Shown here: one piece after another, positions 1 to 64,000 of the stretch | Numbering within the stretch: position 1 is the stretch's first letter | Layout of the letters: the number at the start of each line of letters is the position of its first letter | Source of the DNA: Chloroflexota bacterium | GTDB lineage: Bacteria; Chloroflexota; Dehalococcoidia; Tepidiformales; Tepidiformaceae | Direction: 5' to 3' | Assembly (NCBI GenBank): GCA_016234445.1 | Contig: JACRBT010000017.1 | Coordinates: 1-64,000 of the forward strand | DNA length: 64,000 bases | Notes under the pieces: model-generated | What the model was told of the DNA's origin: nothing | What the model saw: the letters and a program-made list of their open reading frames with translations, nothing else | The model's database searches: none | Position numbers and translations under genes: made by a program

Positions 1-320
1 CAGGGACAGCCGTGGGGCAGTGACGACGCCGCTCCCTGGCGGTCGCGGTACGGATGGATGGGTGGGGGCTGGCGTGGGGCGGGCGGGCAGGCGATGCGGC
101 CAGGGTCGGCCGCGGTACCGGGTGGGGGCGGTACGGATGGATGGGTGGAGGGTGGCGTGGGGCGGGGCGGGCAGGCGATGCGGCCAGGGTCGGCCGCGGC
201 TACCGGGTGGTCGCGGTACGAATGGATGGGTGGAGGCTGGCGTGGGGCGGGCGTAGGGGAGTGACGACGCCGCTCCCTGGCGGTCGCGGTGCGGATGGCA
301 TGCCGGGAGCCGACGGCTGA
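1..320. repeat. Intergenic repeat field, left edge of window
   Basis: Low-complexity, G-rich DNA built from reused modules. GACGCCGCTCC followed by TCGCGGT and CGGATGG occurs near 24-55 and 262-298. A 30-bp block, GGCAGGCGATGCGG plus CCAGGGTCGGCCGCGG, occurs near 88-117 and 170-199 and again near 20160 and 20465. Reading frames run through it only because the repeats lack stops, and they resemble no protein. It may continue to the left of the window. Function unknown. Confidence 0.7.
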
Positions 321-335
321 GAGCCGTGGGCGGCG

Positions 336-2480
336 CTAGGCGGGGGCGTCGCGGAGGGGGAGGGTGATGGCGAAGGTGGTGCCGGTGCCGGGGGCGCTGT
401 CGACGGTGATCTCGCCGTGGTGGCCCTGGACGACGCCGTAGGTGATCGCCATGCCGAGGCCGGTGCCGGAACCAACCTTCGTCGTGAAGAAGGGTTCGAA
501 GATGCGCGACCGTGTCTCTTCGGGCATGCCGGGGCCGTCGTCGGCGATGGTGAGGACGGCGCTCCCGGCGCTGGTGCCCAGGGCGATGCGGATGTGGCCG
601 CCGGCGGGCATCGCATCGCGGGCGTTGAGGACGATGTTCGTGATCGCCTGTTCGACCTGGCTGCGGTCGCCCTCGATGACCACGGGCGCGGAGGGCAGCT
701 CGACGCTGACGGGGATGAGCGGGAGGAGGGCGGGTTCGAGCAGGCGGACGGTGTCGCGGATGACGGGGACGAGGTCGACGGGGCCGAACTGGGACTGGCC
801 GCCGCGGGCGAAGGAGAGCAGCCGCCGGGTGAGCTCGGCCGCGCGCTTGGCGGCGTCTTCGATGAGGACGAGGTTTTCCCGGTCTTCGCCTTCGAGCCCG
901 GCGGAATAACGCAGGAGCCCGGCGAAGCCAAGGATGGCGGTCAGGAGGTTGTTGAAGTCGTGGGCGACGCTGCCGGCCATCTTCCCGAGCGACTCCATCT
1001 TCTGGGCCTGCATGCGTTCGCGAAGGAGGGCGCGGCGGTCGGAGGTGTTGCGGGCGATGGTGAGGATGGCCGGGCGGCCGCCGTAGGTCACGGCGGCGGC
1101 AGTCATTTCGACCTCGAGGGCAAGGCCGTCGGCGCGGAGGAACTGCTGTTCGAGCAGGGAGACGCCGTCGCTTTCGGCGCGAAAGTGGGCGTTCAGCGTC
1201 GCGGCGGCGCCGGGCGCGAGGTCGGAAAAGAGGAGGCCCTGGAGACCGCCGGGGGAGTGGCCGAGCTGGCTGGCGGCGAAGAGGTTGGCGTCGACGATGC
1301 GGTGGGATTCGCTGTCGACGACGATGATCATCTCCTGGGCCTGGGCGACCAGCGAACGGTACTTGGCTTCGCTGGCGGCGAGCGACTCGAGGGCGGCGGC
1401 CTTTTCCAGCGCGAGCGCGAACGGCCGGGCGATTCCCCCGAGGACCTCGGCGTCGTCTTCGGAGAAGTGGCCGGTGCCGGCGCCCCAGACGGAAATGGCC
1501 CCGAGCAGCGAGTCAGTCCGCAGGGGGACGCGCAGGGCCGAGAACATGCCGTGTTCGAAGAGGCGGTCGTGGATCCAGCTGCGGGAGCCGTCTTCGCGAA
1601 CGTCGATGGTGACAGTGGGCGTGGGGTCCCGGGCGAGGATGGAGGAATGGGCCTGCTCGATGGGGAGGCCGGCCGGCGGTGCTTCGGCGAGGGTCACGAC
1701 GTCGGAGTCGACGGCGAGGGGCCGGGCCACGCGGGCTTCGACGTCGAAGGTCATGACGATGACGTGGCCGGCGTCGAAGAGCTGGCGGCACTCGTGGGCG
1801 AAGCTGGCGGCGAGCTCGGCGGGGGTGCCGCCGGCGTTGAGGCGGGAGAGGAACTCGTTGACGCGCTGGAGCCGCGCCGCCTGGTCCTGGAGGGCGGCGC
1901 GGTCGGTGGCGGCCCTGGCCATGAGGGTGGCGCGGTCGATGGCGAGGCCGAGGGGGCGGCAGAGGTCGCGAAGGAGGTTGGCGTCGGCGACGGTGTAGCG
2001 GCCGGGCTGGAGGCTGGCGACACTGACGAGGCCGACGCGGCCATCGGAAAGGGTGAATGGCGCCCGGATGAGGGCACGAAGCCCCGCGGCCCGGGCGATA
2101 TCGGTGCCGGGATTCAGGACGAGGGGCGCGAGGTCGGGGATGCACTGGGCGTCTCCCTCGATCGCGGCGGCGTAGGCGGCAACGTCTTCGATGGGCAACT
2201 CGGCGGGCAGGCAACCGGGTTCGAGGACGGAGGAGCTGAACCCAATGGTCTCCCGGCGGCGGGACTCGAGTTGGATGGTCCCGATGGCGACGTGGTCGGC
2301 GCCGAAGACCGTCCGGAGTTCGCTGGCGAAGGACTGGCAGAGAGCGGGGATGCCGGCGTCGGCGGCGAGGGTGGCGAGAAGGCCGGCGGCGGCGGCAAGC
2401 CCATGAATGGCCGCGGCTGGCTCCGGAGGGAGCGGCGCGAGGCCATCCAGGGCCGGGTCAGCCCGGATTGCAGGAGTCAC
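336..2480 (-). CDS. Soluble sensor histidine kinase (GAF-GAF-PAS-HisKA-HATPase)
   Basis: A cytoplasmic histidine kinase of about 714 residues with no visible membrane segment. In order it has two GAF-like sensory regions (about 45-185 and 207-360), a PAS-like region (about 374-490), a HisKA helix with the phospho-acceptor His in SVAHDFNNLLTA (about 507), and an ATPase domain with NARDAMP, DDGPGMPEE and GTGLGMAI boxes. I placed the start at GTG 2480 because GGGAGAG precedes it; ATG 2516 has no ribosome site. No response regulator is adjacent, so the partner and signal are unknown. GAF and PAS domains often bind small molecules or heme, but nothing here shows which. Confidence 0.9.
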   Translation of the reverse strand: MTPAIRADPALDGLAPLPPEPAAAIHGLAAAAGLLATLAADAGIPALCQSFASELRTVFGADHVAIGTIQLESRRRETIGFSSSVLEPGCLPAELPIEDVAAYAAAIEGDAQCIPDLAPLVLNPGTDIARAAGLRALIRAPFTLSDGRVGLVSVASLQPGRYTVADANLLRDLCRPLGLAIDRATLMARAATDRAALQDQAARLQRVNEFLSRLNAGGTPAELAASFAHECRQLFDAGHVIVMTFDVEARVARPLAVDSDVVTLAEAPPAGLPIEQAHSSILARDPTPTVTIDVREDGSRSWIHDRLFEHGMFSALRVPLRTDSLLGAISVWGAGTGHFSEDDAEVLGGIARPFALALEKAAALESLAASEAKYRSLVAQAQEMIIVVDSESHRIVDANLFAASQLGHSPGGLQGLLFSDLAPGAAATLNAHFRAESDGVSLLEQQFLRADGLALEVEMTAAAVTYGGRPAILTIARNTSDRRALLRERMQAQKMESLGKMAGSVAHDFNNLLTAILGFAGLLRYSAGLEGEDRENLVLIEDAAKRAAELTRRLLSFARGGQSQFGPVDLVPVIRDTVRLLEPALLPLIPVSVELPSAPVVIEGDRSQVEQAITNIVLNARDAMPAGGHIRIALGTSAGSAVLTIADDGPGMPEETRSRIFEPFFTTKVGSGTGLGMAITYGVVQGHHGEITVDSAPGTGTTFAITLPLRDAPA

Positions 2481-2638
2481 CGTGGCTCTCTCCCGTGGCG
2501 GCGGTGTCGATGTCATTCAGGCTGCGGCGGCATGGGGAAACCGCCGTGGACTGGGGACTGCCGGGTCATCATAGAAGGGAGTCTACATCCCTGCTGTCAG
2601 GGTTCACCCGCACTTCCGGCACCGCGGAAGGTGGAGAT

Positions 2639-3481
2639 TCAGTAACTCCAGGTGGCTGGACCGGAGAGTTCGAGGAAGTAGGCGGCGCCCGTCTGGAGCT
2701 GGCTGAGGTTGGAAACGTAGTCGGGGAGGCCGGGCAGGTAGCGCCGCCAGCCGAACGCGGGGTCCCATGCATAGAGGGCGACCAGCTTCGCGCCCAGGGA
2801 GGCAAGGGCGGGCGGTGGCGGTTGTGGCGGCCCGGAATAGGTGATCAGGTTGAGGCCGGCGGCGAGGCTGGCCTGGAAGACGGGCGGAGGGGTGGGCGCG
2901 ACCGTGGGGGTGGGCGTGGGGGTGGGAGGGGGCGCCGTCGTTGGCGTGTCCGCGGCGGCGCTGTCGTCGTAGACGCCGAAGTCGGTTGTCCAGTTGCCGC
3001 CGACGCGGCCGATGCCGATGACGCGGTAGGCGGCGGTGAGGATGTTCGCGCGGTGGCCGCTGGAGTCCATCCACATGTCGAAGGCGGTCCGGGGGTCGGA
3101 GGTTCCCCAGAGGATGTTTTCGCCCGCGCCGGTGCCGGCGTAGCCGCAATCGCGGAGGCGGGGGCCGAGGGTGCGGCCGAGGGAGTCGGTGTGGGAGAAG
3201 CCGCTGCCGCTGGCGCTCGAATCCGCGGACTTCCAGGCGGCGGCGCGGTTCAGGTTGGGGGAGAACTTGAGCGCCACGGCGCCCGAGGCGGCGCGGGCTT
3301 CGTTGATGAGGACCAGGAGCTGTTGTTCCTGGGCATCGATGCCGGCGGTCGCGGTGTCGCAGTTGACGAGGGCGAAGGCGCGGTTGGGGCCGCCCGGGGA
3401 GAGCGCGGCCAGGGCAAGGGCCAGGAAACCGAGGAGCGCCGAGGCGGCGAGGAGGGATCTTCGTCCGGTCACTGGGGTCAT
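2639..3481 (-). CDS. Secreted CAP/SCP-domain protein
   Basis: Exported protein of 280 residues. It has a short basic start, a hydrophobic signal segment (about 9-35), then a CAP (SCP/PR-1) domain with the LINEARAASG start, GSGFSHTDS, GENILWG and the WMDSSGHRANIL motif. A Pro/Thr linker (about 180-205) follows, then a C-terminal module rich in aromatics (AWDPAFGWRRYLPG), as seen in some Chloroflexota surface proteins. The ATG is preceded by GGGAGATAC. Bacterial CAP proteins are extracellular with diverse and often unknown roles. It runs divergently from the phosphatase gene. Confidence 0.85.
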   Translation of the reverse strand: MTPVTGRRSLLAASALLGFLALALAALSPGGPNRAFALVNCDTATAGIDAQEQQLLVLINEARAASGAVALKFSPNLNRAAAWKSADSSASGSGFSHTDSLGRTLGPRLRDCGYAGTGAGENILWGTSDPRTAFDMWMDSSGHRANILTAAYRVIGIGRVGGNWTTDFGVYDDSAAADTPTTAPPPTPTPTPTVAPTPPPVFQASLAAGLNLITYSGPPQPPPPALASLGAKLVALYAWDPAFGWRRYLPGLPDYVSNLSQLQTGAAYFLELSGPATWSY

Positions 3482-3562
3482 CGTATCTCCCGTGGCGTTT
3501 CGGGCTACCCGGGCGACGGGGTATCCTTCGTCAAAGGCGCGAATGCCGCCGCTGTTGAGGAC

Positions 3563-4207
3563 ATGCCTTCGCGACCAGCGCAGCCCCCTACCCGGATATT
3601 CGTCGCTCGCCACGGCCAGACCATCTCTAACCGGGAGGGACTGTTCTGTGGACATTCGGAGACGCCGCTGACCGAGGCAGGGCGGGCGCAGGCGGTTGCG
3701 CTGGCGGCGCGGCTGCGGGAGGTCCCCATCCACGCCGCCTATGCGAGCGACTTTAGCCGGGCGCGCGACACTGCCGCCGCCGTGCTCGAAGGCCGGGCGG
3801 TGCCGCTGGTGGAGGACGCGGCCCTGCGCGAGCTCCACTACGGCGAATGGGAGATGGAGAAGGAGCGCGCGATCGCCCGGCGCTACCCGCAGCAGTTCCG
3901 GCTGATGCGTGCCGAAGACCCCGCCTGGCGCCCGCCCGGCGGCGAGGACGTCCAGGCGGTGCGAGCGCGGACCTACGGGGCTCTCCGCGCGATCGCGCGG
4001 CGTCACCCCCACCAGACGACGCTCATCGTCAGCCACGGCACGGCGATCAACTGCATGCTCTCCGCCCTCCTCGGGATGCCGGCCAGCCACACCTTCCGGT
4101 TCGCGGTGGACAACTGCGGGCTTTCGGAAGTGAGTGTCCGGGGCGGGCGGCTCTGCCTTTCGTTGCTGAACGACACCTCGCACCTGCAGGGGATCGGGCG
4201 GCGATGA
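3563..4207 (+). CDS. Histidine phosphatase family protein (phosphoglycerate mutase-like)
   Basis: Protein of 214 residues of the histidine phosphatase superfamily. The catalytic RHGQT motif lies near the N-terminus (about 14-18) and the second catalytic His lies in IVSHGTAIN (about 155). LRELHYGEWE matches the conserved acidic/Gly-Glu region after the core arginines. Family members dephosphorylate sugars, nucleotides or vitamin precursors such as alpha-ribazole phosphate; the sequence does not settle which. ATG 3563 has a TTGAGG ribosome site. The rhomboid gene starts 16 bases downstream, so the two are probably co-transcribed. Confidence 0.9.
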   Translation: MPSRPAQPPTRIFVARHGQTISNREGLFCGHSETPLTEAGRAQAVALAARLREVPIHAAYASDFSRARDTAAAVLEGRAVPLVEDAALRELHYGEWEMEKERAIARRYPQQFRLMRAEDPAWRPPGGEDVQAVRARTYGALRAIARRHPHQTTLIVSHGTAINCMLSALLGMPASHTFRFAVDNCGLSEVSVRGGRLCLSLLNDTSHLQGIGRR

Positions 4208-4223
4208 CCGTGATGGTGCGACG

Positions 4224-5030
4224 GTGATCCCGATCGGCGATGCCCGCTCGCGGACGACCCCGTGGGTCAACTACGCACTCATCCTTGTCTCGGTGGGTGC
4301 GTTCCTCTTCATGCTCGGGCGAGACGCGGCCGTGCCGCCGGACCGCCAGGCGGCCCGGAGCGAGTTCGCCCGCCAGACGGCCGGGGAGTGTTACGGCTTC
4401 GAAACCTCGCCCACGGAGCTGGACCGTTTCGTCTGCAAATGGGGTTTCCAGCCCCGCGAGTTCTTCGACACGGTCCAGGGGGAGAACCAGTCCCCGGACC
4501 CGAAAGTCGCCGTGGTCCTGCTCTCGATCGTGACGGCGCTCTTCATCCACGCCGGCTGGAGCCACATCCTCGGCAACATGCTCTTCCTCTGGGTGTTCGG
4601 CGACAACGTGGAAGACCGGCTGGGGCACTTTCGCTATCTCGTCTTCTACCTGGTCGCGGGGATCGTGGCCACGCTCGCCCAGGCGTCGGTCGACACCGCG
4701 AGCGTGATCCCGGTGGTTGGCGCGAGTGGGGCGATCGCAGGGGTACTCGGGGCCTACCTGGTGTCGTATCCGCGGGCGAAGGTCTCGGTGGTCATCCCGT
4801 TCTTCATCCTGATCTTCATCCCGATCCCGGTGCCGGCGGCGCTCATGATCGGGATGTGGTTCCTGCAGCAGTTCCTCGCGGGGGTGGCGACGCTGAGCGA
4901 TTCGACGACGGCGGGGGCGGGGGTGGCGTGGTTCGCGCACATCGGGGGCTTCCTTTTCGGGGTGCTGACCATCTTCCTGTTCTACGGGGGACCGCGAAAA
5001 CGGGTGCGGGGGGCGCCGCGCTGGGACTGA
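4224..5030 (+). CDS. Rhomboid-family intramembrane serine protease
   Basis: Integral membrane protein of 268 residues that starts at GTG with the typical MIPIGD opening. The N-terminal helix (about 17-33) is followed by a soluble loop, then a rhomboid core with HAGWSHILGNMLFLWVFG, the catalytic serine in GASGAIAGVLGAYL and the catalytic histidine in the last helix (WFAHIGGFLFG). These residues indicate an active protease that cuts within or next to the membrane. Substrates are unknown. It lies directly after the phosphatase gene; the next gene is 245 bases away across repeat hairpins. Confidence 0.92.
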   Translation: MIPIGDARSRTTPWVNYALILVSVGAFLFMLGRDAAVPPDRQAARSEFARQTAGECYGFETSPTELDRFVCKWGFQPREFFDTVQGENQSPDPKVAVVLLSIVTALFIHAGWSHILGNMLFLWVFGDNVEDRLGHFRYLVFYLVAGIVATLAQASVDTASVIPVVGASGAIAGVLGAYLVSYPRAKVSVVIPFFILIFIPIPVPAALMIGMWFLQQFLAGVATLSDSTTAGAGVAWFAHIGGFLFGVLTIFLFYGGPRKRVRGAPRWD

Positions 5031-5077
5031 GGCGCCGGGGGAGAGGGTTGGCGCTATCCTAGAGCGGTGGCGAAGGT

Positions 5078-5238
5078 CCCCTCACCCCCTGGCCCCCTCT
5101 CCCGCTTCGCGGGCGAGGGGGAACGAACGGCGGAGCGGCTCTCCCACTTCGTGGGCGAGGCGGGACGCGCGGCGGTGTGTGCGCAACGCAGCGGGCGCTA
5201 CCGCGGGGCGCGGCTCTCCCGAGTCGTGGGCCAGGGGG
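5078..5238 (+). repeat. Dispersed hairpin repeat, one full and two degenerate copies
   Basis: 5078-5121 reads CCCCTCACCCCC...CTCTCCCGC-TTCG-CGGGCGAGGGGG, a strong stem-loop with a TTCG turn. Two weaker relatives follow (about 5140-5163 and 5213-5238). The same element occurs seven more times in the window. No gene is seen between 5031 and 5274. A role in transcription termination or mRNA 3' protection is inferred from its position behind genes. Confidence 0.75.
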
Positions 5239-5274
5239 TGAGCGCGAGGTGGCGTTTGAGAGCTGGAGGCGGTT

Positions 5275-6993
5275 GTGACGGCCTCTGGTGAGTCTCCGCT
5301 GCTCGAGATGGCCCGGACCGGTGACCCTGAGGCGTTCGCCGGTCTCTGTGCCGGTGTGTTCCCCGCTGTCTATGACTTCGCCTGGCGGATGACCGGCGAC
5401 GAGGCGGTGGCGGCTGGCGTGGCGCGCTCAACCATGGTGGAAACGGCGCGGCGATTCGGGTCGCTCCGGGCGGGGGAGGGCTTCCGGCCGTGGGTGCTCG
5501 GGATCGTCCGGGAGGAGGTGCTGGCGGCGCTCGCGGGCGGCGCTGACGCGGCCGCACCGGGTGATGGCGGGCGTGTTGGGGAAGCAGCCGCCGGGCTGGA
5601 GCCGCGGACGCGGGCGATCGTCGACCTCCACCTCCGGCAGGGGCTGGACGCGAAAGACCTCGCGGTGGCGATTGGTGTCTCGGCGGCCAGCGCGGGGGTG
5701 GTCCTCCGGCGGGCGCTGCCGGCGGTGGAGGATGCGTTCGCGACGGCGGTGCTGTCCGACCCGGGGCATCGCTGCCGGCGCCTGGGTGAGGCGATCGCGG
5801 CGGCGCACGCGGCTTCGGGCGAGGAGCTCCGCAGGCTGGTGGCCGACCACCGGGGCTCCTGCAAGGTCTGCCAGGGGCGGCTCGAACGGTTGGGGCCGCC
5901 GTTGAAGGCGTATGCGGCCATTCCCCCGGCTGTGGCGCCCGAGGGCCTGCAAGAGGCGGCGGTTGCCGAGGCGACGCGGCGGTGGCCGGGACCGGTACCC
6001 GCGCAGCGGGCGTTCGCCGACGCGGGCCCGCCCCCGCCCCGGCGCCCGCGGACGGCGCTGTTCGTGCTTTTCGGGGGGACGGCGGCGGCGGCGGGGATGC
6101 TGGTGCTGGCGATGTTGCTGCCGGGCAGCCCGCTTTCGCTGGAGGGACCGGGCGACCCCGGGGCGTCGGCTTTCCTGCCGCTTTCGCCGACCGTGGAGGT
6201 TGGGCCGGGGACGCCGACGCCAACGCCCCGGCGCACGGCGACGCCAACGCGGACACCGGCGACGCCGACCCGCGGCGCCTCGCCCACGCCGACGCCGGTG
6301 GCGACCGCTGGCCCGGGGACGCCGACGTCGACCGCGACCGCGACGGCCACGCCCACCGCAACAGCGTCCGCAACTCAGACGCCGGTGCCGACGTCGACGC
6401 CGGGGCCGACCGCGACTCCCTGCCCGCCGAAGCTGGGGACGAACGTGCCCTCGGTGAACGTGGGGGACGGGACGTCCAGCTTCTTCTACGCGCTCAACCA
6501 GGCGATCTGCGGGACGCTGCCCTTCACCGCGTCGGTGGGATCCGGGGGGGCGTGGCTCTCGGTTTCGCAGGAGCTTCCCGAAATCAGCGGCGCGACCGGC
6601 AACCAGGTACGAATCGACCTCTTCGTTGACCGGCTGGCCCTGGCCGAGGGCACCAATTTCGGGTCGGTCCGCGTCACTGGTGCCGGGATGACCATTTCTG
6701 TGGCGGTCCAGGCGGTCCGCATGGGCGACCCGCCGGAGATCCTTGCGACGTCGGGTTCGTGCGGCGCGGGCACGGCAACGGTGAGCGCAACGGTGACCGA
6801 CGACATCGGTGTCTTGCGCGTGGACGTGACCTACACGACGCCGGGCGGCCCGGCCTCGGCGCCGCTCTTTGGCGGCGGCGGAGAGTGGTCGGCAGAGTTC
6901 GCCGTGCCCGAAGGTGCCTCGGACTTCGCCGTCGTCGCGGTTGATGGCGCCGGGCAGACGGCGTCCCTTGAGGTGGAAATGGGGCCGTGCTGA
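5275..6993 (+). CDS. Sigma-70-like protein with transmembrane anchor and exported beta domains
   Basis: Unusual 572-residue protein. Residues 1-165 resemble an ECF sigma factor: a region-2-like helix set ([23 protein letters not shown]) and a region-4-like helix-turn-helix ([17 protein letters not shown] onward). A short [11 protein letters not shown] segment resembles part of an anti-sigma zinc-finger region. One membrane helix lies at about 262-285. After it come a Pro/Thr-rich linker of roughly 80 residues, a BACON/Ig-like domain ([21 protein letters not shown]) and a final Ig-like domain. GTG 5275 follows GGAGGCG. The DNA-binding half would be cytosolic and the beta domains outside. Whether the sigma part is still active cannot be told; region 2 is divergent. 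Confidence 0.75.
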
Positions 6994-7161
6994 CGCAGGT
7001 CATGGACAGAGCGGCGTGTGCGGGCTCCCGGGGGTTTGTCCCGGCTCCGACCGTGCGGTAGACTCCCCGTGTTTGGCGTTATGCGCTGCGGGGAACCGCG
7101 CGCCTTCGCCTGTTCTCGATTCGAATCGCGGTTCCAGCCCGCATCCGGAGGTCGTCCATCC

Positions 7162-7587
7162 ATGCCCCAGTTCCCGTCAGTCGATTGGTTCAAAGCCGCC
7201 GCCGACATCCTCAACAAGTCCGACAGCTTCAAGCGTCTCGGCACCTGCGACACCACGATGGGTGTCCAGGTGGGGGACAAGCACTACGAGGTCGACTTCG
7301 AGGCGTTCGAAGTGGCCGAGGTGAAGGAGATCGACGCGAAGCGCGCGGAAGAGCTCGACTTCGTGCTCGTCCAGCCCTTCGACGCCTGGAAGGCGATGCT
7401 CCTGAACATCAAGGAGCACGGCCGGGCGGAGCACGAGTTCACGTTGAACTCGCTCGACCTGAGCAGCGAAGTCGAGTTTGCCAAGGGGAAGGACTACCAC
7501 CGCCGCGACGCCTTCTACCGCTTCAACCAGACGATCCAGGAATACTTCGACATGACGGCGAAGCTGGATACGACCTTCGCGGCGTAG
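7162..7587 (+). CDS. SCP2 sterol-binding-like small protein
   Basis: Soluble protein of 141 residues with the look of an SCP2/sterol-carrier fold: TMGVQVGDKHYEVDF, then LDFVLVQPFDAWKAML and a C-terminal RRDAFYRFNQTIQEYFD helix. SCP2 domains bind lipids or acyl-CoAs non-covalently. The assignment rests on pattern and size and is moderate. ATG 7162 has GGAGG nine bases upstream. A TAGACT hexamer near 7060 may be its promoter -10 box. The gene ends exactly at a copy of the dispersed hairpin repeat. Confidence 0.65.
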   Translation: MPQFPSVDWFKAAADILNKSDSFKRLGTCDTTMGVQVGDKHYEVDFEAFEVAEVKEIDAKRAEELDFVLVQPFDAWKAMLLNIKEHGRAEHEFTLNSLDLSSEVEFAKGKDYHRRDAFYRFNQTIQEYFDMTAKLDTTFAA

Positions 7588-7628
7588 CCCCTCACCCCTG
7601 GCCCCTCTCCCACTTCGTGGGCGAGGGG
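7588..7628 (+). repeat. Dispersed hairpin repeat copy
   Basis: CCCCTCACCCCTGGCCCCTCTCCCAC-TTCG-TGGGCGAGGGG begins one base after the stop codon of the SCP2-like gene and lies between it and the convergent gene at 7645. It is likely to act as a 3' end structure. Confidence 0.75.
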
Positions 7629-7644
7629 ACGTTTTGGCAGGCCA

Positions 7645-8169
7645 TCAGGTTCGGGCGCGGCTGCCCCATTTGCGGGGGCGGGCGGCGCGTGAGGGGGAGG
7701 CGGCGGGCGAGGGCGTCCAGCGGATGGTCCCGAGGATCTCGGCGAGCGCGGGTTGGAGCGTGACGATGGCGCGGCCGAGCTCGGCGCCGACTTCCCGGGC
7801 GAGGGTGCCCGTGAGCCGGTCGAAGGGATAGGTGCGGTGCAGGCGGCGCCAGGAGGCGGTCCATTCTTCCAGTTCCCAGGCGGGGCCGAGTTCGCTGATC
7901 AGGTGGGGTGCGTGGGCGGCGAGGACGGCGGCGGCGGCTTCGTTCGCTTCGGCCGGGCCTTCGAAGTGGAGCCCGAGTTCGACGATCCCGCGGCCGACGT
8001 GGGGCTGGAGTTCGAAGTGGGCCCATTGCTCGCCGTGGAAGAGCTGGAGAATAGTCCACATAACGCGCCGCTCGGGGACGGGGAAGCCGGCGGGGAGGGC
8101 GTGCAGCGCCAGCTCTTCACAGGCGAAGACAAACTCCCGCGCTTTCAGGTTGCCGTCGCTCCTGGGCAT
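7645..8169 (-). CDS. Conserved hypothetical protein
   Basis: A 174-residue soluble protein that I do not recognise. The N-terminal part (FVFACEELALHALPAGFPVPERRVMWTILQ) and the middle (FELQPHVGRGIVELGLHFEG) look like a folded domain. The last 20 or so residues (SPAASPSRAARPRKW) are low-complexity and read into repeat-like DNA, so the original stop may have been lost. There is no Shine-Dalgarno; instead TACACT lies seven bases before the ATG, the leaderless arrangement seen repeatedly in this window. It is divergent from the hydrolase at 8223. Confidence 0.6.
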   Translation of the reverse strand: MPRSDGNLKAREFVFACEELALHALPAGFPVPERRVMWTILQLFHGEQWAHFELQPHVGRGIVELGLHFEGPAEANEAAAAVLAAHAPHLISELGPAWELEEWTASWRRLHRTYPFDRLTGTLAREVGAELGRAIVTLQPALAEILGTIRWTPSPAASPSRAARPRKWGSRART

Positions 8170-8222
8170 GGAGGCCAGTGTACGCCCGGGCGCCTCGGCC
8201 GCGCCTGTGGTTGAATGACCAT

Positions 8223-9077
8223 ATGCGTGAAGTCCACGAATCGCGGGTCCGGGCGAACGGTGTCGAACTGGCCGTCTTCGACTGGCCAGGCGCCGAACCC
8301 GCCGCCTTTCTCGCCCACGCAACGGGGTTTCACGCGCGCTGCTGGGACCAGGTGGTTGAGCACCTGCCGGGCCGCCGCTGCATCGCCCTCGACATGCGCG
8401 GTCACGGGCGCAGCGAGAAGCCGGCGCCACCCTACCGGTGGCTGAACTTCGGCCGCGACGTCGCCGCGCTGGTCGAAGAGATGGGCCTGCGCGATGCGGT
8501 CGGCGTGGGCCACTCGAAGGGCGGCCACGCGGTGACGTATGCGGCCGCGCATGTGCCCCGAGCGTTCCGGGCGCTGCTGCTGGTGGACCCGGTGATCATG
8601 GCGCGGGAGACGTACCACCGGCCGCCGGCGGCCCAGGAGCACTTCGCCGCCCGCCGCCGCAACGAATGGGCTTCGCCCCACGAGATGTACGAGCGCTTCA
8701 AGGACCGGCCGCCGTTCAACAACTGGGCGCCGGCGGTGCTCTGGGACTACTGCAACCATGGCCTTCTGCCCGCGCCCGGGGGCGAGGGGTTCGTGCTCGC
8801 CTGCCCGCCGGAGGTGGAAGCGGCAACCTATGCCGGCAGCGCGGGCGCGGACATCTATGAGGAGATCGCGGCGATCGAGATCCCGGTGCGGGTGTTGCGG
8901 GCGAAGCCGCGGACGGAGGGCGGGGCGATGGACATGAGTTCGTCGCCGACGACGCCGGACCTTGCCTCCCGCTTCCGCCGGGGGACGGATGTGCCTCTTC
9001 CGGAGTACACGCACTTCATCCCGATGGAGGCGCCGGCGCTGGTTGCGCGGCACATCGAGGAGTTGGCGGCGGAGTAG
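8223..9077 (+). CDS. Alpha/beta hydrolase
   Basis: A 284-residue alpha/beta-hydrolase fold enzyme. The nucleophile elbow is GHSKGG (Ser about 98), the oxyanion region is ATGFHARCW, the LDMRGHGRS strand precedes it, and the likely catalytic His is in EYTHFIPMEAP near the C-terminus. Substrate unknown; similar proteins include esterases and C-C hydrolases. The gene starts 53 bases from a divergent gene. No ribosome site is evident; TTGAAT six bases upstream could be a weak -10 box. It is followed by a tandem-repeat field. Confidence 0.88.
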   Translation: MREVHESRVRANGVELAVFDWPGAEPAAFLAHATGFHARCWDQVVEHLPGRRCIALDMRGHGRSEKPAPPYRWLNFGRDVAALVEEMGLRDAVGVGHSKGGHAVTYAAAHVPRAFRALLLVDPVIMARETYHRPPAAQEHFAARRRNEWASPHEMYERFKDRPPFNNWAPAVLWDYCNHGLLPAPGGEGFVLACPPEVEAATYAGSAGADIYEEIAAIEIPVRVLRAKPRTEGGAMDMSSSPTTPDLASRFRRGTDVPLPEYTHFIPMEAPALVARHIEELAAE

Positions 9078-9088
9078 CGGCTCGGGTC

Positions 9089-9605
9089 GGCCGGGACAGG
9101 TGGCTCCCGGTGGCGGAAGGTGGCGGGCTGGCGGGGGGACCACTCCTTCACAGTCGTGGCTCGGCGACTTGCGGGGCGGTGGCCTTCGGTGGCGGTGGCG
9201 GGGAGGCAGCGGCCGCGGCGGGCGCAGCAGGGTCGCCGCGCCGCTGGTGTGAGGAGGCGGTGGAGTGGGACCCGCGCGATGCGGCGGGACAGGCGGCTCC
9301 CGGGGGCGGTAGGTGGCGGGCAGGCGGGAGAACCACTCCTTCACAGTCGTGGCACGGCGAATGTTGTGGGGTGGTGGCCTTCGGTGGCGGTGGCGGGGAG
9401 GCAGCGGCCGCGGCGGGCACAGCAGGGTCGCCGCACCGCTGGTGTGAGGAGGCGGCGGAGTGGGACCCGCGCGATGCCGCGGGACAGGCGGCTCCCGGCA
9501 GGCGGCGAGGTGGCGGTCAGGCCGGGGAACCACTCCTTCACAGTCGTGGCACGGCGGATGTTCTGGGGTGGTGGCCTTCGGAGGCGGTGGCGGGGAGGGA
9601 TGGAA
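9089..9605 (+). repeat. Three tandem copies of a ~194-bp repeat
   Basis: The landmark GGGACAGG-(T/C)GGCTCCCGG occurs at 9093, 9286 and 9481, giving periods of 193 and 195. Each unit carries CACTCCTTCACAGTCGTGGC and GGTGGCCTTCGG plus GGCGGTGGCGGGGA; the third copy is cut short near 9600. The open frame across it is a by-product of the repeat. No RNA or protein family is recognised. Confidence 0.85.
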
Positions 9606-9677
9606 GGGCTGGCGGCTTCCCCGTTCGGACCCCGTGGAGGGGCCGGTCGGCCGTCTCTAACCGCCCCGGTGTGCCCT

Positions 9678-9693
9678 TGTGACATCAATCACA
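9678..9693. promoter_or_regulatory. CRP/FNR-family operator upstream of the nos operon
   Basis: TGTGA-CATCAA-TCACA is a perfect match to the classical TGTGA-N6-TCACA palindrome. It lies 120 bases before the cupredoxin start that opens the nos operon. Members of this regulator family (CRP, FNR, DNR, NNR) control denitrification genes in many bacteria. That one acts here is inference; no regulator gene of the family is in the window. Confidence 0.6.
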
Positions 9694-9813
9694 GTCCCCT
9701 ACCGTGGGTGAGACGACCTTGTCTGTGAAGGGGGCTTTACCGTTCGGAGCCGACGGAAGCCGGGGGATCAACTCCCCGTCGATGGCTACCTTCAGAGCAT
9801 TGCGGAGGACGAA

Positions 9814-10269
9814 ATGCGGTTTCTTGTCAGTTGGAGTCTCACAGTTGCCATGGCCATGGTGGGCCTGATGGCCCTCCTCACCCTGGGCTGTGCCGAGGGG
9901 GGCGGGGACGACGCGACTCCTGGTGTCGACATCGGCGGTTCGCCGGCGGCCAGCGCTACCAACGGTGGCGGTGGAGGCGGCGGTGAGGCCATCAAGATCA
10001 TCATGAAGGACAACCTGTACGAGCCGAAGGACATCAAGGTGAAGGCCGGGCAGTCCTACACGATCGAAGTGAAGAACGAGGGCCTGGCCATCCATAACAT
10101 GCATGTCCTGAGCAAGGCCTTCGGCGAGTCAAAGGACTACACGAGTGCGTTGACGGTCGCGGCGGGCGATTCGAACAAGTTCGAAGTGAAGTTCAGCAAG
10201 AAGGGGACTGTGAAGTTCCAGTGCGACTACCACCTGCCAGACATGGCGGGGACGATCACCGTCGAGTGA
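9814..10269 (+). CDS. Cupredoxin lipoprotein, first gene of nos operon
   Basis: A 151-residue exported protein. The hydrophobic signal ends in the lipobox LTLGC (Cys about 26), a Gly/Ser linker follows, then a plastocyanin-like domain. Type I copper ligands are visible: His in IHNMHV, then Cys, His and Met in CDYHLPDM. Such lipid-anchored blue copper proteins carry electrons between membrane complexes and periplasmic reductases. Its place 119 bases before nosZ suggests it feeds electrons to N2O reductase, as small cupredoxins are thought to do in other organisms. ATG 9814 has GCGGAGG upstream. Confidence 0.88.
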   Translation: MRFLVSWSLTVAMAMVGLMALLTLGCAEGGGDDATPGVDIGGSPAASATNGGGGGGGEAIKIIMKDNLYEPKDIKVKAGQSYTIEVKNEGLAIHNMHVLSKAFGESKDYTSALTVAAGDSNKFEVKFSKKGTVKFQCDYHLPDMAGTITVE

Positions 10270-10328
10270 CGGAAACAGGCGAAATCGCGTGACGCGCCCC
10301 ACGCGGAACCCAGGGGCGCGAAGAGAAG

Positions 10329-10362
10329 GCCCGGCCGGCTGAGCAAGCGACGCCGGCCGGGC
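10329..10362 (+). other. Perfect stem-loop between cupredoxin and nosZ genes
   Basis: GCCCGGCCGGC pairs with GCCGGCCGGGC (11 bp) around a 12-base loop. No T-run follows, so a processing, stability or partial-termination element that sets the ratio of cupredoxin to nosZ message is likelier than a full terminator. Confidence 0.6.
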
Positions 10363-10388
10363 AAGGCCAGGAGAGGAGGAACAAAACG

Positions 10389-12437
10389 GTGTCGGTAACA
10401 AGGCGAGAACTCATCACTGGGGCAGCCGCCGGCGCGACCGGGCTCGTCGTTGGCGGCGTGCTCGGGAAGACGCTTGGCGGTGACGACGGTGGTGGTGGCG
10501 GCGGCGACAGCGGCCTTAGCGGCCAGGCGGAAGCCGTCGCAAAGGCCCGCGACCTCAACTCTGAAAACGTCACCCGTGCCGTCAAGACCTTCGTCCCGCC
10601 GGGGGCGAAGCCGGGCGACAAGAACGCCGACGAATTCTTCCTGTTCAGCTCGGGCGGCCATTCGGGTCAGATCCTCGTGATCGGTGTCCCGAGCATGCGC
10701 CTGCTGAAGGTCATCGGTGTCTTCGCGCCGGAACCGTGGCAGGGCCATGGCTATGGCGCCGACTCGTCGGACTCGGTGATCAAGGCCGGGACGGACAGCA
10801 AGAACAAGCCCTCTTCGGCGGCTCGTGGGCCGCTGACGTGGGGTGACACGCACCACCCGGCCCTGAGCGAGACGAAGGGCGAATACGACGGGCGCTTCGT
10901 CTACATCAACGACCGCGCCAACGGCCGCATCGCGATGGTGGACCTGCGCGACTTCAAGACGAAGCAGATCCTGGACGTCCCGAACCTCGACAGCTCGCAC
11001 GGTGGCGTCTTCTGCACCCCGAACACTGAATACGTCCACATCTCAACGATGTCCCCGACGCTGGTCGATCCGTCGAAGGCGGAGAAGGCCCTCGAGACGT
11101 TCAAGGACTCTTTCCGCGGCTACTCGACCTTCCTGAAGGTCGACCAGAAGACGGGGAAGATGGATCTGGCGCAGAGCTTCCAGGTGGAGCTCCCGCCTTA
11201 TACGCAGGACCTGGCGGACTCGGGCAAGCTTTCGAGCGAAGGCTGGGTGTTCATCAACTCCTACAACTCGGAGATGGCGAGCGGCGGCAACCTGACCGGC
11301 GGCAAGCCGATCGAAGTCGGGGCGTCGGCGAACGACTTCGACTACATGCACATCATCAACTGGAAGAAGGCGGAGACGGTCGTCGGCTCGAAGTCGAAGG
11401 TGATGAACGGCATGCGGGTGATCCCGCTCGAGACGGCCGTGGCGGAGGGCATCCTCTACCTGGCGCCGGAGCCGAAGAGCCCGCACGGTGTCGACGTGCA
11501 CCCCGGCGGGAACTACATCTCCGTCGGCGGCAAGCTGGACCCGCACGTCACGATCTACGGCTTCGACAAGATCAAGGCCGCGATCGACGGGAAGCAGTTC
11601 GAAAAGAACGACCCGTTTGGCGTGCCGATCCTGAAGCTCGACGCGGTCCGGGCCGGGAGCGTGGAAGTGGGCCTTGGCCCGCTGCACACGCAGTACGACG
11701 ACAAGGGCTACGGCTACATCAGCCTCTTCCTCGACAGCGCGGTCGCGAAGTTCTCCGTTGGCGAGCCGTACTTCAAGGGGGCGGACGCGTTCAAGCTGGT
11801 TGACAAGCTCCCGGTGCACTACAACATCGGCCACCTGGTGGCGATGGAAGGCGACACGGTGAAGCCGGCCGGCAAGTACCTGGTCGCGCTGAACAAGTGG
11901 TCGATCGACCGGTTCCCGGTGGTCGGCACGCTGAAGCCGCAGAACTTCCAGCTGGTGGACCTCACGGGCGAGAAGATGGAGATCCTCACCGACATGCCGA
12001 TCGGCATCGGCGAGCCGCACTACGTCCAGGGCATCCGGGCCGACCGGATCAAGGCATGGGAAGTGTACCCCGTGGGCACGAACCCCCTGACGATGGAGAA
12101 GGACCCGAACGCAATCGCCGACAAGGGCGAGAAGATCCAGCGGACGGGGAGTACCGTGGAGATCTGGAGCACGGTTCGCCGCAGCCAGTTCAAGCCGGAC
12201 AACATCAGCGTGAAGCAGGGTGACAAGGTCATCATCCACCTCACGAACATCGAGACGACGCCGGACGCCACGCACGGGTTCTCGATCCCGCGCTACAACG
12301 TCAACGTGAGCCTGGACCCGGGTGAAGCCGCCACGGTCGAGTTCACGGCCGACGCCAAGGGGGCGTTCGCGTTCTACTGCACGGAGTTCTGCTCGGCGCT
12401 GCACCTTGAGATGCAGGGCTGGCTGCTGGTCTCCTGA
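10389..12437 (+). CDS. nosZ: Nitrous oxide reductase NosZ (clade II-like)
   Basis: A 682-residue copper enzyme that reduces N2O to N2. The N-terminus has TRRELITG followed by a hydrophobic stretch, a twin-arginine-like signal, then a Gly-rich linker. The seven-bladed propeller region carries the His-rich CuZ segments (DTHHPALSE, SSHGGVFC, HIIN, GPLHTQYD). The C-terminal cupredoxin domain has the CuA site: H629, then C664, C668, H672 and M675 in CTEFCSALHLEM. GTG 10389 has AGGAGAGGAGG upstream. Gene order and sequence features fit clade II, but clade II enzymes usually use Sec export, so the RR motif is notable. Confidence 0.97.
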   Translation: MSVTRRELITGAAAGATGLVVGGVLGKTLGGDDGGGGGGDSGLSGQAEAVAKARDLNSENVTRAVKTFVPPGAKPGDKNADEFFLFSSGGHSGQILVIGVPSMRLLKVIGVFAPEPWQGHGYGADSSDSVIKAGTDSKNKPSSAARGPLTWGDTHHPALSETKGEYDGRFVYINDRANGRIAMVDLRDFKTKQILDVPNLDSSHGGVFCTPNTEYVHISTMSPTLVDPSKAEKALETFKDSFRGYSTFLKVDQKTGKMDLAQSFQVELPPYTQDLADSGKLSSEGWVFINSYNSEMASGGNLTGGKPIEVGASANDFDYMHIINWKKAETVVGSKSKVMNGMRVIPLETAVAEGILYLAPEPKSPHGVDVHPGGNYISVGGKLDPHVTIYGFDKIKAAIDGKQFEKNDPFGVPILKLDAVRAGSVEVGLGPLHTQYDDKGYGYISLFLDSAVAKFSVGEPYFKGADAFKLVDKLPVHYNIGHLVAMEGDTVKPAGKYLVALNKWSIDRFPVVGTLKPQNFQLVDLTGEKMEILTDMPIGIGEPHYVQGIRADRIKAWEVYPVGTNPLTMEKDPNAIADKGEKIQRTGSTVEIWSTVRRSQFKPDNISVKQGDKVIIHLTNIETTPDATHGFSIPRYNVNVSLDPGEAATVEFTADAKGAFAFYCTEFCSALHLEMQGWLLVS

Positions 12438-12451
12438 CCTGGTCGTCCTCC

Positions 12452-12486
12452 GTGGGGAGAGGAGGGGTAACCCTCCTTTCCCCCAC
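12452..12486 (+). other. Stem-loop between nosZ and nosL
   Basis: GTGGGG and AGGAGGG pair with CCCTCCT and CCCCAC around GTAA, giving a strong imperfect hairpin 14 bases after the nosZ stop. No T-run follows. It may protect the nosZ message or lower expression of the downstream assembly genes. Confidence 0.6.
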
Positions 12487-12514
12487 AACAACGGAACCAT
12501 AGAGAGGCGAAGAG

Positions 12515-12997
12515 ATGGCCACGCGGCGAAGGTTCCTCGTCCTGCTGGGAGGCGGGACGGTGGTGGCTGCGGCTGCGGTGGGGGGCTACATCCTCCTTCC
12601 CGGCGAAGAAACGGCGAGCGGGTTGCCGAAGATCAAGTACGGCAGGGACACCTGCGTCCAGTGCACGATGATCATCTCCGACACCCGCTTCGCCGCGGCC
12701 TGGCGCGAACAGGGCGGCATCGAGCGGCACTTCGACGACGTCGGCTGCATGGTCGCGTATTTCCGGAAGCACAGTCCCGGTTCGGCCACGCTGTACTGGG
12801 TGCGCGACTTCGAACATGACGCCTGGCTGGACGCGCAAACGGCGGCCTACGCGGTGGCGGCGGGAGTGAAGAGCCCGATGGGCTACGGCGTGGCGGCGTT
12901 CGCTTCCGCGCCGGCGGCGGCGGGGGTTGTGCAGCGATACAGCGGCGAGGCTGCAACCTGGACCTCGCTGGTCGACAATTTGAAGGAGAGAGGTTGA
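12515..12997 (+). CDS. nosL: NosL-type copper lipoprotein/chaperone
   Basis: A 160-residue exported protein. ATRRRFL and a hydrophobic stretch form a twin-arginine-like signal anchor (about 4-28). The metal-binding region CVQCTMII (CxxCxM) is the NosL signature, followed by HFDDVGCMVAYF. NosL binds Cu(I) and helps load the CuZ centre of NosZ. No lipobox Cys is clear, so it may be held by its signal segment. ATG 12515 follows GAGAGGCGAAGAG. It ends one base before the next start, within the operon. Confidence 0.9.
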   Translation: MATRRRFLVLLGGGTVVAAAAVGGYILLPGEETASGLPKIKYGRDTCVQCTMIISDTRFAAAWREQGGIERHFDDVGCMVAYFRKHSPGSATLYWVRDFEHDAWLDAQTAAYAVAAGVKSPMGYGVAAFASAPAAAGVVQRYSGEAATWTSLVDNLKERG

Positions 12998-12998
12998 G

Positions 12999-15029
12999 GT
13001 GGCGATGGAGACAGCGACGAGCAGCGTGACCGCCACGGCGGCGACCGGCGCCCGGGCGGCAGTACGATTCGACCGTCTCTGGGCGGGGTGTGCCCTCATC
13101 GCGGCCGTCCTGATGGTTGTGGCCTTCTTTCTCCCGCTCTGGAAGATGACGCTGCTGGCTCCCCAGTACCCCGACGACATCCACCTCACGGCCTACGGCA
13201 CGGACATGACGGGTGATCTCCAGGAGATCAACTCGCTGAACCACTACGCCGGGGTGAAGGCGATCGACCCGGACAACGTGCGCGAACTGGACCTCTTCCC
13301 GTTCCTGCTGTTCGGATTCGTCGCCGGGCTCCTGGCGGCGGCATTCTGGCAGCGCCGGCTGTTGCGCTGGGCTGTCATCGCCGCCGCCTGGGGGTTTCCT
13401 CTCGGCTTCCTCGCCGACCTCCAGTACTGGCTCTGGAACTACGGCCATGACCTGAACGAGGACGCGCCGCTGTATCCGGGGCCGTTCACGCCGAAAGTGC
13501 TCGGCGAAACGCAGATCGTGAACTTCCACAGCGAAACCATGGTCACCTGGGGCTACTGGTTCATGGTGGCGGCGGCGCTTGTGGTCACCTTCGGGCCCTG
13601 GACGGTCCGCTTCCTTCGCACCAGCTGGCAGAACACGGGCTCGGCCCCGCGCGTGGCCTCGGTTGTTGGCGCCGTCCTCCTCCTCGCCGGGGCAGGGCTG
13701 GCGGGCCAGCCAACCGGCGCCCGGGCCGCCGCCGGCCAGGACCTCCAGGCGATGATCGACGCCGCGGCGCCGGGCTCCACGCTCACGGTCCAGGCGGGGA
13801 CCTACAACGGCCCCATCGTCATCGACAAGACACTGACGGTGGAGGGCGTCGGGTGGCCCGTCATCGACGGCGGGCGCAAGGGCGACGTCGTGAAGATAAC
13901 CGCGGACGGGGTAACCCTCCGCGGTTTCGTGATCCAGGGCTCGCTTCGGGAAGTGTCGGATGAACCCACGGGGATTCGCCTCAATGGGGACCGGGCCGTG
14001 GTCGAGCACAACCGGGTGCGGGACGTGCTCTATGGGATCACGCTCCAGGAGAGCGACGGCCACATCGTCCGCAACAACTCGGTCCAGAGCGTGCCCGAGT
14101 TTTCCATGGAGCGGCGGGGCCACGCCCTCTACCTCTACTACACGAACGACAATCTCCTCGAAGGCAACGACCTCTCCTACGCCAAGGACGGGGTCTTCAT
14201 CAACTTCTCGGCCCGCAACCGGGTCATCGGCAACCGCGTGACCGACCTTCGCTACGGCATCCACTTCATGTACGCGGACGAGAACGAGATCATCGGGAAT
14301 ACCTTTCGCGACAACCTGACGGGCGCCTCGATCATGTACTCGACCGACCTCTACTTCGAGGGGAACGAGTTCGCGAACAACCGCTCGTTCGCCTCAGGTT
14401 ACGGGATCCTGTTCAAGGATGTGGACAACGTGGAGCTGGTGGACAACCTCGTCCATCACAACACGATCGGCCTGAGCATGGAGGGTGCGCCGCTGACGCC
14501 GGGCACCTACGTCCGTCTCCGCGACAACCTCATCGGCTTCAACCAGGTCGCGCTGTTTCTTTCCACGACGGTCGGGGCCGAGTTCGGCGGGAACTCCTTC
14601 ACGGGGAACCTTCGCCAGGTGGAGACCAAGGGCGGGAGCCTGGAACACAGCAACCACTGGCAGATCGACGGCAGGGGCAACTACTGGGACGACTACCAGG
14701 GCTACGACGCGAACGGCGACGGCATGGGCGACATGCCCTACCACTACCGGACGGCGTACGACGAGCTGATCAAGGACAACGCCGCGCTCAAGGCCTTTTC
14801 CTATACGCCGGCCCAGACGGCGATCGACCTCGCGTCGCGCTGGTTCCCGATGTACACGAACCCGCCGACGGTGGTGGACGACCACCCGCTGATGGGCCCA
14901 ACGATGCGGCTGCCGTCGTCTTCGGGCGCTAACAGCCGCCTCTGGGCGACGCTGGCAGTTGCCGCGCTGGCCCTCGCACCCCTTACCATGTTCAAGTACG
15001 CGGGCAACAACCTGCAGAGGCGATGGTAG
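12999..15029 (+). CDS. nosD: Fusion of a polytopic membrane domain with NosD
   Basis: A 676-residue protein with two parts. Residues 1-215 hold about four membrane helices and a periplasmic loop with LLAPQYPDDIHL and INSLNHYAGVK, motifs I know from separate membrane proteins in clade II nos clusters, for example in Bacteroidetes. A hydrophobic segment ending in GARAAAG (about 222-243) resembles the signal peptide of ordinary NosD. After it lies a parallel beta-helix with repeated GNR, NDN and GN turns (CASH/NosD repeats, about 250-560), and a C-terminal membrane helix (about 648-668). NosD is needed for CuZ maturation. The start may be GTG 12999 or ATG 13005. Confidence 0.88.
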   Translation: MAMETATSSVTATAATGARAAVRFDRLWAGCALIAAVLMVVAFFLPLWKMTLLAPQYPDDIHLTAYGTDMTGDLQEINSLNHYAGVKAIDPDNVRELDLFPFLLFGFVAGLLAAAFWQRRLLRWAVIAAAWGFPLGFLADLQYWLWNYGHDLNEDAPLYPGPFTPKVLGETQIVNFHSETMVTWGYWFMVAAALVVTFGPWTVRFLRTSWQNTGSAPRVASVVGAVLLLAGAGLAGQPTGARAAAGQDLQAMIDAAAPGSTLTVQAGTYNGPIVIDKTLTVEGVGWPVIDGGRKGDVVKITADGVTLRGFVIQGSLREVSDEPTGIRLNGDRAVVEHNRVRDVLYGITLQESDGHIVRNNSVQSVPEFSMERRGHALYLYYTNDNLLEGNDLSYAKDGVFINFSARNRVIGNRVTDLRYGIHFMYADENEIIGNTFRDNLTGASIMYSTDLYFEGNEFANNRSFASGYGILFKDVDNVELVDNLVHHNTIGLSMEGAPLTPGTYVRLRDNLIGFNQVALFLSTTVGAEFGGNSFTGNLRQVETKGGSLEHSNHWQIDGRGNYWDDYQGYDANGDGMGDMPYHYRTAYDELIKDNAALKAFSYTPAQTAIDLASRWFPMYTNPPTVVDDHPLMGPTMRLPSSSGANSRLWATLAVAALALAPLTMFKYAGNNLQRRW

Positions 15030-15943
15030 GGATGCTGCGAGCGGAGTCGGTCAGCAAGCGCTACGGGAAAGTCACGGCCCTGGATGGGGCTTCGATCGAA
15101 ATCGAGGCGGGCCGAGTGACCGCGGTGATCGGGGCGAACGGCGCCGGGAAGACCACGCTCATCAAGTGCATCGTGGGCCTGCTCAAGTTCGAAGGGCGGA
15201 TCGCGATCAACGGCGTCGACATCAGCCGGCACGGGAAGGCCGCCCGGCGGCTGGTCGGGTACCTCCCCCAGAACCCGGCATTTCACGCCGACCTGAGCGT
15301 GGCTGAAACCGCCCTTTTCTATGGCGGGCTCAAGGGCGTCCCCGCCTCACGCGCGCGGGAGATGGTGGAGACGGCCGGCCTCGAAGCGCACGCCGACAAG
15401 ACGGTTGGCGCCCTTTCCGGGGGCATGCGCCAGCGGCTCGCGCTGGGCGTCGCGCTCCTCGCCGATCCGCCGCTGCTCATCCTCGACGAACCGGCGGCGG
15501 GCCTCGACATCAGCGCGCGGCTGGAGCTTCGCCGCCTCGTGGGCGAGCAGCGCCAGGCCGGGAAGGCCATCCTCCTCTCCACTCACTGGCTGGAAGACGT
15601 GCCCTATGTCGCCGACGAAGCGCTGGTGCTGGACCATGGGAAGACGGTCTTCCAGGGCCCGGCTACGCAGCTCGCGACCTCCGGCGCACCGGGGAGCCGT
15701 CTCTACCTGCGCCTCAACGGCCACAGCCCGGACGCCATCCCGCTCCTCCAGGGGATGACCTCGACGGGCAGCGTCGACCGTTCCGGCGACTGGGTGGTGG
15801 TGACCTGTCCCGCGGCCGACAAGGCGCGGGTCGTCGAGGCGCTCGTCGACGCCGGGATCGGGATCCTCGACTTCCGGGTGGAAGAAGCGCCGGTCGACGC
15901 GGCCGTGCTCCGGCTCCAGGCCACGCACGGGGGTGAGCTGTGA
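15023..15943 (+). CDS. nosF: NosF, ABC transporter ATPase for NosZ maturation
   Basis: A 306-residue ATP-binding subunit with Walker A GANGAGKTT (about 36-44), signature LSGGMRQRL, Walker B LLILDEPAAGLD and the switch His in LSTHWLED. With NosY and NosD it forms the complex that supplies sulfur or otherwise matures the CuZ centre. ATG 15023 overlaps the nosD stop; ATG 15032 is an alternative start. The C-terminal 80 residues form a small extra domain, common in this subfamily. Confidence 0.94.
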   Translation: MVGMLRAESVSKRYGKVTALDGASIEIEAGRVTAVIGANGAGKTTLIKCIVGLLKFEGRIAINGVDISRHGKAARRLVGYLPQNPAFHADLSVAETALFYGGLKGVPASRAREMVETAGLEAHADKTVGALSGGMRQRLALGVALLADPPLLILDEPAAGLDISARLELRRLVGEQRQAGKAILLSTHWLEDVPYVADEALVLDHGKTVFQGPATQLATSGAPGSRLYLRLNGHSPDAIPLLQGMTSTGSVDRSGDWVVVTCPAADKARVVEALVDAGIGILDFRVEEAPVDAAVLRLQATHGGEL

Positions 15944-16761
15944 ACGGCGTGGTGACCATCGCCCGGAAGGAACTGCGTGACGCCGTGAAGAGCCGCTGGC
16001 TGGTGGCCTTCGCCGTGACGTTCGCGCTCGTTGCACTCGTGCTTTCGAAGGTGCAGGGCGACGCCGGCGACATCGGCGACCAGGGCTTCAACCGGACGAC
16101 CGCGGGGCTGATCAACCTCTGCCTGCTGCTGGTGCCGTTGCTGGCGCTGGTGCTGGGCGCGGGGGCCATCTCGGGCGAGCGCGAACGGGGGACGCTGGCG
16201 ACGCTCCTCGCCCAGCCGATCTCCTCGGCGGAACTGCTGCTTGGGAAGTACCTGGGGCTGACGGTCGCGGTCTGGGGGGCGATCGCCCTCGGGTTCGGCG
16301 CCGCCGGCTTCCTTGTCGCACTCTTTCAGCCGCTGACCGACGTCCAGCACTACCTCCTCTTCGTGCTCCTTTCGTCGGCGCTGGCGAGCGCGATGCTGAG
16401 CATCGGCCTCCTCATCTCGGTCCTTTCGGACACGCGGGTGAAGGCGCTGGCGGGGGCGGTCCTCCTCTGGTTCTTCCTCGTGTTGTTGTACGACCTCGGC
16501 GCCATCGGGCTGGCACTGACGGTGTCTTCCTCCGGGCGGACGCTGGTCGCGGTGGTGCTCGGGAACCCGGTCGAGTCGGTGCGCATCCTGGCGGTGATGA
16601 GCCTCGAACCTGACCTGGAGATCCTCGGGCCGCTCGGCTCGTACCTGTCGGAACAGGTCGGGCGAGGGACCAGCACCATCCTCCTCGCGGCGGGGCTGGG
16701 GGCCTGGGTGGTGGCGCCGCTCGTGGCCGCGGTCGAAGTCTTCCGGCGCCAGGACGCCTGA
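15940..16761 (+). CDS. nosY: NosY, ABC transporter permease for NosZ maturation
   Basis: A 273-residue inner-membrane protein with six predicted helices. It contains the EREERGT-like loop (SGERERGTLATLLAQP) typical of ABC-2 permeases of the NosY type. GTG 15940 overlaps the nosF stop by four bases, implying translational coupling. It is the last gene of the operon. No clear terminator follows; a weak CCCTGC/GCAGGG hairpin lies near 16799-16829. Confidence 0.93.
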   Translation: MNGVVTIARKELRDAVKSRWLVAFAVTFALVALVLSKVQGDAGDIGDQGFNRTTAGLINLCLLLVPLLALVLGAGAISGERERGTLATLLAQPISSAELLLGKYLGLTVAVWGAIALGFGAAGFLVALFQPLTDVQHYLLFVLLSSALASAMLSIGLLISVLSDTRVKALAGAVLLWFFLVLLYDLGAIGLALTVSSSGRTLVAVVLGNPVESVRILAVMSLEPDLEILGPLGSYLSEQVGRGTSTILLAAGLGAWVVAPLVAAVEVFRRQDA

Positions 16762-16835
16762 GACCCCGCAGTCCCTCTTCGCTGACGTGACCGGAAGCCC
16801 TGCGCTGGACAGACTGTGCCCCGCAGGGAGGGGCA

Positions 16836-18083
16836 ATGGCGCGCAGGTTCACCGGCCTCTGGCGTGACCGCGACTTCCTCCGGTTCTGGGCGGCGCATTC
16901 GATTTCGCTGGTAGGGACGGGCCTCGGCGCCCTGCCCTTCACGGCGATCCTGGTCCTCGACGCGGGGCCGCTGGAGATGGCGCTCGTGACGGCGGCCTCG
17001 CTCGCCCCTGCGCTGGTTTTCGGGCTCGCGGCGGGCGTCTGGGTGGACCGCCTCCGCCGGCGGCCGATCCTGATCGCGGCCGACCTTGGCCGCGGGGCGA
17101 TGCTTGCTGGCGTCGTCCTGGCGTGGTGGCTGGACGCCCTCCGGATCGAGCACCTCTACGCGGTCGCGCTGGTGAACGGCGCCCTCGCCACCTTCTTCGA
17201 CGTCGCCGCCCAGGCGTACATCCCCGCACTGGTGGCGAAGGACGACCTGGTGGAGGCGAACAGCAAGCTTTCGGCGAGCGCGTCGGCGGCGGAACTCGGC
17301 TCCTTCAGCCTCGGCGGCGTCATCGTCCAGGTCGCGGGGGCGATGTGGGCGGTCGGGGCCGACGCGGTAAGCTTTCTCGGGTCGGCGCTGTTCGTGGCGC
17401 GCATCCGGCACCCGGAACCGGCACCCGAAAACACCGGCGGCGAGCAGCACGCGCTCAAAGAGGTCGCCGAGGGGCTGCGGGCGATCGCCCGGGACCCCAT
17501 CCAGCGATCGCTCGCGGTCGCTTCCGCCAGCCGCCACCTGACCTACGGGATGGTCGGGGCCGTCATCCTTCTCTATGGGACACGGACGCTGGGGCTGGCT
17601 CCGGGCGCGCTGGGGGTGATCTTCGGCGTTGGCGGGGCGACCTCGCTGGCAGGGGCGCTGCTGGCCGACCGCCTCACCCGGCGGGTAGGGGTCGGCCCGG
17701 CGATGGTGGGGGCGATGTTCGCGGGGGCGCTGGGCGGGCTCTTCATCGTGGCGGCGCAGGGAGGAGCATGGCTGGCCGCGCTCTTCCTGGTCCTCTCCCA
17801 ACTGGTTGTGGACCCGGCCACGGCTGTCGAAGATATCGGAGAGAACAGCATCCGCCAGGGCGTGACCCCGGAGCGGCTTCGCGGAAGAGTCGGCGCCGGC
17901 GTGCGGACCCTGAGCCTCTCGCTGGAGCTCTGTGGGGCGCTGGCGGCGGGGCTCATCGCCCAGTCCGCGGGGCTCCGGGTGGCGCTCGCGATCGGGCTGG
18001 CGCCGCGGCTGGCGGGGGCGCTCTGGCTGCTGGCTTCGCCGGTCATGCGGATCCGGGCGCCGGGAGAGCCAATCACGGCATGA
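16836..18083 (+). CDS. MFS transporter (enterobactin-exporter-like)
   Basis: A 415-residue, 12-helix major facilitator protein. The start WRDRDFLRFWAAHSIS and the loop GVWVDRLRRRPILIAADLGRG match the MFS_3/EntS-like branch, whose members export siderophores, drugs or other small molecules. The substrate is unknown. ATG 16836 has GGGAGGGG upstream. It lies 75 bases after nosY on the same strand; a functional link to nos is not implied. Confidence 0.88.
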   Translation: MARRFTGLWRDRDFLRFWAAHSISLVGTGLGALPFTAILVLDAGPLEMALVTAASLAPALVFGLAAGVWVDRLRRRPILIAADLGRGAMLAGVVLAWWLDALRIEHLYAVALVNGALATFFDVAAQAYIPALVAKDDLVEANSKLSASASAAELGSFSLGGVIVQVAGAMWAVGADAVSFLGSALFVARIRHPEPAPENTGGEQHALKEVAEGLRAIARDPIQRSLAVASASRHLTYGMVGAVILLYGTRTLGLAPGALGVIFGVGGATSLAGALLADRLTRRVGVGPAMVGAMFAGALGGLFIVAAQGGAWLAALFLVLSQLVVDPATAVEDIGENSIRQGVTPERLRGRVGAGVRTLSLSLELCGALAAGLIAQSAGLRVALAIGLAPRLAGALWLLASPVMRIRAPGEPITA

Positions 18084-18147
18084 AGGCCCCCGCGAGAGGG
18101 GACCGTCGGCCCGTGACCGGACGAAAACGGGAGGTACTCTTTCTACC

Positions 18148-19155
18148 ATGTCGAACGAAGTCGCTGACGTCACCATCATCGGGGCCGGGCCAACCGGCCT
18201 CTTCGCTGCCTTCTATGCGGGCCTCCGCGGCCTCCGCACGCGGGTGATCGAGGCCCTGCCGGAACCGGGCGGCCAGCTCGCCGTGCTCTACCCGGAGAAG
18301 TACATCTACGACGTCCCCGGGCACCCGAAGATCATGGCGAAGGACCTCGTCCGCCAGTTGCTCGAACAGTGCCACCTCTTCGAGCCTGAGTTCGTCTATG
18401 GCGAGCGGATCGACGCACTCACGCGGACGACGGCGGCGGGCGAGGAGGTCTGGCGGCTGGGCACGGCGACGCGGGCGTTCCTGAGCCGGACGGTCATCGT
18501 CGCCGGTGGCGTGGGGGCGTTCGAACCGAACCGGCTGGACCGGATCGGGGTCACGGCCTTCGAAGGCAAGGGCGTCCACTACTTCGTCCAGGACAAGCGC
18601 CGGTTCCGGGGCAAGCGCGTTCTTATCATCGGCGGCGGCGACACGGCCGTGGACTGGTGCCTGAACCTGAAGGACTGGGCGCAGGAGATCACGCTGATCC
18701 ACCGGCGGGACGAGTTTCGCGCCCACGAGGCGAGCCTTACCGCGCTTCGCCTGACCGGCATCCCGATGCTGACGCACTGGGAACTCAAGCGGGTCGACGG
18801 CGGCGAGACGGGGGTCACGGCGGCCACGATCTACGACAACCGCACGGGCGAGGAGCGCGCGATCGACGTCGACTCGATCCTCATCAGCATCGGCTTCAAG
18901 GCGGCGCTCGGGCCGATCGAGCACTGGGGACTGGAGCTGGCGGGGCCGCGGCACATCCGCGTCGACGGCTTCATGCAGACGAACCTCCCGGGGGTGTTCG
19001 CGGCGGGCGACATGGCCGCGGTCGAGGGTTCGGAGCCGCTGAACCTGATCGTGACGGGGTTCGGGCAGGCAGCCATCGCCGCCAACGCCGCGCGGCGGGC
19101 GCTGGACCCGAAGGCGCGGCTGTTCCCGGGGCACTCGAGCGAGCTGCGCCTCTAG
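18148..19155 (+). CDS. Ferredoxin--NADP reductase type 2 (thioredoxin-reductase-like)
   Basis: A 335-residue flavoprotein. FAD-binding GAGPTGLFAAFYAGLRG lies at the N-terminus, the NADP-binding motif is IIGGGDTAVDW, and GVFAAGDM with the final FAD contact region follows. The thioredoxin-reductase CxxC is absent, and QLAVLYPEKYIYDVPGHP is typical of the YumC-like ferredoxin/flavodoxin-NADP reductases. It transfers electrons between NADPH and ferredoxin. TACTCT lies seven bases before the ATG, so it may be leaderless, although GGGAGG at 18130 is also near. Confidence 0.9.
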   Translation: MSNEVADVTIIGAGPTGLFAAFYAGLRGLRTRVIEALPEPGGQLAVLYPEKYIYDVPGHPKIMAKDLVRQLLEQCHLFEPEFVYGERIDALTRTTAAGEEVWRLGTATRAFLSRTVIVAGGVGAFEPNRLDRIGVTAFEGKGVHYFVQDKRRFRGKRVLIIGGGDTAVDWCLNLKDWAQEITLIHRRDEFRAHEASLTALRLTGIPMLTHWELKRVDGGETGVTAATIYDNRTGEERAIDVDSILISIGFKAALGPIEHWGLELAGPRHIRVDGFMQTNLPGVFAAGDMAAVEGSEPLNLIVTGFGQAAIAANAARRALDPKARLFPGHSSELRL

Positions 19156-19226
19156 CAGAACCGGCATCGTGGCCGTGACGGGTGGCGGCGGCTGCGCTAT
19201 CCTCGTGCCCCTGCAGGAGGCGCGGC

Positions 19227-19973
19227 ATGACGGTTGTACTGGTCCACGGAAACCCGGAGACGGACGCGATCTGGGACGAGCTGCGGAAGCACCTCGGGCG
19301 CAAGGATGTTGTCACGCTTTCGCCGCCCGGCTTTGGGGCGCCCGTGCCCGAGGGGTTTGGGGCGACGAGCGACGACTACCTGGCGTGGCTCGTCAGCGAG
19401 GTCGCGGCCATCCCGGGGCCGGTCGACCTTATCGGCCACGACTGGGGCGGCGGGCACGTCATGCGCCTGGCCTGCACGCGCCCGGACCTCATCCGATCCT
19501 GGACCACCGACATCGCCGGCTGTTTCGACCCGGAGTACGTGTGGCACGACGCTGCCCAGGCATGGCAGACGCCCGTCGTGGGCGAGGTCGCCGTGTCGCA
19601 GATGGTGGCGGCGCCCCAGGAGATGCGGGCGGCGCAGTTCGAGAGCCTTGGGATGACCAAGGATGTTGCCGGGCGCGTCTCGGCGGCGGTCAACGAGGAC
19701 ATGGGGCGCTGCATCCTCGCGCTGTACCGTTCGGCGGCGCAGCCGGCGATCGCGAAGCTCGGGGAGGAGTTGCCGCAGGCGGCCGTCCGCCCGGGGCTGG
19801 TCATCATCGCCACCGAGGACCACTACACAGGCGGCGAAGTGCTGGCGAGACGGTCGGCGGAGCGGGCGGGGGCGAAGGTTGTGGTGCTCGAGGGGCTCGG
19901 CCACTGGTGGATGTGCCAGGACCCGAAGCGGGGGGCCGAGGCGATCGCGGGGTTCGTGGAGTCGTTGGGGTAG
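19227..19973 (+). CDS. Alpha/beta hydrolase (epoxide hydrolase/dehalogenase-like)
   Basis: A 248-residue hydrolase with HGNPET (HGNP oxyanion motif) and the nucleophile elbow GHDWGGG, where Asp (about 72) replaces Ser. Asp nucleophiles occur in epoxide hydrolases and haloalkane dehalogenases. The C-terminal His is in GLGHWWMCQDP. The substrate cannot be told. ATG 19227 has CAGGAGG six bases upstream; TATCCT near 19199 may be its -10 box. A repeat field follows. Confidence 0.85.
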   Translation: MTVVLVHGNPETDAIWDELRKHLGRKDVVTLSPPGFGAPVPEGFGATSDDYLAWLVSEVAAIPGPVDLIGHDWGGGHVMRLACTRPDLIRSWTTDIAGCFDPEYVWHDAAQAWQTPVVGEVAVSQMVAAPQEMRAAQFESLGMTKDVAGRVSAAVNEDMGRCILALYRSAAQPAIAKLGEELPQAAVRPGLVIIATEDHYTGGEVLARRSAERAGAKVVVLEGLGHWWMCQDPKRGAEAIAGFVESLG

Positions 19974-19984
19974 GAGGGGGGCCG

Positions 19985-20700
19985 GTCCCGGTCGCTGGCG
20001 CAGCGACGGCCGTAGGGGCCAGGCGACGCCGCTCCGTGCCCGTCGCGGTGCGGATGGCGAGCGGCGGGCTGGCGCGCAGACTGCCGTAGGGGAGCAACGA
20101 CGCCGCTCCGTGCCCGTCGCGGTGCGGAGGGAGGGTGTGTTGGGAGGCGGGGGATTGGTGGCAGGCGATGCGGCCAGGGTCGGCCGCGGCGGCGCCCATC
20201 CGTACCGCGACTGGGAAGGAGCGGCGTGGCCCCGCGAGACACACCGTGCTGCGCCGCGGGGCAAATCGCGGCCAAGGGACAGGGATTGGTGGCGGGCGAT
20301 GCGGCCACAGGGGGCCGCGGCTACCGGTGCGGATGGCGCGCGGCCTGCGGGTCGCCGGCGGGGTCCCGGGGACTGACGCAGCAACAGCCGTGGGTGGACA
20401 GGCGACGCCGCTCCGTGCCCGTCGCGGTGCGGAGGGAGGGTGTGTTGGGAGGCGGGGGATTGGTGGCAGGCGATGCGGCCAGGGGCGGCCGCGGCTACCA
20501 CCATCCGTACCGCGACTGGGAAGGAGCGGCGTGGCCCCGCGAGACACACCGTGCTGCGCCGCGGGGCAAATCGCGGCCAAGGGACAGGGATTGGTGGCGG
20601 GCGATGCGGCCACAGGGGGCCGCGGCTACCGGTTGGGCGGGAAATCGTGACCGTTTGGCCGTGGTTGGGGGTTCGTGGGCGGTGCAAGAATGGTGAGTAA
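19985..20700 (+). repeat. Repeat field with a ~230-bp duplication
   Basis: 20099-20327 and 20403-20632 are nearly identical over about 230 bp (offset 304). Each holds GACGCCGCTCCGTGCCCGTC, GCAGGCGATGCGGCCAGGG, CGACTGGGAAGGAGCGGCG and GGCGATGCGGCCACAGGG. A partial extra copy lies near 20025-20055. The same modules occur at 1-320. No gene is visible between 19974 and 20720. Confidence 0.85.
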
Positions 20701-20720
20701 CCTGCAGAGAGGTGTCCGCG

Positions 20721-21029
20721 ATGAGTGAGCAAGCAGCGCCTGCGCCGAAGCGTTCGTTCAAGGAGCAGGTGTCGCATCTTTGGCAAGAAGGCATGGTCCA
20801 GCACGTGGTGATCACGGCGAAGTCGGGCCGCCGGGTGATCGACGTGCCGCTGGTGGTGGTGATTGGCGTCGGCATCGTGGCGCCGTGGGTGGCGGCGATC
20901 GGGGCGGTGATCGCGGTCGTACGCGGCGGCAAGATCGGCACCGAGCGGCAGGAGGAGCCGGCCGCGCCGCCGGCGCCAGCGGAGGAGCCGTCGGCTGCGG
21001 AGGCTGGCGGGGAGCAGGCCTTCGTTTAG
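20721..21029 (+). CDS. DUF4342-like small membrane protein
   Basis: A 102-residue protein. The cytosolic N-terminus has FKEQVSHLWQEGMVQHVVI, then a beta-like RRVIDVPLV, then a hydrophobic stretch (VVVIGVGIVAPWVAAIGAVIAVV, about 45-67) that probably spans the membrane once or forms a hairpin. This matches the DUF4342 pattern; function unknown. ATG 20721 has GAGAGG eight bases upstream. The last codons are duplicated downstream at 21164, together with the hairpin repeat. Confidence 0.75.
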   Translation: MSEQAAPAPKRSFKEQVSHLWQEGMVQHVVITAKSGRRVIDVPLVVVIGVGIVAPWVAAIGAVIAVVRGGKIGTERQEEPAAPPAPAEEPSAAEAGGEQAFV

Positions 21030-21242
21030 GCGGCCCCTCACCCCCTGCCCCCTCTCCCGCCTTCGCGGGCGAGGGGGATGAGGGCGTTGACTTGGTTCAG
21101 GTCGTCGCCGGCAAAGGTGCGACCATTGGGGAAGAAGTTTCGATTTACCCGGTACCAGCCTGGAGGCTGGCGGGGAGCAGGCCTTCGTGTAGGCGGCCCC
21201 TCACCCCCTGCCCCCTCTCCCGCCCTCGGTGGGCGAGGGGGG
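21001..21242 (+). repeat. 163-bp tandem duplication carrying a gene end and two hairpin repeats
   Basis: AGGCTGGCGGGGAGCAGGCC followed by TTCGT(T/G)TAGGCGG and the CCCTCACCCC hairpin occurs at 21001 and again at 21164. The copy therefore includes the last ten or so codons of the DUF4342-like gene and its 3' hairpin (21034-21077 and 21197-21242). No other gene is seen between 21030 and 21371. Confidence 0.85.
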
Positions 21243-21371
21243 ATGACGGCGTGGACCGGGTTCAGCCAGGTCAAGCTGGAGGCGTGCGGACCCTGACCCG
21301 GGGAAGTTCCGCAGTCCTCCATAACGGCCTGTTTCGCGCCCCCGCCCGGGTGTAAGATCACCCTCCCGGAT

Positions 21372-24300
21372 ATGTTCACTCACCTACACACTCACACCGA
21401 GTTCTCGCTGCTCGACGGCATGTCGAAGGTGGCGCCGCTGATGGACCGGGTGAAGGCGCTGGGGATGGAGTCGGTCGCCATGACCGACCACGGCGCCATG
21501 TACGGGGCTATCCAGTTCTACCGGGAAGCCACCGCCCGCGGGATCAAGCCGATCATCGGGGTCGAGGCCTACGTCGCCCAGGGAAGCCGCCTTTCGCGCG
21601 AACGCGGCGACAACCAGCCCTACCACCTCGTGATGCTCGCCCGCGACCTCCAGGGGTACAAGAACCTGATCACCCTGGTGACGAAGGCGAACCTCGAGGG
21701 CTACTACTACAAGCCCCGGATGGACCGGGAGCTGCTCGAGAAGTACAGCGCCGGGATCACGCTCCTCAGCGGCTGCCCGTCGAGCGAATTCCACCGCCGG
21801 ATCCAGGAGGGCGACCGCGAAGGCGCCGTCGCCGCCGCGAAGTGGTACCGCGAGGTCTTCGACGGCCACTACTACCTGGAAGTGCAGGACCACAACGACG
21901 AGAAGTTCACCCGGCTGAACCCGGTGATCGCCTCGATCGGCCAGGAGCTTGGCATCCCGGTGGTGGCGACGAACGACAGCCACTACACGCTCCCCGGCGA
22001 GGCCGACGCCCACGACGTCCTCCTCTGCATCGGCACCAACGCGACGGTCGACCAGCAGGACCGCTACAAGTTCGACGGCAAGGGCTACCACGTGAAGAGC
22101 GAAGCGGAGATGGCCGAGCTTTTCCCCCAGGAGTGGCTCGACAACACCCAACTGGTCGCGGACGCCTGCGACCTTGACCTCCATTTCGACCGCCAGCTCC
22201 TCCCCGAGCCGCCGCTCCCGCCGGGCCGGGCCAGCGACGAATACCTGGCCGAACTCTGCCTCCAGGGGCTCGCCCGCCGGGTCGACGACGTGACGACGGA
22301 GCTGAAAACGCGGCTCTGGTACGAACTCGACGTCCTCAAGCAGACGGGCTTCACCGACTACATGTACGTGGTCAAGGAGATCAGCGACTACGCCCGCAAG
22401 GCCGGCATACGGATGGGCGTCCGCGGCTCGGCGGCGGCATCGCTGGTGCTTTACTCGCTCGGCGTCACGGACATCGACCCGGTCGCGAACCGCCTCGTCT
22501 TCGAGCGCTTCCTCAACCTCGAACGGCGGGAGATGCCGGACGTCGACTTCGACTTCGCCGACGACCGCCGGGACGAGATGATCCGCTTCGCCTACGAACG
22601 TTACGGTTCGGACCGCGTCGCCCAGATCATCACCTTCGGGACGCTGGGGGCGAAGGCGGCGGTGCGCGACGTCGGCCGGGCGCTGGGGATCTCTTACGCG
22701 GACACGGACCGGGTCGCCCGGCTCGTGCCAAACGCCCTCCACATCACCCTCGACGAAGCGGTCGAGCAGTCCGCGGAGCTGCGAGAGGCGGTCGAGACCG
22801 ACCCGCGCGTCCGCCGCCTGGTGGAAACCGCCCGCCAGCTGGAGGGAGTCTCCCGCCACGCGAGCACCCACGCGGCCGGTGTCGTCATCTCCCGCGACCC
22901 GCTGATCGAACACGTGCCCCTGCAGCGCCCCAGCCGCGGCGACGAAGGGGCGGTCCCGACGACCCAGTACGCGATGGACGACGTGGCCAAGATCGGCCTG
23001 CTCAAGGTCGACTTCCTCGGGCTTTCGAACCTGACCATCCTCACAAACGCCGTCAACCTGATCCGGGAGACGACGGGTGAGGAGCTGGACATCCTGGCCA
23101 TCCCCGACGGCGACCACAAGACGATGGAGATGCTGGGCAAGGGCGAAACCTTCGGCGTCTTCCAGCTTGAATCGTCGGGGATGCGGCGCTACGTCCAGGA
23201 CCTGAAGCCGAAGAACATCGCCGACCTCTGCGCGATGGTGGCGCTCTATCGCCCCGGGCCGATCGAGCACATCCCCACCTACATCCGGGCCATGCACGGG
23301 GAGATCGACATTCGCCACCCCCACCCGGACCTGAAGGAGATCCTGGACGAGACCTACGGGGTCATCGTCTACCAGGACCAGGTGATGCTTATCGCGCGGC
23401 AGTTCGCGGGCTACACGCTCGGCCAGGCCGACGTGATGCGGAAGGCGATGGGCAAGAAGAAGGCGGAGGTGATGGTCGCCGAGCGGGAGCGCTTCATCAG
23501 CGGCGCCGTCGGGAAGGGGTACAGCGAAGCGGACGCGAAGGCTGTCTTCGACCTGATCGAGCCGTTCGCGGGCTACGCCTTCAACAAGGCGCACAGCTGG
23601 TGTTACGGGACGATCGCCTACCAGACGGCCTGGCTCAAGGCGAACTTCCCGGCGCAGTACATGACGGCCGTGCTCCAACTCACGCGGAGCGCTTCCGACA
23701 CCCACGAACGGATCGCGGCGGCGGTGGCGGAGTGCGCCAAGCTCGGGATTGCGGTCTTGCCGCCGAACATCAACGCCGGGAAGGAGAACTTCTCGGTCGA
23801 ACGCCAGCCCGACGGCACGCTCGCGATCCGGTTCGGGCTCGGCGTCGTGAAGAACGTCGGGTCGGCGGCGGTCGAAGGGATCATCGCGGCGCGGGACAAG
23901 GGCGGCGCCTTCCGCGACGTCGAGGACTTCTGCAAGCGGGCCGACCTTTCGAGCGCGAACAGCCGCGTCCTCGAAAGCCTGGTCAGGGCGGGCGCCCTCG
24001 ACGACCTGGGCGACCGCGGCACGCTGGCGATGAACGTCGAGCGGATGGTCAACTTCGCGCGCCGGGAACGGGAACTCCGGGAGAGCGGCCAGTCGACGAT
24101 GTTCGACCTCTTCGGGAGCCAGGTGGACACGCCGATGCCGGCGCTGGAACTGGAGCGGTCGCCCGTGGGAGCGGAGACGATGCTCGCATGGGAGAAGGAA
24201 CTGCTGGGCATATACGTCTCCGAGCACCCCTTCCGCGCCGCCGCCGCCGACCTCGCCCGCTACACGACGCACACCCTCGCGGACCTTTCGCTCGAACTGG

Positions 24301-25079
24301 CGGGGCAGACGGTCACGGTGGCGGGGATGGTGAACCGGGTCCAGGCCCGGGCGACGCGCGACGGCCGCCGCTTCTACGTGGTCGACTTCGAGGACCTGAC
24401 CGGGAACGCCGAGATCACCGTCTGGAGCGACACGATCGAGCTGACCGGGGAGTCGACGTGGGCGGAGGGCCAGGTGCTGCTTGTCTCGGTCGAATGCCGG
24501 GAGCGAGCGGACCGGCTGAACCTGAGCGTGCGGAAGGCGGCGCCCTACGACCGCAGCGGCGGCACCGTGGTTGGCTTCGCCCCCGAGCAGTGGCAGGTGG
24601 AGGCGCCGCGCGCGCGGCCCGGCCCATCGGCGCGGGGGGACGGGGAGAAGCGCCCCGGCGACGCCCACCGGGCCGCGCCGGTGACGGCGGGGTCGGCGAA
24701 CGGCCACGGGGGCCCGAGGGCGAACGGCGTGACCCAGCGCGCGCCCCAGCAGGCGCCGCCCATGCCCGCGGCCACCGCCGAGGCAGCGCGGCCCGGGGTG
24801 GAGCCCCCGGTGAACGGCGACAGTGCCCGGCTCGTGGTCACGGTCTACGAGACGGACGACCCGGTGGCCGACGAGGCGCTGCTGAAGGCGGTGGCGGGGA
24901 TGCTGCGCGATTCGCCCGGCAACGACGAGGTGCGGCTGGTGATCCACGACGCCGAGGGCCAGGACACCGAGTTCGACCTGCCCCGGGCGGCGGTGAGCGA
25001 CGCCCTCTCGCGGAGCGTGCGGTCGGTGCTGAAGACGAACGGGACGGTGTACCTGACGACGGCTCGGAACGCGCGCTAG
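21372..25079 (+). CDS. dnaE: DNA polymerase III subunit alpha
   Basis: The 1235-residue catalytic subunit of the replicative polymerase. The N-terminal PHP domain begins HLHTHTEFSLLDGM. The catalytic aspartates lie in MPDVDFDF (about 386-393). The fingers, helix-hairpin-helix and an OB-fold (about 979-1060, QTVTVAGMVNRVQ) follow. Residues 1070-1165 form a Pro/Ala/Arg-rich linker, and the last 70 make a small extra domain. There is no ribosome site before the ATG; TAAGAT at 21353 could give a very short leader. A nucleotidyltransferase-like gene starts nine bases after the stop. Confidence 0.97.
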   Translation: MFTHLHTHTEFSLLDGMSKVAPLMDRVKALGMESVAMTDHGAMYGAIQFYREATARGIKPIIGVEAYVAQGSRLSRERGDNQPYHLVMLARDLQGYKNLITLVTKANLEGYYYKPRMDRELLEKYSAGITLLSGCPSSEFHRRIQEGDREGAVAAAKWYREVFDGHYYLEVQDHNDEKFTRLNPVIASIGQELGIPVVATNDSHYTLPGEADAHDVLLCIGTNATVDQQDRYKFDGKGYHVKSEAEMAELFPQEWLDNTQLVADACDLDLHFDRQLLPEPPLPPGRASDEYLAELCLQGLARRVDDVTTELKTRLWYELDVLKQTGFTDYMYVVKEISDYARKAGIRMGVRGSAAASLVLYSLGVTDIDPVANRLVFERFLNLERREMPDVDFDFADDRRDEMIRFAYERYGSDRVAQIITFGTLGAKAAVRDVGRALGISYADTDRVARLVPNALHITLDEAVEQSAELREAVETDPRVRRLVETARQLEGVSRHASTHAAGVVISRDPLIEHVPLQRPSRGDEGAVPTTQYAMDDVAKIGLLKVDFLGLSNLTILTNAVNLIRETTGEELDILAIPDGDHKTMEMLGKGETFGVFQLESSGMRRYVQDLKPKNIADLCAMVALYRPGPIEHIPTYIRAMHGEIDIRHPHPDLKEILDETYGVIVYQDQVMLIARQFAGYTLGQADVMRKAMGKKKAEVMVAERERFISGAVGKGYSEADAKAVFDLIEPFAGYAFNKAHSWCYGTIAYQTAWLKANFPAQYMTAVLQLTRSASDTHERIAAAVAECAKLGIAVLPPNINAGKENFSVERQPDGTLAIRFGLGVVKNVGSAAVEGIIAARDKGGAFRDVEDFCKRADLSSANSRVLESLVRAGALDDLGDRGTLAMNVERMVNFARRERELRESGQSTMFDLFGSQVDTPMPALELERSPVGAETMLAWEKELLGIYVSEHPFRAAAADLARYTTHTLADLSLELAGQTVTVAGMVNRVQARATRDGRRFYVVDFEDLTGNAEITVWSDTIELTGESTWAEGQVLLVSVECRERADRLNLSVRKAAPYDRSGGTVVGFAPEQWQVEAPRARPGPSARGDGEKRPGDAHRAAPVTAGSANGHGGPRANGVTQRAPQQAPPMPAATAEAARPGVEPPVNGDSARLVVTVYETDDPVADEALLKAVAGMLRDSPGNDEVRLVIHDAEGQDTEFDLPRAAVSDALSRSVRSVLKTNGTVYLTTARNAR

Positions 25080-25088
25080 GATGGCGGC

Positions 25089-25658
25089 GTGACCCTGACT
25101 CCAGCTGGCGACGTGCTTTCCCGGGTGGCAGCGATCATGGAGGCGGCTGGCATCCCGTGGATGCTGGTTGGTTCCACCGCCGCGCTGTTCTACGGGCGGA
25201 ACCGATCGACGCTGGACATCGACATCGTCGTCGACTGCGCGCGGCTGAACCCGGAGGACCTTGTCGCCGCCTGCGAGCCCGACTTCTTCCTCGACCTGGA
25301 GATGGTCCGCGACTCGATGAAGAGCGGGATCATGTTCAACGCGATCCCCCGGGCCGGGGGCATGAAGATCGACCTCATCCCCCTCAGCAACGACGAGTAC
25401 CGGCGAGCGGCCTTCGCAAGGCGCACCGCGGTCGACTGGCACGGCGCGACGGTCTACGTCGCGACCGCTGAGGACGTCGTCCTCGGCAAGCTGTTGTGGG
25501 CGCGGGAGTCGGAGTCGGAGCGACAGCTGGCCGACGTGCGCGCGATAATGGCGCTGGGAGAAGTCGATGAGCACGACCCCTACTTCCACCACTGGGTCAG
25601 GCGGCTTCGTCTCGAAGCCACCCTGGACGCCGGTCGATCGACGCGATACGAGGCCTGA
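25089..25658 (+). CDS. Nucleotidyltransferase-like protein (DUF6036/AbiEii type)
   Basis: A 189-residue protein with a minimal nucleotidyltransferase signature: LVGSTAALFYGRNRSTLDIDIVVD, where GS and DxD form the metal site, plus MKIDLIP as the third acidic strand. Related folds act as toxins in AbiE-type pairs or as orphan transferases. GTG 25089 has no ribosome site, but TAGGAT (overlapping the dnaE stop) lies six bases upstream, so it is likely leaderless. It is followed one base later by a small gene that may be its partner. Confidence 0.75.
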   Translation: MTLTPAGDVLSRVAAIMEAAGIPWMLVGSTAALFYGRNRSTLDIDIVVDCARLNPEDLVAACEPDFFLDLEMVRDSMKSGIMFNAIPRAGGMKIDLIPLSNDEYRRAAFARRTAVDWHGATVYVATAEDVVLGKLLWARESESERQLADVRAIMALGEVDEHDPYFHHWVRRLRLEATLDAGRSTRYEA

Positions 25659-25659
25659 A

Positions 25660-25920
25660 GTGACGGCGCTGCTCCTCGAACGGAGCCGCAGGATGCCGCC
25701 GGTGGAACGAGCGAAGCAAGCCCTCGCGTGGTGTGACCAGCTCAACTCGCTGCGCTATGAGCTCATCCGGCAGCGGAACCCGGGCGCAACCGAGGCGGAG
25801 GTCACCGCGCTCTGGACCGAGGAAACATACCGGGACACGGTCGAGCCGGCGTTTCTCGCGAAGGTGGTCGCGGCGATCCGCGCGGGCCCTCACCCCCCGG
25901 CCCCCTCTCCCACTTCGTGA
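25660..25920 (+). CDS. Small hypothetical protein, C-terminus in repeat
   Basis: An 86-residue protein from GTG 25660, beginning TALLLERSRRMPPVERAKQALAWCDQLN. The helical core (LRYELIRQRNPGATEAEVTALW) looks genuine. The last ten or so residues (GPHPPAPSPTS) are encoded by the dispersed hairpin repeat, so an older stop was probably replaced when the repeat arrived. It overlaps the previous gene region with one base between, which suggests a two-gene unit. I do not recognise the family. Confidence 0.6.
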   Translation: MTALLLERSRRMPPVERAKQALAWCDQLNSLRYELIRQRNPGATEAEVTALWTEETYRDTVEPAFLAKVVAAIRAGPHPPAPSPTS

Positions 25921-25930
25921 TGAGAGGGGG
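25887..25930 (+). repeat. Dispersed hairpin repeat copy
   Basis: CCCTCACCCCCCGGCCCCCTCTCCCAC-TTCGTGATGAGAGGGGG sits at the end of the preceding small gene and supplies its last codons. It lies between convergent genes. Confidence 0.7.
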
Positions 25931-25983
25931 AGTGAGGCGCGTGGCGCGTGAAGCCGGTAGCGCCAGGTTTCCTTGCGAAGTAC

Positions 25984-27672
25984 CTAGGACCAGACGGCGT
26001 CCAGGAGGTCGTCGGAGACGTCGAAGGCCTGGGGGCCGTCGGGCAGGGGGAGGGCTTCGTCGAGGAGCCAGCGGGGGAGGCGGTCGTCTTCGCGGTCGAA
26101 GCCGGCGCGGCGGTTGAACTCGCGTTCGGCGTCGATGCCGGCGCGGGCCATGGCGAGGACTGCCTGGTCGTCCCAGTCGTTGTCGAAGCGGTTGCGGACG
26201 AAGACGGCCATGTCGGCGGGGAGCGCGTTCGAGAACTGGCAGACGCCGACGGAGTCGATGGCCATCATCACCAGCTGTGCGTGGCGGCTCTGCTTCACCA
26301 GGGTATCGGCGGTGGCGCCGCGGGCGGTGACCATCCCGGCGGTGTGGTCGGCGCCCTGGGGGCTGGTGCTGTAGGTGATGCCCATGCCCTTGAGGGTCCG
26401 CGGCTCCCAGGCGGGGAGTCCCTGTCCCTTGACGACGGGGACGCGGTCGATGCCGAAGGTCCGGGCGACGTGGGCGGTGCCGCCACCGACGATCCGCCCG
26501 AGGGGCGTCGCCGCCCGCACTTCTTCGAGGAGCCGCTTCGCCCCTTCGAAGTCGCCCCAGGGGATGACCCCGGCCTCCATCGCGACGCCGACGGCGTTGC
26601 CGACTTCGATGGTGTCGAGGCCGATGTCGTCGCAGAGCCGGTCGAGTTCGGCGACGGCGTCGGCGGGGCCGATTTCGCAGTTGGAACCGAGGAGGGCGAT
26701 GGATTCGAATTCGAGGGCGCTGGTGACGTGCTGGCCGTGTTCGTCGTTGAAGAGGATGGCGCACTTGATGATGCAGCCGGCCATGCAGGGGAGCATCTTC
26801 CCGCCGCGCTCCTTGCCGAGGGCCTCGATCTGCTGGCCGCTGATGCCGTCGGCGCCGGCCCAGGTGCCCAGGCGGTGGTTGCGCGTGGGCATCGACTGGA
26901 CGTTTTCGCGGTTGACGAACTTGATGACGCCGGCGGTGCCGTAGCGGTTGAGGTTGTGGGTGCGGGGGTCTTCGAGGACGACCTTACTGAACTTGACGAC
27001 TTCCTGGCGGAGCTCGTCCTTGCGGTCCCCGGCGATGACCCTGGGGGCGCCGGTGTCATCGACGACGATCGCCTTGAGGCCCTTGGCGCCCATGACGGCG
27101 CCGGGACCGCCGCGCGCGGCGTGGCGGGTGGGGCGCCCCTCGGGGTCGGTGACGGCGATGGAGGCGGAGGCCATGCGGTGTTCGCCGGCGGGGCCGATGG
27201 TCGCGGCGGCGCGGCTCATGAGGGCTTCGCCGACGAGTTCGCGGTGGAGGTCGTAGTTGGAACGGCCGGCGAGGCTGGCCGCGGAGGAGAGGCGGGCGCC
27301 CTCGGCGTCGATGTCGAGCCGCTGCCAGCCGTTGGCGCTCGTGCCCGAGATGACGATCGCCTTGATCCCGAGGCGGGCGAGGCGATGACCGAGCTGGCCG
27401 CCGACGTTCGCTTCCTTCGTGCCGCCGGTGAGGGGGCTCTTGAAGCCGAAGCTGGTGCGGCCGCTGGTGGTGATCGCCGTCCCGCCGAGGAGGCCGGGGG
27501 CGATGAAGAGCTTCGCTTCGGGGCTCAGGGGATGGATGCGGGCGTCGGTCTCTTCTAGGAGCATGGTCGCGGTGAGGGCGCGGCCGCCGAGGAGGGCGTG
27601 GCGCTTTGGTGCGCGTTCTTCGGTGATGGTGTTCGTCGACATGTCGACGCGGAGGATGCGGTCGATCTCCAT
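25984..27672 (-). CDS. Aldehyde:ferredoxin oxidoreductase-family protein
   Basis: A 562-residue member of the AOR family, which hold a tungsten or molybdenum bis-pterin and one 4Fe-4S cluster and oxidise aldehydes to acids with ferredoxin. IDRILRVDMST is the family start, and GRALTATMLLEE, SGRTSFGFKSPLTGG and GAVMGAKGLKAIVV match the pterin domain. Cluster cysteines lie in CMAGCIIKC (about 295-303) with a fourth in GVCQFS (about 477). The start at ATG 27672 fits the family and has a GGAG site; ATG 27708 would add 12 residues. No partner ferredoxin or cofactor gene is adjacent. Confidence 0.92.
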   Translation of the reverse strand: MEIDRILRVDMSTNTITEERAPKRHALLGGRALTATMLLEETDARIHPLSPEAKLFIAPGLLGGTAITTSGRTSFGFKSPLTGGTKEANVGGQLGHRLARLGIKAIVISGTSANGWQRLDIDAEGARLSSAASLAGRSNYDLHRELVGEALMSRAAATIGPAGEHRMASASIAVTDPEGRPTRHAARGGPGAVMGAKGLKAIVVDDTGAPRVIAGDRKDELRQEVVKFSKVVLEDPRTHNLNRYGTAGVIKFVNRENVQSMPTRNHRLGTWAGADGISGQQIEALGKERGGKMLPCMAGCIIKCAILFNDEHGQHVTSALEFESIALLGSNCEIGPADAVAELDRLCDDIGLDTIEVGNAVGVAMEAGVIPWGDFEGAKRLLEEVRAATPLGRIVGGGTAHVARTFGIDRVPVVKGQGLPAWEPRTLKGMGITYSTSPQGADHTAGMVTARGATADTLVKQSRHAQLVMMAIDSVGVCQFSNALPADMAVFVRNRFDNDWDDQAVLAMARAGIDAEREFNRRAGFDREDDRLPRWLLDEALPLPDGPQAFDVSDDLLDAVWS

Positions 27673-27789
27673 GCGGGCTCCGGCCGGTGGGTTTACGTAA
27701 GCATGCATCCTACATGAAGGCCGATTCAGGCGCCCGCGGGCGGGGGCGGAGTAGCACTACACTGGAGGAACGACGTTCGGGGGGCCAGG

Positions 27790-28056
27790 GTGACGAAGAG
27801 AACGTGGCAGATCCACGAAGCCAGGGATCGCCTGAGTGAGGTGATTCGCCGTGCCGAGGCGGAAGGCCCCCAGACCATCACGGTGCGGGGTCAGCCTCGC
27901 GCGGTGGTGACGGCGATTGCCCGGCGCGGGACGGCCCCCGGCACCGAGACGGAGAGCCTGCTCGACTTCTTCCGGCGGTCTCCCCTCTGGGGTGCCGGGT
28001 TGGACTTCGAACGCGACCGTTCGCCCATGCGGGAACCCGGCGTGGACCGGGGCTAA
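27790..28056 (+). CDS. Phd/YefM-type antitoxin-like protein
   Basis: An 88-residue protein. WQIHEARDRLSEVIRRAEAEGPQTITVRGQPRAVVTA is a clear Phd/YefM N-terminal DNA-binding pattern. The C-terminus (LLDFFRRSPLWGAGLDFERD) matches the flexible toxin-neutralising tail. Normally a PIN or Doc/YoeB toxin follows, but none does here, so it is an orphan. GTG 27790 is the start; TACACT near 27757 may be its -10 box with GGAGGAAC between. Confidence 0.82.
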   Translation: MTKRTWQIHEARDRLSEVIRRAEAEGPQTITVRGQPRAVVTAIARRGTAPGTETESLLDFFRRSPLWGAGLDFERDRSPMREPGVDRG

Positions 28057-28141
28057 GGCTTTTCGAAGCGCCGCCCGGAAACGACAAGAGATGTCGCGGG
28101 CGTGTGCGATGATGCCGCATCCGTCCGCGGGAGGTGCAGCC

Positions 28142-28801
28142 GTGATCGCGACCGTCGAGATCAACGCGTGGCTCCGGGGGGAGGGATTCGCGTCCCCCAC
28201 CGCGGCGGCGGCTGCCCGTTCGGTGCTTGAAGATGCGGGCCTCACGAACCCACGGAAGCGGGCGATGGTCGCCTCGAAGGTCGAACCGGCGCGGGCGCTC
28301 CTGGCGGCCCGGCTCCAGCGCGTCTGCGGCGCCGGGCGCTGCCGCGAGACGGCCAGACAGTCGGCCGCGGGGCGCAGCCAGGTCGAAGTGCCCCCGGCTT
28401 CATGCGAAATCTGCGGCGGCTCGAACAACGCGGCGGCAGCGCGCGAAATGGCCGCCGCCTGCGTCCGCGCCGGGGTCACCCGCCTCCTGATCGTCGGGGG
28501 GACGAGGGTGCTTCACGCCGAGTTGAAGTCACTCCTGGCGGGGTCCGGCGTCTCACTTCGCTGCATTGACGGCGCCGAAACCACACCATCGAAGAAGGAG
28601 GCGCTGAGCGACCTCGCCTGGGCAGACCTGATGGTCATCTGGGCGTCGTCGCCGCTGCCGCATAAGGTCTCGGTGTCCTACACGGACGAATGCCCGCCGT
28701 CGGTGGCGAAGGTCACCGTCAGGCGGCGGGGCATCGAGGCGCTCTGCGGCGAAGTGACCGCAAGCGTGAGCGGTGCGGCGGCCGCCCGTCGGCGTGCTTG
28801 A
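28142..28801 (+). CDS. Hypothetical protein with CxxC and Rossmann-like C-terminal half
   Basis: A 219-residue protein from GTG 28142, six bases after GGGAGGT. The N-terminal 70 residues are helical (INAWLRGEGFASPTAAAAARSVLE). A CEICGG motif (about 88) and upstream CGAGRC may hold zinc. The C-terminal half (VTRLLIVGGTRVLHAELKSLL, ADLMVIWASSPLPHKVS) resembles DUF2325-type Rossmann domains. Function unknown; the resemblance is weak. Confidence 0.6.
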   Translation: MIATVEINAWLRGEGFASPTAAAAARSVLEDAGLTNPRKRAMVASKVEPARALLAARLQRVCGAGRCRETARQSAAGRSQVEVPPASCEICGGSNNAAAAREMAAACVRAGVTRLLIVGGTRVLHAELKSLLAGSGVSLRCIDGAETTPSKKEALSDLAWADLMVIWASSPLPHKVSVSYTDECPPSVAKVTVRRRGIEALCGEVTASVSGAAAARRRA

Positions 28802-28831
28802 CGCTTGCCGTGGCCGCCCGACCATGAGGCC

Positions 28832-29611
28832 ATGAGCGCTGATCCACTCGACCCCGCCGACCCCGCCCCGCCGATCCCCGCGGAGAGCCCCCGCCGCGCG
28901 GCCGAGGAGCGCCGTTTCCTCGAAGGGCCCCAGGGCCGGGGGTTCGAGTTGCGCCATGCCGTCCGCGTCCTCTCTGAGTACCTTCGCGGGCTACGGGCGC
29001 TCCATTTCCTTGGTCCTTGCGTCACGGTGTTCGGGTCCGCCCGGCTGGGAGACGGCCATTCGTCGTATGAACTGGGGCGGGAGACGGGCGCCGCCCTCGC
29101 CCGGGCGGGGTTCACGACGCTAACCGGCGGCGGGCCGGGGCTCATGGAGGCCGCCAACCGTGGCGCCCGCGAGGCGGGCGGCCAGTCGATCGGATGCAAC
29201 ATCACCCTCCCGCGGGAGCAGCAGCCGAACCCCTACCTGGACCGCGTCGTCACCTTTCGCTACTTCTTCATCCGCAAGGTGATGCTGGTGAAATACTCCT
29301 ATGGGTTCATCGCGCTGCCCGGCGGGCTCGGCACCTTCGACGAGATCTTCGAAGCGCAGACGCTGATCCAGACGGGCAAGATCAAGAACTTCCCGATCGT
29401 CCTCCTCGGGAGCCAGTTCTGGGAGCCGTTCATGGCGTTCATGCGGGAGACGGTGCTGCACGCGGGGACGATCGACGCGGCCGACCTCGACCGGCTCTAC
29501 GTGACCGACTCGCCGGCGGACGCGGTGGAGTACGTCCGCCGCGCGGCGATCGACGGCTTCGGGCTGAGCTACACGAAGCGACCGCACCGCCGTCGCTGGC
29601 TGTGGGAGTAA
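28832..29611 (+). CDS. LOG-family/TIGR00730 Rossmann protein
   Basis: A 259-residue protein with the LOG signature: TVFGSARLGDG, TGGGPGLMEAANRGA and PGGLGTFDEIFEAQ (about 161). In plants and several bacteria the family releases cytokinin bases from their 5'-monophosphates (phosphoribohydrolase); more generally it acts on nucleoside monophosphates. The long acidic N-terminus (about 1-40) is extra. ATG 28832 lies 30 bases after the previous stop. Confidence 0.88.
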   Translation: MSADPLDPADPAPPIPAESPRRAAEERRFLEGPQGRGFELRHAVRVLSEYLRGLRALHFLGPCVTVFGSARLGDGHSSYELGRETGAALARAGFTTLTGGGPGLMEAANRGAREAGGQSIGCNITLPREQQPNPYLDRVVTFRYFFIRKVMLVKYSYGFIALPGGLGTFDEIFEAQTLIQTGKIKNFPIVLLGSQFWEPFMAFMRETVLHAGTIDAADLDRLYVTDSPADAVEYVRRAAIDGFGLSYTKRPHRRRWLWE

Positions 29612-29614
29612 GCC

Positions 29615-29827
29615 CTACGGCGTGGGGGTCAGGGGTTCGACTACCTCGACACGGCGGCAGCTGCGCATCCCGCGGATGCGGCCTTCGGGGGTGAGGGCGC
29701 CGAAGCGGGAGCCGAAGAACGTGCCCGGGCATTCGAAGCAGTAGCGGGGCTGGCCGGGGCCGCCCTGGAAGCGTTTCGCGAGGACGATCTTCTCGCAGTT
29801 TGCGCAGTCTGGTTGCATTGCGCGCAT
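29615..29827 (-). CDS. Small zinc-ribbon-like protein
   Basis: A 70-residue basic protein with CANCEK and CFECPG, four cysteines spaced as in a treble-clef or zinc ribbon, then FFGSRFGALTPEGRIRGM. Function unknown; it may bind nucleic acid or protein. ATG 29827 has AAAGAGAA upstream, and ATG 29818 is an alternative. It converges with the LOG gene, three bases apart. Confidence 0.65.
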   Translation of the reverse strand: MRAMQPDCANCEKIVLAKRFQGGPGQPRYCFECPGTFFGSRFGALTPEGRIRGMRSCRRVEVVEPLTPTP

Positions 29828-29933
29828 CGTTCTCTTTGGGCGACGGCGCCGCACCGGCCATTCGGCCCCTCGAGACTTCCCCGATCGGCCCTTTCCTCTA
29901 GCGTGGGGAGCGGGCCTGCCGCCGTGGACTGCC

Positions 29934-29962
29934 TTGACGAGGACTGTGGATGATTGCATATT
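29934..29962 (+). promoter_or_regulatory. Sigma-70-type promoter
   Basis: TTGACG (29934-29939) and CATATT (29957-29962) are separated by 17 bases. The gene at 29996 starts about 27 bases after the expected transcription start. Confidence 0.55.
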
Positions 29963-29995
29963 AACGCGGCCGATATCTCGACAGGAAAGCGTGCT

Positions 29996-30433
29996 ATGAC
30001 AATCCTCGGAGGGCTGGCCAACAGAAGGTTTTCGCGGCCACGCGGCGCGTTTGTTGTCGTCGCGGCATTGGCGGCGGCCGCCGTGGTGGCGGTGACGATC
30101 GGCGCCATGGCCATGGCCGATGACGGCAGTGTCCCGGTCCCCGCAGGCGAGGCGGAGCGGTTGGGTGGCGGAGCGCAGCAGCAGGCTGCACTCGCCGACG
30201 GGTCGGTGACGCAAGCCGAGTACTCGGAGGCATTCCAGCGCACGCTCGACTGCCTCCGTGACGCGGGCATCCCGTTCGTCGTCTCCAATAATTCAAGGGG
30301 AGAGCCGCAGTACTCGGCAGGGCCGTTTGCCTCGAAGGGGGAGCTGGATAGGGCGAAGCCGGTCGTGAACGGCTGCTACGTCGAGCACCTGCGAGGTCTC
30401 GATGTCGCACAGGCCGCCGCCGGGAGGCCGTAG
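29996..30433 (+). CDS. Exported hypothetical protein
   Basis: A 145-residue protein. One N-terminal membrane helix (FVVVAALAAAAVVAVTIGAMAM, about 19-40) is followed by a soluble part with two cysteines, in LDCLRDAGI and NGCYVEH, that could form a disulfide outside the cell. Family not recognised. ATG 29996 has AGGAAAG upstream and a good promoter. A 7-bp hairpin (CCGGGAG/CTCCCGG) spans the stop codon. Confidence 0.7.
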   Translation: MTILGGLANRRFSRPRGAFVVVAALAAAAVVAVTIGAMAMADDGSVPVPAGEAERLGGGAQQQAALADGSVTQAEYSEAFQRTLDCLRDAGIPFVVSNNSRGEPQYSAGPFASKGELDRAKPVVNGCYVEHLRGLDVAQAAAGRP

Positions 30434-30493
30434 ACTCCCGGCCGAACAGGATAGGCGAACTGGGGCGTTCCCGCGCAGTACCGAATCAGTTCG

Positions 30494-30599
30494 ATCCCTC
30501 TAAGGGATGGGCGGCCGGCCATCCCCAATGGAGAGCGTTTCCGCTCGACTGATCCGGTTAGTTGGCCGCCTCCGCGATGGGTTTACCGAGGCGGCCAAC
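30494..30599 (+). other. Structured region upstream of cysE with alternative pairings
   Basis: Three helices can be drawn. ATCCCT-CTA-AGGGAT (30494-30508) and GGGATGG/CCATCCC (30504-30525) exclude each other. GTTGGCCGCCTC/GAGGCGGCCAAC (30561-30599) is a perfect 12-bp stem. GGCGGCC at 30510 could instead pair with GGCCGCC at 30564. This looks like a switch or a terminator for the upstream gene. No known riboswitch motif is seen. Confidence 0.4.
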
Positions 30600-30660
30600 A
30601 GGTCATGAACCAGCACAGCCCGCTGAAGGACGGCCGCGGCTCATGTACGCTTGAACGACG

Positions 30661-31362
30661 ATGTCCCTTCTTCACGAGATCCACGACGACATTCGCGCCA
30701 CCCTGGCACGGGACCCCGCCGCCCGCAACGCGGCCGAGGTGGTGCTGTTCTACCCCGGTTTCCATGCGCGGATGGCCCACCGGCTCGCGAACGCGCTCTA
30801 CCGGAGCGGCGTCCCCCTCCTCCCGCGGGGGATCATGCACTTCGCCCGCTTCGTCACCGGGATCGAAATTCATCCGGGGGCGACGATCGGTCCGCGCTTC
30901 TTCATCGACCACGGCATGGGCGTGGTCATCGGCGAGACGGCCGAGATCGGCGCCGACGTCACCCTCTACCAGGGCGTGACCCTTGGCGGGACCAGCACGC
31001 GGCGGGTGAAACGGCACCCAACCCTGCGCGACAACGTCGTCGTGGGGGCGGGGGCGAAGGTCATCGGCGCGGTGGAAGTGGGCGAGAACGCCCGCATCGG
31101 CGCGGGGTCGGTGGTTGTTACGAACGTGCCGGCGAACGCGACGGTGGTCGGCGTGCCCGGCCACATCGTCGCCTTCCGGGACGACTCGAACGGCGTGCTC
31201 CAGCGGCTGCCGGACCCGGAGTGGGAGCGCCTGAACGACCTCGACCGCAAGGTGCAGGAGATGCACGACCTGGTAGAGCACCTGGAAGAGCACATGACGG
31301 GGCTGCACGACGGCCACCACGAGACCGCGCCCGGCAAGGAGCGCGGGGCGCCGGTCGAATAG
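30661..31362 (+). CDS. cysE: Serine O-acetyltransferase
   Basis: A 233-residue enzyme that acetylates serine with acetyl-CoA, the first step of cysteine synthesis. The N-terminal helices (FYPGFHARMAHRLANALY) are followed by a left-handed beta-helix of hexapeptide repeats with catalytic GIEIHPGA, DHGMGVVIGETAEIG and TLGGTS. The C-terminal coil (LNDLDRKVQEMHDLVEHLEEH) is longer than usual. TACGCT nine bases before ATG 30661 hints at a very short leader. cysS lies 2 kb downstream. Confidence 0.94.
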   Translation: MSLLHEIHDDIRATLARDPAARNAAEVVLFYPGFHARMAHRLANALYRSGVPLLPRGIMHFARFVTGIEIHPGATIGPRFFIDHGMGVVIGETAEIGADVTLYQGVTLGGTSTRRVKRHPTLRDNVVVGAGAKVIGAVEVGENARIGAGSVVVTNVPANATVVGVPGHIVAFRDDSNGVLQRLPDPEWERLNDLDRKVQEMHDLVEHLEEHMTGLHDGHHETAPGKERGAPVE

Positions 31363-31378
31363 ACGGGGGGCACCAAAA

Positions 31379-31411
31379 GGCCGGCCGGGAGGTTTCCCTC
31401 CGCGGCCGGCC
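31379..31411 (-). terminator. Terminator between cysE and globin-coupled sensor
   Basis: GGCCGGCC-G-GGAGG-TTT-CCTCC-GC-GGCCGGCC forms a long stem. On the minus strand it is followed by CCTTTTGG, so it best fits the 3' end of the minus-strand sensor gene; it may also stop cysE transcripts. Confidence 0.7.
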
Positions 31412-31438
31412 CCTGGCCAACTCCCCGTTGCGTGGGAC

Positions 31439-33073
31439 TCAGGCGGCGCGGCGAGACGTGTCGTTCGCGACGATGTTCGAAAGCATCCCGAACCCGCCGA
31501 GGAAGTCGGTGACCTCCGCGGCGATGCCCTTGAGGCTGCCCGCGAGGGTGGCGACTTCGCCGATCTGGGCCGAGACCTGCTCGACGCTCGCGGACACCTG
31601 CTCGCTGGCGGCGGCGGACTCTTCGGAGACGGCCGTCGCGCTGGTGATGGACCCCATCGCCCGCTCGCTGCTCTGTCGCATCTCTTTGGTCAGGTTGTTG
31701 AGCCGCTCGGCGATGGTGCCGACGGATTCGACCATGCCAACGAGCTGGTTGGTGCTGGTCTCCATCCTGGTGGAGGCTTCGGCGATGCGGCCGATCTCGC
31801 CGTTGACGTCGGTGGCGCTGTCGTAGATGCGGCCGAGGGCGACGCCGGCCTGCTCAGCGCGGGCGGTGCCGGTCTCGACGTCGCGGACGCTGCTCTCCAT
31901 GGCCTTGACGGCCTGGGCAGTGCCCTGCTGGACGGCGGAGATGAGGGCGCCGATCTCCTTGGTGGCGACGGCGGTGCGCTCGGCGAGGGAGCGGACGTTT
32001 TCGGCGACCACAGCGAATCCACGGCCCTGTTCGCCGGCGCGGGCCGCTTCGATGGCGGCGTTGAGGGCGAGGAGGTTCGTCTGGCTGGCGATGTCGTCGA
32101 TGACCTGGACGATGGCGCCAATTTCTGAGCCCCGCTTGCCGAGTTCTTCGACTTCGCGGGAGGTGGAGAGGACGGCTTCGCGGATGGTGACCATGGCCTC
32201 GACGGTCTGGTTGACGCTGGAGCGGCCTTCTTTCGCGGCGTCGAGGGAGCCGGCGCCCTTTTCGGCGGCGGCTTTGGCGGCGCCGGAGACGCTGGCGAGG
32301 GCGTCCTGGACCTGGTCGGTGGCGGTGCGGGCAGACTGGACGCCGCGGTACTGTTCGTCGGCGCCGCTGGCGATGTTGGCGATGGCCTCGGTGAGCTGGC
32401 TCATCTCGTTGTTGAGGGCCGACATGGAGGAGGTCTGTTCGCCGGCGCCCTGGGCGATGTCGACGATGGCGCGGGCGATCTCGCGGGCGGCGGAGTCAAC
32501 CTGGCCGGTGCCCGTCTCGAGGGAGGCGGAGGCGGTGGCGAGCGTGCCGTTCACGTCGACGAGGCGCTGGAGGACGCCGGCGATGTACATCTCGATGGCG
32601 AGGGTGGCGTCGAGCATGAAGGCCTTCTGGAAGGCGATGGCGGTGTCGTGAAGCTTCTTGCCCTTGAGCTTCTGGGCGAGGCGCGCGAGCACGAGTTCGA
32701 AGTAGGTCGCGTAGTTGGCGACGTTCCAGCGAGGTTCGACCTTGAGGATGGCGTGGACGGCGCCGACGTTGAGGCGGTGTTCGAAGTAGGCGGTGTCGAA
32801 CCTGGCGTCGAGGAGCTTGAGGAAGTAGGCCTTTTGGGCGCCTTCGAGGGCTGCACGGCTGGAATTCGACTCGCGGACCTTCGCTTCGAACTGGCCGAAC
32901 TTGAAGGAGTGGTCGTAGAACTCCTTGACGAGTTGTTCGGCCTGGGGCCGGAGGAAGAGTGCCGCCGAACGGATGAGTTCCGCGTCGGCTTCGGTGAGCC
33001 TGGTCCACCGCAACCGGAGGTCCTGGTCCGAGGGAGTGATGCCAAGCCGCTCAGTGAGACTGTTCGATGCCAT
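31439..33073 (-). CDS. Globin-coupled sensor with methyl-accepting chemotaxis domain
   Basis: A soluble 544-residue receptor of the HemAT type. Residues 1-175 form a sensor globin with the [17 protein letters not shown] pattern, in which H107 would be the proximal heme ligand. A linker and a coiled-coil signalling domain follow, with the hairpin tip [15 protein letters not shown] and [17 protein letters not shown]. Such receptors sense oxygen (or NO/CO) and signal to CheA. No membrane helix and no che genes are nearby. The start ATG 33073 is chosen because the globin begins there; the ribosome site is weak. Confidence 0.9.
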
Positions 33074-33191
33074 GAATCTGCCGGGCCCGCAGTGTGGGGG
33101 AGGGGCCGCGTTCCATCGTGCAAACGCGAGTGGCGGCATCGAATAGGCAGGAACCCCAACATCTCACGGCGTTACCCCGCGGAGTGTCCAT

Positions 33192-33207
33192 CCACCCCTA
33201 GGGGTGG
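33192..33207. promoter_or_regulatory. 16-bp perfect palindrome in the divergent sensor/cysS gap
   Basis: CCACCCCTAGGGGTGG lies between the divergent globin sensor and cysS genes. It could be an operator. The rest of 33074-33499 holds a GGCGG-GGTTTTT-CCGCC hairpin near 33330-33346 and the leader ORF described separately. Confidence 0.35.
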
Positions 33208-33378
33208 GCGTCGCGCCCCGTTCTGCCCGTGGGGGCGGATCGTGCGGTTGGGAAGTACCAGGCTTCACCCTGGCGTTAGGGGGCACTAGATCGAGTCGGA
33301 GAACCCCTGACGACGGCGACAGTTACGCGGCGGGGTTTTTCCGCCCGATCGCCCATGGGCCGGTGTCTTCGCCGCGCA

Positions 33379-33384
33379 TATACT
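33379..33384 (+). promoter_or_regulatory. Promoter -10 box of the cysS transcript
   Basis: TATACT lies six bases before an ATG at 33391 that opens a 20-codon ORF. No clear -35 box is seen. If used, transcription would start at or next to that ATG. Confidence 0.4.
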
Positions 33385-33390
33385 GGGGCC

Positions 33391-33453
33391 ATGACCCGTA
33401 TCCGCTGCCTCTGTACGTGGCGCACCGTCTGCGCAGCGCACCCCGCGGCCTGA
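33391..33453 (+). CDS. Candidate Cys-rich leader peptide upstream of cysS
   Basis: A 20-residue ORF (ATG 33391, TGA 33451-33453) starts six bases after TATACT, so it would be translated from a leaderless message. Cysteines stand at positions 6, 8 and 14. It ends 46 bases before the cysS start. Cys-containing leader ORFs regulate cysteine genes by attenuation in some actinobacteria. Here the role is inferred from composition and position alone, and a chance ORF is possible. Confidence 0.4.
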   Translation: MTRIRCLCTWRTVCAAHPAA

Positions 33454-33499
33454 GCCTTCGCGCCCGGCACCCGCACCAGACACGACAGAGGGAACGACG

Positions 33500-34873
33500 A
33501 TGCGAATCCATGACACGCTTTCCGGCACCGAAAAGGAACTCCAGCCCGCCCTCGCGCCCGACGGCGTGGTCCGGATGTACGTCTGCGGGGTGACCCCCTA
33601 CAGCGAGAGCCACGTCGGCCATGCGCTCCATGCCATCGTCTTCGACGTCCTCCGGCGCTACCTCGACTGGCGCGGCATCCCGGTGAAGCACGTCCAGAAC
33701 TTCACCGACATCGACGACAAGCTGATCGACCGGGCCCAGCGGCTGGGCATCCCGATGCAGGACCTGGCCGAGCAGAACATCGAGGACTACCACCGCCAGA
33801 TCGCGGCGATGAACGTGCTCCCGGCGCACGAATACCCGAAGGTCACCGAGACGGTCCCCCACATCATCGACTTCATCATGGGGCTCATCGACAAGGGCTT
33901 CGCCTACCCGGCCGGCGGCGACGTCTACTACCGCGTCCGCGTGTTCGGCGGGCCGCGCTATGGGGCGCTTTCGAAGCGCGACATCGACGACCTCCTAAGC
34001 GGCGCCCGGATCGACCCGACGGAACTGAAAGAAGACCCGCTGGACTTCGCGCTGTGGAAAGCGGCGAAGCCCGGCGAGCCGAGCTGGCCGAGCCCATGGG
34101 GCCTCGGGCGGCCCGGCTGGCACATCGAGTGCTCGGCGATGGCACTCCATTCGCTCGGGGAGCAGATCGACATTCACGGCGGCGGCGCCGACCTCATCTT
34201 CCCCCACCACACGAACGAGATCGCGCAGACGGAGGCGTACACCGGGCAGGCGCCGTTCGCCCGGATCTGGATGCACAACGCGCTCCTCCAGCTGGGCAGC
34301 GAGAAGATGTCGAAGTCGCTGGGGAACTTTGTGAGCATCAGCGAGGCGCTGGAGAAGTACGGGAGCGACGCCCTCCGCCTCTTCGTGCTGACGAGCCACT
34401 ACCGCAGCCCGGTGACCTACAGCGACGATGCCCTCGAAGCGGCGAGATCGGGGGCCGACCGCCTTCGGAACGCGGCCTTCGTGGAGCCCACCGGGGACCT
34501 CGAACCGGCGAGCATCGCCGGCCTGCGCGAGCGTTTCCAGGAGGCGATGGACAACGACCTCAACACTCCCCAGGCGCTGGCGGTGGTGTTCGACGTGGCG
34601 AAAATAGTGAACCGTGACCGCGACCAGAAAAAGAATGTGCGCCCGGCGCAGGCGCTCTTGCGCGAACTTGCGGGCGTATTGGGACTCACACTTTCCGCCC
34701 CGGAATCGGCGTCACAGGAAGCGGCGCCATTCATCGACCTTCTTGTCGCGCTGCGGACCGACCTCCGCGCGGCGAAATTGTGGGCATTGTCGGACCGGGT
34801 CCGCGACGGATTGGCGGAACTCGGTGTGACCGTGAAGGACGGCCCCGAAGGGACGACGTGGACGGCGGGGTAG
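33500..34873 (+). CDS. cysS: Cysteinyl-tRNA synthetase
   Basis: A 457-residue class I synthetase that charges tRNA-Cys. The HIGH motif is HVGH (38-41), zinc ligands begin with C29 in YVCGVTPY, WHIECSAM and HGGGADLIFPHH follow, and KMSKS is present in EKMSKSLGN (about 269). The anticodon domain is at the C-terminus; length is normal. The ATG follows GAGGGAACGACG. A short ORF rich in Cys lies just upstream. Confidence 0.97.
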   Translation: MRIHDTLSGTEKELQPALAPDGVVRMYVCGVTPYSESHVGHALHAIVFDVLRRYLDWRGIPVKHVQNFTDIDDKLIDRAQRLGIPMQDLAEQNIEDYHRQIAAMNVLPAHEYPKVTETVPHIIDFIMGLIDKGFAYPAGGDVYYRVRVFGGPRYGALSKRDIDDLLSGARIDPTELKEDPLDFALWKAAKPGEPSWPSPWGLGRPGWHIECSAMALHSLGEQIDIHGGGADLIFPHHTNEIAQTEAYTGQAPFARIWMHNALLQLGSEKMSKSLGNFVSISEALEKYGSDALRLFVLTSHYRSPVTYSDDALEAARSGADRLRNAAFVEPTGDLEPASIAGLRERFQEAMDNDLNTPQALAVVFDVAKIVNRDRDQKKNVRPAQALLRELAGVLGLTLSAPESASQEAAPFIDLLVALRTDLRAAKLWALSDRVRDGLAELGVTVKDGPEGTTWTAG

Positions 34874-35005
34874 TGACGGGGGACGACGGCGGCTCGCGCC
34901 CATGGAGCGCCAGTGTGGCACTCGGTGTTCTGGCGCGCTGGTCGACATTTCGTTGTATCTTCCATAGGGGGACGACAGGGGGCGCCACGGGAGTAATCTG
35001 GTGCC

Positions 35006-36085
35006 ATGACCGTGCCCAGCGGCTACCGCCGCAACATCGAGGTTGAGCTAACCCGGCGCCAGCGCGATGTGCTGAGGCTGATCGCGCAGGGAAGGACCAA
35101 CCCGGAGATCGCCGAGGAACTCGGGATCAGCTTCGAGACCGTGAAGAGCCACGTCTCGGAGGTGCTGGCCAAGCTGGGCGTCGACCGCCGTGAAGAGGCG
35201 GCAGCCTGGTGGCACCAGGAACACTCCCTGCGTCGCCACGCGGCGCGATTCGGCGCCGGAATCGTCGCCGTTGCCTTCTCGGGAGCCGGCGCGGCGGCCA
35301 CCGCTGCGGCGCTGCTCGTTGCCGGTGCCCTCGTCGCCATCGCGATCATCCTCGGCGGTCGCGACGATGACACGGCGCTCGTCGCACCCGCGACCGAAAC
35401 CACCGTGCCAGAGACAGCGACGCCGGCGCTGCCCGAAACCGAACGCTGGGGCGACTTCGTGCTGGCCCTCAACCCGCCGGCCGTCGTCGTGCCCGAGTTC
35501 CCGGCGCCCCGCGGGGACTTCCCGTTCATCGACGGCGAAGGCCCGTGGGACCACCACCTGGCACTCCTCATCGGCGATGAAGCCCGGGCCAGGGCTGACG
35601 GGCGGGTCCCGTTCCCACAATACGTGCCCGCGAGCGAGGACTTCTTGGTTGCCAGCATCCTGGCGGACGCGGCAGGGACGGCGGAAGTCTGGCTCGGCTT
35701 CATCCAGGCTGACAAAAGTGTTGTCCACCTTTCCAGCGGCGATCGTCCGGCCGACGGCAACGACGCGACGCTGAAGATAGGCTGGTCACTCAGGTTTGGG
35801 AGGCCGCGGTACGTCCAGGCGCACACCGGTCCGATCCCGCTCAACGCCCCCGACCTGGCGGGCGCGACCGCCGTGGAGGACGAATTGCGGAAGGTGACCG
35901 TGAATGGCCGGCCCGGGATTATGCGCTTGTGGAGCGGGCGCCAGGGCCAGGACATGTACGGCGCCCGGCTTCCGACGGTCATCCTCAACTGGTTCGACGG
36001 TCCCGTGCTCTGGGCGGTCCATGCCTACTTCCTGTCGCCCGACGAGGTGCTGAAGGTGGCCGAGTCCATCCGCCCGGTGCGCTGA
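35006..36085 (+). CDS. LuxR-type HTH protein with membrane anchor and exported domain
   Basis: A 359-residue protein. Residues 12-72 are a LuxR/GerE helix-turn-helix (LTRRQRDVLRLIAQGRTNPEIAEELG, split here as motif start and end, with SFETVKSHVSEVLAKLGV). One or two hydrophobic segments (about 86-117) then cross the membrane, and a Pro/Thr-rich spacer leads to an exported domain of about 210 residues of unknown family. This topology suggests a regulator controlled from outside, like ToxR/CadC types but with a LuxR head. TAATCT lies six bases before the ATG with no ribosome site, so it is probably leaderless. Confidence 0.75.
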   Translation: MTVPSGYRRNIEVELTRRQRDVLRLIAQGRTNPEIAEELGISFETVKSHVSEVLAKLGVDRREEAAAWWHQEHSLRRHAARFGAGIVAVAFSGAGAAATAAALLVAGALVAIAIILGGRDDDTALVAPATETTVPETATPALPETERWGDFVLALNPPAVVVPEFPAPRGDFPFIDGEGPWDHHLALLIGDEARARADGRVPFPQYVPASEDFLVASILADAAGTAEVWLGFIQADKSVVHLSSGDRPADGNDATLKIGWSLRFGRPRYVQAHTGPIPLNAPDLAGATAVEDELRKVTVNGRPGIMRLWSGRQGQDMYGARLPTVILNWFDGPVLWAVHAYFLSPDEVLKVAESIRPVR

Positions 36086-36189
36086 GCGGCGCGGAGCCGC
36101 GCCCTGACCCCTTCCCCCCGGCAGTGACAGATGGGCCGCGCGCCGGGATACTTCGCCCCAAGAGACGGGCGAAGGCTGGAGGCAGGTGA

Positions 36190-36975
36190 ATGGGACGGCT
36201 CAACGGGCTCGTGGCGTATGTGACGGGCGGCGGGCGCGGCATCGGGCGCGCGATCGCTCTGGAAATGGCCCGCGACGGGGCGGCGATCGCCGTTTCCTCG
36301 CGGACGAAGGCGGAACTGGACGGCGTCGTGCGCGAAGTGGAGGCGCTCGGCCGGGAAGGGTTCGCCGTCCAGGCTGACGCGATGGTCAGGGAGCAGGTGC
36401 TCGGCGCGGTGGAGGCGGTCCAGCAGCGCTTCGGCAAGGTCGACATCCTCGTGAACAACGTCGGCGGCGTGACCACGAAGGCGGGGTTCATGGACCACGA
36501 CCCCTTCGCCCACGACGACGAGGTCTTCGTCGAGAACCTGACGCTGAACCTCGTCACCCACTACTGGTCGACGCGGGCGGTGCTGCCGGGCATGCGGGAA
36601 CGGAACTTCGGCCGGATCATCAGCATCGGTTCGGGCTACGCGAAGAACAGCGGCGGCACGCTTTCCTACACGGCGGCGAAGCACGGCGTCATCGGGCTGA
36701 CGCGGGCGCTCGCGGCCTCGGTGGCGCCTTTCGGGATCACGGCGAACTGCCTCTGCCCGGCGTGGACGAACACGCAGCTCATCGGCCTCGACCGGCTGGC
36801 GGCGCGGCTGGGCACCGACATCGAGGGTGCGAAGGCCCACCTCGGCGCCGACAGCCTGCTCAAGCGCATCCTCGAACCGGAGGAGCTAGGCCCCATGGCG
36901 GCGCTCCTCGCGGCGCCGGAGTCAGCGGGGATCACCGGCCAGGTGATCAGCGTCGACGGCGGCTACAAGGTCTGA
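36190..36975 (+). CDS. SDR-family oxidoreductase
   Basis: A 261-residue short-chain dehydrogenase/reductase. The cofactor motif is TGGGRGIG (12-19), the NNVGG strand follows, and the catalytic Tyr/Lys pair is in SYTAAKHG (about Y159, K163) with an upstream Ser in SIGSGYAKN. NADP preference is suggested by SSRTKAEL after strand 2. The substrate is unknown; 3-oxoacyl-ACP reductase-like enzymes look similar. ATG 36190 has GGAGGCAGG upstream. It converges with the next gene. Confidence 0.9.
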   Translation: MGRLNGLVAYVTGGGRGIGRAIALEMARDGAAIAVSSRTKAELDGVVREVEALGREGFAVQADAMVREQVLGAVEAVQQRFGKVDILVNNVGGVTTKAGFMDHDPFAHDDEVFVENLTLNLVTHYWSTRAVLPGMRERNFGRIISIGSGYAKNSGGTLSYTAAKHGVIGLTRALAASVAPFGITANCLCPAWTNTQLIGLDRLAARLGTDIEGAKAHLGADSLLKRILEPEELGPMAALLAAPESAGITGQVISVDGGYKV

Positions 36976-36984
36976 CCGCCGCCC

Positions 36985-37953
36985 TCAGGGGATGAGCAGG
37001 ACCCGCCCGAAGGCCTGGCGGCTTTCGATGTAGCGGTGGGCATCGGCGGCTTCGGCAAGCGGGAAGGTGCGGTCGACGACGACCTTCAGTTCGCCCTTTG
37101 CCACGTCCCGGATGAGGCCTTCGATGATCGCGCGCGTCCGGGCGGGGGCGTAGCTCATCTCGGCGCCGAGGAAGACGCCGGTGATGCTCGCGTTCTTGCC
37201 CATGAGCATGGAGATGTCGGGCGGCGCCGCTTCCCGGCCGGCCCGGCCCACCCAGCTGATCCGGCCGCGGTAGGCGAGCGCGGCGACGCTGCCTTCGAGG
37301 GTCTTGCCGCCGACGGAGTCGACGACGAGGTCGACGCCTCGGCCGCCGGTGAGCTCCATCGCCCGGGCGACGAAGCTGGTGGTGCGATAGTTGATCCCGT
37401 GGTCCATGCCGTACTCGCTGAGGCGGCCAAGGCGGTCGTCGCTGGAGGCGGTCGCGATGACGGTGGCGCCGGCGCGCTTCGCCAGCTGGATCGCGGCAAG
37501 CCCGACGCCACCGGCGCCCGCCTGGACGAGCACGGTTTCGCCCTTCGCCAGGTGGCCGAATTCGAAGAGGCAGTCGTGGGCGGTGGCGAACTCGATCGGG
37601 ATGCCGGCGGCGTGGCGGATGTCGAGGCCTTCGGGCACGGCGTAGGCTGCCGCTGCCGGGACGGAGACGACCGCGGCATGGGAACCGAAGGGCATGGTCG
37701 CGACGACCGGCTGGCCGGGGTGGAATTCCGTCGCCTGGGCGCCCACCTCGCGGACGATGCCCGCCGCCTGGTAGCCGACGATGTGGGGCTTCGTCGCGAG
37801 GACGCCGCCCTGGCGGTGGAGGGTGTCGCCGCCCTGGATGCTGACCGCCTTGACGTCGATCAGGATGCCGCCGGGCCGGCAGACGGGGTCCGGCACCTCT
37901 TCGTAGCGGAAGACTTCGGGGCCGCCTGTTTCGTAGTAGACCGCTGCCTTCAT
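36985..37953 (-). CDS. Quinone oxidoreductase-like MDR protein
   Basis: A 322-residue zinc-independent medium-chain reductase. MKAAVYYETGGPEVF is the typical start, the NADPH-binding motif is AGAGGVGLAAIQLAK, and the catalytic zinc cysteines are lacking. Members reduce quinones or enones with NADPH. The start at ATG 37953 has GAGGAGC eight bases upstream. The gene converges on the SDR gene with nine bases between. Confidence 0.9.
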   Translation of the reverse strand: MKAAVYYETGGPEVFRYEEVPDPVCRPGGILIDVKAVSIQGGDTLHRQGGVLATKPHIVGYQAAGIVREVGAQATEFHPGQPVVATMPFGSHAAVVSVPAAAAYAVPEGLDIRHAAGIPIEFATAHDCLFEFGHLAKGETVLVQAGAGGVGLAAIQLAKRAGATVIATASSDDRLGRLSEYGMDHGINYRTTSFVARAMELTGGRGVDLVVDSVGGKTLEGSVAALAYRGRISWVGRAGREAAPPDISMLMGKNASITGVFLGAEMSYAPARTRAIIEGLIRDVAKGELKVVVDRTFPLAEAADAHRYIESRQAFGRVLLIP

Positions 37954-38071
37954 GGTTCGCTCCTCGTTGCTGTCTCGAAGGATGTGTGCCGGGCATTGTC
38001 GCACGGGGCGGGCGCGGCCGTTCAGGGCGGGCGAAGCTCGAGGGCGGCCTGCTGCCGTAGACTGGCCGGCG

Positions 38072-39220
38072 ATGGCATCGCCCTCATCGCCTGGCCAGGG
38101 GCGCCTCTCGGAGGTGACGTTCTACTTCCTGCGCCTGGGGGCGATCGCGTTCGGGGGCCCGGCGGCGCACCTGGCGATCATGCGGCGCGAACTGGTGGCT
38201 ACCCGGAAGTGGGTCACCGACGCCGAGTTCATGGACCTGGTGGGCGCGGCGAACCTGATCCCGGGGCCGAATTCGACAGAAATTTCGATGCACCTGGGGG
38301 CGCGCCGGGCCGGCTGGGCGGGACTCTGGCTCGGGGGGTTCGCGTTCATCCTGCCGGCTGTGTGCGTCGTCCTTGCGCTGGCCTGGGCCTACGTCGAATA
38401 CGGCTCCACCCCCGCTGGCGAGGGCATCATCTGGGGGATCCAGCCGTTCGTGTTGGCGATCGTCGTGCAGGCGATCTGGGGGCTCCGGCGGGCGGCCGTG
38501 AAGGGCTGGGCGACGGCGGCGGCGGGGGCAGCGGTGGTCGGCCTGGGGGTGGCCGGGGTCGACCCGATCGCGCTCATCTTCGGGGCCGGGGCGCTGCTCG
38601 TGGCGAAGGCGAAGCTGGGTGGGCCGGCGATGCGGTTCCTCCTGTGGCTCCGGCGAGGGGGGCACCACGCCGTGTTCTTCGCGGTGCCGGCGGGCTATTC
38701 GCTCGGCGAACTCTTCCTCGTCTTCCTGAAGATCGGCTCCGTCCTTTACGGCAGCGGCTACGTGCTCTTCGCCTTCCTCGAAGCGGACTTCGTCGACAGC
38801 CGCGGCTGGCTCACGGAACAGCAACTGGTGGACGCGATCGCGGTCGGGCAGTTCACGCCGGGACCGCTGTTCAGTTCCGCGACCTTCGCGGGCTACGTCA
38901 TCGACGGCGTGCCCGGGGCGCTGGTGGCGACTGCCGGGATCTTCTTGCCGTCGTTCGTCTTCGTGACGCTGACTTACCCGTTGGTGCCATGGTTGCGGCG
39001 GTCGACCTGGGCGGCGCCCTTCCTCGACGGCGTGAACGTGGCGGCGCTGGCGCTGATGGCGGTCGTCACGGTGACGCTGGCGCGGGAGACGCTGGATTCG
39101 GCCGGGGCGATGGCGTTGTTCGCGGCGGCGGCGCTGGTGCTCGTCCGCTGGAGCCCGAACACGGCGTGGCTGGTGGTGGTGGGCGCGGGGGCGGGGCTGG
39201 TTCGCGCGGCCGTTACGTAG
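38072..39220 (+). CDS. Chromate transporter (ChrA family)
   Basis: A 382-residue membrane protein with two repeated CHR halves: the first has FGGPAAHLAIMRREL and NLIPGPNSTE, the second has SVLYGSGYVLFAFLE and GQFTPGPLFSSATF. The family exports chromate; some members respond to sulfate. ATG 38072 lies eight bases after TAGACT and has no ribosome site, so the leader is very short or absent. A hairpin repeat follows the stop. Confidence 0.92.
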   Translation: MASPSSPGQGRLSEVTFYFLRLGAIAFGGPAAHLAIMRRELVATRKWVTDAEFMDLVGAANLIPGPNSTEISMHLGARRAGWAGLWLGGFAFILPAVCVVLALAWAYVEYGSTPAGEGIIWGIQPFVLAIVVQAIWGLRRAAVKGWATAAAGAAVVGLGVAGVDPIALIFGAGALLVAKAKLGGPAMRFLLWLRRGGHHAVFFAVPAGYSLGELFLVFLKIGSVLYGSGYVLFAFLEADFVDSRGWLTEQQLVDAIAVGQFTPGPLFSSATFAGYVIDGVPGALVATAGIFLPSFVFVTLTYPLVPWLRRSTWAAPFLDGVNVAALALMAVVTVTLARETLDSAGAMALFAAAALVLVRWSPNTAWLVVVGAGAGLVRAAVT

Positions 39221-39222
39221 GG

Positions 39223-39260
39223 CCCTCACCCCTCGCCCCTCTCCCACTTGGGCGAGGGGG
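39223..39260 (+). repeat. Dispersed hairpin repeat copy
   Basis: CCCTCACCCCTCGCCCCTCTCCCAC-TTG-GGCGAGGGGG lies immediately after the chromate transporter stop, between convergent genes. Confidence 0.75.
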
Positions 39261-39276
39261 ATGCAAAAGGCGGTTG

Positions 39277-39669
39277 TTAGCGGACGACGACCACTTCCAC
39301 GGGGAGCCCGAGTTCGGCCCAAGTGCGGTCGGCGGTCACGACGGGGAGGGCGAGGCGCATGCCGAGGGCGAGGCAAGCGCGGTCGCCGAGGGAGAGCCCG
39401 GCCTGGCGGGTCGTGGTCCGGAGCAGCCCGGCGGAAAAGGCGAGTTCGGCGTCGAAGTCGCGGATCTCCAGGCGAAGGCGGGCAACGGCAGCCTGCATTC
39501 GGTCAGGGGGCCAACGGGCATCGGTGAGCCTCGTGAACACCTCGGCCAGGTTCACCGACGACAGCAGGGAGACGCCGGGGCCTCCAATCGCCCGGGCGGC
39601 GTTGTCCGCGCCGGGTTCGCGGAAGAGGATCGCGAGAACTACGGAGGCGTCGACGACCGCGTCACTCAC
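39277..39669 (-). CDS. vapC: VapC-type PIN-domain toxin
   Basis: A 130-residue PIN ribonuclease. The conserved acids are D8 in VVDASVVLA, E43 in NLAEVFTRL, D95 in LSLGDRACLALG and D113 in VVTADRTW. VapC toxins cut tRNA or rRNA and are neutralised by the adjacent antitoxin. GTG 39669 overlaps the antitoxin stop by eight bases, so the pair is translationally coupled. Confidence 0.9.
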   Translation of the reverse strand: MSDAVVDASVVLAILFREPGADNAARAIGGPGVSLLSSVNLAEVFTRLTDARWPPDRMQAAVARLRLEIRDFDAELAFSAGLLRTTTRQAGLSLGDRACLALGMRLALPVVTADRTWAELGLPVEVVVVR

Positions 39670-39925
39670 GCGCGGCTTCGGCCCGGCGTTCCGTGATCAG
39701 CTCGTCCACCATGGATCTCCCCGGGATGGCGTATTCAGCGGCGATGGCCTGCGCCCTGCGGATGCCCTCCATCGCCGTGATGATCCGCAGCTCGCCCTCT
39801 TCCAGGAAGATGAGGAGCGAGGTGCCCGGCTCCATGCAGAGGGCCTTGCGAAACGCGGCCGGGATGACGACCCGCCCGCCTTCGCCGACGACGGCAAACG
39901 CGCGGTTTTCAAAGAGCTTTCCCAT
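39662..39925 (-). CDS. vapB: AbrB/VapB-type antitoxin
   Basis: An 87-residue protein. The N-terminal swapped-hairpin DNA-binding domain is VVGEGGRVVIPAAFRKAL, and the C-terminal tail (GRSMVDELITERRAEAARE) should wrap the toxin. It precedes vapC and probably represses the pair's own promoter. A GGATGGC site lies just upstream of the ATG. Confidence 0.88.
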   Translation of the reverse strand: MGKLFENRAFAVVGEGGRVVIPAAFRKALCMEPGTSLLIFLEEGELRIITAMEGIRRAQAIAAEYAIPGRSMVDELITERRAEAARE

Positions 39926-39984
39926 GCCATCCAGCGTGGCAGGTTTCGATGATCATGGCAAGACTTCGAAACGTGACAGATTTT

Positions 39985-40488
39985 CTAGTCCTGGACGTCG
40001 AAGTAGACGTCGCCGCGCGAGGAGTCGGGGTTGAAGTGGATGGACCGAACGGTGCTCGTGGCCGGCGCGCTGGCGGGAAGACGAAGGTGGACGGTCCCAT
40101 CGGTGTTGCGGGTGGCTTCGGCCTGAAGCACGGTGCCGTCCTGGAGGACGAACGTCCAGGCGCCGGGTTCGACAGCCACGCCTTCGACCTTCACGTCGAG
40201 CACGGGCCCCGCCTCCCAGGCGAGGGACTGGATCACCACGGCGATCTTCCGTCCGCTTTCGGTGTCGGCTTCGGCGACGGTGCCGGCCGCGAGCGGCGCG
40301 TGGACATCCTGGCCGGCGCCGGCGTTTTCGTTACGCTGCCGGCTGACGATGACGCCAAGGACCGAGACGAGGACGATCAGCCCGATGATGACGAAGGCGG
40401 TGATGAAGGCGCCACGGAGGAAGTGAGCCGTGGAAAGTGCCTCGGGCTCAAAGCCGGGGGAATGCTGGGGTGGCTGGCCGGTGGTCAT
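39985..40488 (-). CDS. Membrane-anchored hypothetical protein
   Basis: A 167-residue protein with one N-terminal helix (ITAFVIIGLIVLVSVLGVIVS, about 29-49) and an exported beta-rich part (WTFVLQDGTVLQAEA, VRSIHFNPD) that resembles DUF4352/TelA-like immunoglobulin folds, at low confidence. ATG 40488 has AAGGAGC nine bases upstream. It lies 30 bases downstream of the CCA-adding enzyme gene on the same strand. Confidence 0.65.
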   Translation of the reverse strand: MTTGQPPQHSPGFEPEALSTAHFLRGAFITAFVIIGLIVLVSVLGVIVSRQRNENAGAGQDVHAPLAAGTVAEADTESGRKIAVVIQSLAWEAGPVLDVKVEGVAVEPGAWTFVLQDGTVLQAEATRNTDGTVHLRLPASAPATSTVRSIHFNPDSSRGDVYFDVQD

Positions 40489-40518
40489 GACGTCGTGCTC
40501 CTTGCCCGGGTGGCGGTC

Positions 40519-41895
40519 TCAGCCCGCCGCGGTCGTGCGGGCGCGGGTGCGTTGTTCCTCGCCCATCATTTTGCGGGCGAGGCGTTCGGCTCCGACGCGG
40601 TCGCCGGGGGCCAGGTCGCCGTCGAGGACGAGGTTGCCCAGGTACTGCTTGACCCGCCGAATCCAGGGGCCCGGTTCGCGGTCGAACATCCGGACGAGGT
40701 CGTCGCCGGTGAGGGGGCTCTCGGCGCGGAGGGCGGCGGCGTCCTCTTCTTCGGCGCGGCGGCAGGCGGCCTCAAGGAGGTCGTGGTAGGCGGCGTCGTC
40801 GTAGGTGTGGCTGGCGTTGTCGGCGCGCTTGAGGGCGACGAGGTCCTCCCAGTGGCCTTCGCATTTCGCCATGAAGCGGCGGACGGAGCGCCGGTCGTCG
40901 GGGGCGGGGCGGTCCATGTGGCGGCGGACGAGCAGCTGAATCCGAAGCGACTCCTGGCGGCCCATCTTGAGGCGCGCGAGCAGGCTTTCGGTGAGCTCTG
41001 CCCCGACGGTTTCGTGGCGGTAGAAGCCCCACTCGCCGTTGGCCTTGACGTGGCGGACGGCGGGCTTGCCGAGGTCGTGCATGAGTGCCGTCCAGCGCCG
41101 CAGCCGCCGGGTTTCGGGCGTCACGGCAATGGCCTGGACGGTGGCGACGGTGTGCCCCCAGACGTCGTAGAAGTGGAAGCGGTTCTGGTCGCAGCCCACC
41201 ATGCTCGCGAGCTCCGGCAGCACGACGGGGAGGGCGCCGGTGACCCGGAGGAGGTCGAGCCCGTGGCCGGGGGTGGTGCCCTGGAGAAGCTTGTCGAGTT
41301 CGCTGGTCACCCGTTCCTGGGAGAGGGTGGCGAGGAGGGTCGCCGTCGCCGCCATTGCCGAAAGCGTCGCTGGTTCGACGCCGAAGTCGAGCTGGCTGGC
41401 GAAGCGGATGCCGCGGAGGATGCGCAGAGGGTCTTCGAGGAAGCGGGTTTCGGCGCGGCCGATGGCGCGGATGAGGCGCGCTTCGACATCGGCGGCGCCG
41501 CCGAAGGGGTCGATCCGGCGCCCGGTGTGGAGGTCCTCGGCGAGGCCGTTGACGGTGAAGTCGCGGCGGGCGAGGTCTTCCTCGATGGTCCGGCCGAAGG
41601 TGACGTCTGGCCAGCGCGGCCCGGCGTCGTAGGAGTCGCCGCGGAAGGTGGTCACTTCGTGGTGGCGCCCGCCGAGGAGGACGCCGATGGTGCCGAAACG
41701 CTTGCCGATGGTCGTGACGGGGGCGCCCATCGATCGGGCGATCGCCTCGACTTCGTCCGGGAGGCCGTCGGTGGCGTAGTCTTCGTCGACGACCTGGCGG
41801 CCGAGGAGCTGGTCGCGGAGGGCGCCGCCGACCAGCCAGAGCTGGCGTTGGTGGGCGCGGAAGGCGGCAGCGAGTTGGGCGCGCGCGGCGGGCAT
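40519..41895 (-). CDS. cca: CCA tRNA nucleotidyltransferase / poly(A) polymerase family
   Basis: A 458-residue class II nucleotidyltransferase. The head has LVGGALRD (about 21-28) with metal-binding acids in DEDYATD; ARRDFTVNGLA and the RNA-binding GRAETRFLEDPLRILRGIRFASQ follow. A C-terminal HD domain is present (MHDLGKPAVRH). It adds or repairs the CCA end of tRNAs. There is no ribosome site; TACTCT lies six bases before the ATG, pointing to a leaderless message. Confidence 0.93.
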   Translation of the reverse strand: MPAARAQLAAAFRAHQRQLWLVGGALRDQLLGRQVVDEDYATDGLPDEVEAIARSMGAPVTTIGKRFGTIGVLLGGRHHEVTTFRGDSYDAGPRWPDVTFGRTIEEDLARRDFTVNGLAEDLHTGRRIDPFGGAADVEARLIRAIGRAETRFLEDPLRILRGIRFASQLDFGVEPATLSAMAATATLLATLSQERVTSELDKLLQGTTPGHGLDLLRVTGALPVVLPELASMVGCDQNRFHFYDVWGHTVATVQAIAVTPETRRLRRWTALMHDLGKPAVRHVKANGEWGFYRHETVGAELTESLLARLKMGRQESLRIQLLVRRHMDRPAPDDRRSVRRFMAKCEGHWEDLVALKRADNASHTYDDAAYHDLLEAACRRAEEEDAAALRAESPLTGDDLVRMFDREPGPWIRRVKQYLGNLVLDGDLAPGDRVGAERLARKMMGEEQRTRARTTAAG

Positions 41896-41927
41896 GAAAT
41901 GAGAGTACAGGAGAGCCGGGGTGCTTG

Positions 41928-41971
41928 CCCCCTCACCCCCTGCCCCCTCTCCCGCTGCGGCGGGAGAGGGG
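41928..41971 (+). repeat. Dispersed hairpin repeat copy
   Basis: CCCCCTCACCCCCTGCCCCCTCTCCCGCTGCGGCGGGAGAGGGG sits between the divergent side of cca and the 50-bp tandem array. The 3' half of its stem is the same sequence that opens each 50-bp unit. Confidence 0.75.
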
Positions 41972-42300
41972 AATGAAAGCGCATGCGGCCGAGCGTCGTT
42001 TCCGCTGCGGCGGGAGAGGGGGATGCTGGCGCATGCGGCCGAGCGTCGTTTCCGCTGCGGCGGGAGAGGGGGATGCTAGCGCATGCCGCCCAGCGTCGTT
42101 TCCGCTGCGGCGGGAGAGGGGGATGCTAGCGCATGCCGCCCAGCGTCGTTTCCGCTGCGGCGGGAGAGCGGAACGAAAGCGCATGCGGCCGAGCGTTGTT
42201 TCGGCTGCGGCGGGAGAGGGGAATGAAAGCGCATGCGGCCGAGCGTCGTTTCCGCTGTGGCGGGAGAGGGGGATGCTAGCGCATGCCCCCGAGCGTCTGG
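41951..42300 (+). repeat. Seven-copy 50-bp tandem array ending inside glpX
   Basis: Units of exactly 50 bp start at 41951, 42001, 42051, 42101, 42151, 42201 and 42251: TCCGCTGCGG, CGGGAGAGGG, GGATGCTAGC, GCATGCCGCC, CAGCGTCGTT with a few substitutions. The last unit contains the final eight codons and stop of glpX, so the array grew from that gene end. There is no gene between 41896 and 42275 apart from this array. Confidence 0.92.
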
Positions 42301-43268
42301 AGCTTGCGCCAGTGGTGCTCGGTGAGGATGCGGCGGATGGTGCCGGAACGTGAACGCATGACCAGCGACTCGCTGGTGGCGCCGCCGGGGCGGTATTCGA
42401 CGCCCTTCAGGAGGTCGCCGGTAGTGACCCCGGTCGCCGCGAAGAAGACGTCGTCGCCCTTCACCAGGTCGTCGATAGTGAGGACGTCGGTGAGGCTGAG
42501 GCCGTGGTCGGCAGCGTACTTGCGGTCGTCATCATTCCTCGGCCAGAGGCGGCCCTGGAAGTCGCCTTCAACGCACTTGAGCGCGGCCGCCGCGACCACA
42601 CCCTCCGGCGACCCGCCGATGCCCACCATCATGTCGACGCCCGAGCCGGCGACCCCTGCGGAGACGGCAGCCGGAGCGTCGCCGTCGGTGATGAAGCGGA
42701 TCCGCGCCCCGGCGGCGCGGACCTGGTCGGCGATCTCGGTGTTGCGGTCGCGGTCGAGGATGATGACGGTGACCTCTTCGACGCCGATGCTCTTCGCCCG
42801 GGCGACTTGCTGGATGTTCCAGGCGACGGGTGCGGCGAGGTCGATCATGCCCTTCGCTTCGGGGCCGACGGCGATCTTCTCCATGTAGAAGATGTCGTGG
42901 GGGTTGTAGAGCGTCCCCCGGGGCGCGCAGGCGATTACGCTGACGGCGCCGGGGCGGCCCATGGCGGTCAGGCGCGTGCCTTCGAGCGGGTCGACGGCGA
43001 CGTCGACCTGGGGGCCGCGGCCGTTGCCGACGCGTTCGCCGTTGTAGAGCATCGGCGCTTCGTCTTTTTCGCCTTCGCCGATGACGATGATGCCGTCCAT
43101 GTCGACGGTGTCGAGCATGAGCCGCATTGCGTCGACGGCGGCCCCGTCGGCGCCGTTCTTGTCGCCGCGGCCTACCCAGCGCGCCGCCGCGAGGGCCGCC
43201 GCTTCAGTCGTGCGCACCAGCTCCATGGCGATGTTGCGGTCGGGAACCTGTTCGTTTCTCACCGGCAT
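42276..43268 (-). CDS. glpX: Class II fructose-1,6-bisphosphatase
   Basis: A 330-residue enzyme of gluconeogenesis that removes the 1-phosphate of fructose 1,6-bisphosphate. GlpX motifs are GRGDKNGADGAAVDAMR, IGEGEKDEAPMLYNGE and VDVAVDPLEGT, which hold the metal site. FITDGDAPAAV and GIGGSPEGVVAAAALKC follow. The ATG has GGAGAG upstream. Its final codons lie inside the 50-bp tandem array. Confidence 0.95.
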   Translation of the reverse strand: MPVRNEQVPDRNIAMELVRTTEAAALAAARWVGRGDKNGADGAAVDAMRLMLDTVDMDGIIVIGEGEKDEAPMLYNGERVGNGRGPQVDVAVDPLEGTRLTAMGRPGAVSVIACAPRGTLYNPHDIFYMEKIAVGPEAKGMIDLAAPVAWNIQQVARAKSIGVEEVTVIILDRDRNTEIADQVRAAGARIRFITDGDAPAAVSAGVAGSGVDMMVGIGGSPEGVVAAAALKCVEGDFQGRLWPRNDDDRKYAADHGLSLTDVLTIDDLVKGDDVFFAATGVTTGDLLKGVEYRPGGATSESLVMRSRSGTIRRILTEHHWRKLQTLGGMR

Positions 43269-43314
43269 TGGGTACTCTCCAACTCCAGGGGTGTGTGGTG
43301 GCGGATATGCGAGG

Positions 43315-43872
43315 TCAGGGGTTTATCCCCAGCTGTGCGGCGACGGGCTTCAGGGCCTCGGCGACGAAGAGGATGTGCTGGTCGAGTTCGACGCCGAGGT
43401 CGGCTGCGCCCTTGACCAGGTCGTCGCGGTTGACGGCGCGGGCGAACGCCTTGTCCTTCATCTTCTTCCGCACGGAGGCGGGTTCGATGGACGAAAGGGA
43501 CCGGTCCGGCTTCACCAGCGCGCAGGCGATGACGAACCCGGAGAGTTCGTCGCAGGCGTAGACGGCGCGGTCCATCGGCTGGTGGTATTCGAGGCCGAGG
43601 AAGGGGGCGTGGCAGAGGATGGCGTAGCGGATGTCTTCGGGGACGCCGCGCGCTTCGAGGATCTTTGAGCCCTCTTTGGGGTGCAGCTCCTCGGTCGGGT
43701 GGATCTCCCAGTCGAAGTCGTGGAGGAGGCCGGCGATGCCCCACTTTTCGACGTCTTCGTGGAGGAGCTTGGCGTAGGCCTGCATGGAGGCTTCGACAGC
43801 GATGCCGTGCTTGCGCGTGCGCTCTTCCTTCGAAAACTCGACGAGGATGTCCCAGGCCCGATCGCGGTGCAT
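43315..43872 (-). CDS. HD-domain hydrolase
   Basis: A 185-residue HD-superfamily protein. Metal ligands are His in RKHGIAVEA, the HD pair in LLHDFDWE, and a later His in LCHAPFLGLEYHQPMDRAVYACDELSG. Related small HD proteins are phosphohydrolases of nucleotides; this one is close to those often described as HDIG-type. GGAGGGCGG precedes ATG 43872. Confidence 0.85.
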   Translation of the reverse strand: MHRDRAWDILVEFSKEERTRKHGIAVEASMQAYAKLLHEDVEKWGIAGLLHDFDWEIHPTEELHPKEGSKILEARGVPEDIRYAILCHAPFLGLEYHQPMDRAVYACDELSGFVIACALVKPDRSLSSIEPASVRKKMKDKAFARAVNRDDLVKGAADLGVELDQHILFVAEALKPVAAQLGINP

Positions 43873-43934
43873 GGCGCTGCCGCCCTCCGTTTGTGTCGGG
43901 CAAATCCTACCAGAGGAGCGGGCTTGGGGATTGG

Positions 43935-44768
43935 CTAAAGCGGCCGGCCGGTGAGGAAGGTCAGACCTTTCGCAAGGACCTCGCCGGCGAAGACCGCGCC
44001 CATGCAGATGTAGAGCAGCCCGGTGGCGCTCTGCATGGCCTGGAGCTTCGTCGTCCGCAGGGAAAGCACGGCGAGGATCATCGGGAAGACGAGGCCGACG
44101 CCGAGGCGCAGGTAGAGCGCCGGGTTCGCGGCGAGCGAGACGTCGACGGGGTTCGCGGGTTTCGGGACTTCGCCGACGGGGACCGCCAGGTTCAGCGCCA
44201 CCACCACCCCCTGGAAGGCGATCGCCCCGATCAGCAGCCAGGCGAGGTCGCGCAGGGGCCATGACGGCAGCGAGCCTTCGGTGAGGTACCAGTGGCCCCA
44301 GACCATCGACACCGAGACCGCGCCCATCGCCAGCGTCCCGGCCACCAGCGCCAGCAGCGAGCCCGGGTAGGCCCAGACCGGGGGCGCGAGCATGGCCGCC
44401 AGCAGCGCGACGGTGACGGCGCCGGCGATGGCGCCGGTGATGCCCGCGAGGCGGCCGACGGGGTCCCATCCCATGAACACGGAGAACATGTAGACGACGC
44501 TTGCGCCGAGGACGACCAGGAGGCCGCGCTTTGCGGGGTCGAACCAGTCGGGGTCGATGCGATAGCCGTCGACGTCGGCGCCGATGCTGATGCCGGCGGC
44601 GGTCCACCACGCGAGGCCGGTGGCGACGGCGGCGCTGAGGGCCATGGTCATCACAAAGCCGCGGGTGACGCCGCCGCGGAGGTCGCTGCCGAGGGTGACC
44701 CAGAGGCTGCCGATGGCCATTTCGGCGAGGATGAGGAGGAGGGTGTAGGGGAGCGCCTCGACGTTCAC
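43935..44768 (-). CDS. Polytopic membrane protein, unknown function
   Basis: A 277-residue protein with about eight hydrophobic helices (for example LLLILAEMAIGSLWVTLG, GLLVVLGASVVYMFSVF, LLIGAIAFQGVVVALNL). No family is recognised. It somewhat resembles subunits of respiratory membrane complexes, but no heme or metal ligands are obvious. GTG 44768 has no ribosome site; TACACT lies seven bases upstream, so it is likely leaderless. Confidence 0.7.
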   Translation of the reverse strand: MNVEALPYTLLLILAEMAIGSLWVTLGSDLRGGVTRGFVMTMALSAAVATGLAWWTAAGISIGADVDGYRIDPDWFDPAKRGLLVVLGASVVYMFSVFMGWDPVGRLAGITGAIAGAVTVALLAAMLAPPVWAYPGSLLALVAGTLAMGAVSVSMVWGHWYLTEGSLPSWPLRDLAWLLIGAIAFQGVVVALNLAVPVGEVPKPANPVDVSLAANPALYLRLGVGLVFPMILAVLSLRTTKLQAMQSATGLLYICMGAVFAGEVLAKGLTFLTGRPL

Positions 44769-44801
44769 AGGATCGAGTGTAGGGCGGGGGCGGGGTAGGG
44801 G

Positions 44802-44996
44802 TTAGGGGGCTCCGCCGGTGCGCCGGCTGCGCCCTGGCTCTCGTACGGGGCGGTCGAGGAAACCCATTGCGTCGGCGAAACTCATGATGGAGAGATACGC
44901 CTGGAACTTCTCTTCCATGGTCATGCGCGCAAGTTCAGCGCGCTTCACCCGCGCGACGCTTTCCCAGTCCGGCAGCTTCGGGCTGGCGGTTTCCAT
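44802..44996 (-). CDS. Small hypothetical protein, paralogue of next
   Basis: A 64-residue soluble protein: KRAELARMTMEEKFQAYLSIMSFADAMGF is a helical core. The neighbouring gene at 45055-45327 shares the pattern (a start helix, then (M)-x-EKF-x-x-x, then a hydrophobic helix ending in MG/GM). TAGGAT lies six bases before the ATG and no ribosome site is present. Function unknown. Confidence 0.6.
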   Translation of the reverse strand: METASPKLPDWESVARVKRAELARMTMEEKFQAYLSIMSFADAMGFLDRPVREPGRSRRTGGAP

Positions 44997-45054
44997 GATC
45001 CCATCCTACCGGAGTGGCGAGAGCACAGACCGGAGAGGCGCCGTCCGAGCTGCC

Positions 45055-45327
45055 TCAGCGGTAGGGCTTAGGAGCTGGCGGTGGCTGCCCGGCTCGCGGC
45101 GTTCCCGCTGCGGCCTTCAGTCGGAGCCACCGCGCTCGCGTTTCGGTGATGGTGTTCGGGCTCGGCCTGACCATGCCCCAGGAGTGGCCCCACGCCATCA
45201 GTTCCCCCGTTTGGCGGAACTTCTCGTCCATGGGCAACGCCTGGATGCCGCGGCGAGTAACGGCGTTGACGAGCGCCCAGCGTTCGTCCCAACTCTTCGT
45301 CTCAGCCTTCACCATGCGCGTTTCCAT
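45055..45327 (-). CDS. Small hypothetical protein, paralogue of previous
   Basis: A 90-residue protein: RWALVNAVTRRGIQALPMDEKFRQTGELMAWGHSWGM resembles the core of the neighbouring 64-residue protein, followed by a Pro-rich tail. TAGAAT lies six bases before the ATG with no ribosome site. The two probably arose by duplication. Function unknown; similar small proteins are often near toxin-antitoxin-like loci, but nothing proves that here. Confidence 0.6.
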   Translation of the reverse strand: METRMVKAETKSWDERWALVNAVTRRGIQALPMDEKFRQTGELMAWGHSWGMVRPSPNTITETRARWLRLKAAAGTPRAGQPPPAPKPYR

Positions 45328-45371
45328 ATGCGGATTCTATCAGATCCGTTATCGATGCGCCTGCCGCAGGC

Positions 45372-46943
45372 TCAGTTCACCTGCTTGGTCTTGCCTTCCC
45401 AGTAGGGCGCCCGGAGTTCGGTCTTGAGGATCTTGCCGGGCCCGGACTTGGGCAGCGCCGCCTGGCGGATGACCACCGCCTTTGGGCACTTGTAGTGGGC
45501 GATGAGCCCCTTGCAGTGGTCGATGATCTCCTGTTCGCCGACGGTGACGCCTTCGCGGGGGACGACCACCGCGAGCACGGCCTCGCCCCACTTTTCGTCC
45601 GGGATGCCGATGACGGCCGCTTCGAGCACCGCGGGGTGTTCGTAGAGGGCGTTCTCCACCTCGGTGGAGTAGATGTTCTCGCCGCCGGAAATGATCATGT
45701 CCTTCGCCCGGTCGACGATGTAGACGAAGTTCTCCTCGTCCAGCATCGCCACGTCGCCGGTGTGCATGTAGCCGCCGCGGAGCGCCTCTTCGGTCTCCTT
45801 CGGGCGCTTCCAGTAGCCGGCCATCACGTTCGGGCCGCGGGCGATGATCTCGCCGACTTCTCCGGGCTTCACGTCGCGTCCGGTTTCCTGGTCGACGACG
45901 CGGACCTCGACGCCGGTGACCTCACGGCCGCAACTCCCGAGGCGCCGTGTGTCCTTCGGGTTGTCGCTGTCGAAGTTCTGCCATTCCGGCCGCATCATCG
46001 TCAGGAGGGGCGCGGTCTCGGTCATCCCGTAGGCCTGGCAGAACTTCGGGCCGAAAGCGCGGACGGCGGCGCGGAGGCGGTCGACCGGCATCGGCGAGGC
46101 GCCAAAGAGGACCATCTCGACGCTGCTGGTGTCGAAGTCCGTCGCGCCGGGGAAGTTCACGACGGCGTTGATCATGGTCGGGACGAGGATGGTCTTGGTG
46201 ACCCGGTTGTCCTGGAGGTTCTGGAGGGTGCCCTGGGGCGTGAAGACGCCGACGAAGGTGTGGGTGCCGCCCATCATGGTCACGGCGTAGCAGGCCCAGG
46301 CGTCGGCGAGGTGGAACATGGGCGCGGCGTGCATCCAGGTGTCCTTCTCGCTGAAGCCCATCATGAGGATGGCGTGCTGGGCGTTGGAAACGATGTTGCG
46401 CTGGGTGAGCATGACGCCTTTGGGCAGCCCGGTGGTGCCGCCGGTGTAACAGAGGTTGATCATCTCATCCTCGGCCCAGTCGCGGACCGAGTGGTCGAGC
46501 GGTTTGTTCGTGCGGATGAGGCCCTCGTAGTCGGGGAGGCCCTGGGCGAGGTCACCTTCGAGGAGGATGACGTGCTTGAGGCCGGGCGTGCCGGCCTTCA
46601 TCTGGTCGTAGAGGGGCAGGTATTCGGGGCCGAGGATGAGTGCCTTGATAGCGCCGTCGTTGATGATGAACTCGAGTTCCTTGGCCGAAAGGCGGAAGTT
46701 CAGCGGCGCCAGGGGCATTCCGGCGATGTCGGCGACGAAGTAGGTCTCCAGGTAGCGGTGGGAGTTATTGGCGAGGATGGCGATGTGCTCGCCGGGCTTC
46801 AGGCCCAGGCCCAGCAACCCGGAGGCGAGGCGATGGACGCGTTCCGAGACCTGGCGGTAGGTGTAGCGGGCGTCGCCGTCGATCGTGGCGGCCTTGTCTC
46901 CGTGGAGCTTGACGGCGTGGCTGAGGATGTCGCGCAGGAGCAT
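45372..46943 (-). CDS. Long-chain fatty-acid--CoA ligase (AMP-binding)
   Basis: A 523-residue adenylate-forming enzyme. The ATP loop is YTGGTTGLPKGVMLTQ, GMTETAPLLTMMRPE follows, then YMHTGDVAMLDEE and the C-terminal lysine region KCPKAVVIRQAALPKSGPGKILK. It activates a carboxylic acid to its acyl-CoA; chain length is not decided by the sequence. GGAGGCC precedes ATG 46943. It runs beside the NifS-like and aldehyde dehydrogenase genes. Confidence 0.93.
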   Translation of the reverse strand: MLLRDILSHAVKLHGDKAATIDGDARYTYRQVSERVHRLASGLLGLGLKPGEHIAILANNSHRYLETYFVADIAGMPLAPLNFRLSAKELEFIINDGAIKALILGPEYLPLYDQMKAGTPGLKHVILLEGDLAQGLPDYEGLIRTNKPLDHSVRDWAEDEMINLCYTGGTTGLPKGVMLTQRNIVSNAQHAILMMGFSEKDTWMHAAPMFHLADAWACYAVTMMGGTHTFVGVFTPQGTLQNLQDNRVTKTILVPTMINAVVNFPGATDFDTSSVEMVLFGASPMPVDRLRAAVRAFGPKFCQAYGMTETAPLLTMMRPEWQNFDSDNPKDTRRLGSCGREVTGVEVRVVDQETGRDVKPGEVGEIIARGPNVMAGYWKRPKETEEALRGGYMHTGDVAMLDEENFVYIVDRAKDMIISGGENIYSTEVENALYEHPAVLEAAVIGIPDEKWGEAVLAVVVPREGVTVGEQEIIDHCKGLIAHYKCPKAVVIRQAALPKSGPGKILKTELRAPYWEGKTKQVN

Positions 46944-46984
46944 GGCTGGCCTCCGGGAGGGCGTGAGTGCAGCACATGATAGCG

Positions 46985-47016
46985 CGGGAGGAGGGAGGAG
47001 GGAGGAGGGAGGAGGG
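46985..47016 (+). repeat. GGGAGGA polypurine repeat
   Basis: About four to five copies of GGGAGGA lie between the ligase start and the end of the desulfurase gene. It could form a G-quadruplex on the plus strand. Confidence 0.8.
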
Positions 47017-47024
47017 AGCGGCCG

Positions 47025-48182
47025 CTACGCTCGTATCGCCGCGACCTCGGCGGGGAGGACGTCGAGGACTGCCTGGATGTCGGCGTCCGTCGTGGAGTCG
47101 CCGAGGCTGAAGCGGACACTGGCGACGGCGCGCCGGATGGGCACTCCCATCGCCATCAACACGTGCGAGGGTTCCCAGGTCGAATTCGAGCAGGCGCTCC
47201 CGGAGCTGGTGGCGATCCCGCGGCGGTCGAGCGCGGCGACGAGGGTTTCGCTTTCGAGCCCGCCGAAGGAGACGTTGAGGTTGTTGGGGAGACAGTTCTC
47301 CTGGCAGCCGTTGGGGGAAGCGTCGGGCACGGCCGCGAGGATGCCCTCGCGGAGCCGTTCGCGGAGGGCGCGCACACGGGCCGCCCGCGCGGCGACGCCG
47401 GTCGAGGCGATCTCCAGGGCCACCCCGGTCGCGACGATCCCGGCGACGTTCTCGGTCCCGGCGCGCTTCTGCATCTCCTGGCCGCCGCCGGCGAGGAGGG
47501 GACGGAACGGCGTCGCCCGCCGGAGGTAGAGGATGCCGCTGCCCTTCGGCCCCCCGAACTTATGGGACGAGAGGCTGAGGGCGTCGACGCCGAGCGCGGC
47601 CATGTCGAGGTCGAGCCAGCCCGGCGCCTGGACGGCGTCGGTGTGGAGCAGCACCCGGTGGGAGCGTTCGCGGGCGTAGTCGCGGACGGCGTGGGCGATC
47701 TCGGCGATCGGCTGGATGGTGCCGACTTCGTTGTTCGCGAGCATCACCGAGGCCAGCACGGTGTCGGGCCGGAGCGCGGCGGCGAACTCTTCGACCGAGA
47801 CGCGGCCGTGGGGGTCGCAGCCGAGGTAGGTGACTTCGAAGCCGAGCTCTTCCAGGTGCTGGGCCGTGTGGATGCCGGCGTGGTGTTCGATGGCGGTGGT
47901 GATGACGTGGGCGCCGGCGCCGGCCCGCCGCATCGCGTAGGCAATCCCGCAAAGGGCCGAATTGATGGATTCGGTGCCGCCGCTGGTGAAGAGGATCTCC
48001 GAGGGCCGGGCGCCGAGGCAGGCCGCGACCTTCTGGCGGGCGCCATCGACCGCCGCCTGTGCCTCGCGGCCGATCGCGTAGAGCCCGCTGGGGTTGCCGA
48101 AGCGGTCGCCGAGGTAGGGCAGCATCGCTTCCCGGGCAGCCGGGTGGAGCGGCGTCGTCGCGGCGTGGTCCAAGTACACCAT
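47025..48182 (-). CDS. Cysteine desulfurase (NifS/IscS family)
   Basis: A 385-residue PLP enzyme that takes sulfur from cysteine for Fe-S clusters or tRNA thiolation. MVYLDHAATTPLHP is the start, the PLP lysine is in SLSSHKFGGPKGSG, and the catalytic Cys loop is ATSSGSACSNSTWEPSHVL. The TEHHAG-like segment is AIEHHAGIHTAQHLE. TACGAT lies six bases before the ATG with no ribosome site, so it is probably leaderless. No iscU or thiI is adjacent. Confidence 0.94.
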   Translation of the reverse strand: MVYLDHAATTPLHPAAREAMLPYLGDRFGNPSGLYAIGREAQAAVDGARQKVAACLGARPSEILFTSGGTESINSALCGIAYAMRRAGAGAHVITTAIEHHAGIHTAQHLEELGFEVTYLGCDPHGRVSVEEFAAALRPDTVLASVMLANNEVGTIQPIAEIAHAVRDYARERSHRVLLHTDAVQAPGWLDLDMAALGVDALSLSSHKFGGPKGSGILYLRRATPFRPLLAGGGQEMQKRAGTENVAGIVATGVALEIASTGVAARAARVRALRERLREGILAAVPDASPNGCQENCLPNNLNVSFGGLESETLVAALDRRGIATSSGSACSNSTWEPSHVLMAMGVPIRRAVASVRFSLGDSTTDADIQAVLDVLPAEVAAIRA

Positions 48183-48282
48183 GCGGGGATCGTACCAGAC
48201 GGCTCCGGGCGGGGTATGCTTGCGGGCTACAGGCGGCGCCGAAGCGTTGTGCTGGCGCCAGCATTTCCCAAGGAGCACCACC

Positions 48283-49767
48283 ATGACTTCCGTTGTCGAC
48301 CGCCCGAAGACCCGCGCCTACCAGCAGTTCATCGACGGCCGCTGGGCTGACGCCGCCTCCGGTGAGACGTTCAGCCGGACCAGCCCGTTCGACGGCAGCG
48401 TCGTCGCGACGTATCCCAACAGCGGCATCGAAGACGCCCAGCGCGCGATCCAGGTTGCCCGCCGCGTCTTCGACGATGGGACCTGGGCGACCTCGCCCGC
48501 GGTCGACCGGGCCGCCATCCTCCGCAAGGCGTCCGACCTTCTGGTCGCGAACGCAGACGAACTGGCGGATTCGCTCACGGCCGAAGTGGGGAAGCCCCGG
48601 GCAATGGCGATGGGCGAAGTGATGGCGACGGCGGATGTCTACCAGCTCTTCGCCGCGAAGGCCCTGGACCTGAAGGGCGAGTCCATGACCCAGCAGATCC
48701 CGGACGCGGTGGGGCTGGTCATCCACGAACCGGTAGGGGTGGTCGGCATCATCACGCCGTGGAACTTCCCGCTGCTGCTGCTTTCGTGGAAGGTGGGGCC
48801 GGCCATCGCCGCGGGCTGCACGATGGTGGCGAAGCCGTCTCACTACACCCCGGGCAGCACCCTCATCCTCGCGCGCATCCTCGCCGAAGCGGGGCTCCCG
48901 GACGGCGTCTTCAACGTAGTCACGAGCGAAACCGACAACGGCGCGCTCGTCGGCCAGCACCTCGCCTCGTCGGAACTGGTCGACAAGATCGCCTTCACGG
49001 GGTCGACGGCGAGCGGGAAGGCGGTGATGCGGGCGGCGGCGAACAACGTCAAGAAGATCTCGCTCGAACTTGGCGGGAAGTCGCCCAACATCGTCTTCCC
49101 GGACGCGCAGATCGACGCGGCGGTGGCGGGCGCCTTCTTCGGCATCTACCTGAACAGCGGCCAGGTCTGCCAGGCCGGCAGCCGCCTGCTCGTCAGCAAC
49201 CGGGTGAAGGACGAATTCGTCACCAAGCTCGCGGGGATGAGTTCGATGCTGAAGATGGGCAACCCGATGGACCCGGAGACGACGATGGGGCCGGTGATCA
49301 ACGAGTCGCAGCTGAAGAAGATCGAAGGGTACCTGGACCGCGGCAAGCAGGAGGCGAAGCTCCTCACCGGCGGCAGCCGCGCGACCGAGGGCGACCTGGC
49401 GAAGGGCCTCTTCGTCCAGCCCACGATCTTCGACAACGTCACCAACACGACGACCATCGCCCGCGAGGAGATCTTCGGGCCGGTGCTCTCGGTGCTTTCC
49501 TTCGACGACGTGGACGACGTCATCCGGACGGCGAACGACACCATGTACGGCCTCGCGGCGGCGGTCTGGACGAAGGACATCAACGTTGCCCTGAAGGTGG
49601 CGAAGGGCCTCCGGGCGGGGACGGTCTGGGTGAACGCGTACCACGGGACGGGGCTCTACAACATGCCCTACGGCGGCTACAAGCAGAGCGGTCTCGGGCG
49701 CGAACTCGGCTCCTCGGGGCTGGAGGAGTTCATGGAGACGAAGGCGATCCAGATCAAGCTGGGGTAG
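48283..49767 (+). CDS. Aldehyde dehydrogenase
   Basis: A 494-residue NAD(P)-dependent enzyme. TPWNFPLLLLSWKVGPAI, FTGSTASGKAVM, the general-base Glu in LELGGKSPN (about 262) and the catalytic Cys in NSGQVCQAGSR (about 295) are all present, as is EEIFGPVLSV. The closest look is to betaine/2-hydroxymuconic aldehyde dehydrogenases; the substrate is unknown. ATG 48283 has AAGGAG upstream. TATGCT near 48214 may be the -10 box. Confidence 0.93.
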   Translation: MTSVVDRPKTRAYQQFIDGRWADAASGETFSRTSPFDGSVVATYPNSGIEDAQRAIQVARRVFDDGTWATSPAVDRAAILRKASDLLVANADELADSLTAEVGKPRAMAMGEVMATADVYQLFAAKALDLKGESMTQQIPDAVGLVIHEPVGVVGIITPWNFPLLLLSWKVGPAIAAGCTMVAKPSHYTPGSTLILARILAEAGLPDGVFNVVTSETDNGALVGQHLASSELVDKIAFTGSTASGKAVMRAAANNVKKISLELGGKSPNIVFPDAQIDAAVAGAFFGIYLNSGQVCQAGSRLLVSNRVKDEFVTKLAGMSSMLKMGNPMDPETTMGPVINESQLKKIEGYLDRGKQEAKLLTGGSRATEGDLAKGLFVQPTIFDNVTNTTTIAREEIFGPVLSVLSFDDVDDVIRTANDTMYGLAAAVWTKDINVALKVAKGLRAGTVWVNAYHGTGLYNMPYGGYKQSGLGRELGSSGLEEFMETKAIQIKLG

Positions 49768-49845
49768 CTGTTAGCTATTAGCTGTTAGCTGTTAGCTGTT
49801 AGTGGTCGGCTGTCGGCTGTCGGCTGTCGGCTGTCGGCTGTCGGT
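49768..49845 (+). repeat. Heptanucleotide microsatellites
   Basis: TTAGCTG/TTAGCTA units (about five) run directly into TCGGCTG units (about five). Two different 7-bp repeats lie side by side behind the aldehyde dehydrogenase. Repeats of this kind may vary in number by slippage. Confidence 0.85.
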
Positions 49846-49882
49846 GCCGCGAGGGAGGAGGAGCGGCGTCACTTCGTGGCGG

Positions 49883-50101
49883 TTAGCGGAGCTGCCAGAA
49901 GGGGCCGGTGAGGCCGAGTTCGGCGAACATGGCTTCTGTCTCGTCGACTGTCTTCCGGCGCCAGTCGCGGGGGCGCCGGTCAGGACCGTAGACCGCTTTC
50001 GCCAGTCCCCAGCATTGCTCCAGCGAGAGGACGGCACCGGGTTCCATGCGCCAGTCGTCCAGCCACTTTGCGAGATGTTCTTCCGACCGGAAGATGAGCA
50101 T
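49883..50101 (-). CDS. C-terminal part of MerB-like protein, downstream of in-frame TGA
   Basis: A 72-codon stretch starting MLIFRSEEHLAKWLDDW and going on to GAVLSLEQCWGLAKAV. It matches the C-terminal third of MerB (HVHFFAS..AEDW..SVHEAFGLG in the R831b enzyme, from memory) and is in the same frame as the upstream part, separated only by TGA, AAG and ACC. It could be translated separately from ATG 50101, but no ribosome site precedes that ATG. It is more likely the end of one 228-residue protein made by reading TGA as selenocysteine, or the tail of a gene broken by a recent nonsense mutation. Confidence 0.65.
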   Translation of the reverse strand: MLIFRSEEHLAKWLDDWRMEPGAVLSLEQCWGLAKAVYGPDRRPRDWRRKTVDETEAMFAELGLTGPFWQLR

Positions 50102-50110
50102 GGTCTTTCA
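50079..50110 (-). other. Candidate selenocysteine UGA with bSECIS stem-loop
   Basis: On the minus strand TGA (50110-50108) is followed after 13 bases by TCTTCC-GGTC-GGAAGA, a 6-bp stem with a GGUC tetraloop (50094-50079). The loop begins 19 bases after the TGA. Bacterial SECIS elements lie immediately 3' of the UGA with a small apical loop holding a G (GGUC in E. coli fdhF). The TGA aligns with MerB Cys159. Confidence 0.55.
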
Positions 50111-50569
50111 GTTGAAGACGATGTCGCGCCACCACTGGGCCGCGGGGATCGCGAAGTGGACGATGCCCTGCGCCGGCTGGAGCGCCCCGTCGCGGACCGC
50201 CAGCGGCATCGCCGTGCCACAATCGCCACAGGACGCGCGGATATTGGCGTCCCGGCCCAGCATCGCGGGGATGCCCATCACATCCCAGATGCAGTTCCCG
50301 TAGTACTCCTGCCCGTCGACTTCGGCGACAAAGGCGGTGGGCACGGCGGAGAACGGGTTCGCCATCAGGACTTCGCCGCTGTCCCGCTGAAGGACGAGCA
50401 TGCGCGCATCAGCGAGGCGACGGAATGACGCTTCGACCTCGGCCGGGGTGGCCGACACGGCGGCGGCGGTCTCGGCGATGGAGGGTGGGAGGCCGAGCTT
50501 GATGGCCTGGTCATAGACGTAACGGCGCACGTCCTGGTCGAGGGTCGTCGTCGCCGGGTCGGTACTCAC
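50108..50569 (-). CDS. MerB-like organomercurial lyase family protein, N-terminal part up to TGA
   Basis: The 153 codons before an in-frame TGA. An N-terminal winged-helix-like region (AETAAAVSATPAEVEASFRRL) is followed by the MerB core: YYGNCIWDVMGIPAMLGRDA, with C93 and D96 spaced like catalytic Cys96 and Asp99, and ASCGDCG. Family members cut carbon-mercury bonds or are of unknown role. The third catalytic residue, Cys159 of MerB, would fall at the TGA itself. GTG 50569 follows GGAGGATCG. The preserved core argues against an old pseudogene. No mer operon is nearby. Confidence 0.78.
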   Translation of the reverse strand: MSTDPATTTLDQDVRRYVYDQAIKLGLPPSIAETAAAVSATPAEVEASFRRLADARMLVLQRDSGEVLMANPFSAVPTAFVAEVDGQEYYGNCIWDVMGIPAMLGRDANIRASCGDCGTAMPLAVRDGALQPAQGIVHFAIPAAQWWRDIVFN

Positions 50570-50669
50570 CTACGATCCTCCGCTGCTGCCGTGGCGGCGC
50601 TCGGGCGCCGTCGCGTGACCGGCGTCATTGTGGCGCCGTGGGCGTGGGGGTAGCATCGCGCGGGACGTT

Positions 50670-52475
50670 ATGGCTGCGCCGGGCGGATGTCAATCTTCAA
50701 GGTGGTCGAGGGGCCGCTGCTGGCTGGCCGGCGCCGCGGTGTTGCTTGCGGCGGGGCTGTTCGCGCTGGCTGTGCCCCCCGGTCCTTTCCCCGCGCGTGC
50801 CGCCTGTGGCGATGGGGCGGAAGACGTCCAGGATCTCTGGTCGATCACCGAGCCAGCAGGCGCCGGCTTCTTCGCGCAGGGCTCCGCGCCGCTTCGCGTC
50901 ACCCTGAGCATCCGGGGCGGCGTGGTCGAATTCGGCACCGGTGAGATCACGGCCGTGCTCGACTGGGGCGACGGTACCGGGGCGACAACGGTCGCGACTC
51001 AACCGTGCGGTGACGGGGAGACGTCGTTCTGGCCGCAGCAGGACCTGACGCACATCTACGCCACGGCCGGTTCCTACTCCCCGGTGATGACGATCTCACT
51101 GAACGTCCCGGTGCCCGACGTGCCGTCCAGCTTTGCGTTCACACCCTTCGGCGTCCAGGTCGACGCGGCTCAGGCGCCAACGGCGGTGCCCACGCCCACA
51201 GAGGCGGTCGCCGCGACGCCGACGCCGCCACCGGCGCAGGGGACGGCCGCGCCATCGCCGACGCCGGGGGCAGGGTCGACTTCGGTGACGTCAGCCACGG
51301 CCGCGGCTTCACCGTCGTCTTCGGTCCAGCCGCCGACAGCCGCGGCTCCCGGCCGCGGGGAGACCGCGACTCCCTCGCCGAGGCCCGGGACGACTCCCTC
51401 CGCCACCGCCACCGCCACCGCTTCTGCCGCTGCAGCCGCAGCGACGGGCACGGAGGAGCCCCCGAACCCGGCGGTCCCGGAGCTGGCCGCGGCGCTCCCG
51501 GAGGTTGGGGACGTCTCCACCGAGCCGGACGTGGTCGCCACGAACATCGTCATCGCCGGGTTCACCGTCTGGGTGCTCTTCACCTCGGTCCTCCTCAACC
51601 AGGTGCTCCAGGACAACCGGGAGGAGGTGGAGCGCCGGACGTCGTGGCTGCGCCCGCGGGAGTGGCGGCTGACGCGATGGGCGTTCCGCGGTGGCGGGCG
51701 CCGGAACCGCCTGTCCGAAGCCGCGCAGATGGTCGGGGTGCTCGCGATCACCGGCGCCATCTACACGCTCGCCGAACCGGGCCTGGGCCTGAACCGCCAG
51801 ACGGCCGTCCTCTTCGTCAGCGTCATCGCGGGGGTGGGCATCGTCTCCTACGCGGTTTCCGGCATCGAAGCGCGCTCCATTCGCCGGATCGCCGGGGCGC
51901 CGGCAGCCGTCCGACCGTACGCCGCGACCATCGCCGTGGCCGCCGTTTCGTTGCTGGTGACGAAGCTCTTCGACCTCCGCCCCGGGATCGTCTACGGCTT
52001 CGTCGCGTCGACCACGCTGCTCGCGGCGGCGAGCCCGGACCGGAGCCAGGCCGGGAGGATCGCGGCCCGGCCGGTGCTTGCGGGCCTGGTCATCGCGGTC
52101 GGCGCCTGGCTGGCGGTGGGGCCGCTGCGGTCGGCGGCAGCGGGGTCGGACTCGTGGCTGCTGGCGGTCGCGGAGTCGACGGCGGTCATCGTTTGCGTCG
52201 GCGGGATCGAGGGTGCGGTCTTCGCGATGATCCCGGTGGCCGAAACCGACGGCGGCAAGCTCTACCGCTGGAACCGGGCCGCCTGGCTGGCGATCACCCT
52301 GCCGTCGGCGTTCCTGATGTGGCACGTGCTGCTCGGCCGGGAACAGGCCTACTTCTCCGGGCTCCGCCAGGCGCAGTCGATGACGGTGGTCGTGGTGTTC
52401 GCCGTCTACAGCCTCCTGACCATCGCCGCCTGGGCCTACTTCCACTTCCGCGACGAGCCCGCCGCCGCCGCGTGA
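50670..52475 (+). CDS. Membrane protein with exported PKD-like domain
   Basis: A 601-residue protein. A signal segment (about 16-42) precedes a PKD-like beta domain (VLDWGDGTGATT, HIYATAGSYSPVM; about 45-165), a long Pro/Thr/Ala linker (about 170-285) and a C-terminal region with about eight membrane helices starting at IVIAGFTVWVLFTSVLL and continuing through ITGAIYTLAEPGLG and TLLAAASPDRSQAG. The membrane part has an FGLL-like repeat seen in Chloroflexota multidomain proteins. Function unknown. ATG 50670 is the most plausible start; its ribosome site is weak. Confidence 0.72.
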   Translation: MAAPGGCQSSRWSRGRCWLAGAAVLLAAGLFALAVPPGPFPARAACGDGAEDVQDLWSITEPAGAGFFAQGSAPLRVTLSIRGGVVEFGTGEITAVLDWGDGTGATTVATQPCGDGETSFWPQQDLTHIYATAGSYSPVMTISLNVPVPDVPSSFAFTPFGVQVDAAQAPTAVPTPTEAVAATPTPPPAQGTAAPSPTPGAGSTSVTSATAAASPSSSVQPPTAAAPGRGETATPSPRPGTTPSATATATASAAAAAATGTEEPPNPAVPELAAALPEVGDVSTEPDVVATNIVIAGFTVWVLFTSVLLNQVLQDNREEVERRTSWLRPREWRLTRWAFRGGGRRNRLSEAAQMVGVLAITGAIYTLAEPGLGLNRQTAVLFVSVIAGVGIVSYAVSGIEARSIRRIAGAPAAVRPYAATIAVAAVSLLVTKLFDLRPGIVYGFVASTTLLAAASPDRSQAGRIAARPVLAGLVIAVGAWLAVGPLRSAAAGSDSWLLAVAESTAVIVCVGGIEGAVFAMIPVAETDGGKLYRWNRAAWLAITLPSAFLMWHVLLGREQAYFSGLRQAQSMTVVVVFAVYSLLTIAAWAYFHFRDEPAAAA

Positions 52476-52530
52476 CGACGGGTTTGGCCGCGGATTTGTG
52501 GCGTCGCCGCCCGGCCGGTACATTTCGGTC

Positions 52531-52995
52531 ATGCCCGAGTCTTCGCTGATCACCGACGACGTCCGCTCCCTGGTGGGGACGGCCACCGCGCCCGTGCGCG
52601 CCCAGCTCAGCCGGCGGGCGGTGGAGCGGGCGATGGACACCTTCCTCGGGATGCGCCACCCGCCGGCGCCGGAGGAGGGCCAGCGCGCCCCCGGCTACGC
52701 CCTCGCCGCGCTCGAACCCGAGCCGGAGCGGGTTGAACTCCCGAACCTGATGCCCAATTCGCTCCTGATCAGCAACGAGTGGCAGTTCGAACGGCCGCTG
52801 GTCGTGGGCGAAGAGATCAGCATGGTCACGCGGATCTCCGACATCAACGAGCGCTTTGGCGGCCGCTTCGGCTACAGCATCTACTTCCGTAGCGACGTCG
52901 AGTTCAGCGATGCGAGCGGCGCCCTCGTCGCCCGGAGCGTCCGGACGATGATGCAATACGACGCCGCGGACGCCCGCGAGGGAGGCGAAGAGTGA
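52531..52995 (+). CDS. MaoC-like N-terminal (FAS1-type) hot-dog dehydratase subunit
   Basis: A 154-residue hot-dog protein lacking the HD catalytic pair: SNEWQFERPLVVGEEISMVTRISD is the conserved strand pattern of FAS1-like dehydratase domains. It pairs with the next gene to form a heteromeric hydratase, as in bacterial (3R)-hydroxyacyl dehydratases and mesaconyl-CoA hydratases. It overlaps that gene by four bases. TACATT lies six bases before the ATG with no ribosome site, so the pair is probably made from a leaderless message. Confidence 0.82.
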   Translation: MPESSLITDDVRSLVGTATAPVRAQLSRRAVERAMDTFLGMRHPPAPEEGQRAPGYALAALEPEPERVELPNLMPNSLLISNEWQFERPLVVGEEISMVTRISDINERFGGRFGYSIYFRSDVEFSDASGALVARSVRTMMQYDAADAREGGEE

Positions 52996-53411
52996 GCGCC
53001 GCCGCTGCCAGCCTGCGTGAAGGCGACGAGCTGCCGCCGGTCACCATCACCCCTGACCTGGCGATGGCCATCCGGTACTGCGGCCTGACGTGGGTGTTCG
53101 TCCCCTTCTTCTATGACGTCGAGGCGGCCCGCGCCCAGGGGATGCCCGGCACGCTCGTCCCCGGGCCGATCAAGCTGGGGCTGATCGAGCGCGTGATTGA
53201 AGAGTGGCTTGGCGACGGGGGCTTCGTCCGCCACGTCCGCGCCGCCCACCGCCGGCCGGACATCACGGGCCGGCCGATCACCATCCACGGGCGGGTCGCG
53301 CGTGTCTTCGAAGAGGACGGGAAGCGCCGGGCCGACCTGGAAATCATCATCCAGAACGTGCAGGGCGAACCGTCGGTCCGCGGCTTTGCGACGATCGAGT
53401 TCTTCGCCTGA
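52992..53411 (+). CDS. MaoC-like dehydratase subunit
   Basis: A 139-residue hot-dog protein with ATTG-like PVTITPDLAMAIRYCG, the acidic-rich turn FYDVEAARAQGMPGTLVPG and RRPDITGRPITIHG. The usual Asp/His pair of the MaoC motif is replaced or shifted (YDVEAARAQG), as in many Chloroflexota and actinobacterial pairs. It likely forms the active site with the preceding subunit and hydrates an enoyl-CoA. GTG 52992 overlaps the previous gene. Confidence 0.82.
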   Translation: MSAAAASLREGDELPPVTITPDLAMAIRYCGLTWVFVPFFYDVEAARAQGMPGTLVPGPIKLGLIERVIEEWLGDGGFVRHVRAAHRRPDITGRPITIHGRVARVFEEDGKRRADLEIIIQNVQGEPSVRGFATIEFFA

Positions 53412-53491
53412 GGGCAACCGTGGGCAGGCGGGGTGCGATAGGCCGCGAGCGCGGGTAGACTCCGGCAACTATCCCCGAAACGGAGCCACCC

Positions 53492-54427
53492 ATGGACGCG
53501 CAAGTCGAAGCCCTTCTGCAGATGATGAAAGCCCAGGCCGAGGCCACAGGCGCACCCCCGATGTGGACCCTCCCGGCCGCGGTGGCGCGGGCCGGCGCGG
53601 AGCAGTCGTTCGGCGCCTTCAACCAGCCGATGCCCGAAGGTGTCGCGATCGTCGACCGCACGGTCCCTGGCCCGGCGGGGGAGATCCCGGTGAAGGTGTT
53701 CACTCCCCGGGGCAGCGGGCCGTTCCCGCTGCTCGTCTTCATCCATGGCGGGGGCTGGGTGATTGGGAGCCCGGCGACGCACCAGAAGCTCTGCGCCGAA
53801 CTGTCGCTGGGCGCCGGTGTGGTGGTGGTCAGCGTCGACTACCGGCTCGCGCCCGAGCATCCCGCGCCGGCGGCGCTCGACGACTGCGTCGCCGCCATCA
53901 CGTGGGTCGTCGGGAACGCGTTCCAGTTCAACGCCGACGGCAGCCGCTTCGCGATCGGCGGCGACAGCGCCGGTGGGAACCTGACCGCCGCCGCCTGCCA
54001 GCGCCTCCGCGACGCCGGCGGCCCGCAGGCGAAGCTCCAGCTCCTCCTCTACGGCGCCTTCGACACCGACCTCACGCGGCCGTCGTACGTGCGCAACGGC
54101 GAGGGCAAGATCCTCGAGATGGACGCGATGAAGTGGTTCTGGGGCCACTACCTTTCCGGGGGCGTCGACCCGAAGGCGGCGGGCGTTTCCCCGGCGCGCG
54201 GGAACCTCGCCGGGCTGCCGCCGGCGCACCTGATCGTCGGCACGCTCGACCCGCTCCACGACGACTCGGTCGACTACGCGGCGAAGCTGAAGGCGGCCGG
54301 CGTCCCGGCGACGCTCAGCGTCTACGAGGACATGCCCCACGTCTTCCTCCAGCTGTCGGCGATGCTCGACGCGGGGAAGCGGGGCGTGGCCGAATGCTGC
54401 ACAGCCCTGAAGCAAGCCCTGGCCTGA
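53492..54427 (+). CDS. Alpha/beta hydrolase fold-3 (hormone-sensitive-lipase-like)
   Basis: A 311-residue esterase of the HSL family. HGGGW (about 86) forms the oxyanion hole, the nucleophile is in GDSAGGN (Ser about 159), Asp lies in GTLDPLHDD and His in MPHVFLQL. It acts on short-chain esters or amides. The ATG follows CGGAGCC; TAGACT near 53456 is a likely -10 box giving a 25-base leader. It converges with the MFS gene. Confidence 0.92.
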   Translation: MDAQVEALLQMMKAQAEATGAPPMWTLPAAVARAGAEQSFGAFNQPMPEGVAIVDRTVPGPAGEIPVKVFTPRGSGPFPLLVFIHGGGWVIGSPATHQKLCAELSLGAGVVVVSVDYRLAPEHPAPAALDDCVAAITWVVGNAFQFNADGSRFAIGGDSAGGNLTAAACQRLRDAGGPQAKLQLLLYGAFDTDLTRPSYVRNGEGKILEMDAMKWFWGHYLSGGVDPKAAGVSPARGNLAGLPPAHLIVGTLDPLHDDSVDYAAKLKAAGVPATLSVYEDMPHVFLQLSAMLDAGKRGVAECCTALKQALA

Positions 54428-54434
54428 GGGTTCG

Positions 54435-55661
54435 CTACCCGGCCGCTGCTTCCGCCGCCGTGGCGACGGCAGGCGCGCGGAGGCGGTTCGCCCGGCCCCA
54501 GAGGAAGAGCAGCGGCGGCATGAGGACGAGGAAGTAGGCTGCCGCGAAGAGGAAGGCGGCCTTCAGCGAGATCCCGTCGGCGAAGAAGCCGAGCGCCGGT
54601 TCGAAGAAGGCGACCTGGAAGGCGAAGAGCAACTGCATGATGCTCAGAACCGTCGCGCGCTGGCTGCTTTCGATGCGCTGGTTGAGGTAGCCGTCGACGG
54701 CAGGGCGGGTGAGGCCCGCCATCAGGGATGAAAGCCCGAAGAAGCCGAAGGCCGCGGTCGACTGGATGCCGGCGAGGCCGCCGTAGCAGATGACGATGGC
54801 AGCGCCGGCGGTGGCGAGCAGCGGCCCGACGCCCATCCGCGCGGACACCCGGAAGGCGACGAGGGCGGCGATCACCGAGACCAGCCGCAGCGGCGCCTGG
54901 TAGACGCCGAAGAGGACGTTGCTGACGTCGTGTTCGATGAGGAACGGCTGGATGAGGACCACCGGCCCGAACGTCCCGGCCAGGAGGACGGAGCCAATGA
55001 GGAGGGTGTAGCGCACCTGGGGGGCATGCCAGGCGAAGCGCACCGCACCGGAGAGGCTCGCCCAGTAGCGCTTGACCTCGTGTTCGATCACGGGTTCGTG
55101 CAGCGTCAGTGCGACGATGGCCGCCAGCAGCGGCGGGATGGCGCCGAGCTTCGTGACGGTGCCGAGGCTCAGCCAGCCGCCGAGTATGCCGCCGAGGGTG
55201 ATGCCGGCCATGCCCGCGATCAGCCTAACGGCGAAGCCCCTGCCCGCGATCTTCTGGAAGCGGTCCTCTTCCCCGGACTCCTTGAGGGAGTCGTAGACGA
55301 GGGCCTGGTCGGCGCCGGACATCATCGACATCGCGACAGCCCAGAGCATGTAGTCGGCGAAGAGCATCCAGTAGTTCTGGGTGAAACCGAAGCCGAGGAC
55401 GGTGGCGGAAAAAAGGAGGCCGCCGAGGGCCATGACGCGCCGCCGCCCGATGTGGTCTGCGAGCGCCCCCGTTGGCGCCTGGAGGACGGCGACGAGCAGC
55501 CAGAAGGGCATGTCCATCGCCAGGATCCACTTCAGTTCGAGCCCGCGGTCCTCCATCAGGTACTTGATCCAGACGCCGGCCCAGATGGCGAAGTCCATCA
55601 GGAACCCATAGACGAAGAAGAGGCGGACGTTCCGCGCGGTGACCCGGGCTTTTGCTTCCAT
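54435..55661 (-). CDS. MFS transporter
   Basis: A 408-residue, 12-helix major facilitator protein. The loop 2-3 motif is ALADHIGRRRVMALGG, and a mid-protein loop (KESGEEDRFQKIAGRGFAVRLIAG) follows helix 4. Arg/Asp residues typical of drug-type MFS are kept. The substrate is unknown. The start lies 120 bases downstream of the YIP1-like gene, past a terminator. Confidence 0.88.
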   Translation of the reverse strand: MEAKARVTARNVRLFFVYGFLMDFAIWAGVWIKYLMEDRGLELKWILAMDMPFWLLVAVLQAPTGALADHIGRRRVMALGGLLFSATVLGFGFTQNYWMLFADYMLWAVAMSMMSGADQALVYDSLKESGEEDRFQKIAGRGFAVRLIAGMAGITLGGILGGWLSLGTVTKLGAIPPLLAAIVALTLHEPVIEHEVKRYWASLSGAVRFAWHAPQVRYTLLIGSVLLAGTFGPVVLIQPFLIEHDVSNVLFGVYQAPLRLVSVIAALVAFRVSARMGVGPLLATAGAAIVICYGGLAGIQSTAAFGFFGLSSLMAGLTRPAVDGYLNQRIESSQRATVLSIMQLLFAFQVAFFEPALGFFADGISLKAAFLFAAAYFLVLMPPLLFLWGRANRLRAPAVATAAEAAAG

Positions 55662-55710
55662 GATCGCCGGCTCAGACTACGGCAAGCGTGCGGTCGCGCA
55701 AAGCGAAAAC

Positions 55711-55739
55711 GCCCGGACGGGGAGAGTCCCCCGCCGGGC
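55711..55739 (-). terminator. Intrinsic terminator of the YIP1-like gene
   Basis: GCCCGG-AC-GGGG-AGAGT-CCCC-CG-CCGGGC forms the stem. On the minus strand it is followed by GTTTTCGC. It lies between two minus-strand genes and would end transcription of the upstream one. Confidence 0.72.
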
Positions 55740-55780
55740 GCCAGGTTCGCGATAGGCTCCCGGGGTGTCCCGGGGCGGCC

Positions 55781-56389
55781 TCAGGAGATGTCGAGCAGCG
55801 TGGAGAAGACGCCCGCGCCGATGGGGACGTCGCCGTCGCTGGTCATCCCGAGGGAGATGAAGCCGAGGACGAGGACGGCCACGACCATGCCCGCGGTGCA
55901 GGCCATCACGACCTGCTTGGATTCGGCGCCGCTCGCCGACTGTGCGGCATAGATGCACATGACGAACGCCATGGAGAGCGGGACGAGGGCGAAAACCGGC
56001 CACAGCATCGGGATGAACATGAGAATGGAGATGCCGAACGGGGCGGCCGCGTAGCCCATGGTCCGGGTCAACGCCTGGAGGTCGACCTGCACCTTATAGA
56101 CCTGGACGAGGACGACGTAGACGACCAGGACCATGCCGACGAAGTACATGGCGGCGGTGAAGATCGTCCCGAGGATGACCGTGTTGAGGAAGCCGCCATC
56201 CAGGTCGAAGAACTCGGAAGGGACGACCTGCCAGTAGAGGAAGGCGCCCAGCCCGGCGAGAAGGCAGCTTATTGCCGCGACGACCAGCGCCGGGACCAGT
56301 TCGTTCACATCGTCCCGGACCTCGTCGAACACCGTGGTGTCGAGCCGGGCCATGCGCATGACGTGGTTGATCATCTTGTTCGGGTCCAT
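55781..56389 (-). CDS. YIP1-family membrane protein
   Basis: A 202-residue protein with about five helices. The polar start (MDPNKMINHVMRMARLDTTVFDEVRDD) and helices such as LVVAAISCLLAGLGAFLYW match YIP1/DUF1282 bacterial proteins, of unknown role. GGAGGAATAG precedes the ATG. An extended -10 promoter (TGCTATAGT, -35 TTCGCA) lies at 56457-56485 on the same strand, and a terminator follows. Confidence 0.8.
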   Translation of the reverse strand: MDPNKMINHVMRMARLDTTVFDEVRDDVNELVPALVVAAISCLLAGLGAFLYWQVVPSEFFDLDGGFLNTVILGTIFTAAMYFVGMVLVVYVVLVQVYKVQVDLQALTRTMGYAAAPFGISILMFIPMLWPVFALVPLSMAFVMCIYAAQSASGAESKQVVMACTAGMVVAVLVLGFISLGMTSDGDVPIGAGVFSTLLDIS

Positions 56390-56456
56390 CTATTCCTCCT
56401 GAGCGCGTACGAACCGGCGGCCGGGCCGCTCGATCGCCGAGTCGCCAGTCGCGGGC

Positions 56457-56485
56457 ACTATAGCACCTTTGTAAAGGGGTGCGAA
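56457..56485 (-). promoter_or_regulatory. Extended -10 promoter for the YIP1-like gene
   Basis: On the minus strand TTCGCA, a 17-base spacer, then TG-C-TATAGT. The gene starts about 65 bases downstream. Confidence 0.5.
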
Positions 56486-56515
56486 AGAGCGTAGGCGCGT
56501 TATCAGATGTTTGCT

Positions 56516-57238
56516 TCAGAGCGGGCGTTTTCCGGCCATCCCCGGCCGCCGCGGATACCGGTCCCCGGTTGGCGCCGTCTTCCGGAAGACCGCCACGGTC
56601 ACCTGCCCGGCGACCTCCGGGCGCATCGGCCGGGCCTCGACGAATTCGCAGCCGAGGGCCGCCATTGCCGCCGCGGCCGCCTCCAGCTCCCCGGGCAACG
56701 CCGACCCCTTCGGCAGGGCCAGGGTCCCGCCGGGGGCGCAGAGCGGCGCCGTGTACTCGAGGAGTTCGCGCAGTTCCGCCACAGCCCGGGCGGTGACGGC
56801 CTCGCAGGCGTCGCGGAGGGAGCCGCGGCCGGCCTCTTCCGCCCGGAGAGCGTGGACGGTCACGTTCGTCAGCCCGAGATCCGCGGCCATCGTTTCCAGG
56901 AGCCGGGCACGCTTCTGGAGCGGTTCGACCAGGTGCACACGAGTCTCCGGCAGCATGACCGCGGCCACCATCCCCGGGTAGCCGCCGCCGCTGCCGACGT
57001 CCGCCAGCGAGGCGGCAGCGGCGGCAATTTCGGGGCAGAGGCGGAGAAGTTCGAGCGATTCGGCGTACTGGCGGCGGACCATCTCCCCGGGCGGGACCGA
57101 GGTCACCCGGACGCGGGGCGCCGCCGCCTCGACAAGCGCCGAATGCCGGCGAAGGAGGGGTAGCCAGCGTCCCGGCGCCGGGAACTCCGGGAAAAGGCCG
57201 GGGAGATCGTCCCATTCGAGCGATGCGGCGGCGCACAT
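56516..57238 (-). CDS. rsmG: 16S rRNA m7G527 methyltransferase RsmG (GidB)
   Basis: A 240-residue SAM-dependent methyltransferase. The SAM motif is LADVGSGGGYPGMVAA (about 77-92), VHLVEPLQKRARLLE follows, then VTARAVAELRELLEY as the substrate loop, all typical of RsmG, which methylates G527 of 16S rRNA. ATG 57238 is the likely start; an in-frame ATG at 57307 would run into the divergent gene. No strong ribosome site. Confidence 0.92.
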   Translation of the reverse strand: MCAAASLEWDDLPGLFPEFPAPGRWLPLLRRHSALVEAAAPRVRVTSVPPGEMVRRQYAESLELLRLCPEIAAAAASLADVGSGGGYPGMVAAVMLPETRVHLVEPLQKRARLLETMAADLGLTNVTVHALRAEEAGRGSLRDACEAVTARAVAELRELLEYTAPLCAPGGTLALPKGSALPGELEAAAAAMAALGCEFVEARPMRPEVAGQVTVAVFRKTAPTGDRYPRRPGMAGKRPL

Positions 57239-57266
57239 AAGGTGGCAATGATGATAAGCTGAACCA

Positions 57267-58091
57267 ATGACATTGGACGCCGGGCCGGAGCGCCCTCGGA
57301 ACGTCACCCTCCACGCCGCCCTCGACGACTACATGAAGTCGCTGAAGCCTGACCAGCGGTTCGGAGCCGCCACTTCTTACGTCGAACGCTACGTCGACCG
57401 TGTGGGCCGGGACTTCATGGTCTCGACCCTCTCGGGGAGCCGGGTCGAAGGCTACGCCGAACAGTGGATCAAGCCGACCGATCCCGCCGCCGGCGAACAG
57501 GTGCAGGCACTCAAGGCCTGGTTCGCTTTCCTCAAGAAGAAGAACTACACCGTCCAGAACTTCGGGATCCACATCCGCGTCCGCAAGGTCGCCGGCCGCA
57601 CGACGGGCAGCGAGGTCCGTCTCGAAGAAGCCCCCGTGGAGATGACCGCCGAGGGCCTCGACGCACTCCGCCGGGAGCTGGACGAACTCAACACGAGGAA
57701 GCCCGAGCTCGTCTTCGCCATCACCACGGCGAGGGAAGACAAGGACTTCCGCGAAAACGCGCCCCTGGATGCCGCCCGCGAGGCCCTGGCCTTCCACGAG
57801 CAGCGCGTCAAGCAGATCGAGACCGCCCTGAAGCGCGCTGTCGTCGTCGAAACGAGTGTCGACGACAAGGCTGTTGTCGGGTCGATGGTGACCGTCGAGC
57901 GGATGGATACCGGGATTGTGGCGACCTACAAGCTTGTGAGCGCGAACGAGGCGAACGCCGCGGAGAAGAAGATCTCGGTGGAGTCTCCCGTGGGGAAGCA
58001 GCTCCTCGGTAAGCGCGCGGGCGACGAAGTGCAGGTGGCGGCGCCGAGCGGGGCGATCGAATACCGCGTGAAGGCCGTCGTCCAGCCCTAA
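57267..58091 (+). CDS. Gre-type transcript cleavage domain fused to a novel N-terminal helical domain
   Basis: A 274-residue protein. Residues 120-274 are a GreA/GreB-like unit: a coiled coil with acidic tip residues in DKDFRENAPLDAAREA (about 158-173) and a C-terminal FKBP-like domain (GSMVTVERMDTG, SPVGKQLLGKRAGDEV). The tip Asp and Glu needed to stimulate RNA cleavage by stalled polymerase are kept. Residues 1-105 (HAALDDYMKSLKPDQRFGAATSY, KAWFAFLKKKNYTVQNFG) are not part of normal GreA and resemble the helical core-binding domain of tyrosine recombinases. TAAGCT lies six bases before the ATG, so it is probably leaderless. Confidence 0.85.
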   Translation: MTLDAGPERPRNVTLHAALDDYMKSLKPDQRFGAATSYVERYVDRVGRDFMVSTLSGSRVEGYAEQWIKPTDPAAGEQVQALKAWFAFLKKKNYTVQNFGIHIRVRKVAGRTTGSEVRLEEAPVEMTAEGLDALRRELDELNTRKPELVFAITTAREDKDFRENAPLDAAREALAFHEQRVKQIETALKRAVVVETSVDDKAVVGSMVTVERMDTGIVATYKLVSANEANAAEKKISVESPVGKQLLGKRAGDEVQVAAPSGAIEYRVKAVVQP

Positions 58092-58253
58092 TCCCGTCGC
58101 CCTGCCGAACCGCCCGCCGGATGCCGTAGATCAAGGCAAGGCCCGGCGGCTGGCGCCCCGGATTCGGGGGAAAATCTCGTCCCGGGATGGGGGTTTTCCC
58201 CGCTTCTGGCAGACTCCGGTGTTCACGCATACTCCGCGGCGGAGGGTACGAAG

Positions 58254-58529
58254 ATGCTTGTCAAAGGTGACGCCAAGTGCCTGCATTGCGGATTTGTGAC
58301 CGGCTCGTGGGTCGGACCGAAGGGTGCGGCGATCACCCTGCAGGGCCTCGATCCGGCGCGGCGGCCGGCCGGCGCTGAACTGAGCGCCCTCGTCCGTTGC
58401 GGCCGCTGCGATGGCCCGGTCTTCCTCGAAGACGCCGACCCTGTGGTTTCCAGCCATCGGCTGCGGCGCATCCAGCGCCTGCGGGAGCAGATCGCGGCGT
58501 TCGACGCCCGGAGTGCTCGCGCCGCCTGA
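58254..58529 (+). CDS. Small zinc-finger-like protein
   Basis: A 91-residue protein with CLHCGF near the start and CGRCDGPVFLED about 40 residues later, a four-Cys zinc-ribbon layout, then an Arg-rich helix (SHRLRRIQRLREQIAAFDAR). Function unknown. GGAGGGTACGAAG precedes ATG 58254, a normal ribosome site. It follows the Gre-domain gene. Confidence 0.7.
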   Translation: MLVKGDAKCLHCGFVTGSWVGPKGAAITLQGLDPARRPAGAELSALVRCGRCDGPVFLEDADPVVSSHRLRRIQRLREQIAAFDARSARAA

Positions 58530-58599
58530 CGGCCCGGGGGAGGGACGGTCGGCGTATAGTGGAAGGACGAAGCCGCCCTTTGCGCGGACGGAGGCCCCA

Positions 58600-58701
58600 G
58601 TGCCAAAAGGCCAGGAAAAGCCCGGGAAGACCAACAAGCCGAAGCTGACGGCCAAGGAAAAGCGCGCCAAGAAGGTTGAGAAGAAGGGCGCGAAGGAATA
58701 G
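58600..58701 (+). CDS. Very small Lys-rich basic protein
   Basis: A 33-residue ORF from GTG 58600: PKGQEKPGKTNKPKLTAKEK then RAKKVEKKGAKE, almost half Lys. GGAGG lies five bases upstream and TATAGT near 58555 gives a likely -10 box, so it has its own signals. It may bind nucleic acid. It is short, so confidence is moderate. Confidence 0.55.
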   Translation: MPKGQEKPGKTNKPKLTAKEKRAKKVEKKGAKE

Positions 58702-58703
58702 GG

Positions 58704-58744
58704 CCCCTCACCCCTGGCCCCTCTCCCGCTTCGCGGGCGAGGGG
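58704..58744 (+). repeat. Dispersed hairpin repeat copy
   Basis: CCCCTCACCCCTGGCCCCTCTCCCGC-TTCG-CGGGCGAGGGG lies two bases behind the stop of the Lys-rich ORF and before a convergent gene. Confidence 0.75.
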
Positions 58745-58773
58745 TGCGTTGGTCCCGATAACCGGGACCGGCG

Positions 58774-58887
58774 CTAGCAGCAGTCGTCCTTGTAGCCGCA
58801 GCGCCGGCACACCGCCAGCCGCGACCCCTTGATGTCCGCGAGCAACTCCCCGCAACGGGGGCAGGTCTGCATGGGCAGCGCCGCCAT
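58774..58887 (-). CDS. Tiny zinc-ribbon protein
   Basis: A 37-residue ORF with CPRCGE and CRRCGY, a compact treble-clef zinc ribbon, ending DDCC. AAAGGGACC precedes ATG 58887. It is probably a real stand-alone zinc ribbon like those common in Chloroflexota; function unknown. Confidence 0.6.
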   Translation of the reverse strand: MAALPMQTCPRCGELLADIKGSRLAVCRRCGYKDDCC

Positions 58888-58941
58888 GGTCCCTTTGTGC
58901 CACGAATGCCCGGCCAGATCAAGGGGGAAGTGCTAAAACGC

Positions 58942-58971
58942 TTGACACGATGATCAATTCTCTCCTAGATT
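58942..58971 (+). promoter_or_regulatory. Sigma-70-type promoter of the aquaporin gene
   Basis: TTGACA (58942-58947), an 18-base spacer and TAGATT (58966-58971). This is the clearest classical promoter in the window. Confidence 0.75.
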
Positions 58972-59024
58972 TGGGCTGACACCTTTGCCGTCAGTCATTG
59001 GTATGCAGGGAGGGAGCCCGTCCA

Positions 59025-59741
59025 GTGAACGACCTGACCAGGAACGACCAGCGAGCCATCGTTGCCGAACTCCTCGGCACCATGTTCTTTGTGATGCTCG
59101 GCACGGGGGCGGTGGTCTCCGCCGCCATGGCCGCGAAGGACGGGGCCGCGTTCATCACGGCCGTCGCCATCGCCCACGGCATCGCCATCCTCACGGCCGT
59201 GGCCTGGACCGCGAACATCAGCGGCGGGCACATCAACCCGGCCGTCACCCTGGCGATGCTCGTCACCCGGAACATCAAGCCGGTGCTTGGCGTGGCCTAC
59301 ATCGTCGCCCAGCTTGCCGGCGCGGCCCTCGGGTCCCTGCTCCTGAAGCTTGCGATCCCGAACGACCTTGAAGACCAGACCAACCTTGGCCTCCACAGCA
59401 TCAGCGGCTTGATGAGCAGCGGCGAAGCGCTGCTTCTCGAAGCCCTGATGACGGCGTTCCTCGTGGTTGTCGTCTTCAACGTGGCGGTGAGCAAGAAGGG
59501 CTGGGGCGCCAACGCCCCGATCGCCGTCGGCCTGGCGGTCATGCTCATCCATTTCGTGGGCATCCCGTTCACCGGGGCATCGGTGAACCCCGCCCGCTCG
59601 TTCGGTCCCGCGCTGGTCACGAACGAATGGGCCGACTTCTGGATCTACGTGGCCGGTCCGGCAATCGGCGCCGTCGCCGTCGCCGCCTTCTGGATGTTCT
59701 GGAAGAGCTTTGGCGAAGACGAGCTCGAAGTGGCGAAGTAG
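59025..59741 (+). CDS. Aquaporin / MIP channel
   Basis: A 238-residue six-helix channel. Both NPA boxes are present: GGHINPAVTLAM and GASVNPARSFGPAL, the latter with the Arg of the selectivity filter. Short polar loops fit an aquaporin rather than a glycerol facilitator, but this cannot be decided by eye. GTG 59025 has AGGGAGGG upstream and a strong promoter. A terminator follows the stop. Confidence 0.92.
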   Translation: MNDLTRNDQRAIVAELLGTMFFVMLGTGAVVSAAMAAKDGAAFITAVAIAHGIAILTAVAWTANISGGHINPAVTLAMLVTRNIKPVLGVAYIVAQLAGAALGSLLLKLAIPNDLEDQTNLGLHSISGLMSSGEALLLEALMTAFLVVVVFNVAVSKKGWGANAPIAVGLAVMLIHFVGIPFTGASVNPARSFGPALVTNEWADFWIYVAGPAIGAVAVAAFWMFWKSFGEDELEVAK

Positions 59742-59785
59742 CCGTTCCCCAGCTGTCAGAGAGTCGCTCACCCCGCCTCTTGCCT

Positions 59786-59820
59786 GAGAGCCCCCATGGC
59801 CGTGGGGGCTCTCGCCTTTC
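59786..59820 (+). terminator. Intrinsic terminator of the aquaporin gene
   Basis: GAGAGCCCCCA-TGGCCG-TGGGGGCTCTC is an 11-bp perfect stem followed by GCCTTTC. It lies 45 bases after the aquaporin stop. Confidence 0.82.
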
Positions 59821-59889
59821 CCGGGGCTACACATTGTGGCCGCGGCGGCTCGGGCGGGCCTTTCGGCTCGGCCAACCTTCCCCCACAAT

Positions 59890-59905
59890 TGTGAATGAAC
59901 GCACA
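59890..59905. promoter_or_regulatory. CRP/FNR-like half-perfect site before second cupredoxin
   Basis: TGTGA-ATGAAC-GCACA matches TGTGA-N6-TCACA at nine of ten positions. It overlaps a CACAATTGTG palindrome (59884-59893) and lies 19 bases before the gene start. It resembles the site before the nos operon. Confidence 0.4.
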
Positions 59906-59923
59906 AGCCCGGAGGATTCCACG

Positions 59924-60325
59924 TTGACCGCCACCCGTTTTTCGCGCCGATTCGCCCTCGTCCTCGTCGCCGGGCTGCTCACCGGGGGGGCGCTCGCGGC
60001 CTGCGGGAGCAGCGATGACTCCAGCCCCGGGAACGGCACGCCTGTGCCGACGGCGGCGAAGGTCGTCACCGTCCCCGCCGGCGCGCCGCTGATCGACCAG
60101 GACAACCTCGCCTTCAAGCCGGAGAAGCTCACGGTGAAGGCTGGCGCGACGGTCTACTTCCTCAACAGCGAAACCTCCCTCCACACCGTGACGATCGATG
60201 GCAAGAACGTCTCGGGGACGATGAAGAAAGGCGACGTCGTGGTTTGGACCGCGCCGAACGCCGGGACCTTCAAGGTCACCTGCGACTTCCACCCCCAGAT
60301 GAAAGCGACGATCACGGCCGAGTAG
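59924..60325 (+). CDS. Cupredoxin lipoprotein
   Basis: A 133-residue exported protein. The signal segment (about 9-27) ends in the lipobox GGALAAC, followed by a Ser/Asp/Thr linker and a plastocyanin-like domain. Copper ligands are His in SLHTVTID and Cys, His, Met in CDFHPQM. It resembles the cupredoxin that heads the nos operon and could serve as an alternative electron carrier. TTG 59924 with GGAGGA seven bases upstream is the best start; GTG 59891 would add 11 residues. Confidence 0.85.
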   Translation: MTATRFSRRFALVLVAGLLTGGALAACGSSDDSSPGNGTPVPTAAKVVTVPAGAPLIDQDNLAFKPEKLTVKAGATVYFLNSETSLHTVTIDGKNVSGTMKKGDVVVWTAPNAGTFKVTCDFHPQMKATITAE

Positions 60326-60339
60326 CGGCAGCGTCGAGG

Positions 60340-60714
60340 TCAGGGCCGGGGCTGGTCTTCGAACCACCAGCGATAGGCACGAAGGTCCGTCCGTCCGTCG
60401 CGATCGAACGACACGCCTTCGCGCTCTAGGAGTTCGCGCTGGAGGTCGGCCTGCATGCCCCGGCCCTTGAGGCTGATGGCGCCGCGGGTGTTGATGACCC
60501 GCCACCAGGGGACGTCGCTGCCTTCCGGGAGGTTGTGGAGGGCGTATCCGGTGGCGCGGGCGGCGGCCGGTGAGCCGAGCGCCAGGGCGATCTGCCCGTA
60601 GGTCACCACCCGCCCCGGCGGCACCTCGCGGACCTTTTCGTAGACGCGGAGGTAGTAAGAGGGAAGCGATGCCGAAGGGGTGGCCTTGCCGGGGTCGCGG
60701 CGGCTGGTAGTCAC
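60340..60714 (-). CDS. Alkyltransferase-like DNA repair protein (ATL)
   Basis: A 124-residue member of the O6-alkylguanine DNA methyltransferase fold. The VPPGRVVTYGQIALALG segment and DNA-binding helix are kept, but the active-site PCHR is replaced by PWWRV. Such proteins bind O6-alkylguanine without removing the alkyl group and recruit nucleotide excision repair. GTG 60714 is divergent from the CoA transferase at 60740; the 25-base gap holds GCGTATTATGCG, whose two strands give TATTAT and ATAATA. Confidence 0.85.
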   Translation of the reverse strand: MTTSRRDPGKATPSASLPSYYLRVYEKVREVPPGRVVTYGQIALALGSPAAARATGYALHNLPEGSDVPWWRVINTRGAISLKGRGMQADLQRELLEREGVSFDRDGRTDLRAYRWWFEDQPRP

Positions 60715-60739
60715 GGCTCGCGTATTATGCGTCCTCACC

Positions 60740-61921
60740 ATGAACCAGGCCGACCCACCAACCGCGCTCCAGGGCATCCGCGTCGTCAACATGGGGCAGA
60801 TCCTTGCCGCCCCGTTCTGTGCCACCCTCCTTGCCGAATTCGGCGCCGAGGTGATCAAGGTCGAACAGCCCGTCATCGGCGACCCGAACCGTGGCAACGT
60901 TTCCTTCCACCAGGACAACCGCGGCCAGAAGTCGGTCACCATCGCCCTCGACCGGCCCGAAGGCAAGGCGCTCTTCCGGCGCCTGACGGACGCCGCGGAC
61001 ATCCTCATCGAGAACTACCGGCCGGGGACGCTGGAGAGGTTCGGCCTCGCCCCCGACTCGCTGCGCGAAACGAACCCCGGGCTGATCGCCGTGCGCTTCA
61101 GCGGCTATGGCCAGACGGGGCCTTATGCCGACCGCGCCGGGTTCGACCGCGTCGCCCTGGCCTTCGCCGGGATCACGTACGTGACGGGCTACCCCGACCG
61201 GCCGCCCGTGCGCCCCGGCTACTTCGTCGCCGACTACGGCGCGGGGGTCTTCGGCGCCTTTGGGGCGATGACGGCGCTGCAGGCGCGGCACACCACCGGC
61301 CGGGGGCAGGACGTGGACGTCGCACTCTACGAAGCGGTCTGGCGGATGAGCGGCACCCATGCGGCGGGCTATGCCCTCAGCGGTAAGGACCGGGAGCGTT
61401 CCGGCAACTACTTCCCCGGCGTCGTCCCGGCGGAGCAGTTCGAAACCGCCGACGGCCACTTCCTGGTGGTGAACGCCACCACCCAGCGCGTCTTCGAGCG
61501 GCTCTGCGAGGCGGTCGGGCGCCCGGAACTCCCGGCGGACCCGCGCTTCACCCCGCGCGCGAACCTGATGGCGAACCATGCCGACATCCACGTCGTCATC
61601 GGGGAGTGGGCGCGGACGCGGACGCTGGCCGAGTGCCAGGCGACGCTGGACGAATACGGGGTCCCGGCGAGCAAGGTCTACGCGACGAGCGACATCTTCG
61701 CCGACCCGCACTATGCGGCGCGGCACCAGGTCGTCAGCGTCGACAGCCTCGACTTCGGGCCGCTCCTTCAGCCGGGGGTGACGCCGCTGCTCACGGGGAC
61801 GCCGGGGGCCGTGCCGGGCCGCGCTCCCGCCCTGGGCGAACACAACGACGAGGTCTTCCTCGGGGAACTGGGGCTGGACCCGGGAGAGTACGCGCGGCTG
61901 AGGGCGGAAGGGATCATCTAG
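60740..61921 (+). CDS. Family III CoA transferase (CaiB/BaiF)
   Basis: A 393-residue enzyme that moves CoA between carboxylic acids. AAPFCATLLAEFGAEVIKVEQP is the family start, the catalytic Asp is in VADYGAGVFGAFGAMTAL (about 170), and GRGQDVDVALYEA follows. The substrate is unknown. ATG 60740 lies 11 bases after TATTAT and has no ribosome site. A hairpin terminator follows the gene. Confidence 0.9.
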   Translation: MNQADPPTALQGIRVVNMGQILAAPFCATLLAEFGAEVIKVEQPVIGDPNRGNVSFHQDNRGQKSVTIALDRPEGKALFRRLTDAADILIENYRPGTLERFGLAPDSLRETNPGLIAVRFSGYGQTGPYADRAGFDRVALAFAGITYVTGYPDRPPVRPGYFVADYGAGVFGAFGAMTALQARHTTGRGQDVDVALYEAVWRMSGTHAAGYALSGKDRERSGNYFPGVVPAEQFETADGHFLVVNATTQRVFERLCEAVGRPELPADPRFTPRANLMANHADIHVVIGEWARTRTLAECQATLDEYGVPASKVYATSDIFADPHYAARHQVVSVDSLDFGPLLQPGVTPLLTGTPGAVPGRAPALGEHNDEVFLGELGLDPGEYARLRAEGII

Positions 61922-61948
61922 GGCCGCCGCGAGTGGCGGGCACGACAA

Positions 61949-61987
61949 AGGCCGCCTGCGCTCCGTGGGGGGTGCGCGCGGCGGCCT
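61949..61987. terminator. Bidirectional hairpin between convergent genes
   Basis: AGGCCGCC pairs with GGCGGCCT, with inner GCGC/GCGC pairing, between the CoA transferase and a convergent small gene. AAA precedes it on the plus strand, so a short T-run follows on the minus strand. Confidence 0.6.
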
Positions 61988-62035
61988 CGTCTGTCCCGGC
62001 GCCGGAGAGGGGGCGCGGGTAGCCTTGGTTTCGGC

Positions 62036-62221
62036 TTATGCGGCCGAGCGGTGTTCTTCGTTGGTGATGAAGTCCATGTCGCTGAGCCAGTTCTTGAACG
62101 TCTTTTCGATGCCGCAGACCTTGCAGACGCCGCGGCTCTGGGGGCCGTTGGGCTCCTCGATCCGCCAGCGGTGGAAGTGGTCGGCGGCGACCGGCCGTTC
62201 CTGGGTTGCGTTCTCTGCCAT
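62036..62221 (-). CDS. Small CxxC protein
   Basis: A 61-residue protein: DHFHRWRIEEPNGPQSRGVCKVCG, split over the motif, then EKTFKNWLSDMDF. One CxxC and two His could bind a metal. Similar small proteins occur often in Chloroflexota; role unknown. AAGGAGGACCCAC precedes the ATG. It is divergent from the HxlR regulator. Confidence 0.7.
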   Translation of the reverse strand: MAENATQERPVAADHFHRWRIEEPNGPQSRGVCKVCGIEKTFKNWLSDMDFITNEEHRSAA

Positions 62222-62282
62222 GTGGGTCCTCCTTGCGTTTCTTGACTCGGCGGGCGCCGGTCAGCTACGCTTTTTCTGTGTG

Positions 62283-62367
62283 AGTGCCAGCGCTATTGAA
62301 GCTGTAGCACCGTGTGGGCGTAAGAATCGCACACTGGCACTACGAATGCAATAGCCCCGGCGCTATT
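62283..62367. promoter_or_regulatory. Candidate operator region of the HxlR regulator
   Basis: AATAGC-CCCGGC-GCTATT (62350-62367) is an inverted repeat, with a third half-site GCTATT at 62292 and a wider AGTGCCAG/CTGGCACT pair at 62283 and 62334. Lies in the 186-bp divergent gap; likely autoregulatory, by position. Confidence 0.45.
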
Positions 62368-62407
62368 TTCTTGTTACGCTTTCATTACCTTCCCGACCGG
62401 GGTGATC

Positions 62408-63088
62408 ATGGGCCAGCGAAGCGATTCCGAAGCCGGGCGTAAGTCCTACAACCACCCCTGCGTGATTGCCCAAACGCTCGATATCCTCGGCGATCGCTGG
62501 ACCCTTCTCATCCTCCGGGACCTCATGACCGGCCTTCATCGCTACTCCGACATCCTCGAGAACTGCTCCGGGATGTCCCCGAACGTCCTCTCGGACCGGC
62601 TCAAGCGCCTCGAAGCTGATGGCCTGGTCCACCGCGAATACCATCGCGAGCTCCCGCCCCGGGTCGAGTATTCGCTGACGGAGGCCGGCTGGCACGTCCG
62701 GCCCATCCTCATGGCGCTGCTCGACTGGGGACGCGAACACCTCCGCGACTTCGATCCCGAAACCGTCCGGGCGGAGTTCTCGACGGACTTCGCCATGCGG
62801 GTGATCCCTGCCTTCTCCTTTCACCCTGAGCGCGCAGCCGGCCTCGCGGCCACGATGGCCATCGAAATCACGGACTGCAACGACTGCAATACCTGGACAT
62901 TCGACATCCACGACGGCCACATACACCCCCGCCGCCGGATGAACGGGCTCGCCGACGTGCTCCTGAAGACGACCGCGGATGGTTTCTTCAGCTTCGTCCA
63001 GGGGCGCGCCCCGGCGGAGCAGTGCGGCGAACTCGCCGGGCCGGCGGAAGTGGCCGCGGCGATCCAGGCCTGTTTCAACCCGCTCTAA
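62408..63088 (+). CDS. HxlR-type regulator with C-terminal SCP2-like domain
   Basis: A 226-residue protein. Residues 12-105 are an HxlR winged helix: CVIAQTLDILGDRWTLLILRDL, split across the motif, with RYSDILENC, LSDRLKRLEADGL and YSLTEAG. The C-terminal half (RAAGLAATMAIEI, TWTFDIHDGH, DVLLKTTADGFFSFVQG) resembles an SCP2 lipid-binding domain, so it may be a ligand-controlled repressor. The start is ATG 62408 or GTG 62402. A C-N-N-D-C patch (about 156-160) is near the ligand domain start. Confidence 0.88.
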   Translation: MGQRSDSEAGRKSYNHPCVIAQTLDILGDRWTLLILRDLMTGLHRYSDILENCSGMSPNVLSDRLKRLEADGLVHREYHRELPPRVEYSLTEAGWHVRPILMALLDWGREHLRDFDPETVRAEFSTDFAMRVIPAFSFHPERAAGLAATMAIEITDCNDCNTWTFDIHDGHIHPRRRMNGLADVLLKTTADGFFSFVQGRAPAEQCGELAGPAEVAAAIQACFNPL

Positions 63089-63175
63089 GCCCGCCGCCCT
63101 CCTCTTCGAATCAGCCCCTTTTCCCGGGAGTCCCCTGCGCTGACGCCGCTGCCCGCCAGCCGGTACCATGCAGCC

Positions 63176-64000
63176 ATGCTCATCCTCCTTTCCGGCGGGA
63201 CAGTCCAGCGTGACGGCCAGGCCGACGGCGGCAACCAGCTCGCCATCCGCCGGCGCGTCCAGGAGCTCAAGGACCAGGCCGACGGCGGCAGCGGGATGCT
63301 TACCACCAACCTCACGGTCATCGAAGGGCGCGACGCGAAACCGCACGACATCCTCGGCCCGGCCATGTCGCCGCCGTTCCTTGCGCCCATGCGGCTGGTC
63401 ATCGTTGAAGGGCTGATGAACCGATTCGAACCGCGCCCGGAGCAGCGCGCGCCCCGCAGCGTCGACGCCTTCAACCCGCTCTTCGCCGGGCTCGAACAGG
63501 GGATGCCGCCGACCACCGCGCTGGTGTTCGTGGACGGCACGCATGTGAAGTCGAACCCGATGGGCGCGCGCCTCGCGAAGATCCCCGGCGCGGTCATCGA
63601 AGACCACCCGGAGATGAAGAAGGACGAGCTCCTTCGCTACATACGTGACGAGGGGGCCGCCCGGAGCCTTCGCTTCCGCGCCGGGCCATCGCGCCGCCAG
63701 CTCCACGAAGGCCAGGAGCGGGAACCGGAGAGCGACCCGGTCGCCCTGGTCGCCGCGTTGACGAAGGGCGACACCCTGGCGATCGCGAACGAACTCGACA
63801 AGCTGTCGCTCTACACGATGGGCGCGGAAGTGACGGTCGACGTCGTCGCCGAGGTCTGCGCGGGCGACCGCGAGGCCAACAACTTCGACTTCGTCGACGG
63901 CGTCATGGATGGCGACCTGAAGAAGGCGTTCGCGGCGCTGGAGATGCTCCGCCGCGACGGGGCCACGGAACAGGAGCTCCTCGGCCAGCTCATCAGCGCC
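63176..64000 (+). CDS. holA: DNA polymerase III subunit delta, 3' end outside window
   Basis: The open frame runs from ATG 63176 to the window edge (275 codons). The N-terminus LILLSGGTVQRDG is a degenerate P-loop-like segment, NLTVIEGRDAKPHDILGPAMSPPFL and MRLVIVEGLMNRF match HolA, and GDTLAIANELDKLSLYTMG with FDFVDGVMDGD are the later conserved parts. HolA opens the sliding clamp as part of the clamp loader. TACCAT lies six bases before the ATG, with no ribosome site. Confidence 0.88.
   Translation, partial: MLILLSGGTVQRDGQADGGNQLAIRRRVQELKDQADGGSGMLTTNLTVIEGRDAKPHDILGPAMSPPFLAPMRLVIVEGLMNRFEPRPEQRAPRSVDAFNPLFAGLEQGMPPTTALVFVDGTHVKSNPMGARLAKIPGAVIEDHPEMKKDELLRYIRDEGAARSLRFRAGPSRRQLHEGQEREPESDPVALVAALTKGDTLAIANELDKLSLYTMGAEVTVDVVAEVCAGDREANNFDFVDGVMDGDLKKAFAALEMLRRDGATEQELLGQLISA

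Follow-up and report, generated by a model that had tools for sequence, protein, structure and literature searches.

In the window, by which we mean the whole 64,000-nucleotide stretch of Chloroflexota DNA that was analysed, a gene resembling the organomercurial lyase gene merB is interrupted by an in-frame TGA. The locus raises two questions: whether this TGA ends translation or encodes a selenocysteine (Sec), and what a protein read through it would do. The results indicated, with a high degree of confidence, that the gene encodes a Sec-containing member of the MerB superfamily, with read-through at residue 154, a MerB-like active site and, by analogy, an action on organometals. The insertion of Sec at UGA 154, taken by itself, appears close to certain.

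The predicted read-through product and its active site

A single minus-strand frame extends from a GTG start at 50569 to a TAA stop at 49885-49883, and the TGA at 50110-50108 is its sole interruption. The reading that had been made from the sequence alone described two minus-strand stretches sharing one frame and split only by this TGA, and the 228-residue read-through frame bears it out. The features of the gene are as follows.

49883-50569, minus strand: predicted MerB-like selenoprotein gene, 228 aa (frame; Pfam MerB 102.9 bits; AlphaFold pLDDT 96.4, pTM 0.92)
50577-50581, minus strand: GGAGG, likely ribosome binding site, 7 nt upstream of the GTG (sequence)
50360-50569, minus strand: N-terminal helical region, winged-helix-like as in MerB (predicted secondary structure; residues 5-70 match LexA-type winged helices)
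50291-50293, minus strand: Cys93, in the column of MerB Cys96; Cys in the window gene, TGA in the two-Sec relatives (alignment)
50282-50284, minus strand: Asp96, in the column of MerB Asp99 (alignment)
50219-50230, minus strand: CxxC pair Cys114/Cys117, occupied by Cys in most members of the window family (alignment)
50108-50110, minus strand: in-frame TGA, residue 154, proposed Sec, in the column of MerB Cys159 (alignments; stop column in relatives)
50079-50094, minus strand: bSECIS-type hairpin UCUUCC-GGUC-GGAAGA, with 19 nt from UGA to loop (fold, codon constraint, control scan)
49883-49957, minus strand: C-terminal extension, about residues 205-228 (...GLTGPFWQLR), past the part alignable with MerB2 (the model aligns with 5c17 over residues 6-200)

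The C-terminal extension is kept in both the Sec and the Cys members of the family, and W225 is invariant. Immediately downstream, in the interval that separates the gene from a convergent aldehyde dehydrogenase gene, two arrays of 7-bp tandem repeats lie side by side (plus-strand units TAGCTGT and GTCGGCT, window 49765-49844). A 615-aa ORF that lacks a Pfam match (window 50628-52475, plus strand) is divergent from the MerB-like gene.

The read-through product matched the Pfam MerB family (PF03243) with 102.9 bits (cut-off 27) over residues 73-195, a match that runs across the TGA and agrees with the MerB core and MerB C terminus that had been recognised on its two sides. In phmmer alignments to MerB2 (5c17) and MerB (3f2g), residue 154 falls opposite the second of the catalytic cysteines (Cys159 in R831b numbering), as had been proposed. 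The MerB active-site columns Cys96, Asp99 and Cys159 are thus occupied by Cys93, Asp96 and the predicted Sec154. In addition, AlphaFold predicted the read-through protein as one unit (pLDDT 96.4, pTM 0.92), and the best structural match of this model was the mercury-bound MerB2 structure 5c17 (Z 18.8, 3.3 A over 189 residues). Both the Pfam gathering score and the predicted MerB fold place the protein in the MerB superfamily. The scores against the NCBIfam MerB models were below their cut-offs (54.4 vs 193 bits for NF009710 and 45.8 vs 200 bits for NF033555).

By analogy with MerB, we lean towards the window protein being an organomercurial or organometal lyase; the fold and active site suggest organomercurial lyase activity. 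The main alternative accepts the selenoprotein and assigns it another role, as a lyase of other organometals or metalloids or as a protein that binds or senses metals. The gene stands alone: in the 80 loci collected below there was neither a conserved neighbour gene nor a mer neighbourhood, and no MerA above the cut-off was found in the window genome, where the best match was the dihydrolipoamide dehydrogenase of a pyruvate dehydrogenase operon. The window gene has neither an equivalog-level MerB score nor the company of a mer operon or MerA, and this lack of mer neighbours and of MerA counts against a plain mercury-resistance role. The scores far under the MerB and SaoL cut-offs, the extra C-terminal segment and the conserved CxxC also fit a different role. 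However, the MerB fold is the best match of the model and the residues corresponding to Cys96, Asp99 and Cys/Sec159 are kept, so that we regard this alternative as possible but somewhat doubtful. The earlier suggestion that Sec stands in for the mercury-binding thiolate follows from homology; an activity on mercury is putative. Among plasmid-borne sequences only distant MerB proteins were found, none covering 80% of the query.

The stop column, the hairpin and the decoding machinery

To collect relatives, we searched a set holding one genome for each species, using a peptide pattern located downstream of the TGA site, the site itself being outside the pattern. The scan kept 80 loci, 79 of which were readable at the site, and all 79 carry a stop codon in the Sec column (74 TGA, 5 TAG, no Cys). 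The five TAG genes (L084, L091, L096, L100 and L108) all belong to the set's Geodermatophilaceae isolates. With the Sec covariance model, the tRNA-Sec anticodon was CUA in 5/5 of the TAG genomes and UCA in 7/7 of the tested TGA genomes and in the window genome. Apart from Sec, there is little that would readily explain this joint switch of codon and anticodon. The CUA tRNA-Sec of Geodermatophilaceae is labelled Pyl by ARAGORN.

Of 119 aligned homologues, 102 carry a stop in this column and the remaining 17/17 have Cys, the stop column spanning Actinomycetota, Acidobacteriota, Gemmatimonadota, Chloroflexota and others. An in-frame UGA opposite a Cys in all 17 non-Sec homologues is the pattern by which bacterial selenoproteins are recognised, and the sequence-only reading had proposed looking for precisely such Cys replacements and for a TGA shared by other relatives, of which there are many. 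The residue before Sec is Asn in the window protein and mostly Thr, Ala or Asn in the relatives. The C-terminal extension is also present in the closest Cys forms, which lack the hairpin-encoding FRSEEH peptide; in three of the four genomes that hold them (G281, G243 and G226), the best match to the Sec model reached at most 47.6 bits, the match in G281 being a tRNA-Ser. A quick tree, from which the columns of the site and the hairpin had been left out, requires three changes of the Sec/Cys trait at position 159, with moderate support.

Two other readings of the stop were weighed against these data. According to the first, the locus comprises two genes, or translation restarts by coupling at an ATG (50101) three codons past the TGA, and codon +3 is indeed ATG in 85/89 genes. 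However, it is ATC in the other 4/89, and further Chloroflexota members have Ile there, which makes a restart impossible in those members; the stop would also split the MerB domain and the catalytic triad of a fold predicted as one unit, and the Cys homologues are single frames. We therefore consider two genes or a restart very unlikely. According to the second, the TGA that interrupts the frame is a recent nonsense mutation, leaving a pseudogene with a truncated product of 153 residues. This reading has next to no probability and is refuted by the conserved stop column, present in 102/119 aligned homologues across phyla, and by the co-switch, in which TAG replaces TGA exactly where tRNA-Sec has CUA; moreover, the part downstream of the stop is conserved as protein, its codons being under coding constraint (identity by codon position 0.55/0.58/0.40).

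The Sec reading is further supported by a hairpin. As had been noted from the letters, it begins 13 nt past the TGA: TCTTCCGGTCGGAAGA at 50094-50079 occurs once in the window and in 0/100 dinucleotide-preserving shuffles. The published criteria for a bacterial SECIS are a loop of 3-9 nt, a stem of 4-16 bp, a G in the first two loop positions, a distance of 16-37 nt from the UGA and an MFE <= -7.5 (PMC13188914). The window hairpin has a GGUC loop of 4 nt, a stem of 6 bp and a distance of 19 nt, and its energy is -9.2 kcal/mol for 49 nt, the -7.5 limit being reached only with the surrounding fold since the apical hairpin alone gives -6.5 kcal/mol; the proposed fit of stem, distance and loop to a bSECIS thus holds. 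Compared with shuffles, the 49-nt MFE is ordinary for its composition (z -0.12), and the folding energy by itself proves nothing. A per-gene synonymous shuffle is also weak for the window gene alone (0.15) because the peptide FRSEE itself favours the hairpin.

The comparison among genes is more telling. First, L159, F160, R161 and S162 in the hairpin are encoded by CTC, TTC, CGG and TCG, and across 93 genes their codon entropies are 0.09, 0.00, 0.24 and 0.00 bits, whereas other conserved residues that have a choice of four or six codons reach 1.5-2.1 bits. Second, loci found by protein search alone, with no pattern, have the same hairpin codons except for two with Asp in place of Ser. Third, 90/92 genes have a bSECIS-type hairpin at the site, whereas within these genes such a hairpin occurs at 8.2% of 15,701 control positions. 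One separate clade has U-A rather than C-G as the closing pair of the stem, with Arg replaced by Trp and Ser TCG by TCA, and the loop is still GGUC at 19 nt. The comparative evidence (a stop column in 79/79, a hairpin in 90/92 vs 8.2%) exceeds chance.

The sequence-only reading had also called for a search of the genome for selA, selB, selC and selD. All were present in the window genome (3.54 Mb, 97% complete): a tRNA-Sec with anticodon UCA scoring 66.9 bits, above the Rfam cut-off, together with SelB (317 bits), SelA (541 bits) and SelD (361 bits). The SelD gene (L018, 1501-2436, minus strand) has an in-frame TGA of its own, within the customary GGUxxK motif (here GGUASK), from which it is very likely that the organism decodes UGA as Sec in other genes too. 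Among 28 further genomes with a TGA-containing MerB-like gene, tRNA-Sec(UCA) was confirmed in 27, and the 28th has selA. The co-occurrence with selA (13/14 vs 123/196, Fisher p 0.011) is no more than a mild indication, as Sec users abound in the class. Thus, the findings that had been named in advance as speaking against Sec, namely a genome lacking tRNA-Sec or SelB, or relatives with the same split that lack a Cys at the site, were looked for and did not refute it. Computation supports the coding of Sec, the Sec/Cys column, the MerB fold and the catalytic triad. The reading of TGA as ordinary Trp, Gly or Cys through a suppressor or an alternative code, such as exist in some bacteria, is scarcely credible, as the homologues have Cys rather than Trp or Gly in the column, the TAG switch follows the tRNA-Sec anticodon, and a Sec-SelD with GGUASK is present.

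Proposed mechanism and two-Sec relatives

We propose that ribosomes would read UGA 154 as Sec with the downstream hairpin, SelB and tRNA-Sec(UCA), yielding one 228-residue product with a putative active site of Cys93, Asp96 and Sec154. By analogy with MerB, an organometal ion would be held between the Cys93 thiolate and the Sec154 selenolate, and Asp96 would shuttle the proton that frees the hydrocarbon; a proton relay through the acid residue has been computed for MerB (PMC4525700). From this we infer cleavage of a carbon-mercury or other carbon-metal bond, as well as any gain from selenium. Selenolates are more acidic than thiolates and bind mercury more tightly, so that Sec may aid the capture of trace organomercury or speed protonolysis, possibly at the cost of slower product release.

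Some relatives have a second stop. In a clade of Chloroflexota and Thermodesulfobacteriota with Glu in place of Asp99, 14/17 members also have TGA at Cys96 (WYGQUGFE; loci L117, L119-L123, L026-L028, L031, L035, L037, L041 and L148), and this first TGA has its own hairpin in 11/12 checked, mostly with a loop of the GGUC type or CGUGC at a distance of 17 nt. In a third clade (L181-L184), TGA occupies both Cys96 and Cys159 while Asp99 is kept; its loops are GGUC and CGUGC, the GGUC loop being retained with the compensatory change of the closing pair from C-G to U-A, its peptide is UxxxVFFWSEEH, and selA is present in 4/4 genomes. In these two-TGA relatives, both metal-binding residues would be Sec. 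Genome G017 holds one one-Sec (L025) and one two-Sec (L041) MerB-like gene, and G329 holds three two-TGA copies. A more canonical MerB-like gene (L032, 1387-2016, plus strand) has TGA in the Cys159 column (VGCTUPLINFF), possibly an independent change from Cys to Sec. These observations moderately favour a broad radiation of selenoenzymes within the MerB superfamily, with Sec at the position of the mercury ligand Cys159 and, in two clades or more, at that of Cys96 as well. These would be organometal lyases with an S,Se or Se,Se metal site, in which UGA encodes Sec in most phyla and UAG does so in Geodermatophilaceae.

Relation to known systems

Most known selenoproteins are redox enzymes. In the window family, Sec would occupy the metal-binding, proton-relaying residue of an apparent carbon-metal lyase. 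Its members come from several phyla of bacteria living in soil and sediment, and the conservation of the same Cys-to-Sec replacement across them marks it as a genuine and widely distributed selenoprotein family. Because gene callers terminate the frame at this codon, the family is easily overlooked or labelled as a truncated alkylmercury lyase, and it would escape the merB counts on which surveys of methylmercury breakdown rely. Because members occur in described isolates (Geodermatophilus, Blastococcus and Modestobacter), Sec insertion, UAG decoding and lyase activity are open to direct test.

The idea of a MerB-type selenoprotein is not new, since 'organic mercuric lyase MerB2' and 'alkylmercury lyase MerB-like protein' appear in lists of predicted selenoproteins (PMC7435645, PMC9312934); these entries are given without sequence, site or distribution, and they may refer to the window family or to another. 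Forms with two Sec are absent from these lists, and a 2026 catalogue of selenoproteins has no MerB with two Sec. UAG-encoded Sec with a CUA tRNA-Sec, as in the MerB-like genes of Geodermatophilaceae, was already known in that family for other proteins, and the passage concerned, which cites an earlier report, names formate dehydrogenase, UGSC-motif and AhpC proteins and does not mention MerB (PMC5330540). The novelty of the window family is not certain, as the literature search did not reach the primary work on SaoL or the 2025 work on selenoprotein neighbourhoods.

SaoL (NF040728), a MerB-like organometallic lyase, is listed as a predicted selenoprotein with one Sec in a CU motif (PMC13188914) and is, like the window protein, a MerB superfamily member. 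However, the window protein scored 42.4 bits against the SaoL model, whose cut-off is 140, and has Asn-Sec instead of the Cys directly before Sec; in the class, 0/245 genomes had a SaoL above the cut-off. With 42 vs 140 bits for SaoL and 54 vs 193 bits for MerB, the window family falls outside both curated families by sequence score, and no curated NCBI family model covers it. With MerB (PF03243; R831b MerB 1s6l/3f0o; MerB2 5c17), the window protein shares the fold and the three catalytic columns; unlike MerB, its gene lies outside any mer operon, and it has a predicted Sec at Cys159, a conserved CxxC (114/117) and about 25 extra C-terminal residues.
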